Shown one piece after another: positions 1-64,000 of a stretch of 64,000 nt of DNA. Origin of the DNA: Acinetobacter lwoffii (GTDB taxonomy: Bacteria; Pseudomonadota; Gammaproteobacteria; Pseudomonadales; Moraxellaceae); the NCBI RefSeq assembly GCF_019343495.1, contig NZ_CP072552.1:1-64000 (forward strand). The letters are read 5' to 3'. The position numbers and the translations under genes were made by a program. Under the pieces are notes generated by a model. It was given only the letters and a program-made list of their open reading frames with translations, did no database searches and was not told the origin of the DNA. How positions within the stretch are numbered: the first letter of the stretch is position 1; each line of letters opens with the position of its first letter.

Positions 1-1478
1 ATTCACCAATTAAAATGTCTATGCGATAAACCATTTAAAATGTCCTGTTTTTAACTACAAGAGTCAAGCACAGGATTTAAATTTCTTTGTTCAATAATTG
101 CTTTCTGAGCTTTACGACTCGGCATACTTTTCTTGGCACGGGAACGTTTATTCTGTTTTTCCAATGCTTCATGCTGTTGCTGGATATGTGCCAGGACTGA
201 ACCTAATCTTTTATTCTCAACCACTTCATTCTGCTGCAGTCCAGTCAGTTTATTGAAAATGCTGTAGTTAATCTTCCGTCCCTCATGCATGATAGCCACA
301 GTACCATCCGGATACTCTAGAAATGAAATGTATTGTCCAACTAATTTCTGGTTCAATTCAGTTGGTTCAAGCATATAAATACACTTGTCATAGGTAATGG
401 TCAGATTCTTGGTGACCTTACGCGGTTCCTGCCAGGTAAAAATATCATCCAGTTCAGCATCAGACTCTGTTAAAGGGCGATGTAAGTTTTTGGAATTTCT
501 CGCGCACTTGGCAAACTTCCGATTGAACTGCTCAATAAAGCAGGGCAGCCATGCATTTGCTTCGGCAATCGAATTAATACCCTCCAGGCGCATCTCCTTG
601 ATCAGACGGTCCTGAAGGGTTCTATTGGCACGTTCCACACGACCCTTAGCCTGGGATGAGTTAGCAAAGATAATATCAATGTTTAACTCATTCAGAATCC
701 GCCCAAATTGCGTGATCTGGCTGTCCTGGCTGGATTTCTGGTTGACTCTAAATACCGAATGTTTGTCGCTATAAAAGGCCAGAGGCTTGCCGTATTGTTC
801 AATGTAGGCTCGGGTTGAAAGCATATAGTCAAAGGTCGTTTCCGCCTCACAAAAGCGCAGATGCAACAGCTTTCCAGTGGCATCATCGATATAAACCAAT
901 AAGCAGCATTTGGCGGAACGGCCTTCAAACCAGTCATGATATGAGCCATCAATCTGGATCAGCTCACCGAAGCAATCACGGTTATAACGTGGCTGATATG
1001 GACGTTTCAGGCGCTTGGATCGAGGAATCCAGAGGTCATTGGCCGTCATCCAGCGCCGAACCGTTTCTACCGGGATATCCAGGGCAAACATGCTGCTGAG
1101 CTTCTCATGCACCAAGGTAGGCCCAAAGCCCAGCAGATGTTCAGAAATAATGGAAAGACATTTTGATTTTAACAAGTCATCATGGCGACGATGACCCGGT
1201 TGACCACGACTGGCATGTGCCAGACCTGAAACACCGTCTTGATTGAGCTTCTGCAATAACCGGGTAATTTGACGGGTGGAAAGATTCAGAATTTCTGCAG
1301 CACGGACTTGTGTAATACGTTGATCTCGAACGTCTTGCAGAACAGCAAGACGTTGTATTTCCTTGTCAGACATAGTGATCAGCATCTCAAGTTCATATCC
1401 AGTCCATGATGTTGATGCGCATCATAGACCAGACATTTTTATTGGTGAGAATACAGACACTTTAAATGGTTTCTAACA
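1..1478 (-). mobile_element. ISNCY/IS1202-type insertion sequence, copy 1 (left tip cut by the window edge)
   Basis: The right end is at 1478. Read inward, the terminal 24 bases begin TGTTAGAAACC and end with ATTTAAAGTGTCT. Bases 1-20 match the inner 20 of these, so only about 4 bases of the left end lie outside the window. Both ends carry a second inner copy of the AAATGTC-type repeat, as in the second copy at 6348-7829. The element ends 5 bp before the XerC half of the pdif site at 1484. Family assignment is from the transposase; no IS name is claimed. Confidence 0.8.
51..1385 (-). CDS. ISNCY/IS1202-type DDE transposase
   Basis: This 444-residue transposase catalyses cut and joining of its own element. 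The N-terminus (about residues 5-60) is a helix-turn-helix region that reads DQRITQVRAAEIL and STRQITRLLQ. The catalytic rve-like core follows: first Asp in IQIDGSYHDWFEG, second in FYSDKHSVFR, Glu in GRVERANRTLQDRL. The basic C-terminus (RSRAKKSMPSRKAQK) may bind DNA. It is intact and close to the family length. The product is clearly related to the transposase at 6397-7770, with long identical stretches but many substitutions, so the two arrived separately rather than by a recent local duplication. Confidence 0.9.
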   Translation of the reverse strand: MLITMSDKEIQRLAVLQDVRDQRITQVRAAEILNLSTRQITRLLQKLNQDGVSGLAHASRGQPGHRRHDDLLKSKCLSIISEHLLGFGPTLVHEKLSSMFALDIPVETVRRWMTANDLWIPRSKRLKRPYQPRYNRDCFGELIQIDGSYHDWFEGRSAKCCLLVYIDDATGKLLHLRFCEAETTFDYMLSTRAYIEQYGKPLAFYSDKHSVFRVNQKSSQDSQITQFGRILNELNIDIIFANSSQAKGRVERANRTLQDRLIKEMRLEGINSIAEANAWLPCFIEQFNRKFAKCARNSKNLHRPLTESDAELDDIFTWQEPRKVTKNLTITYDKCIYMLEPTELNQKLVGQYISFLEYPDGTVAIMHEGRKINYSIFNKLTGLQQNEVVENKRLGSVLAHIQQQHEALEKQNKRSRAKKSMPSRKAQKAIIEQRNLNPVLDSCS

Positions 1479-1483
1479 ACCGA

Positions 1484-1511
1484 ATTTCGTATATGAGATT
1501 TTATGTTAAAT
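1484..1511 (+). other. pdif site (XerC-spacer-XerD), spacer gagatt
   Basis: The XerC half is atttcgtatat (1484-1494), the spacer gagatt (1495-1500) and the XerD half ttatgttaaat (1501-1511). The XerC half ends in tat where other sites here have taa. Its spacer matches the reverse-oriented site at 50791-50818, the only other site with this spacer. Confidence 0.75.
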
Positions 1512-1740
1512 AGCCCCTCAATCAGGAGCTATTTTTTGAGGCCTAATATAAGTTTTATCCTATTAATTTTAAAAAATTTAATTGATTATCCAGTTCTATT
1601 TAACTTATGTTCGTTTTAAGCTTAGATCATAAATTCTTAATAGATTACTGAAATCTATCTTAATTAAAATTAATGGTAAAATAGAATAATAGATCAGAAA
1701 GATAGTTGTTCATGCTTGATTGTAATTTTAGGTAACGCTA

Positions 1741-2562
1741 ATGGGAAAGTTAGTGTATCCAAGTGATTGGATTACGAGAGCAACTGATTCAAGTCAAATT
1801 GAGAGAATTGAAGCATTCTTCTCAAAGCATGCTTATCAATCGCATCGTCATGATACTTTTGCAATTGGTCGCACACTTTCAGGGGTGCAAAGTTTTCATT
1901 ATCGAGGAGAGTTCAGACATAGTTTGCCCGGTATGACTATGGTGATTCATCCTGATGAAAAACATGATGGTGAGTCAGGTTCTGAAGATGGCTTTAGGTA
2001 TCGCATGCTGTATGTTGAACCAGCTCTGATTCAGAATATTATACAAGGTAAACCTTTACCATTTTTAGACAATGGAATTAGCCAAGATCCTCGGCTCTTT
2101 CAGGCAACCAATGTGCTTTTGCAGAATCTTGAATATCCCTTGGATATTCTGGAGGAAGAAGATGCCTTATATGATTTAGCGATGGCATTATGTGAAGTAT
2201 CTGGTCAGAACATATCGAATCAAAAAACTTATGACTATGTTTCGGCAGAACGAGCTCGAGAATATATCCATGCTACATTAGATCAAAATATTAGTCTTGA
2301 AGAATTAGAACAAAATATTGGGCGTGATCGATGGGGGCTCTCTCGAGACTTTCGTCTTTTATTTGGAACGAGCCCACATCGATACATGACGATGAGAAGG
2401 TTAGATATTGTGAAATCTTGTCTTTCCGCAGGAATGCCATTGATTGATGCAGCAATGACAGCGGGTTTCTTTGACCAAAGTCATATGACACGCCATTTTG
2501 TTAAGGCTTTTGGGATTACACCAGCGCGTTGGAAAGAAATAAGTCAACTAAAAAGCTCATGA
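1741..2562 (+). CDS. AraC-family transcriptional regulator
   Basis: 273 residues. An N-terminal cupin-like sensing domain (HRHDTFAIGRTLSG, then PGMTMVIHPDEKHDG) is followed by a C-terminal AraC double helix-turn-helix. The second helix-turn-helix includes DAAMTAGFFDQSHMTRHFVKAFGITPARW, which is typical of the family. It converges on the LysE-type exporter gene that ends 21 bp beyond its stop. AraC/LysE pairs of this sort usually have the regulator controlling the exporter, which is inferred here. The inducer is unknown. The long AT-rich leader (1512-1740) holds its promoter; no operator was recognised. Confidence 0.85.
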   Translation: MGKLVYPSDWITRATDSSQIERIEAFFSKHAYQSHRHDTFAIGRTLSGVQSFHYRGEFRHSLPGMTMVIHPDEKHDGESGSEDGFRYRMLYVEPALIQNIIQGKPLPFLDNGISQDPRLFQATNVLLQNLEYPLDILEEEDALYDLAMALCEVSGQNISNQKTYDYVSAERAREYIHATLDQNISLEELEQNIGRDRWGLSRDFRLLFGTSPHRYMTMRRLDIVKSCLSAGMPLIDAAMTAGFFDQSHMTRHFVKAFGITPARWKEISQLKSS

Positions 2563-2583
2563 TTGTTAGAATGACAATTACTT

Positions 2584-3189
2584 TTAAACAATATTTATTC
2601 CCTTTATAAAATCAAAAAACATAAACAGACCAGAGATAATCAGAGCAACGCCCATAATGCGGTTTAAGAGATTAAATATGGATGGTTCTTTAATTTTATG
2701 ACCGATAATCACACCTGCAATTGAATAAACAAACGGTGCGGCCGCAGCCCCAATCGAAATGAGCGTGGAAACAATAGCAATCATATATCCTGTAATATGT
2801 GCTGCTGGATACATGACGGTTGTCACAGGAAGAATGACTAAAATACCTTTAGGATTTAAAAGTTGTATCCAAAATCCATTCCAAAACGTTAGATTAGATG
2901 GGGAATTATCATTTTGTGATTCTGTACTTATATTTGAGGTGAGCATCTTAAATGCAAGATAGAAGGTATAAATCGCACCGACCAAAGCAATGTAATGCAA
3001 ATATTGATGAGGAATGACAGCCTCGCCCACATAACCAAAAATGATAAAGAGCAGTAGCATTGCCGCTCCGACACCGATAAAAAATAGTAAACTTTTTCTA
3101 AACTGCCCCGTAACACCAGCATTTAATCCCATGAAGTTCACAGGACCAGGGCTGTACATCACGCTTAAGGTATACAGAAAAATTTCCAT
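2584..3189 (-). CDS. LysE/RhtB-family amino-acid exporter
   Basis: 201 residues, with about six hydrophobic segments. The N-terminal signature SPGPVNFMGLNAGVTGQ and the central LLNPKGILVILPV are typical LysE/RhtB motifs (SPGP and NPK). The protein is an inner-membrane exporter of amino acids or related small amines; its substrate cannot be read from the sequence. It is convergent with the AraC-family gene and divergent from the DUF2000 gene at 3392. These three genes plausibly form one transferred unit between pdif-bounded segments. Confidence 0.85.
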   Translation of the reverse strand: MEIFLYTLSVMYSPGPVNFMGLNAGVTGQFRKSLLFFIGVGAAMLLLFIIFGYVGEAVIPHQYLHYIALVGAIYTFYLAFKMLTSNISTESQNDNSPSNLTFWNGFWIQLLNPKGILVILPVTTVMYPAAHITGYMIAIVSTLISIGAAAAPFVYSIAGVIIGHKIKEPSIFNLLNRIMGVALIISGLFMFFDFIKGINIV

Positions 3190-3391
3190 AACTTTGACTC
3201 AATATAATCTACATGGGTTTGAATGAGCCAAGCTTAGTGATCGGATCTTTATCTGTATTGTACGTTTGTGTTGTGAACTAATGGCATCGCGCAATATGCT
3301 GATTAGCATTTAAAATCTCGCACAAATGTACAAGACAAAATAAGCATCATTCAAAGATCATGTCTTTTAACTAAATGAATTAGGGTATGAC

Positions 3392-3763
3392 ATGTTTGAT
3401 ACTAAAATTGCGTTGATCGTTCGTGATGATCTTGCGATTTGGCAGCGCTTAAATGTAGTGGCATTTTTATCCAGTGGTATTACGGCATCCGCACCAGATG
3501 TTCTGGGAAAACCATACATTGATTCAAATGGAGTTCAATATGGCATCATGCTTGGACAACCAATGATGGTGTATGAAGGAAATTTGGAAACTCTTCAAAT
3601 AGCTCACCAAAAAGCCATTGAACAAGAATTGACGATTATTCCATACGTACATGCTATGTTTTCAACAGGTAATGATGAGGCAAATAGACAAGTTTTCCTT
3701 GCCGAAGATGCAAATGATTTAAACCTAGTTGGCCTTGGCCTTAGAGGGCCTAAAAAGCCGTAG
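3392..3763 (+). CDS. DUF2000-family protein
   Basis: 123 residues. It has the DUF2000 pattern: an N-terminal KIALIVRDDLAIWQRLNVVAFLSSGI, a central GVQYGIMLGQPMMVYEG, and a C-terminal LVGLGLRGPKK. No signal peptide or membrane segment is seen, so it is probably cytosolic. The biochemical function is unknown. It is transcribed away from the LysE gene. DUF2000 genes are often found with AraC/LysE pairs, so a role in the same response is possible but unproven. Confidence 0.8.
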   Translation: MFDTKIALIVRDDLAIWQRLNVVAFLSSGITASAPDVLGKPYIDSNGVQYGIMLGQPMMVYEGNLETLQIAHQKAIEQELTIIPYVHAMFSTGNDEANRQVFLAEDANDLNLVGLGLRGPKKP

Positions 3764-3824
3764 ATAAAGCTATTAAGCGTTTATCCTTGCACAAGTAACA
3801 TTGGTGTTTGAGTAGAACATAAAT

Positions 3825-3853
3825 AAAAATGGGAGCTTATAGCTCCCATTTTT
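3825..3853. terminator. Bidirectional intrinsic terminator between DUF2000 and the higBA-like pair
   Basis: A 13-bp perfect inverted repeat (aaaaatgggagct / agctcccattttt) with a 3-base loop and flanking A and T runs. It lies between two convergent genes. The hairpin at 5733-5761 has nearly the same arms. Confidence 0.8.
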
Positions 3854-3857
3854 ATCG

Positions 3858-4160
3858 TTATACATTGAATCCTATATGTTTTCCTGTCGGAAGCTCTACA
3901 TCAATACGGAGCTTTCCACCCATCGCTTCAACATACTTTTTCATGGTTGAAATCTTAAGATCATTGCCACGATTTTCTATTGCTGAAAGCGATGGCTGTT
4001 TTATTCCCAAAGTTTCAGCAAGTTCTTTTTGAGAAATTTCTAGTTCTTCACGAATAAGATGAAGCTGATTTTCTAGCAGTAATTCATCTGCCATTTTTTG
4101 AATACGGGCTTGGCTCTCTGGAGAGCGGCTAGCTAACAATTCTTGCAGAGTCTTAGCCAT
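3858..4160 (-). CDS. HigA-like XRE antitoxin
   Basis: 100 residues. The central Cro/C1-type helix-turn-helix reads ISQKELAETLGIKQPSLSAIE at about residues 43-63. It is followed by KISTMKKYVEAMGGKLRIDVELP, a common ending of HigA/XRE antitoxins. It overlaps the upstream toxin gene by 8 bp, so the order is toxin first as in higBA. It probably neutralises the toxin and represses the pair through the palindrome at 4519-4544. A lone regulator is unlikely given the overlap. Confidence 0.85.
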   Translation of the reverse strand: MAKTLQELLASRSPESQARIQKMADELLLENQLHLIREELEISQKELAETLGIKQPSLSAIENRGNDLKISTMKKYVEAMGGKLRIDVELPTGKHIGFNV

Positions 4161-4509
4161 TAGATTGTTCTCCTAATGTTGAGAGATGAAGTTCATATTG
4201 TTGGTCTGCAATTGCCAGCATCTCTGTATAGAATCGTTTTTTACCGCCTTTATCAGCAATACATAGAACAATAGCCTGTCGTAATGGATCAAATGCGAAG
4301 AAAGCTCTCAGTGGTTTACCTCGATGTTGAACACGAAGCTCTTTCATGTTGGTAAATTTAGAGTCATAGACAGTATCTACTAAAGGGCGGCCTAAACTTG
4401 GTCCTTGCTGCTGTAGAACAACCAGGGCAGCCAGAACCTTCTCTTGTGTTGATTCGTCTTGCTGTTCAAGCCACTGATTAAATAGATCTGTCGTAATGAC
4501 TGTCCACAT
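4153..4509 (-). CDS. RelE/HigB-type toxin
   Basis: 118 residues. It matches the phage-derived Gp49-like/HigB branch of the RelE superfamily: an N-terminal WTVITTDLFNQWLEQQ, a central GRPLVDTV...NMKELRVQHRGKPLRAFFAFDPLRQAIVL, and ADKGGKKRFYTEML near the C-terminus. The predicted role is ribosome-dependent mRNA cleavage, which would help retain the plasmid. It is the first gene of the pair, overlapping the antitoxin by 8 bp, with an operator-like palindrome directly upstream. Confidence 0.85.
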   Translation of the reverse strand: MWTVITTDLFNQWLEQQDESTQEKVLAALVVLQQQGPSLGRPLVDTVYDSKFTNMKELRVQHRGKPLRAFFAFDPLRQAIVLCIADKGGKKRFYTEMLAIADQQYELHLSTLGEQSNG

Positions 4510-4518
4510 ACCACAACC

Positions 4519-4544
4519 AAAATATAGATTATAGTCTATATTTT
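4519..4544. promoter_or_regulatory. Operator-like palindrome upstream of the higBA-like pair
   Basis: A perfect 10-bp inverted repeat, aaaatataga-N6-tctatatttt, starting 9 bp upstream of the toxin start. TA antitoxins usually bind such sites to autoregulate; binding here is inferred. Confidence 0.6.
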
Positions 4545-4587
4545 AGGAGCATAATGCTTGTTTTGCAAATGAGAAATGATAGGCAAT

Positions 4588-4618
4588 AAAAAACCCCGGC
4601 ATCCTGCCGGGGTTTTTC
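4588..4618 (+). terminator. Intrinsic terminator hairpin
   Basis: The arms aaccccggca / tgccggggtt (4592-4601, 4605-4614) with a short loop are followed by a T run. It is GC-rich compared with its surroundings. The gene it served is not recognisable, so it may be left over from an earlier arrangement. Confidence 0.7.
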
Positions 4619-4619
4619 G

Positions 4620-5021
4620 TATGGGTTCGCTCGGTATAACTCCTGTCATACCTTACAGTCCTTGTGCGTATCGTTGTTCTTATTATTGTGTAGAACTTCC
4701 TGTTCCTGATGAATCCATCATAGAAAAATTTCAGGCACCTGGACAGCCGCAAAGGGCCGGAATTATTGTGAGCATATGCGTACAAGACCGGCTAAAAACT
4801 GTCCCAGGTTTATCCGCAGAAATTGGGGATAATTTCATATCCTGGAAGCTTGATAACGAGGAAAAAATGCCAAAATTGAGCGTTTTTTAGTCGATTCTAT
4901 TGGCTAAACATTACAAATTTGCTTAAAAAACACACGAGTTGTTAAGTCGTGCGTTTTTTGATCTTTTTGATTTTGTGTTTTTAAGCTTAAGTATTTGATA
5001 AATAATGGCTTTTAAAAATGC
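4620..5021. other. Gene-poor stretch, no supported gene
   Basis: An open frame crosses 4576-4890, but it begins inside the terminator at 4588 and resembles no family I recognise, so it is not called. A terminator-like hairpin (arms around cacga / tcgtg inside A and T runs) lies near 4926-4960. The pdif site at 5022 marks the right edge. Confidence 0.5.
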
Positions 5022-5049
5022 ATTTCGTATAACGACCATTATGTTAAAT
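5022..5049 (+). other. pdif site (C/D orientation), spacer cgacca
   Basis: The XerC half is atttcgtataa, the spacer cgacca and the XerD half ttatgttaaat. It forms the left edge of the module holding the copper-storage-like gene; the right edge is the inverted site at 5704. Confidence 0.9.
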
Positions 5050-5301
5050 AGAGGGAAAATCTATTTTTAAAGTGATAAAATTATTGCAGTTATTTTAAGA
5101 ATAGCTGCTTTTGATACTTGATCATCTATCCTAATTAAAAACTGTTTTTTAATAATTTGGAATATAAATAAGATTTAGTTAAAATTAACATTATTCATAT
5201 AAATTAACATTATGTATTACATTTACTAATAATTTAAAATAATTAGTAGAAAAAAATTATGTTTTAATTATTTCTTTGATTATATAAGTTGAGAGTAAAA
5301 A

Positions 5302-5631
5302 ATGATTAATACGGAATTTTCAAAGTGTATTTCTGCATGTACAAACTGTTCACTTATTTGTACTGAATGTGCAACTTCTTGTTTAAAAGAAAAAGATTTA
5401 GAGATGATGCGTGAATGTATTCAACGTTGTCTAGAATGTGCAGATATTTGTCAGTTATGTGTGCGTATGCAACAACATAACTCACCTTTCCTCAAAGAGA
5501 TTTGTGAGCTTTGTGCTAAGATCTGTGAATATTGTGCGGAAGAGTGTGAAAAACATTCACATGATCATTGTAAAAAATGTGCTGAGGCTTGCCGTCAGTG
5601 TGCAGAAGAATGTCGAAAAATTGCCATGTAA
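5302..5631 (+). CDS. Four-helix-bundle copper-storage-like protein (Csp/DUF326)
   Basis: 109 residues with 21 cysteines, mostly in CxxC or CxxxC spacing along predicted helices (for example CTNCSLICTEC, ICELCAKICEYCAEEC, HCKKCAEACRQCAEEC). In Csp proteins, Cys residues lining a four-helix bundle bind many Cu(I) ions. There is no signal peptide, so it resembles cytosolic Csp3 rather than exported Csp1. It is the only gene of a pdif-bounded module, has its own long AT-rich leader and terminator, and probably buffers cytosolic copper beside the efflux genes. No CopR-like box was seen upstream. Confidence 0.85.
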   Translation: MINTEFSKCISACTNCSLICTECATSCLKEKDLEMMRECIQRCLECADICQLCVRMQQHNSPFLKEICELCAKICEYCAEECEKHSHDHCKKCAEACRQCAEECRKIAM

Positions 5632-5656
5632 AATACTTCAATAATGTTAATTATAT

Positions 5657-5699
5657 GGCTCTAGACTAACATAATCATTCTGCTAGTCTAGAGCCTTTC
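5657..5699 (+). terminator. Intrinsic terminator after the Csp-like gene
   Basis: A perfect 12-bp stem, ggctctagacta (5657-5668) / tagtctagagcc (5684-5695), about 25 bp after the stop codon and followed by a short T run. It ends just before the pdif site. Confidence 0.75.
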
Positions 5700-5703
5700 C
5701 TAA

Positions 5704-5731
5704 AATTAACATAATACACCTTATACGAAGC
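5704..5731 (-). other. pdif site (D/C orientation), spacer ggtgta
   Basis: Read on the minus strand: XerC half gcttcgtataa, spacer ggtgta, XerD half ttatgttaatt. It has the same orientation and spacer as the site at 11574, so the two could recombine and excise the DNA between them. Confidence 0.9.
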
Positions 5732-5732
5732 C

Positions 5733-5761
5733 AAAAATGGGAGCTTTAAGCTCCCATTTTT
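5733..5761. terminator. Terminator at the end of the relBE-like pair
   Basis: A 14-bp inverted repeat, aaaaatgggagctt / aagctcccattttt. It overlaps the toxin stop codon by two bases and has nearly the same arms as the hairpin at 3825-3853 that ends the other TA pair. Confidence 0.75.
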
Positions 5762-6011
5762 AGTCTTTAATTCGCTTTTTCGCTTCGTCATAAACTATGC
5801 TATCAGCTCGTTTTCCGACGGTAATGAGCAGGATAACTACCTGATCATATTTAACTTGATAGACAAGTCGGACACCAGCTTTTAATAATTTGATTTTATA
5901 GCAACCTGCAAGATCGCCTCTAAGCATATTCTTTGGAATATGTGGCTGCTCTATGACTTTGGCTAGTTTCTTTTTAAATTGATCTCGTATAGCAACAGGG
6001 AGTTTTCCCAT
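5760..6011 (-). CDS. RelE/ParE-superfamily toxin
   Basis: 83 residues. The RelE-type pattern is visible: an N-terminal AIRDQFKKKLAKV helix, then LRGDLAGCYKIKLLKAGVRLVYQV and VVILLITVGKRADSIVYDEAKKR. This matches mRNA-cleaving RelE/YafQ-like toxins. It lies 30 bp downstream of the antitoxin gene, in the usual relBE order, within a pdif-bounded module. It probably stabilises the plasmid. RelE and ParE proteins look alike at this level, so the target (mRNA or gyrase) is inferred. Confidence 0.85.
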   Translation of the reverse strand: MGKLPVAIRDQFKKKLAKVIEQPHIPKNMLRGDLAGCYKIKLLKAGVRLVYQVKYDQVVILLITVGKRADSIVYDEAKKRIKD

Positions 6012-6041
6012 TCTGCTGTAAAGTCCTTGTGACGTAAAAGC

Positions 6042-6287
6042 TTATAAGTCATCTAATGTGACTTCCTCAAACATCTCTTTAGGATCATTAATGCGCTTAC
6101 GGACAAGAGCTAATAATTCTTCATCTTCTTCCGAAAGCAAAGCTTTTTTGACAGGCAGTTTCCCAGTCGTAGCAACATACTCAAGAATACTAGTGAAGAA
6201 ATCAGTAGGTGCAATACCTTGCTCTTTAAGGATTGAATAAGATTTTTCTTTAAGGGCTTCATCGATCCTGAAGTTAACAGTAGCCAT
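6042..6287 (-). CDS. RelB/DinJ-family antitoxin
   Basis: About 81 residues from the preferred ATG at 6287, which has gggaa at a suitable distance; the longer frame begins with TTG at 6299. The N-terminus MATVNFRIDEALKEKSYSIL is the ribbon-helix-helix domain of the DinJ/RelB family. The acidic C-terminus (EEDEELLALV...EMFEEVTLDDL) would wrap the toxin. It probably represses its own promoter through the palindrome at 6321-6343. An insertion sequence lies directly upstream, but the palindrome is intact. Confidence 0.85.
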   Translation of the reverse strand: MATVNFRIDEALKEKSYSILKEQGIAPTDFFTSILEYVATTGKLPVKKALLSEEDEELLALVRKRINDPKEMFEEVTLDDL

Positions 6288-6320
6288 CATATTTCCCAAG
6301 TATTTAATGTACTAGGAATA

Positions 6321-6343
6321 TTGTAATGCAAATTGCATTACAA
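6321..6343. promoter_or_regulatory. Operator-like palindrome of the relBE-like pair
   Basis: A 9-bp inverted repeat, ttgtaatgc-N5-gcattacaa, about 34 bp upstream of the antitoxin start. It is probably the RelB binding site overlapping the promoter. The ISNCY element begins only 4 bp beyond it, so the operator survived the insertion but upstream DNA was replaced. Confidence 0.6.
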
Positions 6344-6347
6344 GTCG

Positions 6348-7829
6348 TGTTATTCCCAAGTAGAAATGTCCTACCTAATAACCAAATAGAAATGTCCTAT
6401 ATGGACATTTCCAAGTCAAGCACAGGATTCAGATTTCGTTGTTGAATTGCTGTTTTCTGTGCACGTCTGCTTGGCATCTTTTGAGAACGATTACGTTTGT
6501 TTTGCTGTTCCAGTTCTTCATGCTGTTGTTGAATATGCAGCAATACAGAACTTAAACGTTTATTCTCAACAATCTCTCGCTGGTTAAGCTGACTTAATTT
6601 ATCGAAGATGCTGTAATTGATCTTCCGTCCTTCATGCATGATCGCTACAGTACCATCCGGATATTCTAGAAACTCAAGATATTTACCGATCAGCTTCTGA
6701 TTTTCTTGGATATTATCCAGAATATATACACATTTATCATAAGTAATGGTCAGGCTATTGGTGACTCTGCGGGGTTCACGCCAAGTAAAAATATCATCTA
6801 ATTCTTCAGCTGTTTCAGTGACAGTCCGGTGGAGATCCTTAGGATTAAAGGCCATCTTGGCAAATTTACGATTAAATTGCTCAATAAAGCAGGGCAGCCA
6901 GGCATTGGCATCTGCAATCGAACTGATAGCTTCTAAGCGCATCTCCTTAATCAGACGATCCTGAAGCGTTCTATTGGCTCGTTCTACACGTCCTTTGGCC
7001 TGTGGTGAATTGGCGAAGATGATATCGATATTGAGCGTACTGAGTACTCGCCCAAATTGGGTAATCTTGGTGTCTTTCTTGCTGCTTTGATTTACCCTAA
7101 AGACTGAATGTTTGTCGCTGTAAAACGCTAAGGGCTTACCGTGCTGTTCAACATACAAACGTGTCGAAATCATATAGTCAAAGGTTGATTCTGACTCACA
7201 GAAGCGTAAATGCTGTAATTTGCCTGTGGCATCATCAATAAACACCAGCAGACAGCATTTAGCAGCACGCCCTTCGAACCAGTCATGGTGAGAGCCATCA
7301 ATCTGGATCAGTTCACCATAGCAATCCCGGTTATATCGAGGCTGATATGGGCGTTTCAGGCGCTTGGCGCGAGGAATCCACAAGTCGGCTGCAATCATCC
7401 AAGAACGCAGGGTTTCTACTGAAAGATCGAATCCATGTACGGTGGTGAGCTTTTCATGCGCTAAAGTGGGTCCGAAACCATGGAGTTGGTCAGAAACAAT
7501 ATTGAGGCACTTGAGTCTGAGTTCTTCAGGAAGTTTGGAATTGCTGGTTTGGCCACGACCGGCATGGGCTAATGCAGCTGGACCTTGAGCTTTGTATTTC
7601 TGCAGTAAGCGTCTGATCTGACGTTCTGAGATATGAAGTAGCTGAGCAGCCTGGGATTGAGTTATGCGTTGATCGCAGATTTCCTGCAAGACCGACAATC
7701 GTTTAAGTTCTTTATCCGACATAGACACCAACATATCAAACCGTCCGCTTCGATAATCGCAAAAGCGCATATTCTAAAAGCGGACATTTTTACTTTGGAG
7801 AAACCGGACATTTCTATTTTGGAGTTACA
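6348..7829 (-). mobile_element. ISNCY/IS1202-type insertion sequence, copy 2 (complete)
   Basis: 1482 bp. The ends match at 20 of the outermost 24 bases, beginning TGT and ending TAGAAATGTCC, and each has an inner repeat of the same motif. It is flanked by a 5-bp direct repeat, agtcg, at 6343-6347 and 7830-7834. The right copy of this repeat abuts the XerC half of the pdif site at 7835. The element carries a single transposase gene. Confidence 0.88.
6397..7770 (-). CDS. ISNCY/IS1202-type DDE transposase
   Basis: 457 residues in the full frame; the start that matches copy 1 is probably the Met in MLVSMSDKELKR or MSDKELKR, a little downstream. The N-terminal helix-turn-helix (QRITQSQAAQLL, SERQIRRLLQ) and the catalytic residues (IQIDGSHHDWFEG, FYSDKHSVFR, GRVERANRTLQDRL) are intact. 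It is related to the transposase at 51-1385 but differs at many positions, including the C-terminal tail. It appears functional and lies within a complete element with a target-site repeat. Confidence 0.9.
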   Translation of the reverse strand: MRFCDYRSGRFDMLVSMSDKELKRLSVLQEICDQRITQSQAAQLLHISERQIRRLLQKYKAQGPAALAHAGRGQTSNSKLPEELRLKCLNIVSDQLHGFGPTLAHEKLTTVHGFDLSVETLRSWMIAADLWIPRAKRLKRPYQPRYNRDCYGELIQIDGSHHDWFEGRAAKCCLLVFIDDATGKLQHLRFCESESTFDYMISTRLYVEQHGKPLAFYSDKHSVFRVNQSSKKDTKITQFGRVLSTLNIDIIFANSPQAKGRVERANRTLQDRLIKEMRLEAISSIADANAWLPCFIEQFNRKFAKMAFNPKDLHRTVTETAEELDDIFTWREPRRVTNSLTITYDKCVYILDNIQENQKLIGKYLEFLEYPDGTVAIMHEGRKINYSIFDKLSQLNQREIVENKRLSSVLLHIQQQHEELEQQNKRNRSQKMPSRRAQKTAIQQRNLNPVLDLEMSI

Positions 7830-7834
7830 AGTCG

Positions 7835-7862
7835 ACTTCGCATAACAGCCATTATGTTAAAT
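7835..7862 (+). other. pdif site (C/D orientation), spacer cagcca
   Basis: The XerC half is acttcgcataa, the spacer cagcca and the XerD half ttatgttaaat. It forms the left edge of the copA-copB module, whose right edge is the inverted site at 11574. Its spacer matches those at 48720 and 49299. Confidence 0.9.
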
Positions 7863-7953
7863 GGAAGGAAGCAAAATAAGTTAACATTTTGCTTCCGGCC
7901 ACATTAAGCTAGAGTTTTATTTAAATAAAGCTATTTAGTAATCATTAAATTAA

Positions 7954-8898
7954 TTAAAATCTAAATCTAACACCAGCTCCATATAACCAACCTTTCTCAG
8001 AGTTTGATTCTATTTGCCACGACGTTTCATCATTACCTTTTGAATACTCATAGGCAATGTCGATATACGGCATGATCTTTTTACTGATTTCATAGCGAGT
8101 TTCAAACCCTGCGGTTGCACTGCTTAAACCAGTTTTTTTCGCATATTTAGAGTCATCACTAAAGATAGCATCCAACTCTAAATAAGGTTGAATAATCAAC
8201 TTTTGCGTAATCAGAAAATCACGTTCCGTTTCTAGGCTAAAGCCCGCATAATTGTCTTCTCCCGCATAGAGATAAGCATCAGTTTCAAAGAAATATGGCG
8301 CCATACCATGTAAGCCAATCACCGCATCAACATTTTCTTCGGTGTCTTTGCGATGATCATTGAGTTCAACTTTTTCACTACGATAACGTGCACCAATTTG
8401 TGCATCCCAAAAGTCTGAAATCATACGGCTATATAAAAGTTTGGCATCATAATGTGCATCATGCGATTCTTCTTTATCGGCATGAATTTTAATAAAAACC
8501 TTATTTTCATCTGTGCCAATACGGGTTTCAAACTCTGACTTTAAATCACCTGTGCCATCTTCATTGACAAGCCACTTATTGTCCACTGTCGTAATCGCAT
8601 AAATTTGCGCACCGTGTTCTGAGCGATGATCATAATGCGAACTCTGCTGAGCATTCGCATCTGGTACATGATGTGAATGATTAACCGTAGATGTTGCCTG
8701 ATGTTGTGCCTGATTCATTTGGCTATGGTTCATTTGAGAGCGATCCATTTGCATCGGCTGATTTTGACTAGAAGATGTAGCAACTGTCATTTTTTCAGGC
8801 GCACTATGATCTTCACCATTATGTGCCAAACTCACTGCACTGACCATCAACAAAGAGCTTGCTAAAACAGTTTTAGAAAAAAGATTAATGGTGCGCAT
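7954..8898 (-). CDS. copB: CopB/PcoB outer-membrane copper-resistance protein, copy 1
   Basis: About 314 residues from the ATG at 8898, which follows an aaggag ribosome site; the frame extends further upstream without one. A signal peptide (MRTINLFSKTVLASSLLMVSAVSLA) is followed by a His/Met-rich linker (QMDRSQMNHSQMNQ) and a C-terminal beta-barrel domain starting near EHGAQIYAITTVDNKW and ending EKGWLYGAGVRFRF, as in CopB/PcoB. It overlaps the 112-residue His-rich gene upstream by 14 bp. It works with CopA in periplasmic copper tolerance; the exact function of CopB proteins is not settled. Confidence 0.92.
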   Translation of the reverse strand: MRTINLFSKTVLASSLLMVSAVSLAHNGEDHSAPEKMTVATSSSQNQPMQMDRSQMNHSQMNQAQHQATSTVNHSHHVPDANAQQSSHYDHRSEHGAQIYAITTVDNKWLVNEDGTGDLKSEFETRIGTDENKVFIKIHADKEESHDAHYDAKLLYSRMISDFWDAQIGARYRSEKVELNDHRKDTEENVDAVIGLHGMAPYFFETDAYLYAGEDNYAGFSLETERDFLITQKLIIQPYLELDAIFSDDSKYAKKTGLSSATAGFETRYEISKKIMPYIDIAYEYSKGNDETSWQIESNSEKGWLYGAGVRFRF

Positions 8899-9223
8899 GT
8901 TGATCTCCTTTCTGTACTTTTTGATCTTGCTGTTTCTCTGTTGATTTGTGATGCATTGGCTGATGACCTGCATGTTGATGGTTCATCGGTGCTGAATGTG
9001 CAGCATGATTCATTTTCCCCATCATCTGCATGTGTTGTGCATGCTCTTGTGGAGAATGCTGTGAATGATCCATCTCAGACATCGCTTGATGATTCATTGA
9101 TGGTACATTTTTTCCATCAGTCTGAGCAGTTGAATGATGCCCTTCGTGCGCCAAACTTAAGCTTGTTAAACTCAATACCGCAACAGAAAAAAACGCTTTA
9201 AATACAAAATTAGTGATGTGCAT
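8885..9223 (-). CDS. Small His/Met-rich periplasmic protein between copA and copB
   Basis: 112 residues. A signal peptide (MHITNFVFKAFFSVAVLSLTSLSLA) precedes a mature part that is almost all His, Met, Gln and Ser, with motifs such as MDHSQHSPQEHAQHMQMM and HQHAGHQPMHH. These are typical copper-binding motifs. It overlaps copA upstream and copB downstream by 14 bp each, so the three are probably translationally coupled. The likely role is periplasmic copper binding, perhaps delivery between CopA and CopB. No defined family is recognised. Confidence 0.8.
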   Translation of the reverse strand: MHITNFVFKAFFSVAVLSLTSLSLAHEGHHSTAQTDGKNVPSMNHQAMSEMDHSQHSPQEHAQHMQMMGKMNHAAHSAPMNHQHAGHQPMHHKSTEKQQDQKVQKGDQHAHH

Positions 9224-11021
9224 GTCCAGCTCCTTTTTGCTCAGTTACTTGGTGAGTTTGAGTCGAATTTGTACCTTGAATTGGCGTTGTAGACACTTGT
9301 TCATCGCTAACATTTGCCACGATCAACTTGTTCATCATTCCTGCACTCATGTGATACAACAAATGACAATGGATTGCCCATTCGCCCAACTCATCCGCAG
9401 TTAATAAAGCAGTCACTGTTTTACCCGGTGGTACAATCAATGTGTGTTTATTCGGCATATCTACCGACTCTTGACCATTCTCCAACTGCATAAACATGCC
9501 ATGTAAATGCATGGGGTGCGCCATCATACTGTCATTAATAAATTTGATACGGATACGCTCGCCATACTTCACTTTTAATGGCTCAGCATCGCTGAATTTT
9601 TTACCGTTAATCGTCCAAATATAACGCTCCATAGTACCGCCCAAACGCACTACTAATTCACTGCTAGCTTCACGAGTATCTTTTTGCGGTTCTAAAGATT
9701 TTAAATCACTATATTGCAAGGCTTTATTGCCCGCAGGTGTAGATGCATTTGCCCAACCATAAACCACTTGATCATTTTCTTGTGGTTTTGCTGTGCCATG
9801 CTGTGAATGATCCATTTTCGAGTGATCCATGCCTTGCATATCGCCATGGTTCATTTTTGAATGATCCATTTTCGAGTGATCCATGCCTTGCATATTGCCG
9901 TGGTTCATTTTCGAATGATCCATTCCTGCATGATCACCGCCACCATGTCCCATATCTTCCATGGTCAAAAGTGAGCGTGGACGTGGTGCAGGCATATGAA
10001 TGCCATGTGTCATAGGATTTAATTCATTGTGCAGTGTACCAATCGCATAGCCTGCACGGTCAATTGACTCAGCTTCAATTTGATAATGTCCGCCTTTTGG
10101 CTCCACAATCACATCATAAGTTTCAGCTGTGCCAATACGAAACTCATCCACAGCAACAGGTTTTACAGGCTGACCATCAGCACTGACCACAGTCATTTTC
10201 AAGTTAGGAATACGGACATCGTAGAAAGACATCGCAGATGCATTCACAAAACGTAGGCGAATTTTTTCATTCGGTTTAAACATTCCTGTCCAATTTTGTT
10301 CAGGTGTTTTGCCATTAATGAGGAAGGTATAACCTGTAACATCCGACATGTCGGTTTTTAGCATACGCATCTGATTCCACATTTTGCGGTCAGACCATGT
10401 CGCTTTTATGCCATCACGTTTAACCTGCTTCCAAACATCACCCAAGGTTTCACGCTGATTTTGATAATATTCAGCTGAAATTTTAAGATCTTTCTGAATT
10501 TGATCACTGGTTTTTTCATGAAAATCTGACAACATCACCACATAGTCACGTTCAGCTTTTTCATGTGCTGCCAATGGTGTTTTACCTTTTGGATAAATCA
10601 CAAAAGAACCATATAAGCCGTCCTGTTCCTGTCCTTTAGAATGAGCGTGATACCAATAAGTCCCGCTTTGGCGAATCTTGAATTTATAAACATACTCGCT
10701 TTGAGGCTTAATACCGTTAAAACCATTAAATCCCGGTACACCATCCATAATGCCCGGCAACAACAGTCCGTGCCAATGAATAGAAGAATCTTGGTTTTTT
10801 AAATTATTTTTCACGCGAATGATGGCTTCATCACCCTCTTCAAACTCAAGCAAAGGCGCAGGAAATTGACCATTTACGGTAATGCGCTTTACAGGCTTTC
10901 CAGTTGGGCTGACCACTGCTTCATCAATAACAAGCTGATATTCACGCACTTCGGCAAAAACCAAAGGCGACGATGCAAAACAAATACCTGCTAATAGGTA
11001 CGAACTAATTTTATGAGACAT
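9210..11021 (-). CDS. copA: CopA/PcoA periplasmic multicopper oxidase, copy 1
   Basis: 603 residues, the usual PcoA length. A signal peptide (SHKISSYLLAGICFASSPLVFA) is followed by three cupredoxin domains. Copper ligands are visible: HWHG and HAHSKGQEQDG near the N-terminus, and HPMHLHGMF and HCHLLYHMSAGM near the C-terminus. A Met/His-rich insert of GMDHSKM and MNHGDMQG repeats lies in the second half. The enzyme is expected to oxidise Cu(I) or bind copper in the periplasm. The C-terminus (AGHAHH) overlaps the next gene. A second, diverged copy is at 43087-44910. No CopR-like box was found upstream. Confidence 0.95.
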   Translation of the reverse strand: MSHKISSYLLAGICFASSPLVFAEVREYQLVIDEAVVSPTGKPVKRITVNGQFPAPLLEFEEGDEAIIRVKNNLKNQDSSIHWHGLLLPGIMDGVPGFNGFNGIKPQSEYVYKFKIRQSGTYWYHAHSKGQEQDGLYGSFVIYPKGKTPLAAHEKAERDYVVMLSDFHEKTSDQIQKDLKISAEYYQNQRETLGDVWKQVKRDGIKATWSDRKMWNQMRMLKTDMSDVTGYTFLINGKTPEQNWTGMFKPNEKIRLRFVNASAMSFYDVRIPNLKMTVVSADGQPVKPVAVDEFRIGTAETYDVIVEPKGGHYQIEAESIDRAGYAIGTLHNELNPMTHGIHMPAPRPRSLLTMEDMGHGGGDHAGMDHSKMNHGNMQGMDHSKMDHSKMNHGDMQGMDHSKMDHSQHGTAKPQENDQVVYGWANASTPAGNKALQYSDLKSLEPQKDTREASSELVVRLGGTMERYIWTINGKKFSDAEPLKVKYGERIRIKFINDSMMAHPMHLHGMFMQLENGQESVDMPNKHTLIVPPGKTVTALLTADELGEWAIHCHLLYHMSAGMMNKLIVANVSDEQVSTTPIQGTNSTQTHQVTEQKGAGHAHH

Positions 11022-11067
11022 AACTTAACCTTAATTTTGAAAAATAAATAAATTTTAAAAAAATTGG

Positions 11068-11484
11068 TTAAGTTTTAGGAGGACGTGAAATTTCTTGCCA
11101 ATACCCATTTAGATATTGGTTGAGGTAATAAAAATTAGGCTGATCTATAGAATAGAAGGTATCTAGGGGATCTAGCGAGCTTTGCAAAGAATGAAGACAT
11201 GAGATCTGTGTCTGGCAGGATAAGCTAGAACATTCCTGACACTTTTTGTGATCTATATTCTGATTAAGAGCTAAATGATTATGGCAATCGGTATTAGTCT
11301 GTACTTCGTGATTAATACCATGTTGAGTGACTTGCTGTGCTTGCTCTAAACAATGATCTTGGCTCATTTCAGTTTGCATATTGATATGCATTATCTTTAC
11401 TGATGCAACAGACACACTACTCCATCCTATGGCAAAAACCATAAGAAAACAAAACCAAAGTTTTTTGGAGAGATGAGTCAACAC
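11068..11484 (-). CDS. Secreted Cys/His-rich small protein upstream of copA
   Basis: 138 residues. The N-terminus MLTHLSKKLWFCFLMVFAIGWSSVSVAS is a signal peptide. The mature part holds several Cys and His residues (DHCLEQAQQ, DCHNHLALN, KKCQECSSLSC), suggesting metal binding. It ends PPKT. It is 46 bp upstream of copA in the same direction and inside the same pdif module, so it probably belongs to the operon. It resembles the loosely defined DUF2946/CzcI-like proteins that sit next to metal-resistance genes, but I cannot assign it firmly. The truncated gene at 45930 has a comparable position beside the second copA. Confidence 0.65.
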   Translation of the reverse strand: MLTHLSKKLWFCFLMVFAIGWSSVSVASVKIMHINMQTEMSQDHCLEQAQQVTQHGINHEVQTNTDCHNHLALNQNIDHKKCQECSSLSCQTQISCLHSLQSSLDPLDTFYSIDQPNFYYLNQYLNGYWQEISRPPKT

Positions 11485-11573
11485 GAATGCTATCTAGGAA
11501 TAGAATTTAATCCAAAATATCTTAACGGAATTTCAAATATTTACAACTCAATATAATTTAGTAGTTTCTCTAA

Positions 11574-11601
11574 AATTAACATAATACACCTTATACGAAA
11601 T
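11574..11601 (-). other. pdif site (D/C orientation), spacer ggtgta
   Basis: Read on the minus strand: XerC half atttcgtataa, spacer ggtgta, XerD half ttatgttaatt. It is the right edge of the copA-copB module. Confidence 0.9.
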
Positions 11602-11603
11602 GT

Positions 11604-11678
11604 GTTATAATTCTCTTGAAAATTCAACGCTGTAGTTCCTAGTTGATAGCCCGAACATCCCTGTTCGGGCTTTTTTTA
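11604..11678 (+). ncRNA. Possible short transcript: -10 box followed closely by a strong terminator
   Basis: A perfect tataat box (near 11605) follows the pdif site. About 35 bp further on is a strong terminator hairpin, agcccgaaca / tgttcgggct (11648-11657, 11662-11671), with a 7-T tail. No open frame fits between them. This could be a small RNA of about 60 nt or a leftover promoter and terminator. No RNA family is recognised. Confidence 0.35.
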
Positions 11679-11759
11679 TGATTTTTCACGTTCCACGCCT
11701 ATTCTTTGACCAATGTTTCACGACTTTGTTCATATTAGTTAAACAATCGTGGTTAATCA

Positions 11760-12578
11760 GGCACTGTTGCAAATAGAGATTTGAGTCGATGATGTTTCCT
11801 TTAAAAAGTACTTAGAGACCGAAAACCCTGTTGATTAGACACACTTCACCCTGAGGCTGACCATAATAAAATGACGATGCTTGTCCTTTACGTAGTGCAC
11901 GCATGACTTCAATACCTTTAATTGTGGCATAAGCCGTCTTCATAGATTTGAATCCTAATGTGGCCCTGATGATCCGCTTTAGCTTGCCATGATCACATTC
12001 AATCACGTTATTTTTATACTTAATCTGCCTGTGCTCAAGGTCTGGTGGACATTTACCTTCCCGTTTTAACCGTGATAAAGCACGTCCATATGTGGGTGCT
12101 TTATCCGTGTTGATCACTTGTGGAATTTGCCACTTCTTCACATTATTTAAAATTTTTCCAAGAAAACAATATGCTGATTTGGTATTACGTCTAGAAGAAA
12201 GATAAAAATCAATGGTATCGCCACGTTGATCGACTGCACGATACAGATAAGACCATCGTCCATTCACTTTTACATAGGTTTCATCAATATGCCACGAGCT
12301 CAGATCTGTAGGATTACGCCAATACCAGCGTAAACGTTTTTCTATTTCAGGAGCATAACGTTGAACCCAACGGTAAATAGTCGTGTGATCAACATTCACA
12401 CCCCGTTCGGCCAGCATTTCCTGCAGTTCACGATAGCTAATGCCATATTTACAATACCAGCGCACAGCCCAAAGAATGATTTCGCCCTGAAAATGCCGAC
12501 CATGGAAAGGATTCATATGCTGCACCTTTAGCTAAAACAGTCTTCAGCTTACCATTCGTGGTTATTTGCAACAGTGCC
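11760..12578 (-). mobile_element. IS6-family element (IS1006/IS1008-like), copy 1
   Basis: 819 bp with ends ggcactgttgcaaata / tatttgcaacagtgcc. The encoded protein is identical to that of the copy at 57108-57926. No 8-bp direct repeat flanks it (gttaatca on the left, ctttgggg on the right), so one side has been changed by recombination or adjacent deletion, as is common for IS6 elements. Confidence 0.9.
11812..12525 (-). CDS. IS6-family DDE transposase, copy 1
   Basis: 237 residues, the usual IS6 length. A short N-terminal helix-turn-helix region (GISYRELQEMLAERGVNVDHTTIYRWV) is followed by the DDE core: SSWHIDETYVKV for the first Asp, VINTDKAPTYG for the second, and the Glu in KYKNNVIECDHGKLKR. 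The second in-frame Met (MNPFHGRH) is a common alternative start. It is intact. IS6 transposases make cointegrates and can bring in neighbouring DNA, which fits its position at the edge of the metal-resistance block. Confidence 0.93.
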   Translation of the reverse strand: MQHMNPFHGRHFQGEIILWAVRWYCKYGISYRELQEMLAERGVNVDHTTIYRWVQRYAPEIEKRLRWYWRNPTDLSSWHIDETYVKVNGRWSYLYRAVDQRGDTIDFYLSSRRNTKSAYCFLGKILNNVKKWQIPQVINTDKAPTYGRALSRLKREGKCPPDLEHRQIKYKNNVIECDHGKLKRIIRATLGFKSMKTAYATIKGIEVMRALRKGQASSFYYGQPQGEVCLINRVFGL

Positions 12579-12587
12579 CTTTGGGGC

Positions 12588-12674
12588 ATGTGGTACATGA
12601 AAGCCCTATATTTAGCCATAGCAGGTTTAATTGGCTTTGGCATAGCTAAAGCTTTATATCCTGAAGTGATTTAA
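12588..12674 (+). pseudogene. Short membrane-protein fragment cut by the IS6 element
   Basis: A 28-codon frame directly after the element. It reads MWYMKALYLAIAGLIGFG and continues to PEVI before a stop. It is hydrophobic and probably the C-terminal end of a larger membrane protein whose front was lost at the IS6 boundary. It could also be a real tiny protein, but no ribosome site is present. Confidence 0.35.
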
Positions 12675-12835
12675 AAAAATTGGATATTTTTATTTAGAAA
12701 TTACATTGTATGTTTACAACATAAATTGAGATATATAAAGATGACCCATTGAAATGGGATTAAAAAAAATACTTTATTTTTAATATTATAATTATATGTA
12801 GTTCAACTAATGGTGTGATAGGTTTTAGTTATAAA

Positions 12836-12872
12836 CTTATTCATTCAGGAATTATATTGCTGAATGAATAAG
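12836..12872 (-). terminator. Hairpin at the end of the czc cluster
   Basis: A perfect 13-bp inverted repeat, cttattcattcag / ctgaatgaataag, with an 11-base loop, 27 bp after the stop of the repeat-tailed protein gene. It is AT-rich without a clear T tail, so its terminator role is only likely. Confidence 0.5.
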
Positions 12873-12899
12873 TCTAATTGATTTATTTATGCAACCCAA

Positions 12900-13217
12900 C
12901 TATTCATTTGATTCATTTGATTCATTTGATTCATTTGATTCATTTGATTCATTTGATTCATTTGATTCATTTGATTCATTTGATTCATTTGATTCATTTG
13001 ATTCATTTGATTCATTTGATTCATTTGATTCATTTGATTCATTTGATTCATTTGATTCATTATTTTTAACTTGTTTTTGTTTAGAATTTTCAACTTTAGA
13101 AGCTTTTAAATTCTTTTCAAGAAATAACAAGCCGCCATCTGCATAACTAAAACTTGCGATACTAAAGAATGCACTAATTAACAGTAATTTAGTACAAAAT
13201 TTATTTTTGAATAGCAT
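12900..13217 (-). CDS. Secreted protein with ADGGLxFLEKNL motif and a 17-fold Asn-Glu-Ser tail
   Basis: 105 residues. The N-terminus (MLFKNKFCTKLLLISAFFSI...SFSYA) is a signal peptide. The mature protein starts ADGGLLFLEKNLKASKVENSKQKQ and then consists of 17 NES triplets plus NE. This tail is encoded by a 9-bp tandem repeat. The gene follows czcD on the same strand after 203 bp. A second, tail-less member of the same kind lies at 30409-30537, again beside a czcD sequence, and both share an upstream palindrome. I do not recognise the family. The secreted acidic and polar tail could bind metal or mediate surface interaction, but that is speculation. Confidence 0.75.
   Translation of the reverse strand: MLFKNKFCTKLLLISAFFSIASFSYADGGLLFLEKNLKASKVENSKQKQVKNNESNESNESNESNESNESNESNESNESNESNESNESNESNESNESNESNESNE
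12901..13062. repeat. 9-bp tandem repeat (gattcattt) encoding the NES tail
   Basis: About 17.7 near-perfect copies of a 9-bp unit, read as AAT GAA TCA on the minus strand. Since 9 is a multiple of 3, copy-number changes alter tail length without shifting the frame. Confidence 0.9.
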
Positions 13218-13286
13218 GTTTATTTACTCTCATTTAATACTTGTTAGATATTCTAACTTTAAAGAATTAACACCCAGAGGACTCAT

Positions 13287-13306
13287 AAATTACATTCTTG
13301 TAATTT
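13287..13306. promoter_or_regulatory. Palindrome upstream of the NES-tailed protein gene
   Basis: AAATTACA-N4-TGTAATTT, centred about 80 bp upstream of the start codon at 13217. The same palindrome occurs at 30325-30346 upstream of the second ADGGL peptide gene. Sharing of sequence and position suggests a regulator binding site. Confidence 0.55.
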
Positions 13307-13420
13307 TAAAATGTCTCAGGATGGTGTTTAAAGTGCGTGTGATAAATAGAAGTGTAATACAGGAAAATGGTAAGGTTTATCAGCCTAGTCATCTGTCCAT
13401 TATGTAGAAAGAGCAGCACT

Positions 13421-14320
13421 TTAATGTTTATGCTGTTCCAATGTATTACATTCCTTACTTTCTATTTGTAACGTAATTTCAGTAATATTATGATTATGTT
13501 TTAGAACTTCTAAGGCCTTTTGATAGAGCTGATCTGGATTGCTATTCGGAGCAACCAAATGAGCAGTTAAATGAATATTTTTTGAGGATATAGCCCAGAC
13601 TTTCAACTGATGAATCCCTTCAACGCCCTCTAGCTTCAATAAATCATTTCTTAACGACTCAATATCAATCTCATCAGGAACTCCTTCAAGCAGAATATTA
13701 ATACTTTGTTTTAATAAAATCCAAGTTCGAGGTAAGACCCAGAAGCCAATTAACACAGCGATTACGGTATCAACCCACATCCACTGGGTAAAATAAATAA
13801 CTATTCCTCCGATAATCACGCCTATCGATCCTAGAGCATCACTAAGAACTTCTAAATATGCACCTTTTATATTTAGACTTCCTTCAGCACTAGCAGAAAG
13901 GATTTTCATTGAAATCAAATTTACGACCAAACCAATGACCGCGACAATCATCATTTCAACACTTTGAATTTCAGCAGGGTTCGTAAAACGTTGATAAGCT
14001 TCATATACAATATATATTGCTACCACAAAAAGCATCACCGCATTAAACAGAGCCGCTAAAATTTCAAATCGCTGATAGCCAAAAGTTCTTTTATCATCTG
14101 CGGCTTTTTTACCAATTTTGATAGCGGCAAGAGCAATAGCTAAAGCGGCTACATCAGTAAACATATGAGCTGCATCAGATAACAAAGCCAAACTTTGGGT
14201 AATAAAAGCAGCGACAACTTCTACTATTAAAAAAGTAGTCGTTAAACCTAAGGCAACCATTAACTTCTTACTATTTTCTTCAGTAACAACCGCATGGCTA
14301 TGATCATGATGTTCTGACAT
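13421..14320 (-). CDS. czcD: CzcD-type cation diffusion facilitator
   Basis: 299 residues, normal for CDF exporters. The His-rich N-terminus (SEHHDHSH) precedes six membrane segments. The metal site HxxxD/DxxxD pairs are visible in LLSDAAHMFTDVAA and YLEVLSDALGS. The C-terminal cytosolic domain (about residue 210 on) ends in a His-containing tail (NTLEQHKH). It exports Zn(II), Cd(II) and Co(II) from cytosol to periplasm by proton antiport. It lies 87 bp downstream of czcA on the same strand. A 24-codon remnant of a close relative is at 30669. Confidence 0.93.
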   Translation of the reverse strand: MSEHHDHSHAVVTEENSKKLMVALGLTTTFLIVEVVAAFITQSLALLSDAAHMFTDVAALAIALAAIKIGKKAADDKRTFGYQRFEILAALFNAVMLFVVAIYIVYEAYQRFTNPAEIQSVEMMIVAVIGLVVNLISMKILSASAEGSLNIKGAYLEVLSDALGSIGVIIGGIVIYFTQWMWVDTVIAVLIGFWVLPRTWILLKQSINILLEGVPDEIDIESLRNDLLKLEGVEGIHQLKVWAISSKNIHLTAHLVAPNSNPDQLYQKALEVLKHNHNITEITLQIESKECNTLEQHKH

Positions 14321-14406
14321 AAAATATTTTCCTTATTCTATTTATGATGAGCAGAGATATTGGATAACAGCCAATATCTCTGCTGTAAATCGACTAATCT
14401 ATTGGA

Positions 14407-17400
14407 TTAAGAAACTTTCTTTTCATTCATCCAGCGGTACAGTACGGGCAATAAAACCAATGTAAGCAGGGTAGAGGAGATAATTCCTCCAATAACCACT
14501 GTTGCTAAAGGTCTCTGTACTTCTGCCCCAGTTCCGGTTGCCAAAGCCATCGGGACAAACCCAAGGGACGCCACACAAGCGGTCATCAGCACAGGTCTAA
14601 GACGCAAAATTGCACCCTGCCACGTTGCATAATAAAGGTCATATTGTTGTCGCAACTCTTTGATAAAGGTAAGCATGACTAAGCCATTCAGTACAGCCAC
14701 CCCCGATAGTGCAATGAAGCCAACCCCTGCTGACATGGATAATGGAATGTCACGCAACCACAACGCGATTAAGCCTCCACATAAGGCAAACGGTACACCA
14801 CTAAAGACCAGTAAGCTTTCTTTGATATTATGGAATACAGCCATCAATAAAATAAAGATCGTCAACAATGCGAGCGGAACCACCAATTGCATACGTGCTT
14901 TTGCAGACATCAGATTTTGAAATTGACCGCCATAATCTATCCAATAACCGCTTGGTAATTCTTGTTTGGATAACGTGCTCTGAAGCTCTGTTACGAATGA
15001 GCCTAAATCACGTCCTTCTACATTTGCAGTAATAACCACTCGACGTTTACCATTTTCACGGCTGACCTGATTAATACCCAGGATATTTTCAACGCGTGCC
15101 ACATCTTGCAGTTGGACTAAACCACCATTCGGCAATTGAATAGGAAGTACCGCTAACTGTTCAGGACTACGCTGGGATTCATCTAGACGGATGACAAAAT
15201 CAAAACGCTTGTCTCCCTGTAAAATTGTTCCAACATTCTGGCCACCGACACTTGTAGCTACCAGATCCTGAATTGCTCTTACCGACAAGCCATATTGTGC
15301 AGCTCTGGACTTATCCACCTCTACATTCAACAAGGGTAAGCCACTGGTCTGTTCTACATTAACGGCTGTCGCGCCTGAAATTGAGTTAATTTTTTGAGAA
15401 ATTTTATTCGCTTCGCGATTTAGAATCTCCATGTCATCACCAAATAATTTGACACCCACATCACTTCGCACCCCTGAAATTAACTCGTTAAAGCGCAGTT
15501 CAATGGGTTGCGAGAACTCACTGTTATTTCCCGGCAATGTCGCTAAGAAAGTAATCATTCTTTGGCGAAGCTCATCAATCGTTTGTTTTGGATCAGGCCA
15601 TTCATCATGAGGTTTTAACAGTACCACGCCATCTGAAATGTTGGGTGGCATAACATCTGTGGCCACTTCTGCTGTACCGGTACGAGCAAAGATCGCTTTA
15701 ATTTCAGGAAATTCTTTCAACAGTAACTTTTCAGTATTTTCCTGCATTCTCAGTGACTGTTCTAACCCTGTACTTGGGGAACGCATTTGCTGAACAGCAA
15801 AATCACCTTCACCCAGTTGAGGTGCAAACTCGCTACCTGTTTGAGTGGCTAGCACGCCCGTAAGCACTAAAATACAGGCAGCCACAATAGTCACAAATAA
15901 ACGAAGCTCATAGGCTTTATCTAAAAGCAGTTCATATTTGGTTTTAAGCCAATGCATCCAGCGACTTTCGGTTTCCTTGACTTCTCCAGTGACAAATAGG
16001 GCAACTGCGGCTGGCACAAAAGTGACAGATAAAATCATGGCCCCAATTAAAGCCAGTACAACAGTCATTGCCATAGGATGGAAAAGTTTGGCTTCTACAC
16101 CCGTCAGGGTAAAGATAGGTAGATAAACCACCAAAATAATTAACTGTCCAAAAATCAGAGGACGACGCGCCTGTTTTGCAGCCAAGAAGACTTCTTTAAA
16201 TCTTTCAGAACGGCTAAGTAAACCACCTTTCAGCTTCTGAGCTTCTGCTAGCCGACGGATACAGTTTTCTACAATAACCACTGCACCATCAATAATAATA
16301 CCGAAGTCCAGTGCCCCTAAACTCATCAGATTTGCACTAATCTTCTGCTCTGCCATTCCCGTCAAGGTAAACAGCATTGACAGTGGAATAACGCAAGCCG
16401 TGATCAGCGCAGCACGGAAATTACCTAGAAAGAGAAATAAAATAACAATGACGAGGATTGCACCCTCAATCAAATTTTTCTGAACGGTTTTGATCGCCCG
16501 ATCAACCAAATGCGTACGGTCATACACAGTCTCAATCACCACACCTTTAGGTAGCGATTGCTGGATCGATTGCACCTTTTCATCAATGGCTTGAGCAACG
16601 GTACGGCTATTTTCTCCCATCATCATCATGGCAATACCCAATACAGTTTCTTCACCATTATAGGTTGCAGCCCCTGTTCTCAAGTCATGACCAATTGAGA
16701 CATTGGCGACATCTGCCACCCGAATCGGATAGCCGTTTTTATTGGCAATACTGATGTTCTGGATATCTTCAATCGTGTTTAAAGTGCCGGGAACACGAAC
16801 CGTTAGCTGTTGTCCATTTTTCTCAATATAGCCAGCACCACGGTTTTCATTATTCTCTGTTAAGGCAGTTTGTAAATCAGACAAAGGAATTTGCAATTGT
16901 TGCAATCGGTTCAGATCCGGGGCAACCACATAGGTTTTATTAAAGCCACCAATGCTGTTGATCTCCGCAACGCCTTTTACGCGCTGTAATTGTGGCCTTA
17001 CAATCCAATCCTGAATTTCACGTAAATCCATAGCCGAATAAGCGGTCCCATCCGGTTTTTTAGCATTTGGTTCGGCTTTAATCACCCATTGATAGATTTC
17101 ACCTAAACCTGTCGAAATAGGTGACATGTTAGGTTGCACATCTTCAGGCATTTCTCCCATTGCTTCTTGCAAGCGCTGGTTGATAAGCTGTCTGGCCCAG
17201 TAAATATCCGTGCCATCTTCAAAAATGATGGTCACTTGCGATAAGCCGTAGCGTGAAATAGAACGGGTTTGTTCCATTTTCGGCATGCCTGACATGGCAT
17301 TCTCGATTGGATATGTAATCCGCTGTTCCATTTCTAAAGCCGTAAAACCATTGGCTGAAGTGTTAATCTGCACCTGAGTATTGGTAATATCTGGTACAGC

Positions 17401-17565
17401 ATCAATCGGTAACTTTTGATAACTATAAATACCAATAGCAATCCAAGCCGCAATAAACAGCATGACCCAGATTGCGTTATGGATAGAAAACTGGATCAGT
17501 CGATCAAACAGTCCTTCAGGTTTTACCGATTCGTGGTCTGGAATTTGAGGAGTTTCAGTGCTCAT
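14407..17565 (-). CDS. czcA: CzcA-type heavy-metal RND efflux pump
   Basis: 1052 residues, matching HME-RND transporters. It has twelve membrane segments in the usual 1+5 / 1+5 layout with two large periplasmic loops. The transmembrane motif GALDFGIIIDGAVVIVEN carries the Asp, Asp and Glu needed for proton use in the CzcA/CnrA group. It pumps divalent cations (Zn, Cd, Co) from periplasm or cytosol through CzcC to the outside. The gene overlaps czcB by 11 bp. The sequence is complete and shows no frameshift. Confidence 0.95.
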   Translation of the reverse strand: MSTETPQIPDHESVKPEGLFDRLIQFSIHNAIWVMLFIAAWIAIGIYSYQKLPIDAVPDITNTQVQINTSANGFTALEMEQRITYPIENAMSGMPKMEQTRSISRYGLSQVTIIFEDGTDIYWARQLINQRLQEAMGEMPEDVQPNMSPISTGLGEIYQWVIKAEPNAKKPDGTAYSAMDLREIQDWIVRPQLQRVKGVAEINSIGGFNKTYVVAPDLNRLQQLQIPLSDLQTALTENNENRGAGYIEKNGQQLTVRVPGTLNTIEDIQNISIANKNGYPIRVADVANVSIGHDLRTGAATYNGEETVLGIAMMMMGENSRTVAQAIDEKVQSIQQSLPKGVVIETVYDRTHLVDRAIKTVQKNLIEGAILVIVILFLFLGNFRAALITACVIPLSMLFTLTGMAEQKISANLMSLGALDFGIIIDGAVVIVENCIRRLAEAQKLKGGLLSRSERFKEVFLAAKQARRPLIFGQLIILVVYLPIFTLTGVEAKLFHPMAMTVVLALIGAMILSVTFVPAAVALFVTGEVKETESRWMHWLKTKYELLLDKAYELRLFVTIVAACILVLTGVLATQTGSEFAPQLGEGDFAVQQMRSPSTGLEQSLRMQENTEKLLLKEFPEIKAIFARTGTAEVATDVMPPNISDGVVLLKPHDEWPDPKQTIDELRQRMITFLATLPGNNSEFSQPIELRFNELISGVRSDVGVKLFGDDMEILNREANKISQKINSISGATAVNVEQTSGLPLLNVEVDKSRAAQYGLSVRAIQDLVATSVGGQNVGTILQGDKRFDFVIRLDESQRSPEQLAVLPIQLPNGGLVQLQDVARVENILGINQVSRENGKRRVVITANVEGRDLGSFVTELQSTLSKQELPSGYWIDYGGQFQNLMSAKARMQLVVPLALLTIFILLMAVFHNIKESLLVFSGVPFALCGGLIALWLRDIPLSMSAGVGFIALSGVAVLNGLVMLTFIKELRQQYDLYYATWQGAILRLRPVLMTACVASLGFVPMALATGTGAEVQRPLATVVIGGIISSTLLTLVLLPVLYRWMNEKKVS

Positions 17566-18790
17566 GTGAAGCCTCTCCTTTTTCCAGCTCGGATTTCAGT
17601 AAAAAACTGCCTTGAGCGGCATATTTTTGTCCCTGACTAAGCCCACTCACCACTTCAATCCATTGGCTCTCCCCAGATGATTGCCCTAATTTCACAGGTT
17701 GCGGACTGAATTCAACTTTTTGTCCATGCTGAGTGGCGACAAAAACCACATCTTTTCCATCGACATTCTGAACTGCGGACTTAAGTACCCGTAATGCGGT
17801 ACTTTCACTCCGTTGTTGCAACTGTACGTTCACCATCAAGTTTGGACGTAATTCGGTTGCATTCGATTCAACTTTTGCTCGCACCTGAAGACGACCTGTT
17901 TGAATATCCGCTTCAGTATTTAAAGTCTGAATAACAGCTTGATAAACCTTTTCTGTTTGCAAGGATTTAAATTCGATCTTTTGATTCGGGGCTAAGCCCA
18001 TAATTTCAGAATTTGGAACAATAAACTCAAGCCAGAGTTGATCTAACCGGTCTATCGTAAAGAGTTGATCGGCTAACTGAACATTTTCCCCGAGAACCAA
18101 ATCCTTTTTACTGATCACGCCAGAAATGGGAGCTTTCAAAATATAGCGTCCGTTACTGGCATTCACTGCACCAAATGCACTTAAACGTGATTGGGCCGCT
18201 TGAACCTGAATTTGTGCCCGTTTATAGCTGTTATAAGCACGTTGATAGTCCTGTTTTGCTGAAATGCCCTGTGACCAAAGCTGACGCTCACGATCATAGT
18301 CTTGTTTCGCCAGTTCAAGGTTGGTTTGTTCAATTTTAAGATTGGCCTGCTGATCAACTAGATCAGGAACAAGCAACGCAGCCAAAGGCTGTCCTTTCTG
18401 AACTTTTTGACCGAGTTCTACATAGACATTTTCTACATGACCACTAAAACTCGGTGAGACGTGCGCTTGCTGGTCAGTATTCACATTCAGTTTGGCAGGA
18501 TAAGAACTTAATTTAACCACCGGGCCTTGATCGACCGCTGATAATTGTATGCCCTGTTCCACCAGTTGCTTGGCAGTCAGGCTCACACCTTCTGCATGCT
18601 CTTCGGTTTCACCGCCATGTTCTTCTCCGCTTTCTTCCTCTGCATGTTCATCTGATGTTTCCGATTTATTCTTACCAGTTAAGATCAAAAAAATACTGAG
18701 GAGTACGGTAGCGCCGATAACCAAACTAATCAGTAGAGGTTGAGAGATTTTTCCGCTCTGTTTTTTTAAGCTGTTTTTAAGATCGAACAT
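17555..18790 (-). CDS. czcB: CzcB-type periplasmic adaptor
   Basis: About 411 residues from the ATG at 18790 (MFDLKNSLKKQSG); the open frame extends 31 codons further into czcC but without support. A membrane anchor (PLLISLVIGATVLLSIFLIL) is followed by an acidic His-rich stretch (EEHGGETEEHAEG), barrel-sandwich and hairpin domains (VEQGIQL...GQKVQKGQPLAALLVPD, then coiled coil), and a beta-barrel domain. It links CzcA to CzcC. The Glu/His-rich stretch probably binds metal. It starts 1 bp after the czcC stop and overlaps czcA. Confidence 0.92.
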   Translation of the reverse strand: MFDLKNSLKKQSGKISQPLLISLVIGATVLLSIFLILTGKNKSETSDEHAEEESGEEHGGETEEHAEGVSLTAKQLVEQGIQLSAVDQGPVVKLSSYPAKLNVNTDQQAHVSPSFSGHVENVYVELGQKVQKGQPLAALLVPDLVDQQANLKIEQTNLELAKQDYDRERQLWSQGISAKQDYQRAYNSYKRAQIQVQAAQSRLSAFGAVNASNGRYILKAPISGVISKKDLVLGENVQLADQLFTIDRLDQLWLEFIVPNSEIMGLAPNQKIEFKSLQTEKVYQAVIQTLNTEADIQTGRLQVRAKVESNATELRPNLMVNVQLQQRSESTALRVLKSAVQNVDGKDVVFVATQHGQKVEFSPQPVKLGQSSGESQWIEVVSGLSQGQKYAAQGSFLLKSELEKGEASHEH

Positions 18791-18791
18791 G

Positions 18792-20159
18792 TTAATTTCC
18801 CCCACCAATGACAGGCATGGCCTGTATGTCTTGCCATAAGTTTTGATTGATTTGTGCAATAGCATCTTTCGACATGACTTCACTTGGGCTAATGCCTAAG
18901 CTCAAACTTTCTGCTTCAATGGCCTTTTGCCAGCCATCCCGTAACAACTGGACTTTACGCAGACGGATGTCTTGTAATTGAAGCGTGGCTTGCTGAACAT
19001 CGGTTAAAGCAAACTTGCCTGCCAAGAAACCTTGTAGCGTCTTACTTTGAACTTGAGTCGCCAAAGGAATTTGAGTCTCGTCAACGACTTTGAATTGCAG
19101 CTCTAAACCCTGCAACTCGGTTAAAATTGTGCCTATTTGCAGCGCATTTTGCTTCAGATAAAACTCTTTCTGACGCTCTAATAAGTTCATTTTTTCTTGC
19201 GCGATTTTTATGCCATTTTGCTGACGATCGAAAATATTAAGCGGTACACTGACTCCGACTACTAATTGATTTTGTGTGGAGTTTTCCAAGGATTGGGTGC
19301 GGTTGACACCTAGGTTTAAAGTGGGGTTAGGACGTGCCTTTGCCCTTAGTTGATCAACCGTTGCTTGAGACTCTAATACCAGTAAAGCTCGATATTTCTC
19401 AACGTAGTTTTCCGCTAAATATTCTTGAACCTGTTCATGAGTCGATTTTGGCCAGAGCTTTTGTGAAGAGAGGTTTACCTGCAATGACTTATCAGACGTA
19501 CCCCATAAATTTGATAATTGTTGGGTGGCCACTTGTACCTGTAAGTCTGCCTGTCTAAAAAGACGGATATTTTCAGCATGGCTTAAACGTGCGCGATTTA
19601 CATCTACTTGGGCAATACTGCCTGCATTAAAGCGCTTTTCGATTGCTTGAAGGTTTTCTTGGCTCACCCGAAGTTGTTCATTGACAATGTTTTTTTCAAG
19701 TTCAGCAATGGCCAGTTGTGACCATACATATTTCACTGCAAGCTCAATTTGTGCTTGATAAATCTTCTGTTTCAGCGCTGTTTTATCTGTAGAGAGACTG
19801 GCTAATTTTTGGTTTGCTCTTCGCTCACCAAAAATATCCAAGGGTTGTGATATGCCAATGGTAAGCTCTTTTTCATTATTTGAACCAAATCCCGTTTGTT
19901 CAACTGACAGTTCAGGATTTTTAAACAGCTTACTTTGCTGAAGATTCGTGGCATTAATGCTGTTTTGCGTTTCCCAGAAATTTTGGGACGCTTGATATTG
20001 GTTAACCTGCTCAATAGCTTGCTGCAGCGTTAAATCTTGAGTACTGGCGACTACGGAAGTACTGAAGCTGATCATTGCAGATAGCAAGATACCGCTACCT
20101 AAGGCTGACCAGGATAAATTCAGGATGGAGGTATCCTGATGTAATTTGTTTTTTGACAT
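18792..20159 (-). CDS. czcC: CzcC-type outer-membrane channel
   Basis: 455 residues, typical of the TolC-like outer-membrane factor family. A signal peptide is followed by two repeated halves rich in Gln/Ala coiled coil (for example AIEKRFNAGSIAQVDVNRARLSHAEN, GFLAGKFALTDVQQATLQLQDIRL), the marks of TolC-like hairpins. It forms the outer exit for the CzcCBA pump. It lies 49 bp downstream of the czcI-like gene and is 1 bp from czcB. Confidence 0.92.
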   Translation of the reverse strand: MSKNKLHQDTSILNLSWSALGSGILLSAMISFSTSVVASTQDLTLQQAIEQVNQYQASQNFWETQNSINATNLQQSKLFKNPELSVEQTGFGSNNEKELTIGISQPLDIFGERRANQKLASLSTDKTALKQKIYQAQIELAVKYVWSQLAIAELEKNIVNEQLRVSQENLQAIEKRFNAGSIAQVDVNRARLSHAENIRLFRQADLQVQVATQQLSNLWGTSDKSLQVNLSSQKLWPKSTHEQVQEYLAENYVEKYRALLVLESQATVDQLRAKARPNPTLNLGVNRTQSLENSTQNQLVVGVSVPLNIFDRQQNGIKIAQEKMNLLERQKEFYLKQNALQIGTILTELQGLELQFKVVDETQIPLATQVQSKTLQGFLAGKFALTDVQQATLQLQDIRLRKVQLLRDGWQKAIEAESLSLGISPSEVMSKDAIAQINQNLWQDIQAMPVIGGGN

Positions 20160-20208
20160 GAAAATGCCCCACGCATAATGAAATTAGGAGTGGTGGGCTT
20201 TTATAAGA

Positions 20209-20625
20209 CTACCCCACCAATAGTAGGGGCAAATCGGGAGGCGGGGTTAATTGATCCAGATAAGGGGGTTTATAAAAAGTTATTCCCAAATAAGTTGGGG
20301 TAATGCCGGTCTCAAAATTAGCTTTAAGCTTCAGATCATCGGGTGGGTCAATCTGAATCACGATTGTATTTGAGAAATGACTGCACTTTTCGTTAAAACA
20401 AACCTTCTGACAATAGTCATAGATTTCTTTATAGTTTTCTAGGGAATAAAGTGCTTGACGAGGACTATCACTCTTTTCGTCTAAATCGATTGGATTAGAG
20501 AGTATTGAATTGGGTATGTTTGGCATTTCATGCAGACAAGCAGCCTCTGCCACACTCCAAATATTCTGGAATGTGAATAAGAGTACCAATATCTGGATTA
20601 GAAATGTTTTTCTCTTCATACACAA
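20209..20625 (-). CDS. czcI: CzcI-like small periplasmic protein
   Basis: 138 residues. It has a signal peptide (KRKTFLIQILVLLFTFQNIWSVAEA), Cys residues (AACLHEMP, YCQKVCFNEKCSHF) and a Pro-rich end (PPPDLPLLLVG). Its position as first gene before czcCBA and this layout match CzcI of Cupriavidus, a small periplasmic protein that affects czc expression. Sequence conservation in the family is weak, so the assignment rests mostly on context. It is divergent from the CadR-like region across 137 bp. Confidence 0.7.
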   Translation of the reverse strand: MCMKRKTFLIQILVLLFTFQNIWSVAEAACLHEMPNIPNSILSNPIDLDEKSDSPRQALYSLENYKEIYDYCQKVCFNEKCSHFSNTIVIQIDPPDDLKLKANFETGITPTYLGITFYKPPYLDQLTPPPDLPLLLVG

Positions 20626-20761
20626 ATCTGTATTTAAAACACCAATCGGAAGCTAACCAAAGCTATCTAAGATCTGATCACAAAATTTAAGTCACCTTAA
20701 TCTTTTTGCAGCCTTAAGTAAAGATATACAGAGTTTTTGAAAAAAGCATAGGTCTAGATAA

Positions 20762-21154
20762 TCAAGCTAGATTTTTTAGAACTCCACATTGGTCAATTGT
20801 ACATAAACCATCACAAGTACCTCTTAAATCAGATAATTGTTCAATAAGCTTTTGTTGCTTGATTATATTTTCTCTGATAGCACTGACATGTAAGTCAATT
20901 AATTCATTCACATCTGAACAATTTTTCTTGGGATTATCTTTATAGGTGAGTAATTGACGAATTTCATTCAAACTCATATTTAAAGTTCGGCAATTCAAAA
21001 TAAACTTAATTCGCTCAACATAGCCTATATCGTAAAGGCGGTAATTTCCTTCCGTTCTTTCGGGTTCCGGAATTAAACCTTCCTTTTCATAAAACCTAAT
21101 TGTTAATACTGAACATGAGGTTTTTTTAGAGAGTTCACCAATTTTTAAATGCAT
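20762..21154 (-). CDS. cadR: CadR/PbrR-like MerR-family regulator
   Basis: About 131 residues from the ATG at 21154 (MHLKIGELSKKT); the frame extends to 21214 but would then run through the promoter. A MerR helix-turn-helix (LKIGELSKKTSCSVLTIRFYEKEGLI) is followed by the long dimer helix and a C-terminal Cys set (NCSDVNELIDLH, TCDGLCTIDQCGVL) typical of Cd(II)/Pb(II) sensors. It activates the divergent promoter at 21178-21208 when metal binds. The transport genes it faces are a CDF exporter and feoAB. PbrR and ZntR relatives share much of this; the metal is inferred. Confidence 0.85.
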   Translation of the reverse strand: MHLKIGELSKKTSCSVLTIRFYEKEGLIPEPERTEGNYRLYDIGYVERIKFILNCRTLNMSLNEIRQLLTYKDNPKKNCSDVNELIDLHVSAIRENIIKQQKLIEQLSDLRGTCDGLCTIDQCGVLKNLA

Positions 21155-21177
21155 TGAGTTGGTATTTCCAAAAAATC

Positions 21178-21208
21178 TTGACTCTATAGTAACTATAGGG
21201 ATTCTAAT
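21178..21208 (+). promoter_or_regulatory. MerR-type metal-responsive promoter
   Basis: A -35 ttgact (21178-21183) and -10 tctaat (21203-21208) are separated by 19 bp. The spacer holds a 6-bp dyad, ctatag-taa-ctatag (21184-21198). Long spacers with a central dyad are the hallmark of MerR-activated promoters. It points to the CDF-feoAB genes. Confidence 0.85.
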
Positions 21209-21244
21209 ATTCAAAGTTTATAAATTTTTTTAATGGGTATAATT

Positions 21245-22525
21245 ATGAGTGGTTGTGGATGTAGTAAAGAAACACCATGCAAAGATAAGAAATCTCAACA
21301 AGAAAATCATCCATCAATTGCAGAAGCAAACAATTCAAAGAATTGTAATAATACGCTTAGCTGTTGTGGTGAAGAGGAAGAAGAAAAATCTTCATCTCCT
21401 TGCTGTAACACTTCAAACAGTTGTGAAGATACCGCTCAATCCTGTTGTGGTTCTGATCCCAAAGAAAATTTAAGCACTGAAGACGTTTTAAAAAATTCGC
21501 ACTACATGAGTGAATACTTAGTTCCCAAAATGGATTGTTCTGCGGAAGAACAGATGGTTCGTATGGCGCTATCTTCAATTGATGGTGTTCAAAAACTCAT
21601 CTTTGATTTACCTAACCGTTCTTTAAAGGTTCTACATAATCAAAAAGATGAAAATATAACCACCAAACTTGAAGCTTTGGGTTTTGGTGCAAAGCTTGTG
21701 AAGACTGAAACTTATATAAGCAATCAACAGGCTAAGCAAACAAGTACCTACACCATTCCTAAAATGGATTGCTCTGCTGAAGAGCAAATGGTCCGTATGG
21801 CTCTTGCAGATATTGAAGCAGTTAAAGGTCTTACTTTTGATCTTCCCAATCGAAAACTGAAAGTCTTCCATAATGAAGGGAGTCAGCAAATTACGGCCAA
21901 ACTTGAAGGACTGGGTTTTGGGGCGAAACTTGATGAAACACAGCTTTCTTCAGGCGATATACCTAATGAACCTGATCCTGTGAGACAAGCTAAAGTACTT
22001 AAACTGTTATTAGGCATTAATGCTCTACTTTTCTTTATAGAATTCATCAGCGGAATTATTGCTGCGTCTACAGGATTGATTGCTGATTCTCTAGATATGT
22101 TTGCCGATGCAGCCGTTTATGGTATTGCGCTATATGCCGTCGGAAAAGCTGCGAAATATCAAGTGAAAGCAGCCCATTTCGCAGGTTGGATTCAGTTATT
22201 ACTTGCTGTCATCGTGATTATTGATGTCATTAGACGATTCATGTTTGGAAGCGAGCCAGAATCAACGCTCATGATTGTTATTGGCCTGCTCGCACTTATA
22301 GCTAACGTGACATGCTTATATCTTATTTCTGGTCATCGAGAAGATGGCGCACATATGAAAGCCAGTTGGATTTTCTCGGCGAATGACGTTGTCGTAAATA
22401 TGGGCGTTATATTTGCCGGTGTACTCGTGGCGTGGACGGGATCAGCTTACCCAGACTTAATCATTGGCATCCTGGTTTCTTTATTCGTGCTTAATGGTGC
22501 TCGAAAGATTTTGGCTTTGAAGTAA
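21245..22525 (+). CDS. CDF-type cation exporter with Cys-rich N-terminus and two HMA-like domains
   Basis: About 426 residues from the ATG at 21245. The first 70 residues are Cys-rich (SGCGCSKETPC, SCCGEEEEE, SPCCNTSNSC, SCCGSD). Two similar HMA-like domains follow, each with PKMDCSAEEQMVRMAL and a GFGAKL end. The C-terminal half is a CDF membrane domain (LIADSLDMFADAAVYG, with the metal-site Asp residues; then AGWIQLL and ASWIFSANDVVVNMG). It probably exports Cd, Zn or Pb. It is first in an operon with feoA and feoB behind a CadR-type promoter. Standard CDF exporters lack this long metal-binding front. Confidence 0.85.
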   Translation: MSGCGCSKETPCKDKKSQQENHPSIAEANNSKNCNNTLSCCGEEEEEKSSSPCCNTSNSCEDTAQSCCGSDPKENLSTEDVLKNSHYMSEYLVPKMDCSAEEQMVRMALSSIDGVQKLIFDLPNRSLKVLHNQKDENITTKLEALGFGAKLVKTETYISNQQAKQTSTYTIPKMDCSAEEQMVRMALADIEAVKGLTFDLPNRKLKVFHNEGSQQITAKLEGLGFGAKLDETQLSSGDIPNEPDPVRQAKVLKLLLGINALLFFIEFISGIIAASTGLIADSLDMFADAAVYGIALYAVGKAAKYQVKAAHFAGWIQLLLAVIVIIDVIRRFMFGSEPESTLMIVIGLLALIANVTCLYLISGHREDGAHMKASWIFSANDVVVNMGVIFAGVLVAWTGSAYPDLIIGILVSLFVLNGARKILALK

Positions 22526-22536
22526 GAGTATCGAAA

Positions 22537-22797
22537 ATGAATCTATTTCAAGTTAAACAAAATCAGATCGTCAAAATTAGAGATCTCAAAAAAGGTAATC
22601 AATACAGTCATACCACTGATCCCGTATTGGAACGGCTCCAACTATTAGGTTTTAGAGAGGGTGAAACTCTACAAGTACTCGCTAAAGGTGTTTTTGGCGG
22701 AGATCCTGTTTTAGTTCAAATTGAAACTTCAAGATTCGCATTAAGAAAGAATGAAGCTGAAAGAATTTTTGTAGAGTTAGTATCCAATGAAGATTAA
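22537..22797 (+). CDS. feoA: FeoA-like SH3-domain protein
   Basis: 86 residues. FeoA proteins are small cytosolic SH3-like domains that support FeoB. The pattern LERLQLLGFREGETLQVLAKGVFGGDPVLVQIETSRFALRKNEAERIFVE matches the family core (LGxxxGxxVxVxxxxPFGGP...LRxxEAxxI). It starts 11 bp after the CDF stop and overlaps feoB by 11 bp, so it is translated as part of the operon. Confidence 0.88.
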   Translation: MNLFQVKQNQIVKIRDLKKGNQYSHTTDPVLERLQLLGFREGETLQVLAKGVFGGDPVLVQIETSRFALRKNEAERIFVELVSNED

Positions 22798-24616
22798 GAA
22801 CATTGCATTAGTCGGTAATCCAAATTGTGGAAAAACCTCTTTATTTAATACGCTTACTGGTACGCGACAAAAAGTTGCCAACTATGCTGGAGTTACCGTA
22901 GAAAGAAAAGAAGGTTCTTTTAAATTACCTTCTGGTGATGCAGTACGAGTATTGGACTTACCCGGAACTTACAGTTTAAAACCTAGTAGTTTAGATGAAG
23001 AAGTCACCAGGGCAGTTTGTTTGGGCGAGCTAAAAGGTGAAGTTCTACCCGATATTTTTATATGCGTTGTAGATGCCACAAATTTAAGCTTACATTTGAG
23101 CTTGGTTCTCGAAGTTCGTGCTCTAAATCGCCCTATGATTCTTGTATTAAATATGATGGATGAGGTCAAAAAGCGTGGTATTTCCATTGATAAGGATAAA
23201 CTGTCTCAACTGTTAGGTATCCCTGTAGTTGAAGCTGTCGCAGTTAAAACAAAAGGAATTCAAGATTTAATTAATCAATTAGATCAAAAAAATCTTTTTA
23301 TTACTCCTTATCATTCTGAATTAAGTCATTTTGAACAGGTCAAACAAATCACCAAACAAGTTATTTTAAATAATGACAGTGGTGATAAAAGAACCGCATT
23401 TCTAGATAAAATTTTTCTACATCCTGTATTGGGTTTAGTAATCTTAACTTTAACCATGTTTGTGATGTTCCAGGCGGTATTTATATGGGCAACGCCTTTT
23501 ATTGAATTCATTGAAAATTTTGTCGCATGGCTCAGTGATTTTATTGGACCACTAATCCAACATCCTCTATTAAAAAGCTTGGTTGTGGATGGGGTAATTG
23601 CTGGTGCAGGTAGCGTGCTTGCATATATGCCTCAGATTTTGATTTTATTCTTCTTCATTTTAATGCTTGAAGAGTCAGGCTATTTACCCCGGGCAGCATT
23701 TCTTTTAGATAAATTAATGTCTAAAGCCGGGCTTAGCGGCCGTTCATTTATTCCTCTGCTATCCAGTTTTGCTTGTGCCATTCCCGGAATTATGGCAACC
23801 AGAAGTATCAGCTCTGAACGGGACCGATTAGCAACAATTATGATTGCACCCTTGATGACCTGTTCAGCAAGATTGCCAGTATATGCTTTATTGATCGCGG
23901 CATTTATTCCCAACCAATTAATCTACGGCTGGTTAAGTCTGCAAGGATTAGTCCTTTTTGGTCTTTATATGTCGGGAATAGTCTCAGCGTTATTAGTTTC
24001 AGTCTTTCTGAAGTTGGTTCGAAAAGATAAAACTGAAAGTATTTTTATTTTTGAACTTCCCACATACCGAATTCCAGATATTAGAAATATTGCATTAGGC
24101 TTATATGATAGGGCAACTATTTTCTTAAAACGAGTTGGTGGCATTATCGTTGCGCTGTCTATCTTGTTATGGGTGCTAGTCACGTTCCCTCAACCACCAG
24201 ATAATGCAACCATGCCGGCCATTAACTATAGTTTAGCTGGTCAGTTAGGGCATTTAATTCATCCTATATTTGCGCCTATTGGGTTTACATGGGAAATATG
24301 TATTGCACTCATTCCTGCTATGGCAGCAAGGGAAGTTGTAATTGCTGCTCTTGGGGTGATTTATGCGATGTCAGGTGATGAAGATACAGTAACTCAAAGT
24401 CTGTTAAGTCAAATTTCAGGCCCGGATGGATGGGGGTTAGCCACAGGTTTATCATTATTGGTATGGTTTATTTTTGCTCCCCATTGTCTTGCTACGTTAG
24501 CAACAATTAGACGAGAAACTGGCAGCTGGAAACAGCCCATCATTATGGCAACTTATTTGTTTGCATTAGCCTACATCTTTTCATTCATCACATATCAAGT
24601 TGCGAGTAATCTTTAA
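22787..24616 (+). CDS. feoB: FeoB-type GTPase-coupled metal transporter
   Basis: 609 residues, shorter than E. coli FeoB (773). The N-terminal G domain has G1 GNPNCGKTS (residues 10-18), G3 DLPGTYSL and G4 NMMD. Two Gate-type membrane regions follow (FFILMLEESGYLPRAAFLLDKLM, then SSFACAIPGIMATRSI, and CIALIPAMAAREVVIAALGVI). FeoB normally imports Fe(II). Here it is the third gene behind a CadR-type promoter, which is unusual. It could refill iron during Cd/Zn/Pb stress or move another divalent ion. No FeoC gene follows. Confidence 0.9.
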   Translation: MKIKNIALVGNPNCGKTSLFNTLTGTRQKVANYAGVTVERKEGSFKLPSGDAVRVLDLPGTYSLKPSSLDEEVTRAVCLGELKGEVLPDIFICVVDATNLSLHLSLVLEVRALNRPMILVLNMMDEVKKRGISIDKDKLSQLLGIPVVEAVAVKTKGIQDLINQLDQKNLFITPYHSELSHFEQVKQITKQVILNNDSGDKRTAFLDKIFLHPVLGLVILTLTMFVMFQAVFIWATPFIEFIENFVAWLSDFIGPLIQHPLLKSLVVDGVIAGAGSVLAYMPQILILFFFILMLEESGYLPRAAFLLDKLMSKAGLSGRSFIPLLSSFACAIPGIMATRSISSERDRLATIMIAPLMTCSARLPVYALLIAAFIPNQLIYGWLSLQGLVLFGLYMSGIVSALLVSVFLKLVRKDKTESIFIFELPTYRIPDIRNIALGLYDRATIFLKRVGGIIVALSILLWVLVTFPQPPDNATMPAINYSLAGQLGHLIHPIFAPIGFTWEICIALIPAMAAREVVIAALGVIYAMSGDEDTVTQSLLSQISGPDGWGLATGLSLLVWFIFAPHCLATLATIRRETGSWKQPIIMATYLFALAYIFSFITYQVASNL

Positions 24617-24626
24617 TTAGCAAATG

Positions 24627-24660
24627 AATAAAATAAGGGAGCTAGCTCCCTTATTTTATT
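24627..24660. terminator. Terminator after feoB
   Basis: A perfect 17-bp inverted repeat with no loop between the arms as written (centre at 24643/24644; core agggagct/agctccct), beginning 10 bp after the feoB stop. A and T runs on both sides suit both directions. Confidence 0.8.
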
Positions 24661-24943
24661 GAAATACTCACTATAAATGAAGCGCTTTTACAAGAAAAAC
24701 TGTATAGATATCAATAATATTAAACAGCTTCCTAAGAAAACTTCTAATTTAATTATAAATTATGAAAGAGTTCCCTCTTTTTAGTGCAATTCATGAAATT
24801 AGGTTTAAATATCAAAAATTATGGCTTAATGAAGAGCATGATCTTGTAGACACTTTTAGTGAAATAATAATCAAAATATTGGAATGCTCCCAGTAGCCTA
24901 GACACAAAACCGATTCTAAAATTCTTATACTCGATATGGATAA
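24661..24943. other. Intergenic stretch with one doubtful short frame
   Basis: The space between feoB and the convergent ars operon. A 44-codon frame at 24762-24896 on the plus strand (MKEFPLFSAIHEIRF...) has no clear ribosome site or recognised homologue. Nothing else was seen. Confidence 0.3.
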
Positions 24944-26041
24944 TTATTCTGAAAATTTTTTAGTATTAATTTCTTGTAGATAAGTGAAGATCTCATCTAC
25001 TGTAGCTCTCGCTGTTCTAGAAACGCCAATTAATGTTGCAGATGCCATACCTGTCCAATCTCCATATCCAACTAACCACAAGTTAGGTAACTTAATAGAC
25101 CTTCCATTTTGAACTTCTACAAAGTTATCTCGCTCTACTATATCTATACTTTTTAGATGATTTAATGAAGCCTTAAATCCAGTACACCAAATAATCACAT
25201 CAATTTTCTCTTTTTTTCCATCTGGCCAAATAACTGCATCTGTAGCTAAAGATTGAAAAGGTGGACGGCTATGTAAGACTCCTCTATTCCTTGCCTCTTT
25301 GACACTATCGATCATCACAATATCACCTAGGCCACCTATTGGCTGGTCAACTTTTCTTCCTTCTTGTTGTACTTTTAAACGCTCAGTTGCTCTTAAAAAC
25401 AGTACTCGACCATCGACATCATCAGGTAAAAATTGAGGCGGAGTTTTTGTGACCCAAATGGTTTCAGCAACTTGTGAAACCTCAGCGAGTATTTGCGCGC
25501 CCGAATTCCCCCCACCCACCACGATGACTTTCTTATCTTTAAATGAATCTGCATTCAGGTAATGGGCTGAATGTAACTGCGTGCCTTGAAAGTTTTCCTG
25601 TCCCGGATAATCAGGAATAAACGGCTGGCGCCATGTCCCTGTTGCACTGACCACCACCTTGGCTCGCCAAAACTTTTCTCCAGCATATACGTCTAAATAC
25701 TTTCCCTTCGATTCCACACGATCGACATGTACTGGACGAACAATCGAAAATTGATATCTCTGTTCATAAGCCGATAAATACTGGATCACCTCATTTCGTG
25801 TTGGATAGGTCTGTTCAGTGATGGGCATCATCCAACCGGATAGAGAACTCCAGGTATTAGGAGAAAAAAGACGCAATGACTCCCAGGTATGCAGCCAGGC
25901 ACCCCCCGCTTGATTTTGCTCATCCAATATAATGAATGGGATTTTCTTGCGCTTTAAAAAATAAGCGGTAGATAAAGCGGCCTGCCCACCACCGATAATG
26001 ATCACATCAGTTTCAGTCTGTTTCTGGTTCAAAGCCTTCAC
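24944..26041 (-). CDS. arsO: ArsO-like flavin-dependent monooxygenase
   Basis: 365 residues starting with GTG at 26041, preceded by aaggaaaa. FAD binding is shown by DVIIIGGGQAALSTAYFL near the N-terminus and NADPH binding by KVIVVGGGNSGAQILAE in the middle; a C-terminal DVIIWCTGFKASLNHL matches the family. It resembles the putative monooxygenases (ArsO) found in ars operons with ArsH and Acr3. Its substrate is not firmly known. It is last in the operon, 158 bp after arsH, with a terminator-like hairpin between them. Confidence 0.8.
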   Translation of the reverse strand: MKALNQKQTETDVIIIGGGQAALSTAYFLKRKKIPFIILDEQNQAGGAWLHTWESLRLFSPNTWSSLSGWMMPITEQTYPTRNEVIQYLSAYEQRYQFSIVRPVHVDRVESKGKYLDVYAGEKFWRAKVVVSATGTWRQPFIPDYPGQENFQGTQLHSAHYLNADSFKDKKVIVVGGGNSGAQILAEVSQVAETIWVTKTPPQFLPDDVDGRVLFLRATERLKVQQEGRKVDQPIGGLGDIVMIDSVKEARNRGVLHSRPPFQSLATDAVIWPDGKKEKIDVIIWCTGFKASLNHLKSIDIVERDNFVEVQNGRSIKLPNLWLVGYGDWTGMASATLIGVSRTARATVDEIFTYLQEINTKKFSE

Positions 26042-26076
26042 CTTTTCCTTATTTATCTCTGACTTCTTTAATGTAA

Positions 26077-26104
26077 AAACCCAATCATGAAGACTGGGTT
26101 TTTA
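26077..26104 (-). terminator. Hairpin between arsH and arsO
   Basis: The arms aaaaccca / tgggtttt enclose 11 bases, followed by T residues on one strand. It may weaken read-through from arsH into arsO. Confidence 0.5.
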
Positions 26105-26199
26105 CAATATTCATTGTACCTTTAACAGCACTTCATCGGTACAGCATAAAAGTGTTACTGACCTGGCAATGAGGCGCAGTATTTAATACCATCCAGCAT

Positions 26200-26904
26200 T
26201 TATAAACTGCGCTGATTTACACGCTTGGACAACTCTTCAGCCGATTCCTTGCGTTCAGAATAACGATCTGTCAGGTATTTGCTTTGTCCACGAGTCAGTA
26301 GGGTGAACTTAAATAACTCTTCCATCACATCCACAATCCGGTCATAGAAAGCCGAAGGTTTCATTCGTCCATCTTCTTCAAACTCCAAAAAAGCTTTTGG
26401 AACTGAAGACTGATTTGGAATGGTGATCATCCGCATCCACCGCCCCAAAATACGCATCTGGTTCAGGCTGTTAAATGACTGTGATCCGCCACTGACTTGC
26501 ATCAAGGCAAGAGTTTTACCTTGGGTAGCACGGATTGCCCCTCCTGCCAGTGGAATCCAGTCGATTTGAGATTTAAAGATTGAACTCATAGAACCATGGC
26601 GTTCAGGTGAACACCAGACCATGCCTTCTGACCATGCTAAAAGCTCATGCAGTTCTTTTACTTTTGGATGCTCAGTATCCGCATCTTCTGGTAAAGGAAG
26701 CCCTTTAGGATGAAAGATTTTTATTTCCGCCCCAAAATGCTCAAGGATTCGACCGGCTTCAAGAACTGCAAGGCGACTGTAAGAACGTTCTCGATTAGAG
26801 CCATACAGCAGCAAAATTCGCGGAGGATGAGCAAGTTCTTTGGCTTGAACTTTTTCAAAGGTGGGTTGCTCAAGAAGATTTAGATCTACATTTGGGAGAT
26901 TCAT
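26200..26904 (-). CDS. arsH: ArsH NADPH-dependent FMN reductase
   Basis: 234 residues. Flavodoxin-like fold: [25 protein letters not shown] contains the FMN phosphate loop (GSNRERSYS), followed by [25 protein letters not shown] and [28 protein letters not shown], typical of ArsH. ArsH oxidises trivalent organoarsenicals to the less toxic pentavalent form using NADPH and FMN. It lies 4 bp downstream of acr3 in the operon. Confidence 0.93.
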
Positions 26905-26908
26905 AGAG

Positions 26909-27949
26909 TTAGGCCTCTTTAAAAACTTTCTTTCTCAGCCAGAGTGAAACACTCACCAAGGCAATCAACACAGGAACTTCGACCAGTGGGCCAATAATCG
27001 TGGTAAAAGCAACAGGCGAAGCGATACCAAAAGTTGCAATCGCTACTGCAAGTGATAATTCAAAATTATTCCCCGCTGCGGTAAATGCAATTGCTGTGGT
27101 CTTAGGATAGTCATTGCCCATCCATTTACTCATAAAGAAGCTGATGAAGAACATTAAAACGAAGTAAATGGTTAAAGGAATCGCGATGCGTAAAACTTCA
27201 AGCGGAAGACTCACGACATCACCGCCTTTTAGGCTAAACATGGCCAGAATGGTGAACAGCAAAGCCATTAAACTCAGCGGACTGATTTTCGGAATGAACT
27301 TGGTTTCATACCATTCCACGCCTTTCTGTTTCACCAAAATCCATCGCGTTAAGAAACCTAATAAGAACGGAATACCAAGATAAACCAGAACAGCATGGGT
27401 GATGGTCCAGAAATCGACATTAATGACCTGCGAAGCGACACCAAAATAGGGTGGAAGGAAGGTCAGGAATAACCAGGCATAGGTACTGAAAAATAGAATC
27501 TGGAAGATGCTGTTAAAGGCAACTAATGCTGCAACATATTGATTATCACCACAGGCCAAGCCATTCCACACCAGAACCATGGCAATACATCGAGCAAGAC
27601 CAATCAGGATGACACCGGTCATATATTCTGGATAACTATGTAAAAATATGATTGCCAGGGCAAACATGAGTACTGGCGCGATCAGCCAGTTTTGTACTAA
27701 GGACAAAGTAAGGGTTTTCTTATCCTTAAACACTTGTGGCAAAGTCGCATAGTTCACTTTTGCCAGTGGTGGATACATCATTAGAATAAGACCAATCGCG
27801 ATTGGAATATTCACTGAATCAATGCTTAATTTATCGAGTGCGACAGAAGCCTGAGGAAAGAAGTTTCCGATGGCAATGCCTAAGGCCATGGCAATAAAAA
27901 TCCATAGCGTCAGGTTGCGATCTAAAAAAGATAAGCGTTTTTCAGACAT
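26909..27949 (-). CDS. acr3: Acr3 arsenite efflux permease
   Basis: 346 residues, ten membrane segments. It matches the Acr3 branch of the BART superfamily: [21 protein letters not shown] at the N-terminus, then [22 protein letters not shown] with the functional Cys, and [20 protein letters not shown]. It exports arsenite through the inner membrane with the proton gradient. It is 5 bp downstream of arsC and 4 bp upstream of arsH. Confidence 0.94.
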
Positions 27950-27954
27950 TTCAC

Positions 27955-28428
27955 TTACTCAACGTTCGAAATTTGATTAATTGCTGCAATCAATTCTGAG
28001 CGAGATAGTTTATCTACATTAAGTTTAAATAAAGCATCTAAGCGACGATTGATATGTTCAACAGTGCTCATAAAGGCTTTCATTTTTTCTTCTTTATTCA
28101 CGTCTAAGTGTGAAGGATCAGCCAAGCCCCAATGTGCCTTGATTGCTCCACCCAAATAAAGTGGACATGCTTCTTGAGCAGCAGAATCACATACTGTGAT
28201 CACAACATCAGGTTGATATTGTTCACAATCATTAATCGTTTTACTCCATAAACCTTCGGTAGATAATCCTAAGTTTTCAAGGGTTTCTAAAGTTAGCGGG
28301 TGAACTTGACCTGAAGGCTTACTCCCAGCGCTATAGGCTTTCCAACCTTCTGGTGCTCGGCTATTAAACAAAACTTCAGACAAAATGCTACGGCAGCTAT
28401 TTCCAGTACATAAAAATAAAAATTTCAT
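27955..28428 (-). CDS. arsC: ArsC arsenate reductase, LMW-phosphatase (thioredoxin) type
   Basis: About 157 residues from the ATG at 28428 ([14 protein letters not shown]); the frame opens at a GTG 12 bases earlier. The CTGNSCRS loop gives the CX5R phosphatase site. [18 protein letters not shown] holds the further Cys used in the disulfide relay, and WGLADPSH carries the catalytic Asp. It reduces arsenate to arsenite for Acr3. It follows arsR with a few bases between or overlapping. The operon also holds a glutaredoxin-type arsC. Confidence 0.92.
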
Positions 28429-28432
28429 TGAA

Positions 28433-28756
28433 TTACTCACAATAACTATTTACAGAAAGGGGGTGTTGATCATCCAGCTTTGATTGAGATTGAACCGTCT
28501 TCAAAATATCTAAAATTTCATAACACCAGTTGGCCAATTTTGGATTGATACTGTAGTAAACCCATTGGCCTTGTCTGCGATCTTGAAGTAGCCCTGAAGC
28601 ACGTAAAAGGGCTAAATGTCTTGAAATTTTCGGTTGACTGAGTTGTAGTTTTTCAGTCAAATCACATACACATAGTTCTTTATTTTCAACAATTAATGTC
28701 ACTATATTGAGACGTGTTTCATCTGATAAGCATTTAAAAAAATTAACTTGATCCAT
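28433..28756 (-). CDS. arsR: ArsR arsenite-responsive repressor
   Basis: About 107 residues from ATG 28756 (MDQVNFFKCLSDETRLNIV); an in-frame start at 28786 is less likely. Winged helix with SQPKISRHLALLRASGLLQDRRQGQWVYYS. The metal site ELCVCDL (CxC) matches the ArsR group with Cys at the DNA-recognition helix. It probably represses the operon through the palindrome at 29267-29302. Arsenite or antimonite releases it. Confidence 0.9.
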   Translation of the reverse strand: MDQVNFFKCLSDETRLNIVTLIVENKELCVCDLTEKLQLSQPKISRHLALLRASGLLQDRRQGQWVYYSINPKLANWCYEILDILKTVQSQSKLDDQHPLSVNSYCE

Positions 28757-28800
28757 ATAAATCTCCTTCACATTCTTTCCATTCAAGAGATGAGAAAGTA

Positions 28801-29229
28801 CTATTTAATTCTTTGGCCATTTTCATCAATAATTTTTTCACCATCTTCTTTGCTAAATGCGCCTTTCTGAGGAAACGGGAGAATATCCAAAACAACTTCA
28901 GAAGGACGACACAAACGTGTACCTAAATCCGTAACAACGAATGGGCGGTTAATCAAAATAGGATGTTGAAGCATAAAATTTAAAAGCTGTTCATCAGACC
29001 AATCTTCCCGAACAATTTCTAAATCAGAATATGGAGGTACATTTTTACGAATTGCTTCTCTAACACTTAAACCAGCACTACGAATAAGTTCAATTAATTC
29101 TGCTTTCGAAGGTGGGGTAATTAGATATTCAATAACGATTGGTTCAATTCCTGCATTTTGAATTAAAGCTAAGGTATTCCTTGATGTACCACACTCAGGA
29201 TTGTGATAAATCTTTATGGTCGAGAACAT
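28801..29229 (-). CDS. arsC: ArsC arsenate reductase, glutaredoxin type
   Basis: About 142 residues from ATG 29229 (MFSTIKIYHNPECGTSRNTL); a GTG 12 bases earlier is possible. It has the ArsC family site IYHNPECGTSRNTLALI with the catalytic Cys, and FMLQHPILINRPFVVTDLGTRLCRPSEVVLDIL, which carries the Arg residues that stabilise the thioarsenate intermediate. It uses glutathione and glutaredoxin, unlike the second arsC in the operon. It is the first gene after the promoter. Confidence 0.92.
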   Translation of the reverse strand: MFSTIKIYHNPECGTSRNTLALIQNAGIEPIVIEYLITPPSKAELIELIRSAGLSVREAIRKNVPPYSDLEIVREDWSDEQLLNFMLQHPILINRPFVVTDLGTRLCRPSEVVLDILPFPQKGAFSKEDGEKIIDENGQRIK

Positions 29230-29266
29230 TTTGACTAACACTGCTATTAGAAACTCAGATATACTT

Positions 29267-29302
29267 ATATACGTATTTCCACATATATGTAAATACGTAT
29301 AT
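29267..29302. promoter_or_regulatory. ArsR operator candidate
   Basis: A perfect 12-bp inverted repeat, atatacgtattt-N12-aaatacgtatat, centred about 55 bp upstream of the first ars gene. Its position and symmetry fit an ArsR dimer site over the promoter. Confidence 0.65.
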
Positions 29303-29544
29303 TGATTTTATTTAAATTACTTAATGTCAATAAATGTATATATATTCTTGCAAATTCTTATGAGTGAGAAAAAACTCGTTATTTAAATATGTAAATTTAG
29401 AGTAAACCCTAAAGTTACAATCTGAAAGTTCATGAAATTATGTATCATTTAAATGATTTTTAATCATAAATAACATGTAACTTTAGTATTAAAGATTTAT
29501 AATTTACGAAATTGTTCATTTTTATCCAATTGGGGCGTGAAAAA
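29303..29544. other. AT-rich intergenic stretch
   Basis: Lies between the ars promoter and the first resolvase. No gene, hairpin or pdif-like site was recognised. Confidence 0.4.
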
Positions 29545-30111
29545 TTGAAAGGCCAAAAAGTAGGGTATATCCGGGTAAGTTCTGTCGAGCAAAACACTGG
29601 ACGTCAACTTGAGGGAATTGAAGTCGACCGGATTTTTGTTGACCGTGCTTCAGGTAAAAATACTGACCGACCTAAATTTCAGGAAATGTTGAACTATGTC
29701 CGGGAAGGGGACAGGGTGATTGTACATTCAATGGATCGTTTTGCGCGAAGCCTAAAAGATTTGGTCACTGAAGTAGATAAACTGGTCAAACGAGGAATCG
29801 CCATCCAGTTTGTAAAAGAAAATATTACTTTTACAGCCGAATCCACCCCGATGGATAATTTGATGCTTCAAATGATGGGTGCTTTTGCACAGTTCGAACG
29901 TGAGATCATTTTAGAGCGGCAAAAGGAAGGAATAAAACTCGCCTCTGCTCAGGGGAAGTACAAAGGTCGGGTGCATAAACTAAAGCCTGACCAAGCTGAA
30001 GCTTTACGACAAGCATGGAAGGAGGGGAAGTACCCTTCAAAAATGGCATTAGGCCAGGCATTTGGAATTAGTCGCCAAGCGGTATATCGGTATTTAAAAG
30101 CCGGGAAATAA
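29545..30111 (+). CDS. Serine resolvase/invertase, copy 1
   Basis: About 188 residues from a TTG at 29545 (KGQKVGYIRVSSVEQN), which has ggggcg upstream and fits the family start. Catalytic Ser is in YIRVSSVEQNTGRQL. The resolvase core continues RVIVHSMDRFARSLKDLV and GAFAQFEREIILERQKEGI, then a helix-turn-helix at the C-terminus (KMALGQAFGISRQAVYRYL). It acts on short paired sites to resolve or invert DNA. A nearly identical copy at 46956-47522 has the same orientation. No partner transposase is adjacent. Confidence 0.9.
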   Translation: MKGQKVGYIRVSSVEQNTGRQLEGIEVDRIFVDRASGKNTDRPKFQEMLNYVREGDRVIVHSMDRFARSLKDLVTEVDKLVKRGIAIQFVKENITFTAESTPMDNLMLQMMGAFAQFEREIILERQKEGIKLASAQGKYKGRVHKLKPDQAEALRQAWKEGKYPSKMALGQAFGISRQAVYRYLKAGK

Positions 30112-30408
30112 CTCAATTGAAATTGGCGACTATATTTAGTTTAGCTTATGAAAATCGTGAAACGTTGATTAAATAATAAGTGCAGAAAGCAAAGAGTTAC
30201 TAATTTTATACAATATAAGTTTTTGATTTATAATTAATTAACTCGATTGCAATCTAGCTTTTTCAGCAACGATTTATCTTTTTTAAAATAGTATTAATTT
30301 ATTTTTTTGAGAACAAACCTTAACAAAATTACAAGTTTGTAATTTTGTCGTCATTCGGATGTATATATTTACTCATTATTATAAGTAAAGATTTTTTTGG
30401 TCCAAGAT
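30112..30408. other. AT-rich intergenic stretch
   Basis: Its first 70 bp resemble the DNA after the second resolvase (47523-47590), which shows that the duplicated segment extended past the gene. It also contains the palindrome at 30325. No gene was seen. Confidence 0.5.
30325..30346. promoter_or_regulatory. Palindrome upstream of the short ADGGL peptide gene
   Basis: AAAATTACA-N4-TGTAATTTT, 63 to 87 bp upstream of the possible start codons. The inner 8+4+8 pattern equals that at 13287-13306. Confidence 0.55.
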
Positions 30409-30537
30409 ATGATTAGATTCAATAATATGTACATGAAGATTATTTTAGTTATTTTTACTATAGTTTTTTCAACCAGTAGTTTTGCTGATGGGGGACTCCG
30501 TTTCTTAGAGAAAAATTTAGAAATAATTAACAAATAA
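30409..30537 (+). CDS. Short secreted ADGGLxFLEKNL peptide
   Basis: 42 residues from ATG 30409; a better-looking start may be ATG 30433 (MKIILVIFTIVFSTSSFA), which is a clean signal peptide. The mature part is only ADGGLRFLEKNLEIINK. This matches the first mature residues of the NES-tailed protein at 12900-13217 (ADGGLLFLEKNL). It lies upstream of a czcD remnant. It is too short for most gene callers. I do not know its function; the shared motif and palindrome argue that it is real. Confidence 0.65.
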   Translation: MIRFNNMYMKIILVIFTIVFSTSSFADGGLRFLEKNLEIINK

Positions 30538-30668
30538 TTAACATAGTAATTTAAATTAAAAAGTGATTTATCAGGTGAATTTTAACTATATAAATAATTT
30601 ATTTAATTTAATAAACCTTTCATAAATCATTTTTTGCTCAGTTCTATGTTGTAAATTCCAGCAATTAT

Positions 30669-30743
30669 CATAGCCACGCGGCTGTTACTGAAGAGAATAG
30701 TAAGAAGCTAATATTTACTGTAGGTTTGACCACTACGTTTTAA
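30669..30743 (+). pseudogene. czcD remnant (N-terminal region)
   Basis: 24 codons read HSHAAVTEENSKKLIFTVGL then TTTF and a stop. This aligns with residues 7-30 of the czcD product at 13421-14320 (HSHAVVTEENSKKL...GLTTTF). The start codon and everything after the first membrane helix are missing. It shows that a second czcD once followed the short peptide gene. Confidence 0.75.
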
Positions 30744-30967
30744 TCGTAGAAATTATAACCGTTTTTATTACTCAAAGTTTAACTTTTGTGATTATCTAAA
30801 AACACATAGCGGTCGAATGGCCATATTAACTGACTTAAAATCAGTCGCATACTTTAATGTAGCGGTTCTGATAGCACAAAAGTTCGCAGCATGAAAACGG
30901 AACCGGCATAATTGATTTATAGTGAACCCATACACTAAGCATAATGATTTAGAGGACGATAATCCCA

Positions 30968-31582
30968 ATGAAAAAATTCCTTTTAGGAGCTGTTGCCGCA
31001 TCTGTTTTGGCCTTTTCAGGCAATGCTATGGCCAATTTTGTGGCAGGTCAGGACTATCAAGTGGTTGCAAAACCAGTCAAAGTCGAAAAACCGGGCAGAA
31101 TTGAGGTACGTGAATTCTTCTGGTACGGCTGTGGTCACTGTTTCGCGCTTGAACCACATATGCAGGGCTGGTTGAAAAAATTACCAAAAGATGTACGTTT
31201 TGTACGTACGCCGGCTGCAATGAATCCACTCTGGGAGCAGGCAGCGCGTGCTTATTATGTGTCTGAAGCATTGGGTGTGCGTCAAAAAGCACATTTACAA
31301 TTATTCCATGATATTCATGATAAGCAACGTCCAATTTTAGAACAGGCGCAATTGGCCAAGTTCTATACCCGCTATGGTATTCCTGAAGCGAAATTTAACA
31401 GCACTTATAAATCTTTCCCGATCACTTCGAAAATTGCCCAAGCCAAAAATCTGGCTGCTCAGTATCAGTTAAGTGGTGTTCCGGCAGTGACCGTGAATGG
31501 TAAATATATTGTGCAGGGTAATGATGCCAAAGTCATTCAGGTGGTGAATTACCTGATCGAGAAAGAGCGTAAAGCCAAATAA
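30968..31582 (+). CDS. dsbA: DsbA-type periplasmic thiol:disulfide oxidase
   Basis: 204 residues. A signal peptide (MKKFLLGAVAASVLAFSGNAMA) precedes a thioredoxin fold with the active site C55-G-H-C58 in FFWYGCGHCFALEPHM and the cis-Pro loop LSGVPAVTVNGKYIV, with a helical insert between. It introduces disulfides into exported proteins. gaggacg lies ahead of the start. The flanks look chromosomal: the tail of another gene lies downstream. Periplasmic Cys-containing copper proteins nearby could benefit, but the link may be accidental. Confidence 0.93.
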   Translation: MKKFLLGAVAASVLAFSGNAMANFVAGQDYQVVAKPVKVEKPGRIEVREFFWYGCGHCFALEPHMQGWLKKLPKDVRFVRTPAAMNPLWEQAARAYYVSEALGVRQKAHLQLFHDIHDKQRPILEQAQLAKFYTRYGIPEAKFNSTYKSFPITSKIAQAKNLAAQYQLSGVPAVTVNGKYIVQGNDAKVIQVVNYLIEKERKAK

Positions 31583-31603
31583 GACGCGATTGATTATCTC
31601 TAA

Positions 31604-31634
31604 AAAAAACCTGCATCGAATCTGCAGGTTTTTT
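31604..31634 (+). terminator. dsbA terminator
   Basis: A stem of aaaaaacctgca / tgcaggtttttt with a 7-base loop, about 20 bp after the dsbA stop, ending in a T run. Confidence 0.85.
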
Positions 31635-31658
31635 TATTTAAACTGGAGGAATGGTTAT

Positions 31659-31830
31659 TTACGTCCTGACTGCCGGATCTGGTGTTTCTATCGGCGGGCG
31701 ATACCAGTGTAAAATTCCTCGGAATAAGAGCTGCATCTGCAACACGCTTTGCGCTTTAAAGTAATGAATTTTCCTTTCTATTTCAACACGCAGAATTGCC
31801 GAGGCGCCCCGACGCTCTAAAACAAACAAA
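31659..31830 (-). pseudogene. C-terminal fragment of an unknown gene downstream of dsbA
   Basis: On the minus strand, 57 codons are open to a stop at 31659. They include LERRGASAILRVEIERKIHY and end ETPDPAVRT. The frame is cut at 31830, exactly where the IS1-derived element begins. It looks like the end of the gene that neighbours dsbA on a chromosome; the product is not recognised. Confidence 0.5.
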
Positions 31831-32169
31831 GGTGGTGTTTCAAAAAGTATGCTGAAAAAAACAATATGGCTTTTGATAAAATAGAGGTATGAAAATAACG
31901 CTACAAATCAAATGTCCTACCTGTCTAAGTAACAATATTGGGATAGTTTTATCACAGCATTTCAATGTTGCAAGCAAGTGATCGGTAAGTTTTTTACCGT
32001 CGGTATTGAAGGTAACAATTGTAGAATTCGTCATCGAATCAGGCGTGGATTTAGGAGAAGTTGCAACTTTTCTAAAAAGCTCGAAAATCATTTTAAAGCC
32101 TTTGATTTGACTTTCTTTTACCTTAATAACGGATTTGTTTAACGCTAGCATACTTTTTGAAACACCACC
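31831..32169 (+). mobile_element. Internally deleted IS1-family element (MITE-like)
   Basis: 339 bp bounded by a perfect 23-bp inverted repeat (ggtggtgtttcaaaaagtat... at 31831-31853 and its complement at 32147-32169). Inside, plus-strand frames read MKITLQIKCPTCLSNN, like the zinc-finger front of InsA, and later IEGNNCRIRHRIRR plus KKLENHFKAFDLTFFYLNNG, like the end of InsB. The catalytic middle is missing. It cannot move itself but could be moved by a full relative. No 8-9 bp flanking repeat was found. Confidence 0.8.
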
Positions 32170-32207
32170 AAAGTGGTAAGGAATTCCCACTGTTACTCTA
32201 ACAGAGA

Positions 32208-32402
32208 TTAAGCAGGATCAGCTGTAAATCCACGCTCACTGAGAGTTGCAATGACTTTATCCTGACTCACTGTTGTGTTGATTTCAACGATACGGTTTTG
32301 TAAATCAATATCGAGTGAGGCATTCGAGTCGAGCTCTTTAATTGCGGTAGTAATGCCGCGTGCACAACCACCACAAGTCATATTAGCGATGTGAAATTTC
32401 AT
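32208..32402 (-). CDS. copZ: CopZ-like copper chaperone (HMA domain)
   Basis: 64 residues, a single heavy-metal-associated domain. The metal motif NMTCGGCARGI is at residues 7-17. The fold pattern (KFHIANMTCGGCARGITTAIKEL...ISQDKVIATLSERGFTA) matches CopZ/Atx1 proteins that carry Cu(I) in the cytosol. It would hand copper to the P1B ATPase at 36785. It is alone on its strand before the IS1 remnant. A copB remnant lies directly upstream. Confidence 0.88.
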   Translation of the reverse strand: MKFHIANMTCGGCARGITTAIKELDSNASLDIDLQNRIVEINTTVSQDKVIATLSERGFTADPA

Positions 32403-32439
32403 ATGTTGCTCCTTTTTAACAAAACATTTGTTTAAAACA

Positions 32440-32523
32440 TTAGAACAGTAACTCTAAACTTTCACCATACAACCAGCCTTTTTCTGAATCAGTTACTCGC
32501 TGTAACTTGGTCTGTTTATAACC
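32440..32523 (-). pseudogene. copB remnant (last 27 codons)
   Basis: The minus strand reads TDSEKGWLYGESLELLF before a stop. This matches the ends of the two intact CopB proteins (SEKGWLYGAGVRFRF and SEKGWKYGAGIELVF). The rest of the gene is missing. It shows that a third copB lay upstream of copZ. Confidence 0.75.
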
Positions 32524-32871
32524 TTACAGTTTTCTTCAGAGTATTCCAAAGAAGAGTGTTCTAATGACTACAGTAAAAGTACTTAACCAACATTAATGTG
32601 ACTTTAAAATGACATTTTTGTCATCTACGATCACTCTGAAATTTATAAGATTAGTTATTTCAATCAATGGTAGTGAACTGAATAGATGAGACCGTTATGG
32701 GTTGAAGATAAGCTAAAAACCGGTGACTACCTTTATGTATAATGCCTCATGATGCGATTTTACTGTTCTGATTGTCGTAAGTTGACAGTCCAGTAGAAAC
32801 TTTATTGCTCAGCTACAAAAGATAAATGCAGTAATGTTAAATTTCCTCAATTCCCTTATTTTGAAATTCTC
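32524..32871. other. Intergenic stretch with a CopR-like box
   Basis: It contains the CopR/CusR-like box at 32606-32625. No open frame with support was found; it is otherwise featureless. Confidence 0.5.
32606..32625. promoter_or_regulatory. CopR/CusR-like box
   Basis: aaaatgacatttttgtcatc. It has the tgac(a)-N-tgtca symmetry of the E. coli CusR box. It sits upstream of the copB remnant and copZ on the minus strand. Confidence 0.6.
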
Positions 32872-33753
32872 TTATTCAATACCCACGACAGTGGTTATAT
32901 AGCCTGTTGTTAATAGAATTGATAGACCTAATAACATCTCAAATAAAATGGCATGACTAAGGTGTTTAGCGAATTTAGGATGTTGAAGACGCGGGGTGAA
33001 ATACCATTTGTTGAAGGCAGCTAAAAGTAGAATACTTATAACAAAAAACATTTTAACCATGAAACCATAGCCATATGCAGTATTGATTAAGGTATTAAAA
33101 TCTTTAATTAAAAGAAGAGCTACACTAGCGCCACAGGCGATTAATATCCCAACAATGAAAGCAGCAATACGTCCAAATACATGCATGCGATCTTTTAAAG
33201 GTAAACCACTTATTTCCCGGCTGGTTTTCCATAACGGATATAAAGACCCCATCCATAACGACATAACTAGAATATGGATTGATAATAAAATTTGAGCAAG
33301 TAAGGTTAAATTAGCGACATGTCCGAGCTGGGAAAAACTAAAAATAATCGGGATAAGTAAAATACAAAATATTGAACTTTCAATTATAGAAAACTGACCT
33401 TTGTTCCTGTTAACTTTAACCACCATGAGAAGAAGTAAAAGAGCAAAACTAATAGAACGAAGAACGTATATATACCCCGTCGGAGTATTAACCAATATAT
33501 TAATATACGTGGGGTCCACCATCCCTGTAATACCAGTATTGGCAAAACTACCAATCAGAATAAAAAATCCTAAGGTACTGGAAATTAGGCCTAATCCAGC
33601 GCCAATTGTAATATATTTAAGAATCGATTCTTTTAGTTCAAGATATTGTCTAAGTAAAAAATAGCAAAAGGCTCCACCAACGACAAAAGCTACACTTAAA
33701 TATAAAATAACCTTAGTTAACCAAGTGGCCCACATCCAATATTCAGAAATCAT
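32872..33753 (-). CDS. copD: CopD/PcoD-like inner-membrane copper protein
   Basis: About 293 residues from ATG 33753 (MISEYWMWATWLTKVILYLSVAFVVGG); the frame extends 15 codons further. Eight or so membrane helices are visible, with a CopD-type stretch LSIHILVMSLWMGSLYPLWKTSREI and ending LLTTGYITTVVGIE. CopD proteins work with CopC in copper uptake or transfer across the inner membrane. It is 64 bp downstream of copC from this start, or 19 bp from the upstream start. Confidence 0.85.
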   Translation of the reverse strand: MISEYWMWATWLTKVILYLSVAFVVGGAFCYFLLRQYLELKESILKYITIGAGLGLISSTLGFFILIGSFANTGITGMVDPTYINILVNTPTGYIYVLRSISFALLLLLMVVKVNRNKGQFSIIESSIFCILLIPIIFSFSQLGHVANLTLLAQILLSIHILVMSLWMGSLYPLWKTSREISGLPLKDRMHVFGRIAAFIVGILIACGASVALLLIKDFNTLINTAYGYGFMVKMFFVISILLLAAFNKWYFTPRLQHPKFAKHLSHAILFEMLLGLSILLTTGYITTVVGIE

Positions 33754-33817
33754 TATTTTTGTCCATTCTAGAACAACATGCCAGCACCTCACTGACATGT
33801 TGAAAGGTAATCAATTC

Positions 33818-34198
33818 TTATTTAGTTGATTTGATAGTGAAACTATATTCACCATTCATGTTGTGACCATCTTTCCCCATTGTTGTCCAGACAACGGTAT
33901 ATTTACCTTTTTTCAGTTTCGGAAGAGCGACATCAAAGGATTTCTTTAAGTCATGAGTAACTTTATATTTTAAAGGAACATCTCTTCGCTGAGCATCCAG
34001 TAACTTAATATTCATCAACATAACCTCTGCACCAAAGTTAAGGGTCAAGTTCTTTGGTTGACTAAGGATAGATGCATTTTCCGCAGGAATCGCACTCACT
34101 AAACTCACATGAGCGAACGTAGTTGTAGTAGCCACAATCATCGTTGCAGCTACTACAACATTACGTAGAGCAGTCATTTTATTTTGAAATAATTTCAT
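33818..34198 (-). CDS. copC: CopC periplasmic copper-binding protein
   Basis: 126 residues. A signal peptide (KMTALRNVVVAATMIVATTTTFA) gives a mature N-terminus HVSLVSAIPAENASI, with the His-1 copper ligand characteristic of CopC. The rest (LTLNFGAEVMLMNIKLLD, VVWTTMGKDGHNMNGEYSFTI) matches the beta-sandwich with the DGH motif for the Cu(II) site. It may start at the internal ATG (MTALRN). It is first in a copC-copD pair, with a CopR-like box upstream at 34324. Confidence 0.92.
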   Translation of the reverse strand: MKLFQNKMTALRNVVVAATMIVATTTTFAHVSLVSAIPAENASILSQPKNLTLNFGAEVMLMNIKLLDAQRRDVPLKYKVTHDLKKSFDVALPKLKKGKYTVVWTTMGKDGHNMNGEYSFTIKSTK

Positions 34199-34323
34199 TT
34201 ACGTTTCCTCTTGATTCGTTAGTTCATTAGAGATGACTTTATAAAATCTATATTTAATGAGACCACATCATCTCCTCTTATATTTCAATTATTAGTGAGA
34301 GACAGAAACAGAGCGATGACTTC

Positions 34324-34346
34324 AAAATTACATTTTTGTCATTTTT
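34324..34346. promoter_or_regulatory. CopR/CusR-like box upstream of copC
   Basis: aaaattacatttttgtcatt plus three further T residues. It lies about 125 bp upstream of the copC start on the minus strand. The core ttacatttttgtcattttt is repeated at 35230-35252. Confidence 0.65.
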
Positions 34347-34549
34347 AAAATTTAAAATCTTTAACTATTAAAATAATCTTATTGAAAAATAATGATCATT
34401 TAACAAACAAATTATGTAGGTGGTTGATTTATGAAATGTAGTAATCATTTTGTCTAAGAAAATAGTAGCTATTTAATTTTTTATATTTTAGTTTAAATAT
34501 AAACATGTTATGTTTAATTTGATCTAATATAAATTTGTGGGCTAAGCAC

Positions 34550-34792
34550 ATGACTCAAACACGTCCAAGAATGACCAAATTATTTGAACAGCTTGGTTTA
34601 GCTTCTACTGAAGAAGCAATTGCAAAATTCATAGAGAGCCATCAGCTAGCTGGAGATGTTTTTTTAACACAAGCAATTTTTTGGACTGATGCTCAACGTC
34701 ATTTTTTAGAAGAAAAACTACACTCTGATGGTGAATGGACGACAGTGATTGATCAATTAAATGAGTCTTTACATGAAAATTCAGTAAAATAA
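34550..34792 (+). CDS. DUF2789-family protein
   Basis: 80 residues from the ATG at 34550 (MTQTRPRMTKLFEQLGLAST). The pattern LFEQLGLASTEEAIAKFIESHQLAGDVFLTQAIFWTDAQRHFLEEKLHSDGEWTTVIDQLNESL matches DUF2789. It is likely a small cytosolic helical protein of unknown function. It has no obvious copper link apart from its location between copC and the ATPase operon. Confidence 0.8.
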   Translation: MTQTRPRMTKLFEQLGLASTEEAIAKFIESHQLAGDVFLTQAIFWTDAQRHFLEEKLHSDGEWTTVIDQLNESLHENSVK

Positions 34793-35395
34793 TTTTCCGT
34801 TAGTATTAAGGATCTACATTCTTCCCTGCATTGAATACAACTCATTCATACAGTAGTACTGTTTTGGAGATGGAATCTCTATTATATAAGTAGTAGATTC
34901 CTTACTCTGAAATTTGGATTATAAACCCTAATATTAAAAATAATCTTCTTTACCTTCTATCTAATAAATATACCAATAAGTTTAATAATTAAATTATCCA
35001 CCCTTTTTTCTATAAAAAACTATTTTGATCAACTGTATTTTTTCTTTAAAGGAATAACAGTGTAAATTACATTAAGAATGTGTCTCTAACTAGCCTTGGA
35101 GTCATCTAATCATTTCATTTTTATTTTTTTAAGCACATAAAATCATAACAACTTTAATAGTTTTAAAAGATTAATATTAAATAAAATTTTTGTCATCTCA
35201 GCATAGACTATATATTTCGAGAAGATCTCAAAATTACATTTTTGTCATTTTTAAAAATAATTAATTAATAGTGCTAAAATTTTTAAGAGAGACAGAGAAT
35301 AACCAAAAATTTCATCAGTTTAGTAGTCAAATTCCTAGACTCTGTTCAGTACTAAAACATAGCTTTTACTTCCAAATTATTTAAAGGAAAAAATT
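34793..35395. other. Long intergenic region upstream of the copper ATPase operon
   Basis: A 600-bp AT-rich stretch without a supported gene. It contains a full CopR-like box at 35230-35252 and a weaker half site (aaaatttttgtcatct) near 35184-35199. The operon promoter should lie between these and 35396. Confidence 0.6.
35230..35252. promoter_or_regulatory. CopR/CusR-like box upstream of the ATPase operon
   Basis: It has the same 23-base sequence as the box at 34324-34346 (core ttacatttttgtcattttt), about 145 bp upstream of the first gene. Confidence 0.65.
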
Positions 35396-35827
35396 ATGAT
35401 GAAATTCAAAAACATTTTTTTGGGCTTATGTATCGCAGCCGCGTCATTGAATACATTTGCACAGCAATCCGATGAACACAAAGATCACCACCCTGAAAAA
35501 ACAGCACCATCTGCAGTAACAATTAAGCAAACAGTTACCAGCACCACTGCTACAGATAAAATGGCTGCAATGGATCAACACATGAAGGCGATGCAAGCCA
35601 TGCATGAGAAGATGATGGCTGCAAAAACCCCACAAGAACGTCAGAAACTTATGGCTGAGCACATGAAACTCATGCAAGGAGGTATGAGTATGATGAAACA
35701 GATGGGCAGCCAAAGCATGAATGCAAATATGGCTGACCGTCAGCAGATGATGGAAAAACGTATGGACATGATGCAATCCATGATGCAGATGATGATGGAC
35801 TGTATGCCTCCGTCAGCAACTAAATAG
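35396..35827 (+). CDS. Met/His-rich periplasmic copper-binding protein
   Basis: 143 residues. It has a signal peptide (KFKNIFLGLCIAAASLNTFA) and then EHKDHHPEK. The second half is very Met-rich (HMKAMQAMHEKMMAAK, HMKLMQGGMSMMKQM, MMQSMMQMMMDCM), with predicted helices. Such proteins bind Cu(I) or Ag(I) in the periplasm. It is the first gene of a likely operon with DUF2933, ICMT-like, ATPase and MgtC-like genes. aaagga precedes the start. Confidence 0.82.
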   Translation: MMKFKNIFLGLCIAAASLNTFAQQSDEHKDHHPEKTAPSAVTIKQTVTSTTATDKMAAMDQHMKAMQAMHEKMMAAKTPQERQKLMAEHMKLMQGGMSMMKQMGSQSMNANMADRQQMMEKRMDMMQSMMQMMMDCMPPSATK

Positions 35828-35853
35828 TTACCCATGAATTAGGGGAAAGCACC

Positions 35854-36102
35854 ATGAATCACCAACACCAAGAAAATAATTCAGTACCTAACTTCTGGTC
35901 TACACGTTATGCCATTGGTCTAATCGTGCTGGGTGGTATCGCAGCTTATTTTCTATTAACGGAACATTTGGCCCACGTTATCGGTGCTTTGCCTTATTTA
36001 TTCCTTTTAGCGTGTCCACTGATGCATATTTTTATGCATGGTGGTCATGGGCATAACCACTCGCAGCAAAAAAAATCCGATATATCTGATAACAAAAAAT
36101 AG
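35854..36102 (+). CDS. DUF2933 small membrane protein
   Basis: 82 residues. One or two hydrophobic segments (YAIGLIVLGGIAAYFLLTEHL, ALPYLFLLACPLMHIFMH) are followed by HGGHGHNHSQQKK. DUF2933 proteins have this two-helix layout and His-rich tail and are often found with copper-resistance genes. It lies 26 bp after the Met-rich gene. The likely role is at the inner membrane in copper handling, but no function is proven. Confidence 0.8.
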   Translation: MNHQHQENNSVPNFWSTRYAIGLIVLGGIAAYFLLTEHLAHVIGALPYLFLLACPLMHIFMHGGHGHNHSQQKKSDISDNKK

Positions 36103-36122
36103 CTCTTATCAGGAGATCCATC

Positions 36123-36773
36123 ATGAATCATGCGGAATCGGCTTATGGTTTATGGACGCTGGTTATCATTAACTCAGCAGTTTTTATCATGTTCGCTTTC
36201 AGTTTTTTTAGACCTTCCACTGCGCGCGATTGGCGTACATTTGGGGCCTTTTCGGCTTTTATCATTGCTCTATTTGTCGAAATGTATGGTTTTCCTTTAA
36301 CCATTTACCTGTTATCTGGTTGGCTTCAAACTCGCTTCCCTCAACTTGACTTACTTTCTCATAATGCAGGTCACTTGTGGTCAACGCTATTAGGTGAAAA
36401 AGGTGATCCACATTTTGGCATTTTGCATATCGCCAGTTACGTTTTCTTGGGTTATGGATTTTACCTGTTATCAACGTCATGGCACGTGCTGTACAACGCG
36501 CAACGTCAGCATTCTTTAGCGATCACAGGCCCTTATGCACGTATACGTCACCCACAATACGTGGCTTTTGTGATGATCTTGCTGGGTTTTTTATTGCAAT
36601 GGCCAACTTTACTGACACTGATTATGTTTCCAATCCTACTCTTAATGTACAGCCGCTTGGCAATTAAGGAAGAGGCTGAAATGAGTAAACAGTTTGGCGC
36701 TGTCTATGACAGCTATGCTCAACAGACTCCGAGATTTATTCCAAAATTCGGCCATAAAACCACTTTTCCATAA
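36123..36773 (+). CDS. ICMT-family membrane methyltransferase-like protein
   Basis: 216 residues with about five membrane helices. The C-terminal signature [37 protein letters not shown] and [27 protein letters not shown] matches the isoprenylcysteine carboxyl methyltransferase family (GPYxxxRHPxY; E-E at the end). Bacterial members may methylate lipids or small molecules; the substrate here is unknown. It is located within the copper operon, 20 bp after DUF2933. Confidence 0.82.
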
Positions 36774-36784
36774 GAGAATTATTT

Positions 36785-39160
36785 ATGTCAGATCAAAAAA
36801 ATCATAACCAGGACCATATGGCACAGGCTACAACAGACGTACTGAAAGACCCAGTCTGTGGTATGACCGTCACTGAAGAATCGAAATACCATGAGGAATT
36901 TAAGGGGAAAACTTACTTTTTTTGCAGTGATAAATGTCAATCAAAGTTTCATAGCAGCCCGGTGCAATATATCGCTAAACCCGCAACGACGACTGCCGAT
37001 GCACATACACAGCATCATCAGACTGTTCAACACGTTAATGCGGCAAGCACAACAGGTACGACCATCTATACATGCCCAATGCATCCAGAAATCAGGCAAG
37101 ATCATCCTGGAAACTGTCCTAAATGCGGAATGACACTGGAGCCACTCATTCCTGAATTAGAGGAAGATGAGAATCCGGAGTTACGTGATTTCCGCCGACG
37201 CTTCTGGTGGACACTGCCATTGACCATCATCGTGACTTTTTTGGCGATGTTTGGTCATCAAATGAACCTGTTCAATATGGCTGTTCAGAGCTGGATTGAA
37301 CTGGTGTTGTCACTCCCAATTGTACTTTGGGCAGGTTGGCCATTTTTTTCCCGGGGTTGGCAATCGGTTGTGAATCGCAGCCCGAACATGTGGACGCTGA
37401 TTGGTTTGGGCACTGGAGCTGCATTTATTTATAGTGTGGTCGCAACCATTGCACCGCAAATCTTCCCAGACTCATTTATTTCCATGGGTCGTGTCGCTGT
37501 TTACTTTGAAGCTTCAGCGGTCATCATTTCATTGACCCTACTGGGACAAATATTGGAGTTAAAAGCACGTTCGCAAACTTCTGCTGCAATTAAGTCACTC
37601 CTTGGGCTCGCTCCTAAAACAGCTCGCCGAATCCTGCCTGATGGAACTGAAGAAGATGTTCCTCTAACGCATGTCCATGTAGGAGATTTACTCAGAATTC
37701 GCCCAGGTGAAAAAGTGCCTGTGGATGGTGTAATCACTGAAGGAAGTAGTTCAGTGGATGAATCGATGCTGACAGGTGAACCTTTACCTATCACTAAACG
37801 TATCGGCGATAAAGTCATTGGAGCTACCCTGAATACCAATGGTTCATTGATCATGCGTTCAGAGAAAATTGGTTCAAGTACCATGTTATCCCAGATCGTA
37901 CAGATGGTGGCGCAAGCTCAACGATCGAGAGCACCAATGCAACGTATGGCTGATCAGGTAGCAGGTTGGTTCGTCATGGCTGTAGTGACCATTGCCTTGC
38001 TTACCTTCTTTGGATGGGGACTATTCGGCCCAGAAGAATCAAGCTGGGTTTATGCATTAATCAATGCTGTGGCAGTACTCATTATTGCCTGTCCTTGTGC
38101 ACTAGGCTTGGCAACTCCAATGTCTATCATGGTTGCGACGGGTCAAGGTGCTACTCATGGTGTGCTGTTTCGTGATGCAGCAGCCATTGAGAATCTACGC
38201 AAGATTGACACACTAATCATCGATAAAACAGGTACGTTAACTGAAGGACGCCCTGTATTCGATCGTGTAGTTGCCGCATCAGATTTTGACGAATCTGAAG
38301 TATTACGTTTAGCCGCCAGTCTTGATCAAGGCAGTGAACACCCGCTAGCCGAAGCGATTGTAAATGCAGCACACGAACGTGGCCTGTCTCTTGAAACACC
38401 AGATAATTTTGAATCGGGCTCAGGGATTGGTGTTCGAGGTCAAGTGGGCGATCGTCAGTTAGCTTTGGGCAACACAGCACTGATGGAGCAATTGGGTATC
38501 TCGGTACAATCTCTGATTCCGCAAGCCGAAGAGCTGCGTTCGGAAGGTGCAAGTGTGATGCATCTAGCCATCAATGGTGAATTGGCCGGTCTGCTTGCAG
38601 TATCCGATCCCATCAAAAAAAATACCCCAGAAGCACTTGCCACCCTGAAGGAAGCGGGTCTACGTATCGTGATGGCAACAGGAGATGGTCTCACCACTGC
38701 CCGTTCAGTCGCAGCACGTCTAGGCATTGATGAGGTACATGGCGAAGTCAAACCCGCAGATAAACTAGAACTGGTCAGCAAATTGCAGAAGGAAGGTCGC
38801 ATCGTGGCTATGGCTGGTGATGGCATCAATGATGCACCAGCCTTGGCTAAAGCTGATGTCGGTATCGCTATGGGAACCGGGACTGATGTTGCAATGAATA
38901 GTGCCCAAGTTACGCTGGTCAAGGGAGATTTACGAGGGATTGCTGTTGCCCGTTCACTTTCGGAAGCTACTGTCGGCAACATGAAACAGAACCTCATGTT
39001 TGCTTTCCTTTACAATGCTTTGGGTATCCCTATCGCGGCTGGCGTACTATATCCATTTACCGGTTGGTTGTTGTCACCGATGATTGCCGCCTTGGCTATG
39101 AGTTTGAGTTCAGCTTCAGTCATCACGAATGCCCTTCGCCTGCGAAATAAAAAGTTATGA
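36785..39160 (+). CDS. copA: Copper-translocating P1B-type ATPase
   Basis: 791 residues. N-terminal parts: a YHS domain (KDPVCGMTV...[13 protein letters not shown]) and a metal-binding segment ([27 protein letters not shown]). The membrane core follows, with C436-P437-C438 in [11 protein letters not shown], the D480 phosphorylation site DKTGTLT, and [22 protein letters not shown]. These place it in the Cu(I)/Ag(I) P1B-1 group that exports cytosolic copper. It is the fourth gene of the operon and shares an ATGA overlap with the MgtC-like gene. The symbol follows the ATPase convention and is unrelated to the oxidase copA genes. Confidence 0.94.
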
Positions 39161-40440
39161 TAGAGAGTTCTTTTCTTCCACCAGATGTACCAGGTCTTAT
39201 TGCAGCACTTGCCATCGGCCTGCTCATTGGTTTAGAACGAGGATGGCACGATCGTGAATTGCCCGAGGGCAGCCGAGTAGCAGGCCTACGTACCTTCACA
39301 TTGACAGGATTGCTCGGAGGAGTGCTCGGTCATTTACAACCAAACTTCGGGCCTTGGCCGCTGGTCGCGGCCGTATTAGGGCTTTCCTTATTATTAACAG
39401 TGTCCTACGCGCGTACCGCAAAACTTTCCGGTAATCTAAGCGCTACCACGACGATCGCGATGCTGTTGACATTAGTTTTAGGTGCATATGCATCCCATGG
39501 TAATGTTACTTTAGCATTAACCGCGGCTGTAATCGTCGCTGTATTTTTGGATCTCAAGCCAACCTTACACGGTTGGCTACGCTTGATAGAGCATCGTGAA
39601 TTAACCGCATCCCTGCAGTTGCTGGTACTTTCTGTCGTTATATTACCCTACTTACCCAATACGGGTCTGGGACCTTTTGCTGCATTAAATCCTTACCAGT
39701 TATGGTGGGCAGTGATCCTGATTGCCGGACTCTCTCTGGCAGGTCATTTTGCCATGCGGCTTACCGGTTCACAAAGAGGCATACTCTGGACAGGTCTATT
39801 GGGTGGTTTGGCATCTTCTACAGCTGCAACTGTCGCACTGGCACGCTATACACGCCAGCACCCCGTCATGGTCAGTGCTGCTATTTCTGGAACATTGGCT
39901 GCCTGTGGCATCATGTTTTTTCGTATGGTTGTGCTGATAGGCGTCATTGAGCCAGCATTGCTAAGCACTTTTGGTGGTGCAATGATGATTGCGGGAATCC
40001 TTCTGCTGGGTATGGCATTGTGGAGACAACGCCAAATTACCAGCGCTGAAAACAACGATCGAACAATAGAAGCAATGGCTCCTTTTGATCTTGGGACAGC
40101 ATTCAGCTTCGCTGCTTTCCTGGCTGTCATGGCAGTCTTGGTCCCGGCAGCAAAACAATGGTTGGGCACCAGCGGCATCTTCGTATTATCGACTATTTCT
40201 GGGCTAGCAGACGTAGATGCTATTTTAGTCTCACTTGCCCGCCTGCATAGTACTGAAGGCTTAACAACAAATGTGGCTGCTGTCGCGCTAGGGCTGGCCA
40301 CACTGAGCAACATGTTAAGCAAAGCGACAATTGCATGGATGACAGGGGGGGCACAGTTTGGCCGAGCTATCATATTTGGCTACACAATTGCCATGATAGG
40401 TGCTGGCGTAGCTCTGGCTCTCAGTTTGAGCTTTATGTAA
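39157..40440 (+). CDS. MgtC/SapB-family membrane protein with DUF4010 domain
   Basis: 427 residues, about twelve hydrophobic segments. The MgtC-like front contains [42 protein letters not shown], a family hallmark. The DUF4010 part is seen in [48 protein letters not shown]. The function is unknown. Overlap of its start with the ATPase stop (ATGA) indicates translational coupling. It is richer in GC than its neighbours, as is the ATPase end. Confidence 0.85.
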
Positions 40441-40478
40441 GGTCAACTCGGGTAAATGGAAGATGTTCAAAAAATGAG

Positions 40479-41879
40479 TTAAAATGATTCCCCTTGCATG
40501 GATTCACTTTGAAAAACAATGGTAAAAATGATTCGACCATTGAGGGATTCAGCCTGGATGGTCGCCCCAAGCATATCAAGAATAGATTTTGTTATCGCGA
40601 GCCCTAAGCCGGTTCCTTCTTCTGTTCTTTGTCTAGATGCATCTGTTCGATAAAATCGATCAAATAACCTGGATAGTTGTTCAGGAGAGATTTCAGGGCC
40701 TTCATTTTCAATTGAAAATATTGTGTTATCTAAATTCTGTTGAAGTTTTATGCGTATTGTAGAATTCTTATTTCCATATTTAACTGCATTAGATAATAGA
40801 TTGCTGAGTGCTCGACGTAACATAGCAGGATCACCTTTGACATTTCCAGATCCTGTTTGTTGAAGCGTCATATTTTTTTCGGCAGCTAGCGCATCATAGA
40901 AATCAAATAAGGCTGTAACTTCTTTAACCAGGTCAATATTCTGTAAGTTCTGTAATTTTAGGCCATGTTCTGCTTTTGCCAAGAAAAGCATATCGGATAC
41001 CATTCGAGCCAAACGTTCTAATTCTTCTAAATTAGAAAATAGTACTTCTTGATAGGTACTGGTATCTCGTTTACGGGCAAGACATACTTGAGTTTGAGTC
41101 ATTAAGTTATTAATCGGTGTTCTAATTTCATGCGCTAAATCAGATGAAAAATCGGAAAGCCTTTCTAAAGCTGATTCTAGTCTGTCGAGCATATCATTGA
41201 AGGCAATTGCTAATGATTTTAGTTCGGTTGGTGTGTGCTCAACTTCTAAACGTTCTGAAAGATGTTGGGCAGAAATGCCTTCTGCGACCTTAGCCATTTT
41301 TTGCACGGGTCTTAAACCTCTCCAGGTTGCAAACCAGCCTAAAAACATTAAACAAATCGTACCGGCTAAACCAATGTAAAAAAGTTGACGCTTAAAATCA
41401 TTTAAAAAATGTAGATGTTCAGATGTATCGATCCCCACAATAATGCGTACAGATTGTATTTCAGTATTTTTGTTTATATCCGTGTTGTAGATCATGCCAC
41501 GATAGGTCTTATTCTTAATTTTCCATTTAATCCAAGGGTTATTTGCTGACTTGATTAACTGTTGAGTATTAATGATTGAAGATGCTGAACTAAATAAAAT
41601 CTGACCTGCCGGTCGTTCTATTTGGACCATAAGATCATGGTGTCCAACTAAAGCATCTTTCAAATATAGATCAAGTTCTGGAGAATTTTTAGGATGCTGT
41701 TGGAGAAGATTCTGAATAAGCTGGATTTTACCTTCTAATTGGGTACGATCTTGCGTTTCAAAATGATGCATCACTAATTTATGGATGAAAAACCCCATCA
41801 TAATGAGAATGCATATAGTCGATAATGAGAAAATAATACCAATACGAAAACTGATAGATTTGAATAATTTATTATTCAT
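40479..41879 (-). CDS. copS: CopS/CusS-like sensor histidine kinase
   Basis: 466 residues. Two membrane helices ([41 protein letters not shown]) flank a periplasmic sensor. A HAMP region follows ([25 protein letters not shown]), then the H-box [21 protein letters not shown]-box [15 protein letters not shown], and G-box [14 protein letters not shown]. It probably senses periplasmic Cu(I) or Ag(I) and phosphorylates CopR. It overlaps copR by 8 bp and is convergent with the MgtC-like gene. Confidence 0.93.
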
Positions 41880-42552
41880 CTTCTACCTCTAATACATACC
41901 CCATTCCTCTAATATTTTGAATTAACTTAGGGGTAAAATTACTATCTACTTTATTTCTTAATCGTTTAATAGCGACTTCAACTACATTTGTATCACTATC
42001 AAAGTTCATATCCCAAATTTGAGATGCAATAAGTGCTCTTGGTAGAATTTCACCTCTTCTACGCATAAAAAGCTCCATAAGAGCAAATTCTTTAGCCGTT
42101 AAATCAATGCGTTGACCTGCTCGTGTTACCCGACGTTTTCTCAAATCAAGTTCTAAATCAGCAATCTTAATAATATTATTATCTTCTCTTTGTTGCCCTC
42201 GTCTAAGGAGCGTTTTTATTCGAGCTAGAAGCTCTGCAAAAGCAAAAGGCTTAACTAAATAATCATCAGCGCCTAGCTCTAATCCTTTTACTCGATCTTC
42301 TATCTGATCTCGGGCGGTAAGAAAAAGAATGGGCATTGTTTTACCGCTGCTACGAATATCATTGATAATATTCCAACCATTTAGTCCAGGTAACATCACG
42401 TCTAAAATAATTAAGTCATACTCTTCAGAAAGAGCTTGATGTTTACCCGTTAACCCATCTGTAACCCAGTCCGTAATATAGCCAGCTTCGGATAAACCTT
42501 GCTTGAGATAATCACCAGTTTTTTGTTCATCTTCAACTAATAGTATTCTCAT
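41872..42552 (-). CDS. copR: CopR/CusR-like response regulator
   Basis: 226 residues. A receiver domain with the phosphorylation site D51 ([14 protein letters not shown]) and K in [17 protein letters not shown] is followed by an OmpR-type winged helix ([53 protein letters not shown]). It likely binds the boxes at 32606, 34324, 35230 and 42614. The last lies between it and the divergent Met-rich gene, so it may also regulate itself. Confidence 0.93.
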
Positions 42553-42613
42553 TTCCGAATCCTAAGTCATTCATTAAAACTATAATAACGTTATAAAACA
42601 TCTAATCGAGATA

Positions 42614-42633
42614 GATTACAAAAATGTCATTTT
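42614..42633. promoter_or_regulatory. CopR/CusR-like box between copR and the second copA-copB cluster
   Basis: gattacaaaaatgtcatttt. It sits in the 148-bp divergent region, 62 bp upstream of copR and 68 bp upstream of the Met/His-rich gene. Confidence 0.65.
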
Positions 42634-42700
42634 CAAGTCACTTAGATGTTCAGTGCTTCACTTTATTGTAGTAGCAAGAAATTAACTTTTAGAGAAACTT

Positions 42701-42997
42701 ATGAAAACTGTAGTGCGTCGTAGTCTAACAATTTTAATGTGTGCTGGAACTTTAATTGCTGGTACTCAATCTTGGGCAAAAGATGTATCAACCTCAAGTG
42801 CCACTAAAACGGTAAAAGCACAGAAACCTTGTACAAAACCTTGTAAAATGGAAAAAGATGACAAGACTCAGCAAGATCATAGTCAACATCAGTCTCCTAA
42901 CTCATCTGACATGTCAAAAATGGATCATTCTATGATGAATATGGACCATTCTAAAATGGATCATTCAAAGATGAATATGCCTAGTAGCAATAAATAA
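42701..42997 (+). CDS. Met/His-rich periplasmic protein, divergent from copRS
   Basis: 98 residues. It has a signal peptide (VVRRSLTILMCAGTLIAGTQSWA) and then Lys/Cys (KPCTKPCKMEKD) and a tail of MDHSKM-type repeats (SKMDHSMMNMDHSKMDHSKMN). This is typical of copper-binding proteins in pco/cop clusters. It is 89 bp upstream of the second copA and probably in the same operon. The MDHSKM motif also occurs in the insert of the first CopA. Confidence 0.8.
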   Translation: MKTVVRRSLTILMCAGTLIAGTQSWAKDVSTSSATKTVKAQKPCTKPCKMEKDDKTQQDHSQHQSPNSSDMSKMDHSMMNMDHSKMDHSKMNMPSSNK

Positions 42998-43086
42998 TTT
43001 TATAAATAGCGAGAAAGAAGTATTAAAGTTTATACTAAATATTTGCTTTATTACTTCAATCTTGACCTTTCTAAAGGTGAGATAGA

Positions 43087-44910
43087 ATGTCAAATAAGTT
43101 AAGTCATGTACTCTTAATTGGAGTTGGTTTATTTTCATCAACTTGGGTAATGGCGGCAGTTAAAGAATATGATTTAACAATCGCTGAACAAACTGTAAAT
43201 ATCACAGGAAAACCGCTAAAGAGAATTACCGTTAATGGTAAATTCGTTGCACCACTTCTTGAATTTGAAGAAGGTGATGAGGCCGTTATCCGTGTTCACA
43301 ATAAGTTAAAAAATCAGGACTCTTCAATCCATTGGCATGGCTTATTATTACCTGGAATTATGGATGGTGTACCTGGATTTAACAAATTTAATGGCATTGC
43401 CCCTAATAAAACTTATGAATATAAGTTTAAAGTCCGCCAAAATGGTACTTATTGGTATCATTCACATAGTAAAGGACAAGAACAAGACGGTTTATATGGT
43501 GCTTTTGTTATTTATCCTAAAGATAAAACTCCACTAACAGCTGCTGAAAAAACCGATAAAGATTACGTTGTTTTGCTTTCTGATTTTCATAATTCAACAA
43601 GTGATCAAATTATGAAAAATCTTAAAAAAGAAGCAGATTACTATCAGAACCGTCGCGAAACAGTATTCGATGTATTAAAACAAGTTAAACGTGATGGATT
43701 AAAGGCAACTTGGCAAGACCGCTCTATGTGGAATCAGATGCGGATGTTGAAAACAGATATGTCCGATGTGACTGGTTATACATTTTTAATGAATGGCAAA
43801 ACACCTCAGCAAAACTGGACCGGTAACTTCAAAGCTGGTGAAAAAGTTCGCCTTCGTTTTATTAATGCTTCCGCTATGTCATTCTTTGATGTACGCATTC
43901 CAAACCTAAAAATGACTGTAGTCAGTGCTGATGGTCAACCTGTAAAGCCCGTTCCTGTAGATGAGTTCCGTATTGGTACTGCTGAAACCTATGATGTCAT
44001 TGTGGAACCAAAACAAGCACATTACCAAATTGAAGCTGAATCTATTGATCGTACCGGTTTTTCAGTGGGAACATTACATGAAGAAAGCAGCCCAGCAGTC
44101 AAACAAATTGAGATGCCTAAGCCTCGTCCTCGTTCTTTATTGACTATGGAAGATATGGGAATGAATCATGATATGTCATCTATGAAAGATATGAATCACG
44201 ATATGTCTTCTATGAAAGGTATGGATCATGATATGTCTTCTATGAAAGGCATGAATCACGATATGTCTTCTATGAAAGGTATGGATCATGATATGTCTTC
44301 TATGAAAGGTATGGATCATGATATGCCGATGAATAGCGCTACTGTTAAGGCGGCTTCAGACAAGAATGATAATACCGTATTTGGATGGGCAAATGCTTCA
44401 ACACCTGAAGGTAATAAAGCATTGCAATATAGTGATTTGCAATCGTTAGATCCTCAAAAAGACACTCGTGCAGCTGAACGTGAAATAGAGATCCGTCTTG
44501 GTGGAAACATGGAGCGTTATATTTGGACAATAAATGGTAAAAAATTTAATGAAGCCGACCCACTAGTGGTGAAGTATGGTGAACGTATTCGCTTAAAATT
44601 TGTCAATGACAGTATGATGGCTCACCCAATGCACTTACATGGCATGTTTATGCAGCTTGAGAATGGTCAGGATCCAAGCAATATGCCAAACAAACATACG
44701 GTAATTGTTCCACCTGGGAAAACGATAACCACTCTACTCACAGCTGATGAGTTAGGTGAGTGGGCTATTCATTGTCACCTGCTTTACCATATGAGTGCAG
44801 GAATGATGAATAAACTCATTGTAGCTCAAGTGGAAGATGGTAATTCTACAAAGACTGTTCCTCAGTCCCAAGTAAATGAGAAGGGAGTAAATCCACATGC
44901 AAATCACTAA
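43087..44910 (+). CDS. copA: CopA/PcoA periplasmic multicopper oxidase, copy 2
   Basis: 607 residues. A signal peptide (SNKLSHVLLIGVGLFSSTWVMA) precedes cupredoxin domains with HWHG, YHSHSKGQEQDG, HPMHLHGMF and HCHLLYHMSAGM copper ligands. It is closely similar to copy 1 outside the insert, but the Met-rich insert differs. Here a 10-residue unit (MDHDMSSMKG) is repeated about six times. It overlaps copB by 14 bp, so translation is coupled. Control is probably by CopRS through the upstream box. Confidence 0.95.
   Translation: MSNKLSHVLLIGVGLFSSTWVMAAVKEYDLTIAEQTVNITGKPLKRITVNGKFVAPLLEFEEGDEAVIRVHNKLKNQDSSIHWHGLLLPGIMDGVPGFNKFNGIAPNKTYEYKFKVRQNGTYWYHSHSKGQEQDGLYGAFVIYPKDKTPLTAAEKTDKDYVVLLSDFHNSTSDQIMKNLKKEADYYQNRRETVFDVLKQVKRDGLKATWQDRSMWNQMRMLKTDMSDVTGYTFLMNGKTPQQNWTGNFKAGEKVRLRFINASAMSFFDVRIPNLKMTVVSADGQPVKPVPVDEFRIGTAETYDVIVEPKQAHYQIEAESIDRTGFSVGTLHEESSPAVKQIEMPKPRPRSLLTMEDMGMNHDMSSMKDMNHDMSSMKGMDHDMSSMKGMNHDMSSMKGMDHDMSSMKGMDHDMPMNSATVKAASDKNDNTVFGWANASTPEGNKALQYSDLQSLDPQKDTRAAEREIEIRLGGNMERYIWTINGKKFNEADPLVVKYGERIRLKFVNDSMMAHPMHLHGMFMQLENGQDPSNMPNKHTVIVPPGKTITTLLTADELGEWAIHCHLLYHMSAGMMNKLIVAQVEDGNSTKTVPQSQVNEKGVNPHANH
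44151..44329 (+). repeat. 30-bp tandem repeat inside copA copy 2
   Basis: About six copies of a 30-bp unit encoding M(D/N)HDMSSMKG, a Met/His metal-binding run. The unit differs from the MDHSKM/MNHGDMQG repeats in copy 1, so the inserts evolved separately. Confidence 0.8.
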
Positions 44911-45817
44911 GAATTTCTTCTCAAAAACAGTCTTATCAATTGCATTAATAAGTATATCAAACTTAACTTTTGCTAATAGCAGCACTTCGGAACAAGAAAG
45001 TAATATTACAAATGGTATGAGAGTCTTATTACAGGAGTCTGGTGGCTTAAGATATAGCCCCCAAGAATTGTATCCAGAATATTATTCAATGGAAAATGCA
45101 AATGGGGGAGATAATATTATTTTGACTGCAAGAAAGAGATCAGACGGATCTCACGATGATCATCTTAAAGAACATGGCGGACAAATTTATCAAGTAACAA
45201 GACTTGAAAATGCATGGATGGTTGATGAAGACGGTAAGGGCAACCTAGGAACAAAGCTTGAAACTTTGATTGGAACAGATGAAAATCGTCTATTTATTGA
45301 AGCCAATTCGGAAAAGTCAGAAAGTAATGATCCAAAATATGCTGTATCAGCACTTTATAGCCGTAACGTAGCCCCATTTTGGGATATACAAGCTGGTGTA
45401 AGATATAGCGAAGATAAAAATAGCAGCAACAGTGATCGAGTTGATGGTGTTATTGGTGTATTAGGATTAGCTCCTTATTTCTTTGAAACACAAGCATATC
45501 TTTATGGCGGTGAGAATAATTTTTGGGGAGCAAGTTTTGAATTAGAACGTGATTTGCTTTTAACTCAGAAACTTATTACTCAACCTTATATCGAAGCAGA
45601 TGTAATATTTAGCGATGATTCTAACTATGCTGCAAAATCAGGTTTATCAGAACTTAAAACTGGTATCAAAACCCGATATGAGATTACTAAGCGAATTAAA
45701 CCTTTCATTGATGTTGCTTACCAATATGAAAAAGGACAGAAAGCCACTTCTATGCAAGAGGCAACAGAGTCTGAAAAGGGATGGAAATATGGTGCAGGTA
45801 TCGAATTAGTTTTTTAA
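44897..45817 (+). CDS. copB: CopB/PcoB outer-membrane copper-resistance protein, copy 2
   Basis: 306 residues. A signal peptide (QITKNFFSKTVLSIALISISNLTFA) is followed by a linker that, unlike copy 1, lacks the Met/His run and instead reads YSPQELYPEYYSMENANGGDNI. The beta-barrel part (KEHGGQIYQVTRLENAWMVDEDGKGN ... SEKGWKYGAGIELVF) matches CopB. It overlaps copA by 14 bp and has a tetraloop terminator beyond it. This is the second complete CopB in the window. Confidence 0.92.
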   Translation: MQITKNFFSKTVLSIALISISNLTFANSSTSEQESNITNGMRVLLQESGGLRYSPQELYPEYYSMENANGGDNIILTARKRSDGSHDDHLKEHGGQIYQVTRLENAWMVDEDGKGNLGTKLETLIGTDENRLFIEANSEKSESNDPKYAVSALYSRNVAPFWDIQAGVRYSEDKNSSNSDRVDGVIGVLGLAPYFFETQAYLYGGENNFWGASFELERDLLLTQKLITQPYIEADVIFSDDSNYAAKSGLSELKTGIKTRYEITKRIKPFIDVAYQYEKGQKATSMQEATESEKGWKYGAGIELVF

Positions 45818-45834
45818 AATAATATGACTTGGAA

Positions 45835-45866
45835 TCATGAATGGTAGCTTCGGCTACTATTCATGA
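45835..45866 (+). terminator. Terminator after copB copy 2
   Basis: A 14-bp stem with one G-T pair and a ttcg loop (tcatgaatggtagc / gctactattcatga), 18 bp after the stop. Confidence 0.7.
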
Positions 45867-45929
45867 AATTGTTGTCATTTCCTTTCGAATCTGTAAAACT
45901 AAAAAAGCTTAAATTTTGGTCTTATCTCT

Positions 45930-46128
45930 ATGCAGTGGTTAAAAACATGCCTATCGCTGTTTTTATCGTTTGCTATCCTTTTAGTAGGATCGGCTGCTGC
46001 TGCTTCGTCTGTACATAAGCGGTGTTTAATGCCATCTGAACAGATGAAATCCATGCAAATGGAAGCATCTCAAAACCAGGATATGATGCATACCGACTGT
46101 ATGAAAGTTGAAGCAAAGGTCAAAAAAA
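45930..46128 (+). pseudogene. Secreted Met/Cys protein cut by an IS6 element
   Basis: About 66 codons from ATG 45930: a signal peptide (KTCLSLFLSFAILLVGSAAA), then CLMPSEQMKSMQMEASQNQ and TDCMKVEAKVKK. The IS6 element begins at 46129 and the frame then ends in element DNA. Its place after copA-copB and the Cys/Met content suggest a relative of the protein at 11068-11484, but the overlap is too short to be sure. Confidence 0.6.
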
Positions 46129-46948
46129 GGCACTGTTGCAAATAGAGATTTGAGTCGATGAAGTTCCTTTTTAAAAGTGCTTAGAGACCGAAAACCCTGT
46201 TGATTAGACACACTTCACCTTGAGGCTGACCATAATAAAATGACGATGCTTGTCCTTTACGTAGTGCACGCATGACTTCAATACCTTTAATTGTGGCATA
46301 AGCCGTCTTCATAGATTTGAATCCTAATGTGGCCCTGATGATCCGCTTTAACTTACCATGATCACATTCAATGACATTATTTTTATACTTAATCTGCCTG
46401 TGCTCAATATCTACTGGACATTTTCCTTCTCGCTTTAACCGTGATAAAGCATGGCCATAGGTCGCTGCTTTATCTGTATTGATGACCCGTGGAATTTGCC
46501 ATTTTTTCACCGTATTGAAGATCTTTCCTAGAAAACTATAGGCTGATTTACTGTTCCGTCTAGCGGAAAGGTAAAAGTCAATCGTATGACCCCGTTGATC
46601 AACTGCACGATACAGGTAAGTCCATCGCCCCTTCACTTTGATATAAGTCTCATCCATATGCCATGAATGTAAATCTGTAGGATTACGCCAATACCAGCGT
46701 AACCGTTTTTCCATTTCTGGAGCATAACGCTGAACCCAACGATAAATTGTACTGTGATCCACATTTATGCCTCGTTCAGCGAGCATTTCTTGAAGTTCAC
46801 GATAGCTGATGCCATATTTACAATACCAACGAACAGCCCAAAGAATGATTTCACCTTGAAAGTGCCGACCGTGGAAGGGATTCATCTGCTGTATCTCGAA
46901 ATAAATAAGATATTTAGCTTATCATGTCAGCCTATTTGCAACAGTGCC
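46129..46948 (-). mobile_element. IS6-family element, copy 2 (diverged)
   Basis: 820 bp with ends ggcactgttgcaaata / tatttgcaacagtgcc. The transposase differs from copies 1 and 3 at many positions. No 8-bp direct repeat (caaaaaaa on the left, tgaaaaat on the right). It joins the truncated cop gene to the second resolvase, 7 bp ahead of the latter's start codon. Confidence 0.9.
46181..46885 (-). CDS. IS6-family DDE transposase, copy 2
   Basis: 234 residues. It is the same family as copies 1 and 3, but with changes such as SWHMDETYIKVKGRW in place of SWHIDETYVKVNGRW and VINTDKAATYG in place of VINTDKAPTYG. The catalytic residues (Asp, Asp, and Glu in NNVIECDHGKL) are kept and it appears intact. 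With copy 1, in the same direction 33.6 kb away, it could move the metal-resistance block as a translocatable unit. Confidence 0.93.
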   Translation of the reverse strand: MNPFHGRHFQGEIILWAVRWYCKYGISYRELQEMLAERGINVDHSTIYRWVQRYAPEMEKRLRWYWRNPTDLHSWHMDETYIKVKGRWTYLYRAVDQRGHTIDFYLSARRNSKSAYSFLGKIFNTVKKWQIPRVINTDKAATYGHALSRLKREGKCPVDIEHRQIKYKNNVIECDHGKLKRIIRATLGFKSMKTAYATIKGIEVMRALRKGQASSFYYGQPQGEVCLINRVFGL

Positions 46949-46955
46949 TGAAAAA

Positions 46956-47522
46956 TTGAAAGGCCAAAAAGTAGGGTATATCCGGGTAAGTTCTGTCGAG
47001 CAAAACACTGGACGTCAACTTGAGGGAATTGAAGTCGACCGGATTTTTGTTGACCGTGCTTCAGGTAAAAATACTGACCGACCTAAATTTCAGGAAATGT
47101 TGAACTATGTCCGGGAAGGGGACAGGGTGATTGTACATTCCATGGATCGTTTTGCGCGAAGCCTGAAAGATTTGGTCACTGAAGTAGATAAACTGGTCAA
47201 ACGAGGGATTGCCATCCAGTTTGTAAAAGAAAATATTACTTTTACGGCCGAATCCACCCCGATGGATAATTTGATGCTGCAATTGATGGGTGCTTTTGCA
47301 CAGTTCGAACGTGAGATCATTTTAGAGCGGCAAAAGGAAGGAATAAAACTCGCCTCTGCTCAGGGGAAGTACAAAGGTCGGGTGCATAAACTAAAGCCTG
47401 ACCAAGCTGAAGCTTTACGACAAGCATGGAGGGAAGGGAAGTATCCATCAAAAATGGCATTAGGAAAAGCTTTTGGGATTAGTCGTCAGGCGGTATACCG
47501 ATATTTACAAGTTAGTGAATAG
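46956..47522 (+). CDS. Serine resolvase/invertase, copy 2
   Basis: About 188 residues from TTG 46956 (KGQKVGYIRVSSVEQN). Apart from a few substitutions (for example MLQLMGAF for MLQMMGAF, and KAFGISRQAVYRYLQVSE at the end) it equals copy 1 at 29545. The IS6 element ends 7 bp ahead of the start, so the native ribosome site is lost. An in-frame GTG inside the IS6 end (46944) could serve as start. Catalytic Ser and the C-terminal helix-turn-helix are intact. Confidence 0.88.
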   Translation: MKGQKVGYIRVSSVEQNTGRQLEGIEVDRIFVDRASGKNTDRPKFQEMLNYVREGDRVIVHSMDRFARSLKDLVTEVDKLVKRGIAIQFVKENITFTAESTPMDNLMLQLMGAFAQFEREIILERQKEGIKLASAQGKYKGRVHKLKPDQAEALRQAWREGKYPSKMALGKAFGISRQAVYRYLQVSE

Positions 47523-47686
47523 CTTATTGGGATTGGCAACTAAATTTAGTTTAACTTATAAAAATCATGAAACATTGTTCGAATTTTAAGCGTGGAACAT
47601 AAATAATCAATAAAAAGCCGCTCTGGTACCCTATGCCCCACAACGGCTTGATCTAATATACTGAAATTTAATGATAAATATCAAGT

Positions 47687-47714
47687 ATTTCGTATAAGGT
47701 GTATTATGTTAATT
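47687..47714 (+). other. pdif site (C/D orientation), spacer ggtgta
   Basis: The XerC half is atttcgtataa, the spacer ggtgta and the XerD half ttatgttaatt. It is the left edge of the ohr module. Confidence 0.9.
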
Positions 47715-47775
47715 TTAGAAAAATTAATTAATTTTCAGAATCATAGTGACTCATATCACCAGATAATAAGATTTC

Positions 47776-48207
47776 TTAAATTTTCTCTGATAACACTTTA
47801 ACCAATGACTTTAATTCTTCTTTTAGTTTATTTAAATTTTCAAGTTGAATACTTTGAGTCAGCTCTTTAGGAATCATTTCTGCGGCAGCTCGTAGCTCTC
47901 GACCCTTTTCTTTTAATGAAATAAGGACTCTTCTTTCATCATTAGGATCACGTGATCGATTAATAAGTTCAGACTTTTCCATTCTTTTTAGTAAGGGCGT
48001 TAGTGTCCCACTATCCAGGTGTAAAATTTGTCCAAGATCACCCACACTTACACATTCTTTTTCCCATAAAACCAACATCACTAAATATTGAGGATAAGTG
48101 AGTCCGAGAGGTGTAAGAAAAGGGCGATAAGCTTTTACGATTAAATTAGATGCAGCATAAATAGGAAAACATAGTTGCTCATCTAGGCAAAGCTGATTCT
48201 TGGACAT
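47776..48207 (-). CDS. ohrR: OhrR-like MarR-family peroxide sensor
   Basis: 143 residues. The redox Cys is in LDEQLCFPIYAASNLIVKAYRP at residue 13, as in OhrR. The winged helix is seen in LGQILHLDSGTLTPLLKRMEKSELINRSRDPNDERRVLISL. It probably represses ohr until organic peroxides oxidise the Cys. It is 6 bp downstream of ohr on the same strand, unlike the divergent layout in many bacteria. Confidence 0.9.
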   Translation of the reverse strand: MSKNQLCLDEQLCFPIYAASNLIVKAYRPFLTPLGLTYPQYLVMLVLWEKECVSVGDLGQILHLDSGTLTPLLKRMEKSELINRSRDPNDERRVLISLKEKGRELRAAAEMIPKELTQSIQLENLNKLKEELKSLVKVLSEKI

Positions 48208-48213
48208 AGCTTT

Positions 48214-48642
48214 TTATTTGGTATAGACAGTGGTCGATACCTGTATATTACCTCGAATAGCGTTGGAATAAGGACATACTTGATGCGTTTGTTCCACGAT
48301 CTTCTCTGCATCAGCTTGTGAAATACCTGAAAGAGTGACATCTAAGTGTACTGTTAAGGAAAATCCACCATTGCCATTAGCAACCATGCCAACAGTACTC
48401 AGGACTTCTACATCGTTATCACGGATTTTATGTTCTTTATTGCTACGAGTTACATGGATCACGGCATTTCCAAAGCATGCAGCATAGCCAGCTGCAAATA
48501 ATTGCTCAGGATTCGTTGCATCACCTCGACCACCTAATTCTTTTGGCAAAGCTAATTTTAGTTCTAAGATACCATCTTCACTACGAATATTCCCTGAACG
48601 TCCACCGATTGCTTTAACTTGGGTAGAATAAAGATTACTCAT
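48214..48642 (-). CDS. ohr: Ohr organic hydroperoxide reductase (OsmC family)
   Basis: About 142 residues from ATG 48642 (MSNLYSTQVKAIGGRSGNI); the frame extends 11 codons further. The two active Cys are in FAAGYAACFGNAVIHVTR and HQVCPYSNAIRGN. The Arg and Glu near RSGNIRSEDGILELKLALPKELGG also fit. Ohr reduces organic hydroperoxides using lipoamide. It is first in the ohr-ohrR pair of a pdif module. Confidence 0.93.
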   Translation of the reverse strand: MSNLYSTQVKAIGGRSGNIRSEDGILELKLALPKELGGRGDATNPEQLFAAGYAACFGNAVIHVTRSNKEHKIRDNDVEVLSTVGMVANGNGGFSLTVHLDVTLSGISQADAEKIVEQTHQVCPYSNAIRGNIQVSTTVYTK

Positions 48643-48661
48643 TTTAATTACCTTTAAATAA

Positions 48662-48679
48662 TATATTGTGTGCAATATA
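48662..48679. promoter_or_regulatory. OhrR operator candidate
   Basis: tatattg-tgtg-caatata, a 7-bp inverted repeat 20 bp upstream of the ohr start. The AT-rich dyad is consistent with MarR/OhrR sites. Confidence 0.55.
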
Positions 48680-48719
48680 ATTGTATAAAATTTAATTTAT
48701 GTCAAATTTTTTATATGCG

Positions 48720-48747
48720 ATTTAACATAATGGCTGTTATACGCAAT
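48720..48747 (-). other. pdif site (D/C orientation), spacer cagcca
   Basis: Read on the minus strand: XerC half attgcgtataa, spacer cagcca, XerD half ttatgttaaat. It is the right edge of the ohr module. Confidence 0.88.
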
Positions 48748-48753
48748 AAAAAA

Positions 48754-48773
48754 ACCTGGGCACCAACCCAGGT
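48754..48773. terminator. Short hairpin between two pdif sites
   Basis: acctggg-N6-cccaggt with A and T runs outside. It separates the ohr and tautomerase modules. Confidence 0.6.
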
Positions 48774-48823
48774 CTAAAATTTAAAAAACAGATAAATATC
48801 AGTGCAATAAACTCATTTTTCTA

Positions 48824-48851
48824 ATTTCGCATAACGTGTATTATGTTAATT
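48824..48851 (+). other. pdif site (C/D orientation), spacer cgtgta
   Basis: The XerC half is atttcgcataa, the spacer cgtgta and the XerD half ttatgttaatt. It is the left edge of a 0.5-kb one-gene module. Confidence 0.88.
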
Positions 48852-48860
48852 TTAGGAAAT

Positions 48861-49250
48861 TTAAACACTTACCTGATAATTTAACTGTAGTTCATCCGCA
48901 TTTTCCCCTCTAATGCCCCAGTTTTCTTTAGGAGTTTCAAATATAGTTATCTCAACATCATTTGAATCAATACCGCATAGATTGTTTATATTTTCGAATA
49001 GAGTCTTAATAAATGCTTTTTTAGTCTCTTTTGTTCGTCCATCGAACATGGAAATTTCAATAATTATATAAGATGTACTGCGGTCTGCTGGATATATAAA
49101 ATTTTTGGATTCTAGTGGAATAAAACGTTGAAACCTTTTTTCTTCAGGGTATTTTAATTCTTTAACTAAAGCCTGATGGATAGCTTTACTTAAATTATCA
49201 CGATGTAATTCTATAGTTTCATCTAAAGCATAAATTTTTATCTGAGACAT
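48861..49250 (-). CDS. Tautomerase-like protein without the N-terminal proline
   Basis: 129 residues. The pattern IKIYALDETIELHRDNLSKAIHQALVKELKYPEEKRFQRFIPLE... and IFETPKENWGIRGENADELQ fits the tautomerase superfamily (YusQ-like branch, ending ETPxENWxxxxG). The usual catalytic Pro directly after Met is replaced by Ser (MSQIKIYA), so classical tautomerase chemistry seems unlikely unless the start is misread. It is the only gene in a small pdif module. Its role on the plasmid is unknown. Confidence 0.8.
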   Translation of the reverse strand: MSQIKIYALDETIELHRDNLSKAIHQALVKELKYPEEKRFQRFIPLESKNFIYPADRSTSYIIIEISMFDGRTKETKKAFIKTLFENINNLCGIDSNDVEITIFETPKENWGIRGENADELQLNYQVSV

Positions 49251-49298
49251 TACTTTCTCTAAATTAAAACCCTAATTTTAGCTTAATCTCCCCCTCCC

Positions 49299-49326
49299 AT
49301 TTAAGATAATGGCTGTTATACGAAAT
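49299..49326 (-). other. pdif site (D/C orientation), spacer cagcca
   Basis: Read on the minus strand: XerC half atttcgtataa, spacer cagcca, XerD half ttatcttaaat, with one change from ttatgttaa. It is the right edge of the tautomerase module. Confidence 0.8.
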
Positions 49327-49333
49327 GAAAAAA

Positions 49334-49351
49334 CCTAGACTCTGGTCTAGG
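49334..49351. terminator. Short hairpin beside the pdif site
   Basis: cctagac-tctg-gtctagg, in the same position relative to its pdif site as the hairpin at 48754. Confidence 0.5.
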
Positions 49352-49487
49352 CTTAAAATTTAAAAAATGAATAGCTACCGATTTTGTAGACACCTTTTAG
49401 TTAGATAAAAAAGCAATTTTTTTGATCTTTAAAGAATGAGGATATAAGCTGTTTAAAACTTAATTCTAATTGGTTAATAGGTGAAAA

Positions 49488-49949
49488 ATGAAATTAGCAG
49501 AAGCTCTCTTACTTCGAAGTGATCAACAAAAAAAAATTATTTCACTAAAACAACGTATCAATGCAAATGTATTGGTACAAGATGGTGATCAACCATCTGA
49601 AGATCCAAATGAACTACTAAAACAAGTATTTTCTTTAATTCAAGAATTTCAAAAATTAAGTTATGCAATTCATGAAACTAATGCTTTAACAAAATTAAAT
49701 GATGGCCGTTCTCTACTTGCTTTATTGACTTTGCGTGATGAATTTGTAGAACAGCACAAAACCCTAACTGCAGCAATAAGTAATACATCTCGTGAATCTG
49801 ATCGTTATAGTACGCGGGAAATAAAGTGGCATAAAGTTATTCCAGTTTCATCATTACAAAAACAAGCTGATGATATTAGTCTTAAATTACGTGATTTAAA
49901 CGTGTTAATTCAGTCGAATAATTGGAAAATTGATTTGATTGAAGCCTAA
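49488..49949 (+). CDS. DIP1984-family protein
   Basis: 153 residues. The family pattern is clear: MKLAEALLLRSDQQKKIISLKQRINANVLVQDGDQPSEDPNELLKQ, then a helical middle and QKQADDISLKLRDLNVLIQSNNWKIDL. It is probably an all-helical cytosolic protein. No biochemical function is established. ggtgaaaa precedes the start. It lies between two pdif sites that have the same orientation. Confidence 0.85.
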   Translation: MKLAEALLLRSDQQKKIISLKQRINANVLVQDGDQPSEDPNELLKQVFSLIQEFQKLSYAIHETNALTKLNDGRSLLALLTLRDEFVEQHKTLTAAISNTSRESDRYSTREIKWHKVIPVSSLQKQADDISLKLRDLNVLIQSNNWKIDLIEA

Positions 49950-50608
49950 TAGTCCTTTAGATATAATCAAGTTGAACATACTGGGCGAGTACAAGATCCC
50001 CTACTTCCACAACATAGGATTGTAAATAAAGTGTAGTGGCTTGCAAAGCAAGTGGATAAGCTTAAAATTTTAAGTACAAATCAATCCATCACTTGGCATA
50101 ACTCAAATCTTTGTGCAAACAAAGTTACACGTTACTTATAACTACCATGTACTGACAGTATGTTCACCTCAATTACTAAAAATAAAGAAATGAGCAAGCA
50201 TCAGCTCAACTACATTTCTATTTTTAATTCAGTTCGGCTTTGTTGTATAAAGAGCTGAAAGATAGACTTTGAAAATTATAAAAATCGGAAATTTATGATA
50301 TAAAAAATGTGCTCGACGATGTCGAAAAGCCGACTTGGAAACAAGTCGGCTTTTTTAAACAACTTTGTAATATTCTCTAAATGATAATGGTTTAAAAAGT
50401 AGGTATTTATTGATTCTTACTATTTTATCAAAGACTCTATTTCGAAAACTATCCCTCAATTTTTGTGGGTTAGAGCTTACAAAGATATCGGCTTTTTTTG
50501 GTTATTTGGAATAGGACTAATTTGCCTAACAGATTGGTATATATAACAATTTTATTATTTATATAATTTATATAAAATAAGCAAAAAGAATTTCACTACA
50601 AGGAAATC
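49950..50608. other. Intergenic region with a terminator
   Basis: No supported gene. A strong terminator, aaaagccgacttg / caagtcggctttt with T tail, lies at 50325-50356. The transcript it ends is not identified. Confidence 0.5.
50325..50356 (+). terminator. Intrinsic terminator without an assigned gene
   Basis: A 13-bp perfect stem with gaaa loop and T6 tail. The nearest upstream gene stops 375 bp before it, so an unannotated RNA could end here. Confidence 0.8.
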
Positions 50609-50743
50609 ATGAGAAAAAAGATCACCTATCTAGCTGGGGCTATGACCATAGTTTTACTAATAGCGGTGATTAAACATGAAAATGAAGTAAAGGGGGATGA
50701 ACAATTTAGATATTTAGATTCCATAGCATCTAAGCAACCTTAG
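50609..50743 (+). CDS. Small membrane-anchored protein (44 residues)
   Basis: ATG 50609 with aagga 6 bp upstream. It encodes a hydrophobic N-terminal segment (KITYLAGAMTIVLLIAVI) followed by a charged part (KHENEVKGDEQFRYLDSIAS). It could be a single-pass membrane protein. It is not recognised, and it is too short for reliable family matching. It ends 48 bp before the pdif site at 50791. Confidence 0.45.
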   Translation: MRKKITYLAGAMTIVLLIAVIKHENEVKGDEQFRYLDSIASKQP

Positions 50744-50790
50744 TAAAATTGCACTTATATTTAGAAATACTAGATCATATAAAAACCATT

Positions 50791-50818
50791 ATTTAACATA
50801 AAATCTCTTATTCGAAAT
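50791..50818 (-). other. pdif site (D/C orientation), spacer gagatt
   Basis: Read on the minus strand: XerC half atttcgaataa (one change), spacer gagatt, XerD half ttatgttaaat. The spacer matches the site at 1484. The two sites bracket all accessory modules, and the backbone lies outside them. Confidence 0.7.
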
Positions 50819-50886
50819 TTATCGCATCGCATGTAATTCCAAAGTAAATAGTATTATATTTCAAAAATTTATACTATAAGAAATAG

Positions 50887-51546
50887 GGGCGTAAACCCGA
50901 AAAGCTGATGCGGATCAATGCCCAATTGGAAAACTTTGTCGAGTATGACTAGGACGATACCAATTTAAATAAGGCAGAATTCCAGAAACATACCTCACAA
51001 TACAAATATCTGTACAACAACGTCCGTGTGGTCCAGCCTAAAGACAAAGTATCGGTCCTCAATGATGTCAATTTCCAACTGGAACTGATCCACCGCGATA
51101 CCGTGAATGTCGGTTATATCCTGAATTTACTGCAATCGGTGGTCAATCATAAAGATCCAGAAAAGAAACAACAGTATCGTTCCCAAGTGCAAGATATCAT
51201 CTCGACCAACCACAACTTGTATGACAAACAAGAGCTGATTCAAAAGTTTCTGGATGAAAACATTCCACGCATGGCCGATGGTCAAAGCGTTGAACAAGCC
51301 TTTGTTCAGTTTTGGGATGTGGAGAAAGAAAAGGCACTGAATGAGCTGTGTCAAAAAGAAGCCATCAAACCTGAAGTCTTCAAAACGGTGCTCAGCCAAT
51401 ATGAATACACCCAGCGTCTACCTAGCCGGGAAGATGTCAAAGACTTACCGATTGCTCGCCCTAAGATCTCAAAACGTAAGACCATGATGAATACCCTGGT
51501 TCTCAAAACTCGAAACTTTATTGAAAAGTTCTATCGAGGCTTATAA
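50887..51546 (+). pseudogene. hsdR remnant (C-terminal end of a type I restriction subunit)
   Basis: An in-frame series reads KPEKLMRINAQLENFVEYD, then a TAG at 50950, and continues KAEFQKHTSQYKYLYNNVRVV and onward to KTRNFIEKFYRGL. This resembles the C-terminal helical part of HsdR, which contacts HsdM. The ATPase and nuclease parts are missing and the stop breaks the frame, so it cannot restrict DNA. No hsdM or hsdS is near. A terminator follows at 51558-51586. Confidence 0.75.
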
Positions 51547-51557
51547 GTCCCTGAAAC

Positions 51558-51586
51558 AAAAAATGCCTGAACTTCAGGCATTTTTT
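51558..51586. terminator. Terminator after the hsdR remnant
   Basis: aaaaaatgcctga / tcaggcatttttt, a 13-bp perfect stem with a 3-base loop and T tail. Confidence 0.8.
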
Positions 51587-51629
51587 ACGTCATCACTAAC
51601 AGCTTAAAACAATCAAAAAAACTAGAGTC

Positions 51630-51854
51630 TTAGTCTTTTGAATACGACTTAATTTTTTCGAAAATAGGGTAAAAGTCTACACCCTCATCTTTCATGCTAG
51701 AAAGCAAATAAACCAGAACAGCAATATGAGTAGGTACTTTTCCGATCTTTTTATAGTTAGTTATGGAATTTGGGTTCATGTCCAATAATGTTGCAAATTC
51801 CTTAATTGAAAGACCTGCTTTCCCCATAAGTCTTTGAAATTCTTCGTACGGCAT
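51630..51854 (-). CDS. Small XRE-type regulator
   Basis: 74 residues, almost entirely a helix-turn-helix domain: FQRLMGKAGLSIKEFATLLDMNPNSITNYKKIGKVPTHIAVLVYLLSSM. It is probably a DNA-binding repressor. Two AT-rich palindromes (51915-51929, 51934-51950) lie between it and the divergent gene at 52004 and are its likely operators. The target function is unknown. Confidence 0.8.
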   Translation of the reverse strand: MPYEEFQRLMGKAGLSIKEFATLLDMNPNSITNYKKIGKVPTHIAVLVYLLSSMKDEGVDFYPIFEKIKSYSKD

Positions 51855-51914
51855 CGTGATAAATACAATCTGTTTGGATTAGAAGTATAACACAGACCAT
51901 AAAATTACAAAAAT

Positions 51915-51950
51915 CACATAAATTATGTGACAAACACATTTTTTATGTGT
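51915..51950. promoter_or_regulatory. Two palindromes in the divergent XRE region
   Basis: cacata-aat-tatgtg (51915-51929) and acacat-N5-atgtgt (51934-51950) share the acata/tatgt core. They are spaced about two helical turns apart centre to centre (20 bp). Confidence 0.55.
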
Positions 51951-52003
51951 TATAAATAGCTTATCAATTAATCTATTTATCATCTCTATAGGAGAAACAT
52001 ACT

Positions 52004-52249
52004 ATGTACTCATACCCGGATTCAAACACTGAAAAGAAAATTGCTCTCATGATTATCAATGACTTTTTCATTCAAAAAGCCCATGAACTGTGGATTTTTT
52101 TACAACTCGATCAGTGCTTTAACGATTATGAAGCCACACTGATTTGGACTAGACGTTATTTAGAGAAGCATCCTGAGTGTGAGTACAGCGATATTCAAAA
52201 AGCTTTCCGTTCTTGTTTCCCTGAAAATTTCTTCAGCTTTGACTATTAA
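52004..52249 (+). CDS. Hypothetical protein divergent from the XRE gene
   Basis: 81 residues. It reads KIALMIINDFFIQKAHELWIFLQLDQCFNDYEATLIWTRRYLEKHPECEYSDIQKAFRSCFPENFF. It is mostly helical, with no signal peptide or membrane segment. It has a good ribosome site (ggagaaa) and an operator-rich leader, so it is probably expressed and repressed by the small XRE protein. I do not recognise a family. Confidence 0.65.
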   Translation: MYSYPDSNTEKKIALMIINDFFIQKAHELWIFLQLDQCFNDYEATLIWTRRYLEKHPECEYSDIQKAFRSCFPENFFSFDY

Positions 52250-52317
52250 TTGATGAATCGTCTTTCCTCTTTTGTAGCAGTTGAAATTAGAGTAAACGCT
52301 ATAAAAGAGGAAAAATT

Positions 52318-52438
52318 GGCAGTGTTGTAAATAGCTTTTCAGCTAAAGGTTCAATAGATGAATCACTTCCATAGTCGGCATCATCTTTGGGGCGAAATCA
52401 TTCTTTGGGCTGTGCGCTGGTATTGTAAGTATGGCAGT
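52318..52438 (+). pseudogene. IS6-family transposase fragment
   Basis: It begins ggcagtgttgtaaatagc, like an IS6 end, and after 40 bp reads MNHFHSRHHLWGEIILWAVR then WYCKYG. This aligns with the start of the intact transposases (MNPFHGRHFQGEIILWAVR). It stops where the 183-bp repeat array begins. Confidence 0.8.
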
Positions 52439-52460
52439 ATAGAAAGAGTTTTACATCACA

Positions 52461-53811
52461 TCACTCTCTTCAGGATTACACAAGTTCATAAGTTGCGTAA
52501 GTTATGTAACTTTATAATTTAATATTCCTGGCAGATTAATCCCAGGCAGTTCTTCTCATTAGATGGATCCTTAGTTTTCAGCACTGCACTTCCATATATG
52601 GACAAATCCCTGACAAGCATGACCGGGAGAGGTTTCCATCTCATCACTCTCTTCAGGATTACATAAGTTCATAAGTTGCGTAAGTTATGTAACTTTATAA
52701 TTTAATATTCCTGGCAGATTAATCCCGGGCAGTTCTTCTCATTAGATGGATCCTTAGTTTTCAGCACTGCACTTCCATATATGGACAAATCCCTGACAAG
52801 CATGACCGGGAGAGGTTTCCATCTCATCACTCTCTTCAGGATTACATAAGTTCATAAGTTGCGTAAGTTATGTAACTTTATAATTTAATATTCCTGGCAG
52901 ATTAATCCCGGGCAGTTCTTCTCATTAGATGGATCCTTAGTTTTCAGCACTGCGCTTCCATATATGGACAAATCCCTGACAAGCATGACCGGGAGAGGTT
53001 TCCATCTCATCACTCTCTTCAGGATTACATAAGTTCATAAGTTGCGTAAGTTATGTAACTTTATAATTTAATATTCCTGGCAGATTAATCCCGGGCAGTT
53101 CTTCTCATTAGATGGATCCTTAGTTTTCAGCACTGCACTTCCATATATGGACAAATCCCTGACAAGCATGACCGGGAGAGGTTTCCATCTCATCACTCTC
53201 TTCAGGATTACATAAGTTCATAAGTTGCGTAAGTTATGTAACTTTATAATTTAATATTCCTGGCAGATTAATCCCGGGCAGTTCTTCTCATTAGATGGAT
53301 CCTTAGTTTCCAGCACTGCGCTTCCATATATGGACAAATCCCTGACAAGCATGACCGGGAGAGGTTTCCATCTCATCACTCTCTTCAGGATTACATAAGT
53401 TCATAAGTTGCGTAAGTTATGTAACTTTATAATTTAATATTCCTGGCAGATTAATCCCGGGCAGTTCTTCTCATTAGATGGATCCTTAGTTTTCAGCACT
53501 GCACTTCCATATATGGACAAATCCCTGACAAGCATGACCGGGAGAGGTTTCCATCTCATCACTCTCTTCAGGATTACATAAGTTCATAAGTTGCGTAAGT
53601 TATGTAACTTTATAATTTAATATTCCTGGCAGATTAATCCCGGGCAGTTCTTCTCATTAGATGGATCCTTAGTTTTCAGCACTGCGCTTCCATATATGGA
53701 CAAATCCCTGACAAGCATGACCGGGAGAGGTTTCCATCTCATCACTCTCTTCAGGATTACATAAGTTCATAAGTTGCGTAAGTTATGTAACTTTATAATT
53801 TAATATTCCTT
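52461..53811. repeat. 183-bp tandem array (7.4 units), candidate centromere
   Basis: Units start at 52461, 52644, 52827, 53010, 53193, 53376, 53559 and 53742 (partial), exactly 183 bp apart. They are nearly identical, with a few variants such as cactgca/cactgcg. Each holds a 27-bp motif made of three 9-bp steps (cataagttg, cgtaagtta, tgtaacttt) and a 12-bp palindrome, tccatatatgga. The motif occurs eight times (first at 52487-52513). It matches, in reverse, the site over the parA start. No frame crosses a unit with support. Confidence 0.92.
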
Positions 53812-53964
53812 ATAGATCAGCTGCTAACCGTTCATGTAATAGCCTTCCAATTAAAATGGACACTTCTCAATAAAGACCAAATTATAGAATTAGGGTTACC
53901 AAGACAGACTAAATTTTTTTCTATAGGTTAGTAGTGTTCAAAATAAGAATTTCTATTATTCAGG
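53812..53964. other. Short spacer between the array and repB
   Basis: AT-rich. No gene or hairpin was recognised. Confidence 0.4.
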
Positions 53965-54912
53965 TTATGATAACTTTTCTGATTTATATTTTTCTTTATA
54001 GCCCACTTTTAACAAATCAGGATAATACTTTTTTACCTTTTCAGGGTCGAGAAGTTCAAGTGAAATCCTTTCTTTAAACGCTTCGATCTCTTCACCTACA
54101 TTGGCATATTTTCCCCCGAATTCGGGATATTTGATAAGGTCACACAATTTTTGAGCGAAAAATATAGATTGTTTTGGTGTCAACTGATATGTCGGTTCCA
54201 GTACCTTATCACTAACAATTAAGGAAGCTTTTTGATTAAAAGAAAATTCGATATGTGTAATTGTTCTTCCTTCTTTTTTCTGCTCATAACTTACGTCGAT
54301 ATCAGTAAGTTTATTAATTTGATCTATGGCAACCGTCAATACACGCTTTTTAAAATCGCCCATGGTTTTATATTCATTTTCAAGTAAACCTAACTTATCA
54401 CGCAATTCAACCATACTAATATATAGCTTGCCTTTGCTACGCCATCTAATCAAAAGTTCATACAGCCGTATAGCGTATACGCTAGATAATTGAGAAATTT
54501 GCTTTAATTCATAACGGGTAAATTTTTCTTCAAGTTTTACAAAAAGCTGTAAAATATCAGGAGCAAAAATTAGTTGAGCGCATGCAGCTTCTTTAACATA
54601 GCCAACTTTTGATACCCAACGGCTTTTGTAGACCGCTGGCTTACCTGTAACAGGATCTATGGCCTTATAGGTGAGTCTACGTTCAAACAAGTTATCACAC
54701 GCTCCCTGAAGAGCCTCATAGGCCGCTTGACGACCCAAATTAAAGTGCTTCATGTATTCAGATGCATGTATTGTTAGCAAGGTATCCGATGTAAGCTCTT
54801 TTTCAATTTCCCTAGCTGCAATAATCGCAACTAAAATTAAGCGTTGTTCAGACAAAGTCAACGCATAAGATGCTTCAATCAAGTTATTATCTTTATAAAT
54901 TAGATTTGCCAT
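53965..54912 (-). CDS. repB: RepB replication initiator (Rep_3 superfamily)
   Basis: About 315 residues from ATG 54912 (MANLIYKDNNLIEASYALTLSEQRLILVAI), the start that fits the family; the frame reaches 54954. Two winged-helix domains of the Rep_3 type are visible: IEASYALTLSEQRLILVAIIAAREI first, then YELKQISQLSSVYAIRLYELLIRWRSKGKLYISMVELRDKLG. It binds the iterons at 54987-55115 and starts replication there. It is transcribed away from parA across the origin. Confidence 0.93.
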   Translation of the reverse strand: MANLIYKDNNLIEASYALTLSEQRLILVAIIAAREIEKELTSDTLLTIHASEYMKHFNLGRQAAYEALQGACDNLFERRLTYKAIDPVTGKPAVYKSRWVSKVGYVKEAACAQLIFAPDILQLFVKLEEKFTRYELKQISQLSSVYAIRLYELLIRWRSKGKLYISMVELRDKLGLLENEYKTMGDFKKRVLTVAIDQINKLTDIDVSYEQKKEGRTITHIEFSFNQKASLIVSDKVLEPTYQLTPKQSIFFAQKLCDLIKYPEFGGKYANVGEEIEAFKERISLELLDPEKVKKYYPDLLKVGYKEKYKSEKLS

Positions 54913-54986
54913 ATTGTGATTAGAGAAACAAATATCATTAATGGACATTAACACTTAATGACCATTAATGGAAGATCTATTTATGC

Positions 54987-55115
54987 CAGGAAAACGTCCA
55001 TTTATATCAGGAAAACGTCCATTTAAATAAAGGAAAATGTCCACTTATTGTCAGGAAAACGTCCATTTAAATAAAGGAAAATGTCCACTTATTGTCAGGA
55101 AAACGTCCATATAAA
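54987..55115. repeat. Six iterons of the replication origin
   Basis: 22-bp direct repeats (the first spaced 21) starting at 54987, 55008, 55030, 55052, 55074 and 55096. There are two alternating kinds, caggaaaacgtccattta and aaggaaaatgtccactta. They are the expected RepB binding sites. Confidence 0.92.
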
Positions 55116-55215
55116 TCCTCTGAGAATTAGACTACATAAGGCATACAAAGGTCCTATAAATATAAATTTAAAAATATATATAAAATTAAAAAAGAGCATT
55201 ACTTGTGGATAACTT
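54987..55215. other. Origin of replication (oriV)
   Basis: The iterons are followed by an A+T-rich region (55145-55200) and a perfect DnaA box, ttgtggataa (55203-55212). Iterons, AT-rich stretch and DnaA box beside repB form a standard iteron origin. Confidence 0.88.
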
Positions 55216-55281
55216 TATTTTTTAACTTTATTTTTCACAATAGTTGATTCAGGAGATTGAAACTTGTACATTGTTTTTAAC

Positions 55282-55308
55282 AAAATTACGTAACTTACAT
55301 AACTTATG
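55282..55308. promoter_or_regulatory. parA operator candidate overlapping the start codon
   Basis: Read on the minus strand, this 27-bp site matches 23 of 27 positions of the motif in each 183-bp unit (cataagtt, taagtta and gtaa blocks conserved). It ends with the parA ATG. It is probably where the partner protein represses parAB. Confidence 0.7.
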
Positions 55309-55944
55309 ATTATTTTAGTAGGTGGTGAAAAAGGCGGAGCTGGTAAAAGCTGCCTTGCCCAAAACTTAGCGGTTTATTTACAAAAAAAGAATAGAGATGT
55401 TCTTCTTCTAGATGCAGATCCTCAAGGTACAACTACTGACTGGATTAAAGAGCGTGATGAGAATGAGGATTTAAAGAATATTCCATCTGTACAAGCTTCA
55501 GGCAATATTCGTCAAGTTTTAAAAGATTTATCAAAAAGATATGAAGATATTATCATTGATGCTGGTGGGCAAGATTCGGAAGCATTGCGTTCTGCTATGA
55601 CTATAGCAACACATATGCTATTGCCTTTTAGGCCTAAACGTAGAGATCTAAAGACTTTGGATCATATGGAGCAAGTATTAAAACTGGCGCGAGCAGTGAA
55701 TCCAGATTTGAATGCAAGAGCAATCATTACACAATGCCCAACATTACCGTCACAAGTACAGCGAATTCTAGATGCTAAAGAAGCCTGTATATCGTTCGGA
55801 ATAAAAGCCTTAGACCAAATTACGACAAATCGAAATGTTTATGATGATGCAGATGAAAATGGCCTATCTGTTTTTGAAGTAACAAGTGATTTTAAAGCAA
55901 AAGCAGAAATTGAAGGGATAGCTCAAGAGTTTTTAGGAGTATAA
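55306..55944 (+). CDS. parA: ParA-family partition ATPase
   Basis: 212 residues, the short type (Ib) without an N-terminal DNA-binding domain. The deviant Walker A is GGEKGGAGKSC at residues 6-16, with the lysine at K9. Later motifs VLLLDADPQGTTTDWI and YEDIIIDAGGQD are typical. It moves plasmid copies apart on the nucleoid. It starts directly at the end of the operator site without a clear ribosome site. The small parB-like gene follows after 2 bp. Confidence 0.93.
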   Translation: MIILVGGEKGGAGKSCLAQNLAVYLQKKNRDVLLLDADPQGTTTDWIKERDENEDLKNIPSVQASGNIRQVLKDLSKRYEDIIIDAGGQDSEALRSAMTIATHMLLPFRPKRRDLKTLDHMEQVLKLARAVNPDLNARAIITQCPTLPSQVQRILDAKEACISFGIKALDQITTNRNVYDDADENGLSVFEVTSDFKAKAEIEGIAQEFLGV

Positions 55945-55946
55945 CT

Positions 55947-56246
55947 ATGGCAGGTCTTAGCGGTTTAAAAAAGAAAACTGACGAGCTTTCAGATCAGGAT
56001 AAACTGGTTGAAAATTTCATATCTGGAGCTGATAAAAGAGTTAAGGATCTAGAAGTTTCACAAAAGAAATTCGTTCGTTGTACCTTTTCTTTAAACCAAG
56101 AATTAAGTGAATTAATTGATGAGCTAATTATCAAAAGTAATAACGCTCGTGTTAACAGATCTAGTATTGTAAGAATAGCTTTAGAGTCACTGGCAGAGCA
56201 GAATTTAGAAGATTTTAAGCAGCTGATTGATAAAAGTTTTAAATAA
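55947..56246 (+). CDS. Small ParB-like centromere-binding protein
   Basis: 99 residues, 2 bp after parA. The N-terminus is Lys/Asp-rich (SGLKKKTDELSDQDKLVENFI) and could contact ParA. The C-terminal half (KKFVRCTFSLNQELSELIDELIIKSNNARVNRSSIVRIALESLAEQ) has a ribbon-helix-helix pattern. Type Ib systems use such small proteins to bind repeats in the centromere and the par promoter. The 183-bp array and the parA operator share the motif it likely binds. Confidence 0.8.
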   Translation: MAGLSGLKKKTDELSDQDKLVENFISGADKRVKDLEVSQKKFVRCTFSLNQELSELIDELIIKSNNARVNRSSIVRIALESLAEQNLEDFKQLIDKSFK

Positions 56247-57107
56247 AATAGGGGGGGATAAAGTGGAAAGTGGTCTATTCAGTTAAATCCGTGGGTAATC
56301 CTCCCATAAATAAATAACCGAAGTTAAAAGTAGAGGTTAAGCAGCCATTAAAGATAACTTTCCTTTGTTAGCTTGGTGTGGTCTTTCATGATTGTAATGC
56401 CACAGCCAATCAGTTACGTAATCCTAAACTTCTTCCAATGTATCAAACAAATGCTTGCTCAGCCAACTATAGTTGATTATAAAATTGAGTAGCACAGTAA
56501 AATCCTTATGAAATGGTATCTTACGAAAATATTTGGGTGCTATACCTTTTAGAATTCAGCTATATAACGTATGGTCCGATTATAGCGTTCAATATACGCA
56601 TTCTGCTGTGGTTTACCCGGTTGAATATATTCAATACGAATACCGTGCTCAGTAGCCCAGCGCACAAATTCGTGACTGATAAATTCGGGACCATTATCGC
56701 ATCGGATCACTAATGGTTTTCTCTCTACTCCAGCAATTGATTCAACGTACGAATAATCCTGATTGTGGGCAATGAGAACCCTGACTCAATGGCTAGGCCT
56801 TGGCGGCGGTAATCATCAATCACATTCAATAATCGAAACTTGCGACCATCGGAAAGCTGATCATGTATAAAATCTAATGACCAAACCTGATTTTCTCGGA
56901 TTGGTTCTTTCAATGGTTCAGGTGCATGCCGTTTTAGTCTTCTTCTCAGTTTAATACGCAGATTCAGTGCCAACTCACAGTAAATGCGGTAAGCTAAAGC
57001 CAGAGTGGTGAGCGATCATTCCCTAGCTTACCATCAATTAAGCGAATCCATTTGGATACAAGATTTGTATTCAATCCATGTTGCAAAGCGACCGAAGCAA
57101 TTGAAAC

Positions 57108-57926
57108 GGCACTGTTGCAAATAGAGATTTGAGTCGATGATGTTTCCTTTAAAAAGTACTTAGAGACCGAAAACCCTGTTGATTAGACACACTTCACCCT
57201 GAGGCTGACCATAATAAAATGACGATGCTTGTCCTTTACGTAGTGCACGCATGACTTCAATACCTTTAATTGTGGCATAAGCCGTCTTCATAGATTTGAA
57301 TCCTAATGTGGCCCTGATGATCCGCTTTAGCTTGCCATGATCACATTCAATCACGTTATTTTTATACTTAATCTGCCTGTGCTCAAGGTCTGGTGGACAT
57401 TTACCTTCCCGTTTTAACCGTGATAAAGCACGTCCATATGTGGGTGCTTTATCCGTGTTGATCACTTGTGGAATTTGCCACTTCTTCACATTATTTAAAA
57501 TTTTTCCAAGAAAACAATATGCTGATTTGGTATTACGTCTAGAAGAAAGATAAAAATCAATGGTATCGCCACGTTGATCGACTGCACGATACAGATAAGA
57601 CCATCGTCCATTCACTTTTACATAGGTTTCATCAATATGCCACGAGCTCAGATCTGTAGGATTACGCCAATACCAGCGTAAACGTTTTTCTATTTCAGGA
57701 GCATAACGTTGAACCCAACGGTAAATAGTCGTGTGATCAACATTCACACCCCGTTCGGCCAGCATTTCCTGCAGTTCACGATAGCTAATGCCATATTTAC
57801 AATACCAGCGCACAGCCCAAAGAATGATTTCGCCCTGAAAATGCCGACCATGGAAAGGATTCATATGCTGCACCTTTAGCTAAAACAGTCTTCAGCTTAC
57901 CATTCGTGGTTATTTGCAACAGTGCC
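57108..57926 (-). mobile_element. IS6-family element (IS1006/IS1008-like), copy 3
   Basis: 819 bp, apparently the same as copy 1. It is flanked by a perfect 8-bp target repeat, attgaaac, at 57100-57107 and 57927-57934. This marks a simple, fairly recent insertion into the IS3-family orfA. Confidence 0.95.
57160..57873 (-). CDS. IS6-family DDE transposase, copy 3
   Basis: 237 residues, identical to the copy at 11812-12525. It has the same helix-turn-helix (GISYRELQEMLAERG), DDE residues (HIDETYVKV, VINTDKAPTYG, NNVIECDHGKL) and C-terminus (CLINRVFGL). It is intact, with target repeats on both sides of its element. Two identical copies allow homologous recombination with deletion of either arc of the plasmid. 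Confidence 0.94.
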   Translation of the reverse strand: MQHMNPFHGRHFQGEIILWAVRWYCKYGISYRELQEMLAERGVNVDHTTIYRWVQRYAPEIEKRLRWYWRNPTDLSSWHIDETYVKVNGRWSYLYRAVDQRGDTIDFYLSSRRNTKSAYCFLGKILNNVKKWQIPQVINTDKAPTYGRALSRLKREGKCPPDLEHRQIKYKNNVIECDHGKLKRIIRATLGFKSMKTAYATIKGIEVMRALRKGQASSFYYGQPQGEVCLINRVFGL

Positions 57927-58039
57927 ATTGAAACGTCCGGGGCCTTACAAGCCTGAACGATCTGCTGTTTAAATTCAGCACTGTATGTTCTTCGTTTTTT
58001 CGCAAGAGATTCGATGGATGTCTGATTATTTGTAGTGAT

Positions 58040-58082
58040 AAATTTAAGTCCCTACTTGTTTTTAAGTGGGGACTTAAATTAA
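58040..58082. terminator. Hairpin beyond the IS3 remnant
   Basis: The arms aatttaagtccc and gggacttaaatt surround a 16-base middle. It may be an IS-end structure or a terminator; the function is unclear. Confidence 0.4.
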
Positions 58083-58183
58083 GGCTTATAGGATGAATTC
58101 ATAAGGTGTGTTCAGCGGACTTCTTACAAAAGAAATAACGAAAAAATAGTTAAATTAACTTTTCAGTATTAATTTGACTAATT

Positions 58184-58519
58184 TTAATTGCTATTGAATA
58201 AAATTCGATTTAAATACAATTTTTTAGTGATTAAGTCTAACCCAGATATTTCTTTTTTTAAATCACATTTAAAAGTAATAATTTTTTCCCCGTGGTCTAC
58301 AGTGTAGCTAAAAATTAAACCATTATGTACTTTATAGTATTTATTACCGATATACTTGTATCCAAAAAAATGAAATGAAAGAACGGAGTCACAAAATATT
58401 TCTAACATCTTAGAATTATTTATATTAATAAAAGAGACAGTAAAGCTATCCGATGAATTGTGAACCAATTTATGAAGAATATTAAGAAGAAATGTATTGT
58501 ATAGTTGCGAAGATTTCAC
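58184..58519 (-). CDS. Hypothetical protein
   Basis: 111 residues, starting with GTG at 58519 behind aaggttaa. The sequence (SSQLYNTFLLNILHKLVHNSSDSFTVSFININNSKMLEIF...) shows no signal peptide and no recognised family. It is probably a small soluble alpha/beta protein. It has very low GC, like its surroundings. It is located between the IS3 remnant and the relaxase gene on the same strand. Confidence 0.5.
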   Translation of the reverse strand: MKSSQLYNTFLLNILHKLVHNSSDSFTVSFININNSKMLEIFCDSVLSFHFFGYKYIGNKYYKVHNGLIFSYTVDHGEKIITFKCDLKKEISGLDLITKKLYLNRILFNSN

Positions 58520-58737
58520 TATTTAACCTTATTTAAAGCACACGAAAAACACGTAAAAAACGAGTTATCCTTTCATGTCTTTAAATAAGAGTGACTTTCT
58601 CCCGCTAGCCTTAATTCTAGCTAACCAACTAGTCTGTTATAAAACTAGGGGGCTATTGATTTTATAACTCAATAAAGATGAAAAATCTAGTTTTTTTTAG
58701 AAAATTATTCATTCTTCCTGAATTCTATTTAAGAGTA
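58520..58737. other. AT-rich intergenic DNA
   Basis: No gene or clear hairpin was recognised. Confidence 0.4.
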
Positions 58738-61596
58738 TTAGAAACCAAAATCAAGGCTATCATTTGTATGGTTTAGACTCTTAGAATTTTTGTCTAATGT
58801 TGTAGATTTCTCTTTATTGATGAGGTCTGTTTGATCTTCTATAGTTGGTGATGTTGGAGGAGAATTAGGAATAACAGTCTTGTACTCATTTATTTGGTGC
58901 ACAATATTGTGATCTATCTTGTCGGTCGCTGAGCTTTCAACTTGACGATCTATTACTAATGGGTGGTCAAATTCGATTCTTATATTTGTTGCACGTGCAA
59001 TTTCTTGCACCTGTCTTTTAAAGTCATCTGTACCGGACACCCATACAACCCCAAATTTATCTCTAGCCAATAACAAGGCATCGTGAATATGGTCACGCTT
59101 TTGGCTGACTACGGTAATATCTAAAGTATTTTTGCTTTCAAAAAAAGCGACTTTCTCTTGATCGATATAAAATGTTTCTCCAAATTTGTATTCGATACGA
59201 TATTTTTTAATAGGGTAGGCTGACTGTAAAATTTGATCAGAATCTTTCAAGGTTTCTTTTGGCCTTGTGAAGATATTATTCCGCTCTAATTCCTGTTGTT
59301 TGCGCAGTTTAACTTTTCGACTGTATTCATAAAACTCAAACATCTGTAAGTAATCAAGTTCAGATAAAGATTCTGTCTGTTGATATGATTCGTTCACTTT
59401 ATTTTTAGGTATAAGTGCGAGGTCTCTTAAATGTTGCGAAGCATCGTTAGTTGTAACAAGGCTATGGCAATTTTCGTTGATCATAGGCTGATGCTCTAAA
59501 GAAAAATATAATTGCCAGGTTTGCTCGATGTCATTTGAGTTGAAATATTGTTTATTTAATTTTGAGGCTTGTGTATAGATCAGGTTATGCAGCCTTTGTA
59601 TCAAGATACTCTGATCTTCTTGATTAAGCTGAGGCAATTGATGCTTTTGAATACCTGCTGCTAAATTAGATTTGAGCTGGCTCATATTGATGCCACAACA
59701 ATTCAGTAGTAAACCAGTTTTGATCAGCGCTGTACTTTGGCATTCGCCTGTTGTCTTAAAATGTTGATAGAGTTGTCGAAATCCAGCTTCGAGTTGCTCC
59801 GAGGATAATTTTGATAGAGCGGGGAGAGTTCTACTTTTGTTTGTATCTTGAATTTCGTTTGATCTATGTTGGGAAAGCATTTCGAATAAGTTTTTAAAAT
59901 CTGATGATCCTCGAACTGATACTTGATGCTCAGGATGTAAATTCTTTATACATTGCTCTAACCGGGTGATTGAATAATTACTAAAGATAAGAATCCCATA
60001 TCTATTCTGAATGCCAATGGGCTCTTTAGGATCATTCGAATCAAACAAAATTTTAGCAGTCTTGATTTCTGGATTTTCTTGATAAATAAAATTTTTAGAC
60101 TGACGTTGATCGAATAGAAATTGTTGTTGTATCAATAGGGGATTGGTGGGTGAGATAAATCTTAAAAAATCAGCATAAGAGGTAATTTGGGTTGAATCAA
60201 AGTTTCTAGACAAAAAATTTTGATCAAATAGCTTTTCAGAAGTCTGTTGGCTTAAATTTTGATTTTGGATAAGAAACACGTTCCTGATTTTGGCTCTGGT
60301 TGTCAGTTGTTCTGTATGATGTTGATAATGTAATAGAGTATAAATCGTATCAGAAGCCTGTTCTGGAAATTTTTTCTGAAGTTGTTTTAAAAAAGAAGAT
60401 TTATTGTATTTATAAATTTCATTCTCGAAATTGATATCCTGGTACTTGGATCGACGATTCTGACTATAAACATCTTTAGTTGATTTCATCTTGAGATAAG
60501 CGTCATGAAGCTCCTTAACCAAAAAGTCTTTATTCTGGAATAAATGATAAGCAGAGATCTTTGAGGATTCATGTGGAGTGTGCTGAGCTGTCGTATTCAA
60601 TTTGGGCTGATAGATTTTGATCTGATCAGCGTGATGAGGTGTAAACTCCCCCCAACGGTTTTCCAAATTCTTTAAAGTGACTTGTTTATTGCAAAATAAC
60701 GATGCCTTAAATGTTAGTGACTCCTGATCATGGGGCCTTATCGTAAAAATACTACCGCTACGCTTACGTTCATACGAAATTCCTGAAGATGCTAATTGTT
60801 GATGCCAGTCTTGCCAACTAGTTGCCTCTTTTAGAATGGGCTGAATGATTGTTTCAAGCTCATCTTGATAGTTGCTTGCAACAGACATTTCCTTGCTCAA
60901 TCGACTCTTTTGTTGATGTCGATGTTCTTGATCACGAATCTTTGCACTGATTTTCAATGCATCGGGATTTGATATGTGATTGATGTTTTTTTCACATTCT
61001 CCAGTTTTACTGTTATAGATAAAGAGGGGATTTGGTTCAGGGTCCCAACCCTGTTTTGCCTCAATTTCTGCAACAGCTCGATGTACTGCATTCAAGATCC
61101 AACCATCTCCTAGATCCACCGCTTGATGTTCATTATGATTGTTTTTTCTGTAGGGATGGATTCGGTTAATGATCAAATGGAAGTGTACATTGTCTGTATC
61201 CATGTGCAATGCATACTGCATTTGTAAGTCATCTGCTTTGAGATGTTTACTTAAAATATCGATTTGTTCTTCTAATTGTTGGGTCGTTGGGACTTCAAAT
61301 TTTTTAAAACTTCCGACGATATGAACAATTGGGTCATCCACCCTTGTATTCAAACTGGCAGTTTGTGACATTTCAATTTTTTGATACTCAATATTTTCAT
61401 CCAGAAAGTTACGTGAGTTCGAGTAAACACATTTTTCAGAAATGAGCTCATGACTAAAGCTAGCGTGCAACTGAGTAATATAGTCACTGAGGTAGTCGAT
61501 ACGCGTTTGATTTGGATTATGTATATAGTCTGATAAACCGTTGATACGATTTTCAACAGAAGTGCCTAAGGTGTTTGGAATTACTTTAATAATCAT
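58738..61596 (-). CDS. mobA: Relaxase (MobA/TraI-like) with LPD7-like C-terminal domain
   Basis: 952 residues. The N-terminal relaxase domain has the histidine triad HMDTDNVHFHLIINRIHP at residues 131-148. Tyr24 (GLSDYIHN) is a candidate nicking residue. The long middle is helical and Gln-rich. Near the C-terminus, TVVSQKRDHIHDALLLARDKFGVVWVSGTDDFKRQVQEIARATNIRIEF resembles the LPD7 domain found in large plasmid proteins. It should nick the site near 62001 and lead one strand in transfer. The MOBP family is likely. No coupling or mating-pair genes are in the window, so the plasmid is probably mobilizable rather than self-transmissible. Confidence 0.88.
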   Translation of the reverse strand: MIIKVIPNTLGTSVENRINGLSDYIHNPNQTRIDYLSDYITQLHASFSHELISEKCVYSNSRNFLDENIEYQKIEMSQTASLNTRVDDPIVHIVGSFKKFEVPTTQQLEEQIDILSKHLKADDLQMQYALHMDTDNVHFHLIINRIHPYRKNNHNEHQAVDLGDGWILNAVHRAVAEIEAKQGWDPEPNPLFIYNSKTGECEKNINHISNPDALKISAKIRDQEHRHQQKSRLSKEMSVASNYQDELETIIQPILKEATSWQDWHQQLASSGISYERKRSGSIFTIRPHDQESLTFKASLFCNKQVTLKNLENRWGEFTPHHADQIKIYQPKLNTTAQHTPHESSKISAYHLFQNKDFLVKELHDAYLKMKSTKDVYSQNRRSKYQDINFENEIYKYNKSSFLKQLQKKFPEQASDTIYTLLHYQHHTEQLTTRAKIRNVFLIQNQNLSQQTSEKLFDQNFLSRNFDSTQITSYADFLRFISPTNPLLIQQQFLFDQRQSKNFIYQENPEIKTAKILFDSNDPKEPIGIQNRYGILIFSNYSITRLEQCIKNLHPEHQVSVRGSSDFKNLFEMLSQHRSNEIQDTNKSRTLPALSKLSSEQLEAGFRQLYQHFKTTGECQSTALIKTGLLLNCCGINMSQLKSNLAAGIQKHQLPQLNQEDQSILIQRLHNLIYTQASKLNKQYFNSNDIEQTWQLYFSLEHQPMINENCHSLVTTNDASQHLRDLALIPKNKVNESYQQTESLSELDYLQMFEFYEYSRKVKLRKQQELERNNIFTRPKETLKDSDQILQSAYPIKKYRIEYKFGETFYIDQEKVAFFESKNTLDITVVSQKRDHIHDALLLARDKFGVVWVSGTDDFKRQVQEIARATNIRIEFDHPLVIDRQVESSATDKIDHNIVHQINEYKTVIPNSPPTSPTIEDQTDLINKEKSTTLDKNSKSLNHTNDSLDFGF

Positions 61597-61598
61597 GT

Positions 61599-61916
61599 CT
61601 AACGTACCTGGTCATTTAGTCGACGCACAATGATTTTCAACTCATGAACGAGCTCTGTAAGGTCACATAATTCTTCGGGGATCAAATCTTTATCTTGGAG
61701 TTCAATCAATATTTTTGGGAGAATAATGCCAAGTGTTCTAATCGTATGAATATCACGTTGATCGATTAATTGACTGTAGTCATCACTTAAAATTTTTTTA
61801 CGTATATAGTCAGATTGATTGAGCTGTAATGCCTTGCAGGCAAGATTGATATCTTGATGTTCATCTGCAGTTAAACGAACAATGATCTGCTTATTTCTTG
61901 ATGCTTTAACTTTCAT
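61599..61916 (-). CDS. MobC/TraJ-like relaxosome accessory protein
   Basis: 105 residues. The N-terminus KVKASRNKQIIVRLTADEHQDINLACKALQLNQSDYIRKKIL is a ribbon-helix-helix DNA-binding domain, and the C-terminal part (LTELVHELKIIVRRLNDQ) is a helix, as in MobC/TraJ-type proteins. It lies 2 bp upstream of the relaxase gene. It probably binds the inverted repeat at 61972-61994 and helps the relaxase open the site. Confidence 0.82.
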   Translation of the reverse strand: MKVKASRNKQIIVRLTADEHQDINLACKALQLNQSDYIRKKILSDDYSQLIDQRDIHTIRTLGIILPKILIELQDKDLIPEELCDLTELVHELKIIVRRLNDQVR

Positions 61917-61971
61917 TTTTTTCTACTGTATACAAATTGAGACCGAGCAACGCGAGCTCGAGATTTGACAT

Positions 61972-62003
61972 GGATGATGTGATATACATCATCCCATCCT
62001 GTA
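61972..62003. other. Origin of transfer candidate (oriT) with IncP-type nic
   Basis: An inverted repeat, ggatgatgt-gatat-acatcatcc (61972-61994), is followed at once by catcctgt (61995-62002). This fits the IncP/MOBP nic consensus YATCCTG|Y. The nick would fall between 62001 and 62002. It sits 56 bp upstream of the mobC-like gene, as expected for an oriT. Confidence 0.7.
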
Positions 62004-62187
62004 TTTATTGGCTGTCAGTGAATGAATTAAAGTTAATGAAAATAATGGTTGATTTATATTTTTTTATTATCGCGAAATATGACTTTTTTCAGTAATTTAA
62101 GAATCCAAAAATGGTCATGTTTTGCCATTTCTGTAATGAAGTATATTCAGAATAATTGGCTTCTAGATTTATTTTTGAGGAAAAAAC

Positions 62188-62562
62188 ATGATACAAGACC
62201 AGAATATTTTACACCTTGATATTCAAAATCCAGACAATATTAATTCTGACTCCTCAACAGAAAATACTTCTGAAACTGTATCGACAAAAGAAGAAAAGCA
62301 TTCAAAAAATGTTGAGAAAAATCAAAAAATATATAGCAAAAATGATTCTAAAAACTTTGAAAATATTCTTCTTTGTTATATAAAAGAATTGAATGAAAAG
62401 ACCATTACACAGAATCAATTGCTTACTCAGCATAAGAAAACTTTACTTCAACTCTTTGGTCTTGGTGCAACAACCGGAGAAGTACTAGACTTTCTAAAAA
62501 GAAACAATTTTGTGGGTATTACTGAGGAAGCTTTAAAAGAGTTTTTAAAGAAGAAAAAATAA
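62188..62562 (+). CDS. Hypothetical protein divergent from the mobilization genes
   Basis: 124 residues. The first 60 are Ser, Thr, Lys and Asn-rich and likely disordered (DSSTENTSETVSTKEEKHSKNVEKNQKIYSK). The C-terminal part (NFENILLCYIKELNEKTITQNQLLTQHKKTLLQLFGLGATTGEVLDFLKRNNFVGITEEALKEFLKKK) is helical and may bind DNA. gaggaaa precedes the start. Similar short genes often face the mob genes on such plasmids, so a part in the relaxosome is possible. Confidence 0.65.
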   Translation: MIQDQNILHLDIQNPDNINSDSSTENTSETVSTKEEKHSKNVEKNQKIYSKNDSKNFENILLCYIKELNEKTITQNQLLTQHKKTLLQLFGLGATTGEVLDFLKRNNFVGITEEALKEFLKKKK

Positions 62563-62589
62563 ATTATGGTGTGAAGTAATCACTAAAAA

Positions 62590-63885
62590 TTACTTTACAC
62601 AAAGCAATTGATCCCATCGAAAGTAGTTCTGGCTCAGTTGATTACGAGACATATTCCAGCTTCTATTTGGTAACCTACTTGCACCCAGAGCAAGCTTGGT
62701 TTTTCCAAACTTATGATGGATTTCTTCAAGTGAATCCATCAGGTTATTGCCTGCGGTTATTTGTTTCATGTCTATAAACAGGTCGTAAGTGTGGTTAACT
62801 TTGGGCTCTAGACAAGTCAATATTACGCCGCACTTTTTGAAGCCTACATCTTTCTGATATAAGTCATCTATCATTTTTGTGGCAATCTTACACAACATTA
62901 AAACGTTATCAGTTGGTTCTGGCAAAGTAAGTGCTGCAGATTTGCTGTAATAAGGTTTATGTGTTTCAAATGGATTGGATTGTACAAAACCAATCATGTA
63001 ACCACACAACATCTTCTCACCTCTTAAGCGGGCAACTGCATCTTGGACGTAGAGACTCATAGCCTCTTTTAGATCATCAATATGATAAATCCTTTGGCCA
63101 AATGAACGACTTGCGACAATTTGCTTTCGAGGAGCTTGCGTATGTTCTAACTCAATACAAGAGACACCATGTAATTCAAGTAATGTTCTGTGCATAACAA
63201 TGGAAAATTGATCCCTGATCATGAAAGGGAAGGCCATTGCAAAATCCAGCACAGAATAAATATTAAGACTATTTAGTTTCTTTGTATGTTTGCTACCGAC
63301 ACCCCAAATTTCACCTACCTCTATCGTTTCATATAAGCTTTCTATAGCACAATAATCCATGGCAACCAGGTTACACACACCATTGAAGTAGGTGTTCTTT
63401 TTTGCAATGTGATTTGCCATTTTGGCTTCAGTTTTAGTTCTGCCTAAGCCAATACATACTGGTAAACCGAGCCAGGTAAAAATACGCTGACGAATCGTCT
63501 GTGCATAATCAGTCAAATCATACTTCTTGGCATAAGCAGTCAAGTCCAAGAAGCATTCATCAATCGAATAGACCTCTTGTTCTTCAGGAGTTACAAAGTC
63601 AGACAGGACCTTCATGAATCTGCGAGACATTTCTGCATATAAAGCATAGTTGCTTGAGAGCACTTGGACCTTATGCTGCTCTACAATGTCCTTAATTTGA
63701 AAAAGGGGAACTCCCATCTTGATACCTAAGTCTTTGGCCTCCTGTGAGCGTGCCACAGCACAACCATCATTGTTAGAGAGGACAATCACAGGTTTGTTAT
63801 TTAAACTTGGGTTAAAGATACGTTCGCAACTGACATAACAGTTGTTGATATCTACCAAAGCAAAGATCTTGTTTGTATATGCCAT
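62590..63885 (-). CDS. umuC: UmuC, DNA polymerase V catalytic subunit
   Basis: 431 residues, full length. Y-family signatures: FALVDINNCYVSCERIFNPSL with the first catalytic Asp, VIVLSNNDGCAVARSQEAKDLGIKMG, EVYSIDECFLDL with the catalytic Asp-Glu pair, and VCIGLGRTKTEAKMANHIAKK. It copies damaged DNA with low fidelity after SOS induction. It is 21 bp downstream of the umuD stop in the same operon. Plasmid umuDC genes are common in Acinetobacter. Confidence 0.94.
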   Translation of the reverse strand: MAYTNKIFALVDINNCYVSCERIFNPSLNNKPVIVLSNNDGCAVARSQEAKDLGIKMGVPLFQIKDIVEQHKVQVLSSNYALYAEMSRRFMKVLSDFVTPEEQEVYSIDECFLDLTAYAKKYDLTDYAQTIRQRIFTWLGLPVCIGLGRTKTEAKMANHIAKKNTYFNGVCNLVAMDYCAIESLYETIEVGEIWGVGSKHTKKLNSLNIYSVLDFAMAFPFMIRDQFSIVMHRTLLELHGVSCIELEHTQAPRKQIVASRSFGQRIYHIDDLKEAMSLYVQDAVARLRGEKMLCGYMIGFVQSNPFETHKPYYSKSAALTLPEPTDNVLMLCKIATKMIDDLYQKDVGFKKCGVILTCLEPKVNHTYDLFIDMKQITAGNNLMDSLEEIHHKFGKTKLALGASRLPNRSWNMSRNQLSQNYFRWDQLLCVK

Positions 63886-63906
63886 ATGATGAAACCAAGA
63901 GAATAG

Positions 63907-64000
63907 TTACTTACGTTTCCTGAAGGGTTTGATGACGTAAGTCACTACTCCCCAAATCACCATCTCCTGGCCATCTCTGAGGTAAATATTGGAACAATCA
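63907..64000 (-). CDS. umuD: UmuD, C-terminal part (continues past the window)
   Basis: The minus strand reads SNIYLRDGQEMVIWGVVTYV then IKPFRKRK and a stop at 63907. This is the end of UmuD, whose E. coli homologue ends IWGVVTHVIK. Only the last 30 codons are visible, so the cleavage site and catalytic Ser/Lys cannot be checked. It forms the polymerase V complex with UmuC. Confidence 0.88.
   Translation of the reverse strand, partial: DCSNIYLRDGQEMVIWGVVTYVIKPFRKRK

Follow-up and report, generated by a model that had tools for sequence, protein, structure and literature searches.

In plasmid P1, the iterons of incA lie downstream of repA, limit copy number, and are separate from parS. In the F plasmid, incC consists of five RepE iterons downstream of repE and limits copy number (accessible text of PMC13028717), and the centromere lies apart, in an array of twelve 43-bp repeats (accessible text of PMC6238139). 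On chromosome II of Vibrio cholerae, rctA holds an inhibitory initiator site (39-mer) beside parS2-B, and ParB2 counteracts the inhibition (PMC3688505 and PMC6090056, as far as their accessible text goes). At the omega/delta parS of pSM19035, a ribbon-helix-helix (RHH) protein acts on short repeats, direct or inverted, arranged in runs that overlap promoters, among them the promoter of the copy-number gene copS, and full activation of ParA needed at least four contiguous repeats (accessible text of PMC9499535). The ParF–ParG–parH system of TP228 also has an RHH partner, with repeats in both the operator region and the centromere (accessible text of PMC5016525). None of these systems interleaves replication-control iterons with a centromere in a single array. 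We found no description of a natural interleaving of iterons with centromere sites in the open-access literature, outside which most subscription papers lie, nor is it mentioned in the accessible text of PMC7315799, PMC6863613, PMC11142715, or PMC7885321. Each half of such an arrangement is already known; the interleaving is what appears, from print in open access, to be new.

The array described here, on an Acinetobacter-type plasmid, lies in a 64,000-nucleotide stretch of Acinetobacter lwoffii DNA (positions 1 to 64,000 of contig NZ_CP072552.1, assembly GCF_019343495.1), which was analyzed as a whole and is called the window. Tandem Repeats Finder reported a repeat with a period of 183 bp at 52445–53810 (7.5 copies, 98% matches, no strand assigned), and a DNA search of the organism's own genome found seven complete 183-bp units plus a partial one of 85 bp, every one of them inside the array. 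An earlier sequence-only reading had described the same seven full units and one partial; its array start of 52461 is corrected to 52445. The 27-bp motif CATAAGTTGCGTAAGTTATGTAACTTT that it had reported recurs eight times by motif search, with no mismatches and at exact 183-bp spacing, on the + strand at 52487–52513, 52670–52696, 52853–52879, 53036–53062, 53219–53245, 53402–53428, 53585–53611, and, in the partial unit, 53768–53794. The motif had been parsed as three 9-bp steps, and a 9-bp run is indeed present, but it is only part of a slightly longer cluster: 7 of the 8 units contain four TAASTT cores at spacings of 8, 9, and 9 bp, the extra core lying 8 bp upstream of the 9-bp-spaced run, and the first unit contains three.

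The sequence-only reading was right about the par-type motif and overlooked a further conserved element that every full unit carries. This element is a single 22-bp RepM-type iteron, GTCAGGGATTTGTCCATATATG, in the opposite orientation to the step clusters. The seven boxes, located both by an iteron model and by pattern search, lie on the − strand at 52593–52614, 52776–52797, 52959–52980, 53142–53163, 53325–53346, 53508–53529, and 53691–53712, and they alternate with the eight step clusters. A repeat search paired each full unit with an origin iteron at 82% (seven pairs). Judged by sequence, the boxes at 52593–53712 would place iterons outside the minimal origin and downstream of rep, with several bases unlike those of the origin iterons. 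The seven full units differ from one another at seven positions, all outside the 27-mer and the 22-bp box.

The gene beside the array (53965–54954, − strand) encodes a Rep_3 replication initiator by profile matches; the annotated start in relatives such as L009 (L numbers denote the loci compared) is 42 bp further in. It had been called repB; the product matches NF038290 at 382 bits (cutoff 250) as well as Rep3_N and Rep3_C, and the name is corrected to RepM. An inverted repeat at the start of repM (54936–54970, no strand assigned), found by repeat search, is perhaps a Rep operator. Six origin iterons of about 22 bp, detected by repeat searches, lie between repM and parA (54985–55115, + strand). 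A possible parA promoter, TTGATT-17-TACATT (55244–55272, + strand), was read by eye, has 8 of 12 consensus bases, and is absent from the promoter-scan output. The parA operator (55282–55308, − strand), recovered by repeat, motif, and pattern searches, carries the step motif of the array and, as had been claimed, agrees on the other strand with 23 of the 27 positions of the 27-mer, the remaining four being mismatches.

The parA gene itself (55306–55944, + strand), identified by profile and structure-sequence searches, encodes a small partition ATPase of 212 residues with a Walker motif at its start and no N-terminal DNA-binding domain, as expected of a type Ib (ParF/ParG-like) ParABS system. 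It scores 136 bits against NCBIfam ParA_partition, below the cutoff of 180, and its best solved match is ParF (4dzz, residues 7–210, E 4.3e-16). Behind it lies a gene for a 99-residue RHH-type protein (55947–56246, + strand), the presumed binder of the step clusters, recognized from a weak profile match and a predicted fold. This protein scores 19.5 bits against RHH_1, below the cutoff of 20.5, and 5 of 15 aligned members of its family match RHH_1 and 4 match RHH_3 at E 0.01. The top four fold matches of its predicted monomer (mean pLDDT 78.7, pTM 0.48) are RHH proteins with Foldseek E values above 4; the model appears closest to RHH chains of ParD, PrpA, and Reg576, with no match significant, and no ParG or omega chain is among the fold matches listed. 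No RHH chain occurs among its solved sequence relatives (three matches to E 1 with the single sequence, five to E 1 with the profile). The RHH assignment thus draws mainly on weak profile matches, the location of the gene behind parA, and the step code. In L017, a run of six 8-bp repeats, CATAACTT, lies downstream of the RHH gene, and in the same place in L061 are two runs of AAGTTATG, each of 7.1 copies (9954–10010 and 10221–10277); both loci thereby show what appear to be extra par-type sites.

The proposal that the 27-bp motif is a candidate site for the small RHH-type protein gains support from comparison. In 44 of the 44 loci with parA mapped, a run of steps (TAASTT-type cores, 9 bp apart) lies upstream of the parA start and within 60 bp of it. 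Five loci with distant RHH proteins (L032, L054, L055, L056 from Moraxella, and L057) likewise have step runs at the parA start and around the parA–RHH genes, with 13 steps immediately upstream of parA in L055. The iteron box of the array was found in none of these five, in which the initiator is a different protein, a distant relative of RepM, or encoded outside the stretch examined. This pattern is consistent with a simple par system whose sites may have become interleaved, in the RepM lineage, with iterons downstream of repM.

The locus resembles F incC in that both have initiator iterons downstream of the rep gene, and RepM matches the RepE model NF010305 (116.7 bits, below the cutoff of 342), but incC holds iterons with the centromere apart, whereas the window's array alternates both kinds of site. 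P1 incA shares the position downstream of rep and differs in the separation of its iterons from parS. With rctA, as described in the accessible text cited above, the shared feature is a replication-inhibiting initiator site next to a centromere site, a segregation protein counteracting the inhibition in rctA; that case, however, involves one pair of sites, a spreading ParB, and a chromosome, compared with up to a dozen or more alternating sites and an RHH-type protein here. The pSM19035 sites differ in being 7-bp WATCACW heptads with copy-number coupling via transcription, and the accessible text of PMC9499535 does not mention interspersed initiator sites; against the four-repeat need in that system, the window has four cores in 7 of its 8 clusters, one of them at 8-bp spacing. 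The likeness to TP228 lies in the ParF match of the window's ParA, and the difference in parH, which adjoins the par operon and for which the accessible text of PMC5016525 does not mention initiator iterons.

The array had been interpreted as a probable centromere. The match of its step clusters to the parA operator speaks for that reading, but "centromere" alone is incomplete because RepM iterons lie between the clusters and the position downstream of rep is that of F incC. From the sequence elements and their specificity, conservation, and co-occurrence, all directly observed, we infer that the array is a composite cis-acting maintenance locus (probability about 0.7), which would combine incC-like replication control with an RHH centromere through binding, an effect on copy number, and partition. 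The RHH protein would bind the step clusters, repressing parA from its own operator, and would assemble on the array a partition complex to be moved by the ParF-like ATPase. RepM would bind the interspersed iterons and would be both titrated and paired with origin iterons, by handcuffing or looping, and this titration and pairing would lower copy number and cause incompatibility, as incC does in F. Sharing one array would let the two processes interfere, for example if RHH complexes limited RepM pairing, and the relief of initiator-site inhibition by V. cholerae ParB2 (accessible text of PMC3688505) makes such mutual interference plausible. A bolder extension, which we regard as rather unlikely, makes partition the release step of replication control: RepM would pair sisters on the very array that ParA pulls, and segregation would then mechanically undo handcuffing and license the next round of replication. 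A natural alternating array makes the coupling of replication and segregation in low-copy plasmids directly testable.

To locate both elements in the organism's own 3.53-Mb genome, we searched with short patterns and their reversed controls. The two-step par pattern TAASTTRYRTAASTT matched at 18 sites, more than expected by chance: 16 lie in the array, and the parA start accounts for the other 2, which overlap, so that 18 of 18 fell in the repeat shared by the par operator and the presumed centromere; the reversed pattern gave 7. Of the 10 matches to the iteron core GTCAGGNNNNNGTCCA, 7 lie in the array, 2 lie in the origin, and the last is on contig C1; its reversal gave 1. A looser two-core scan of the window found, besides the array and the parA operator, one two-step match at 25080; the contig beyond the window was searched for steps with the stricter TAASTTRYRTAASTT only. 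These results bear on a reading in which replication control came first, the iterons acting as incC while the steps merely regulate or titrate the RHH protein and a working centromere lies elsewhere, in the parA operator or in 8-bp runs. The place of the array downstream of repM, like that of incC in F (accessible text of PMC13028717), agrees with this reading, as do the runs of 8-bp period that L017 and L061 have on the downstream side of the RHH gene. We nevertheless think it unlikely, as the 300 bp downstream of the window's RHH gene contain two single cores and no 8-bp run, and the step runs in the window besides the array amount to the parA operator and the match at 25080, with the rest of the contig covered by the stricter pattern.

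The same genome encodes RepM relatives: one on contig C6 (49% identity), one on C5 (50%), and a more distant one on C3 (29%). The rep regions of C6 and C5 have 22-bp repeats beside the rep gene and no RHH gene, and we found no step run, no box of the present type, and no long-unit array downstream of rep in the whole of C6 or in 13 kb of C5 around the gene. Because the origin iterons of C6 and C5 have another sequence, the absence of this box is expected, and the missing long-unit array is the informative part.

Among 72,556 plasmid records, 17 contain the 183-bp unit, all from Acinetobacter and all in rep_cluster_1072 (L009–L025 plus two wrap-around pieces). Relatives of the RHH protein are more widely found, in 171 plasmid records and, counting the organism's own genome, in 13 of the 60 Acinetobacter genomes sampled. 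Loci retrieved through the RHH protein rather than the array had arrays of other unit lengths downstream of repM: 178 bp in 12.1 copies (L029), 368 bp in 10.3 (L030), 344 bp in 7.1 (L031), 138 bp in 2.3 (L042), 157 bp in 6.5 (L043), 164 bp in 4.9 (L045), and 344 bp in 12.6 (L062, from the Acinetobacter genome sample). The L031 unit has matches in 101 plasmid records, and in 99 of these the match spans at least 80% of the unit; the L029 unit is found complete in one record and as a 79-bp piece in six, and the L043 unit matches none in the plasmid collection. Composite arrays are present in 17 + 101 + 1 plasmid records (183-bp, L031, and L029 units, respectively; the sets may overlap). In these comparisons, one plasmid is represented by both L036 and L015, another is split into two pieces, L026 and L018, and L023 and L024 showed the same pattern. 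Array-bearing plasmids include carriers of resistance genes, with blaOXA-58 in L024 and aac(3)-IId in L028, and the array is a likely determinant of maintenance and incompatibility in this group of Acinetobacter plasmids.

Both elements occur together downstream of repM. All 35 loci with at least 1 kb in that direction have at least one iteron box and at least one step cluster there, and 17 of the 35 were retrieved by the RHH protein and not by the array (among them L036, the L015 plasmid). Across 42 loci, the stretches of up to 4.5 kb downstream of repM totaled 152 kb and contained 222 iterons (1.46 per kb) and 231 step clusters (1.52 per kb), compared with 6 (0.017 per kb) and 11 (0.031 per kb), respectively, in 352 kb elsewhere outside the origin; L018, L027, L032, and L033, all four with no RepM match in the piece examined, are excluded from this count, as are L054 and L055. 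Contig ends leave less than 600 bp downstream of repM in 7 of the 42 loci, and four of these (L034, L040, L046, and L050) are without one or both elements.

An iteron weight matrix derived solely from origin iterons (70 distinct 22-mers among 238 instances from 41 origins) found the box in 13 of 13 array units, one taken per array from six spacer families, and in each unit 0 of 300 dinucleotide shuffles scored as well. The L043 unit, an arbitrary pick, showed no step run in this test, its operator score being equaled by 72 of 300 shuffles, yet the whole L043 array contains seven step runs; the operator model came from nine sequences, one of them a wrong stretch from L031, where ParA was matched in part. 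In the window's family the array boxes point the opposite way from the origin, and in the other families they point the same way. They also differ in sequence from their own origin iterons, having centers of the ATTTG or ATYYG type in the window's family, L043, and L045 (compared with AAAACG or AAAATG at most origin iterons) and GTCCAC or GTCTAC in L028, L031, and L053 (compared with GTCAAC, again at most origin iterons). The distance from the end of a box to the next step run in the window's family was 58 bp in 69 of 129 cases and mostly 56–59 bp, with a range of 41–82 bp plus two cases above 1 kb, and it was about 32 to 129 bp across families in the loci listed. This spacing is unequal both between families and within the window's family and thus implies no fixed contact.

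We also measured conservation in the window's family within 123 step-to-step gaps of 100–200 bp from 20 loci (62 distinct), which were picked without reference to the iteron. The exact 20-mer ATATGGACAAATCCCTGACA is present in 62 of the 62 distinct gaps, and mean conservation was 1.000 in the box and 0.849 in the remainder of the gap, ranking the box first of 138 windows. The test covers gaps of 100–200 bp; four longer step neighbors fall outside it (L012 twice, L038, and L039), and no iteron was found between them, including step clusters 336 bp apart in L012. Among 361 neighboring pairs in 27 plasmids, 324 alternate, 24 are iteron–iteron, and 13 are step–step, but copies within one array are near identical by tandem duplication, so this count is not independent evidence. 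Three consecutive iterons occur in L009, stretches with two iterons per cluster occur in L030, L031, and L053, and the repM-proximal ends of the L022, L025, and L035 arrays are long step runs without iterons, expanded to 8, 22, and 11 steps, respectively.

Step runs of this pure kind, together with those beside parA in the distant relatives and the match of the step clusters to the parA operator, are what one would expect if the array were the parS of the RHH protein and nothing more, with the iteron-like boxes as spacer. That explanation is distinctly unlikely, however, given that the box is the most conserved 22 bp between steps, is recognized as an iteron by a model that draws on origin data alone, and is present in all six spacer families. 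These families were obtained from 19 units with both elements masked, and no match between families was found at E 1e-3. Either composite units arose repeatedly, or old arrays lost their spacer similarity while keeping both elements, and either course points to selection on the two elements. A functionless tandem duplication of a chance composite unit would account for the near-identical copies within one array, as recent duplication predicts, but is very improbable, because both elements occur in the same place in six dissimilar spacer families with the box selectively conserved and no such array accompanies the two same-cell RepM relatives that are without an RHH gene.

Other identities for the array were considered and rejected. 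A coding function is suggested by a period divisible by three, but no open reading frame of at least 60 codons overlaps 52445–53810 and other families have periods that include 178, 157, 164, and 344 bp; no gene is listed under the 183-bp unit in 17 of 17 plasmid matches, in a source table of protein genes only. No Rfam match at gathering score falls in 52300–55400, arguing against a structured RNA, and the promoter scan gave three promoter-like sites in 52400–55400 compared with 12.2 expected, none of them within the array. With the XerC/D pdif pattern in the accessible text of PMC6863613, the window has 11 matches at up to two mismatches, none of them in 52445–53810. The number expected in the window at this threshold is 0.81, and eight matches are exact (5024, 5706, 7837, 11576, 47689, 48722, 48826, and 49301), which suggests dif modules.

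Isolated pieces of the system occur in other records. L058 (NZ_CP094557.1) has at about 4995–5080 a lone composite unit, a two-step run plus an iteron, that is 82% identical to the L029 unit over 79 bp, in a plasmid record with no detectable match to RepM or the RHH protein; five further records have a similar piece. The stray unit may be a remnant, or a hitchhiker that uses the maintenance proteins of another plasmid, and it adjoins a 245-bp tandem repeat of 5.3 copies in which our scan found neither element. In L033 (pIC001A), a 66-residue open reading frame at 5971–6171, upstream of a large tyrosine-recombinase gene, resembles residues 11–58 of the RHH protein, with the rest of the DNA-binding domain missing; similar partial matches lie in H86 and at G003:C5:84587-84724.

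At the left edge of the window's array, 52358–52477 appears to encode the N-terminal part of an IS6-family transposase (MNHFHSRHHLWGEIILWAVRWYCKYG...), continuing into the array; the family was assigned by reading, and a 237-residue relative is encoded at 57160–57873. Farther to the left, an open reading frame at 51028–51546 matches EcoR124_C, the C-terminal domain of a type I restriction R subunit, and type I system genes are annotated upstream of the array in L022 and L023. Two perfect short-period repeats were also seen: a 9-bp tandem repeat, ATTCATTTG, of 17.8 copies at 12902–13061 of the window, and a 12-bp tandem repeat, TAGTCAGTTCAG, of 24.9 copies at 5279–5577 of L059, the organism's own contig C6.
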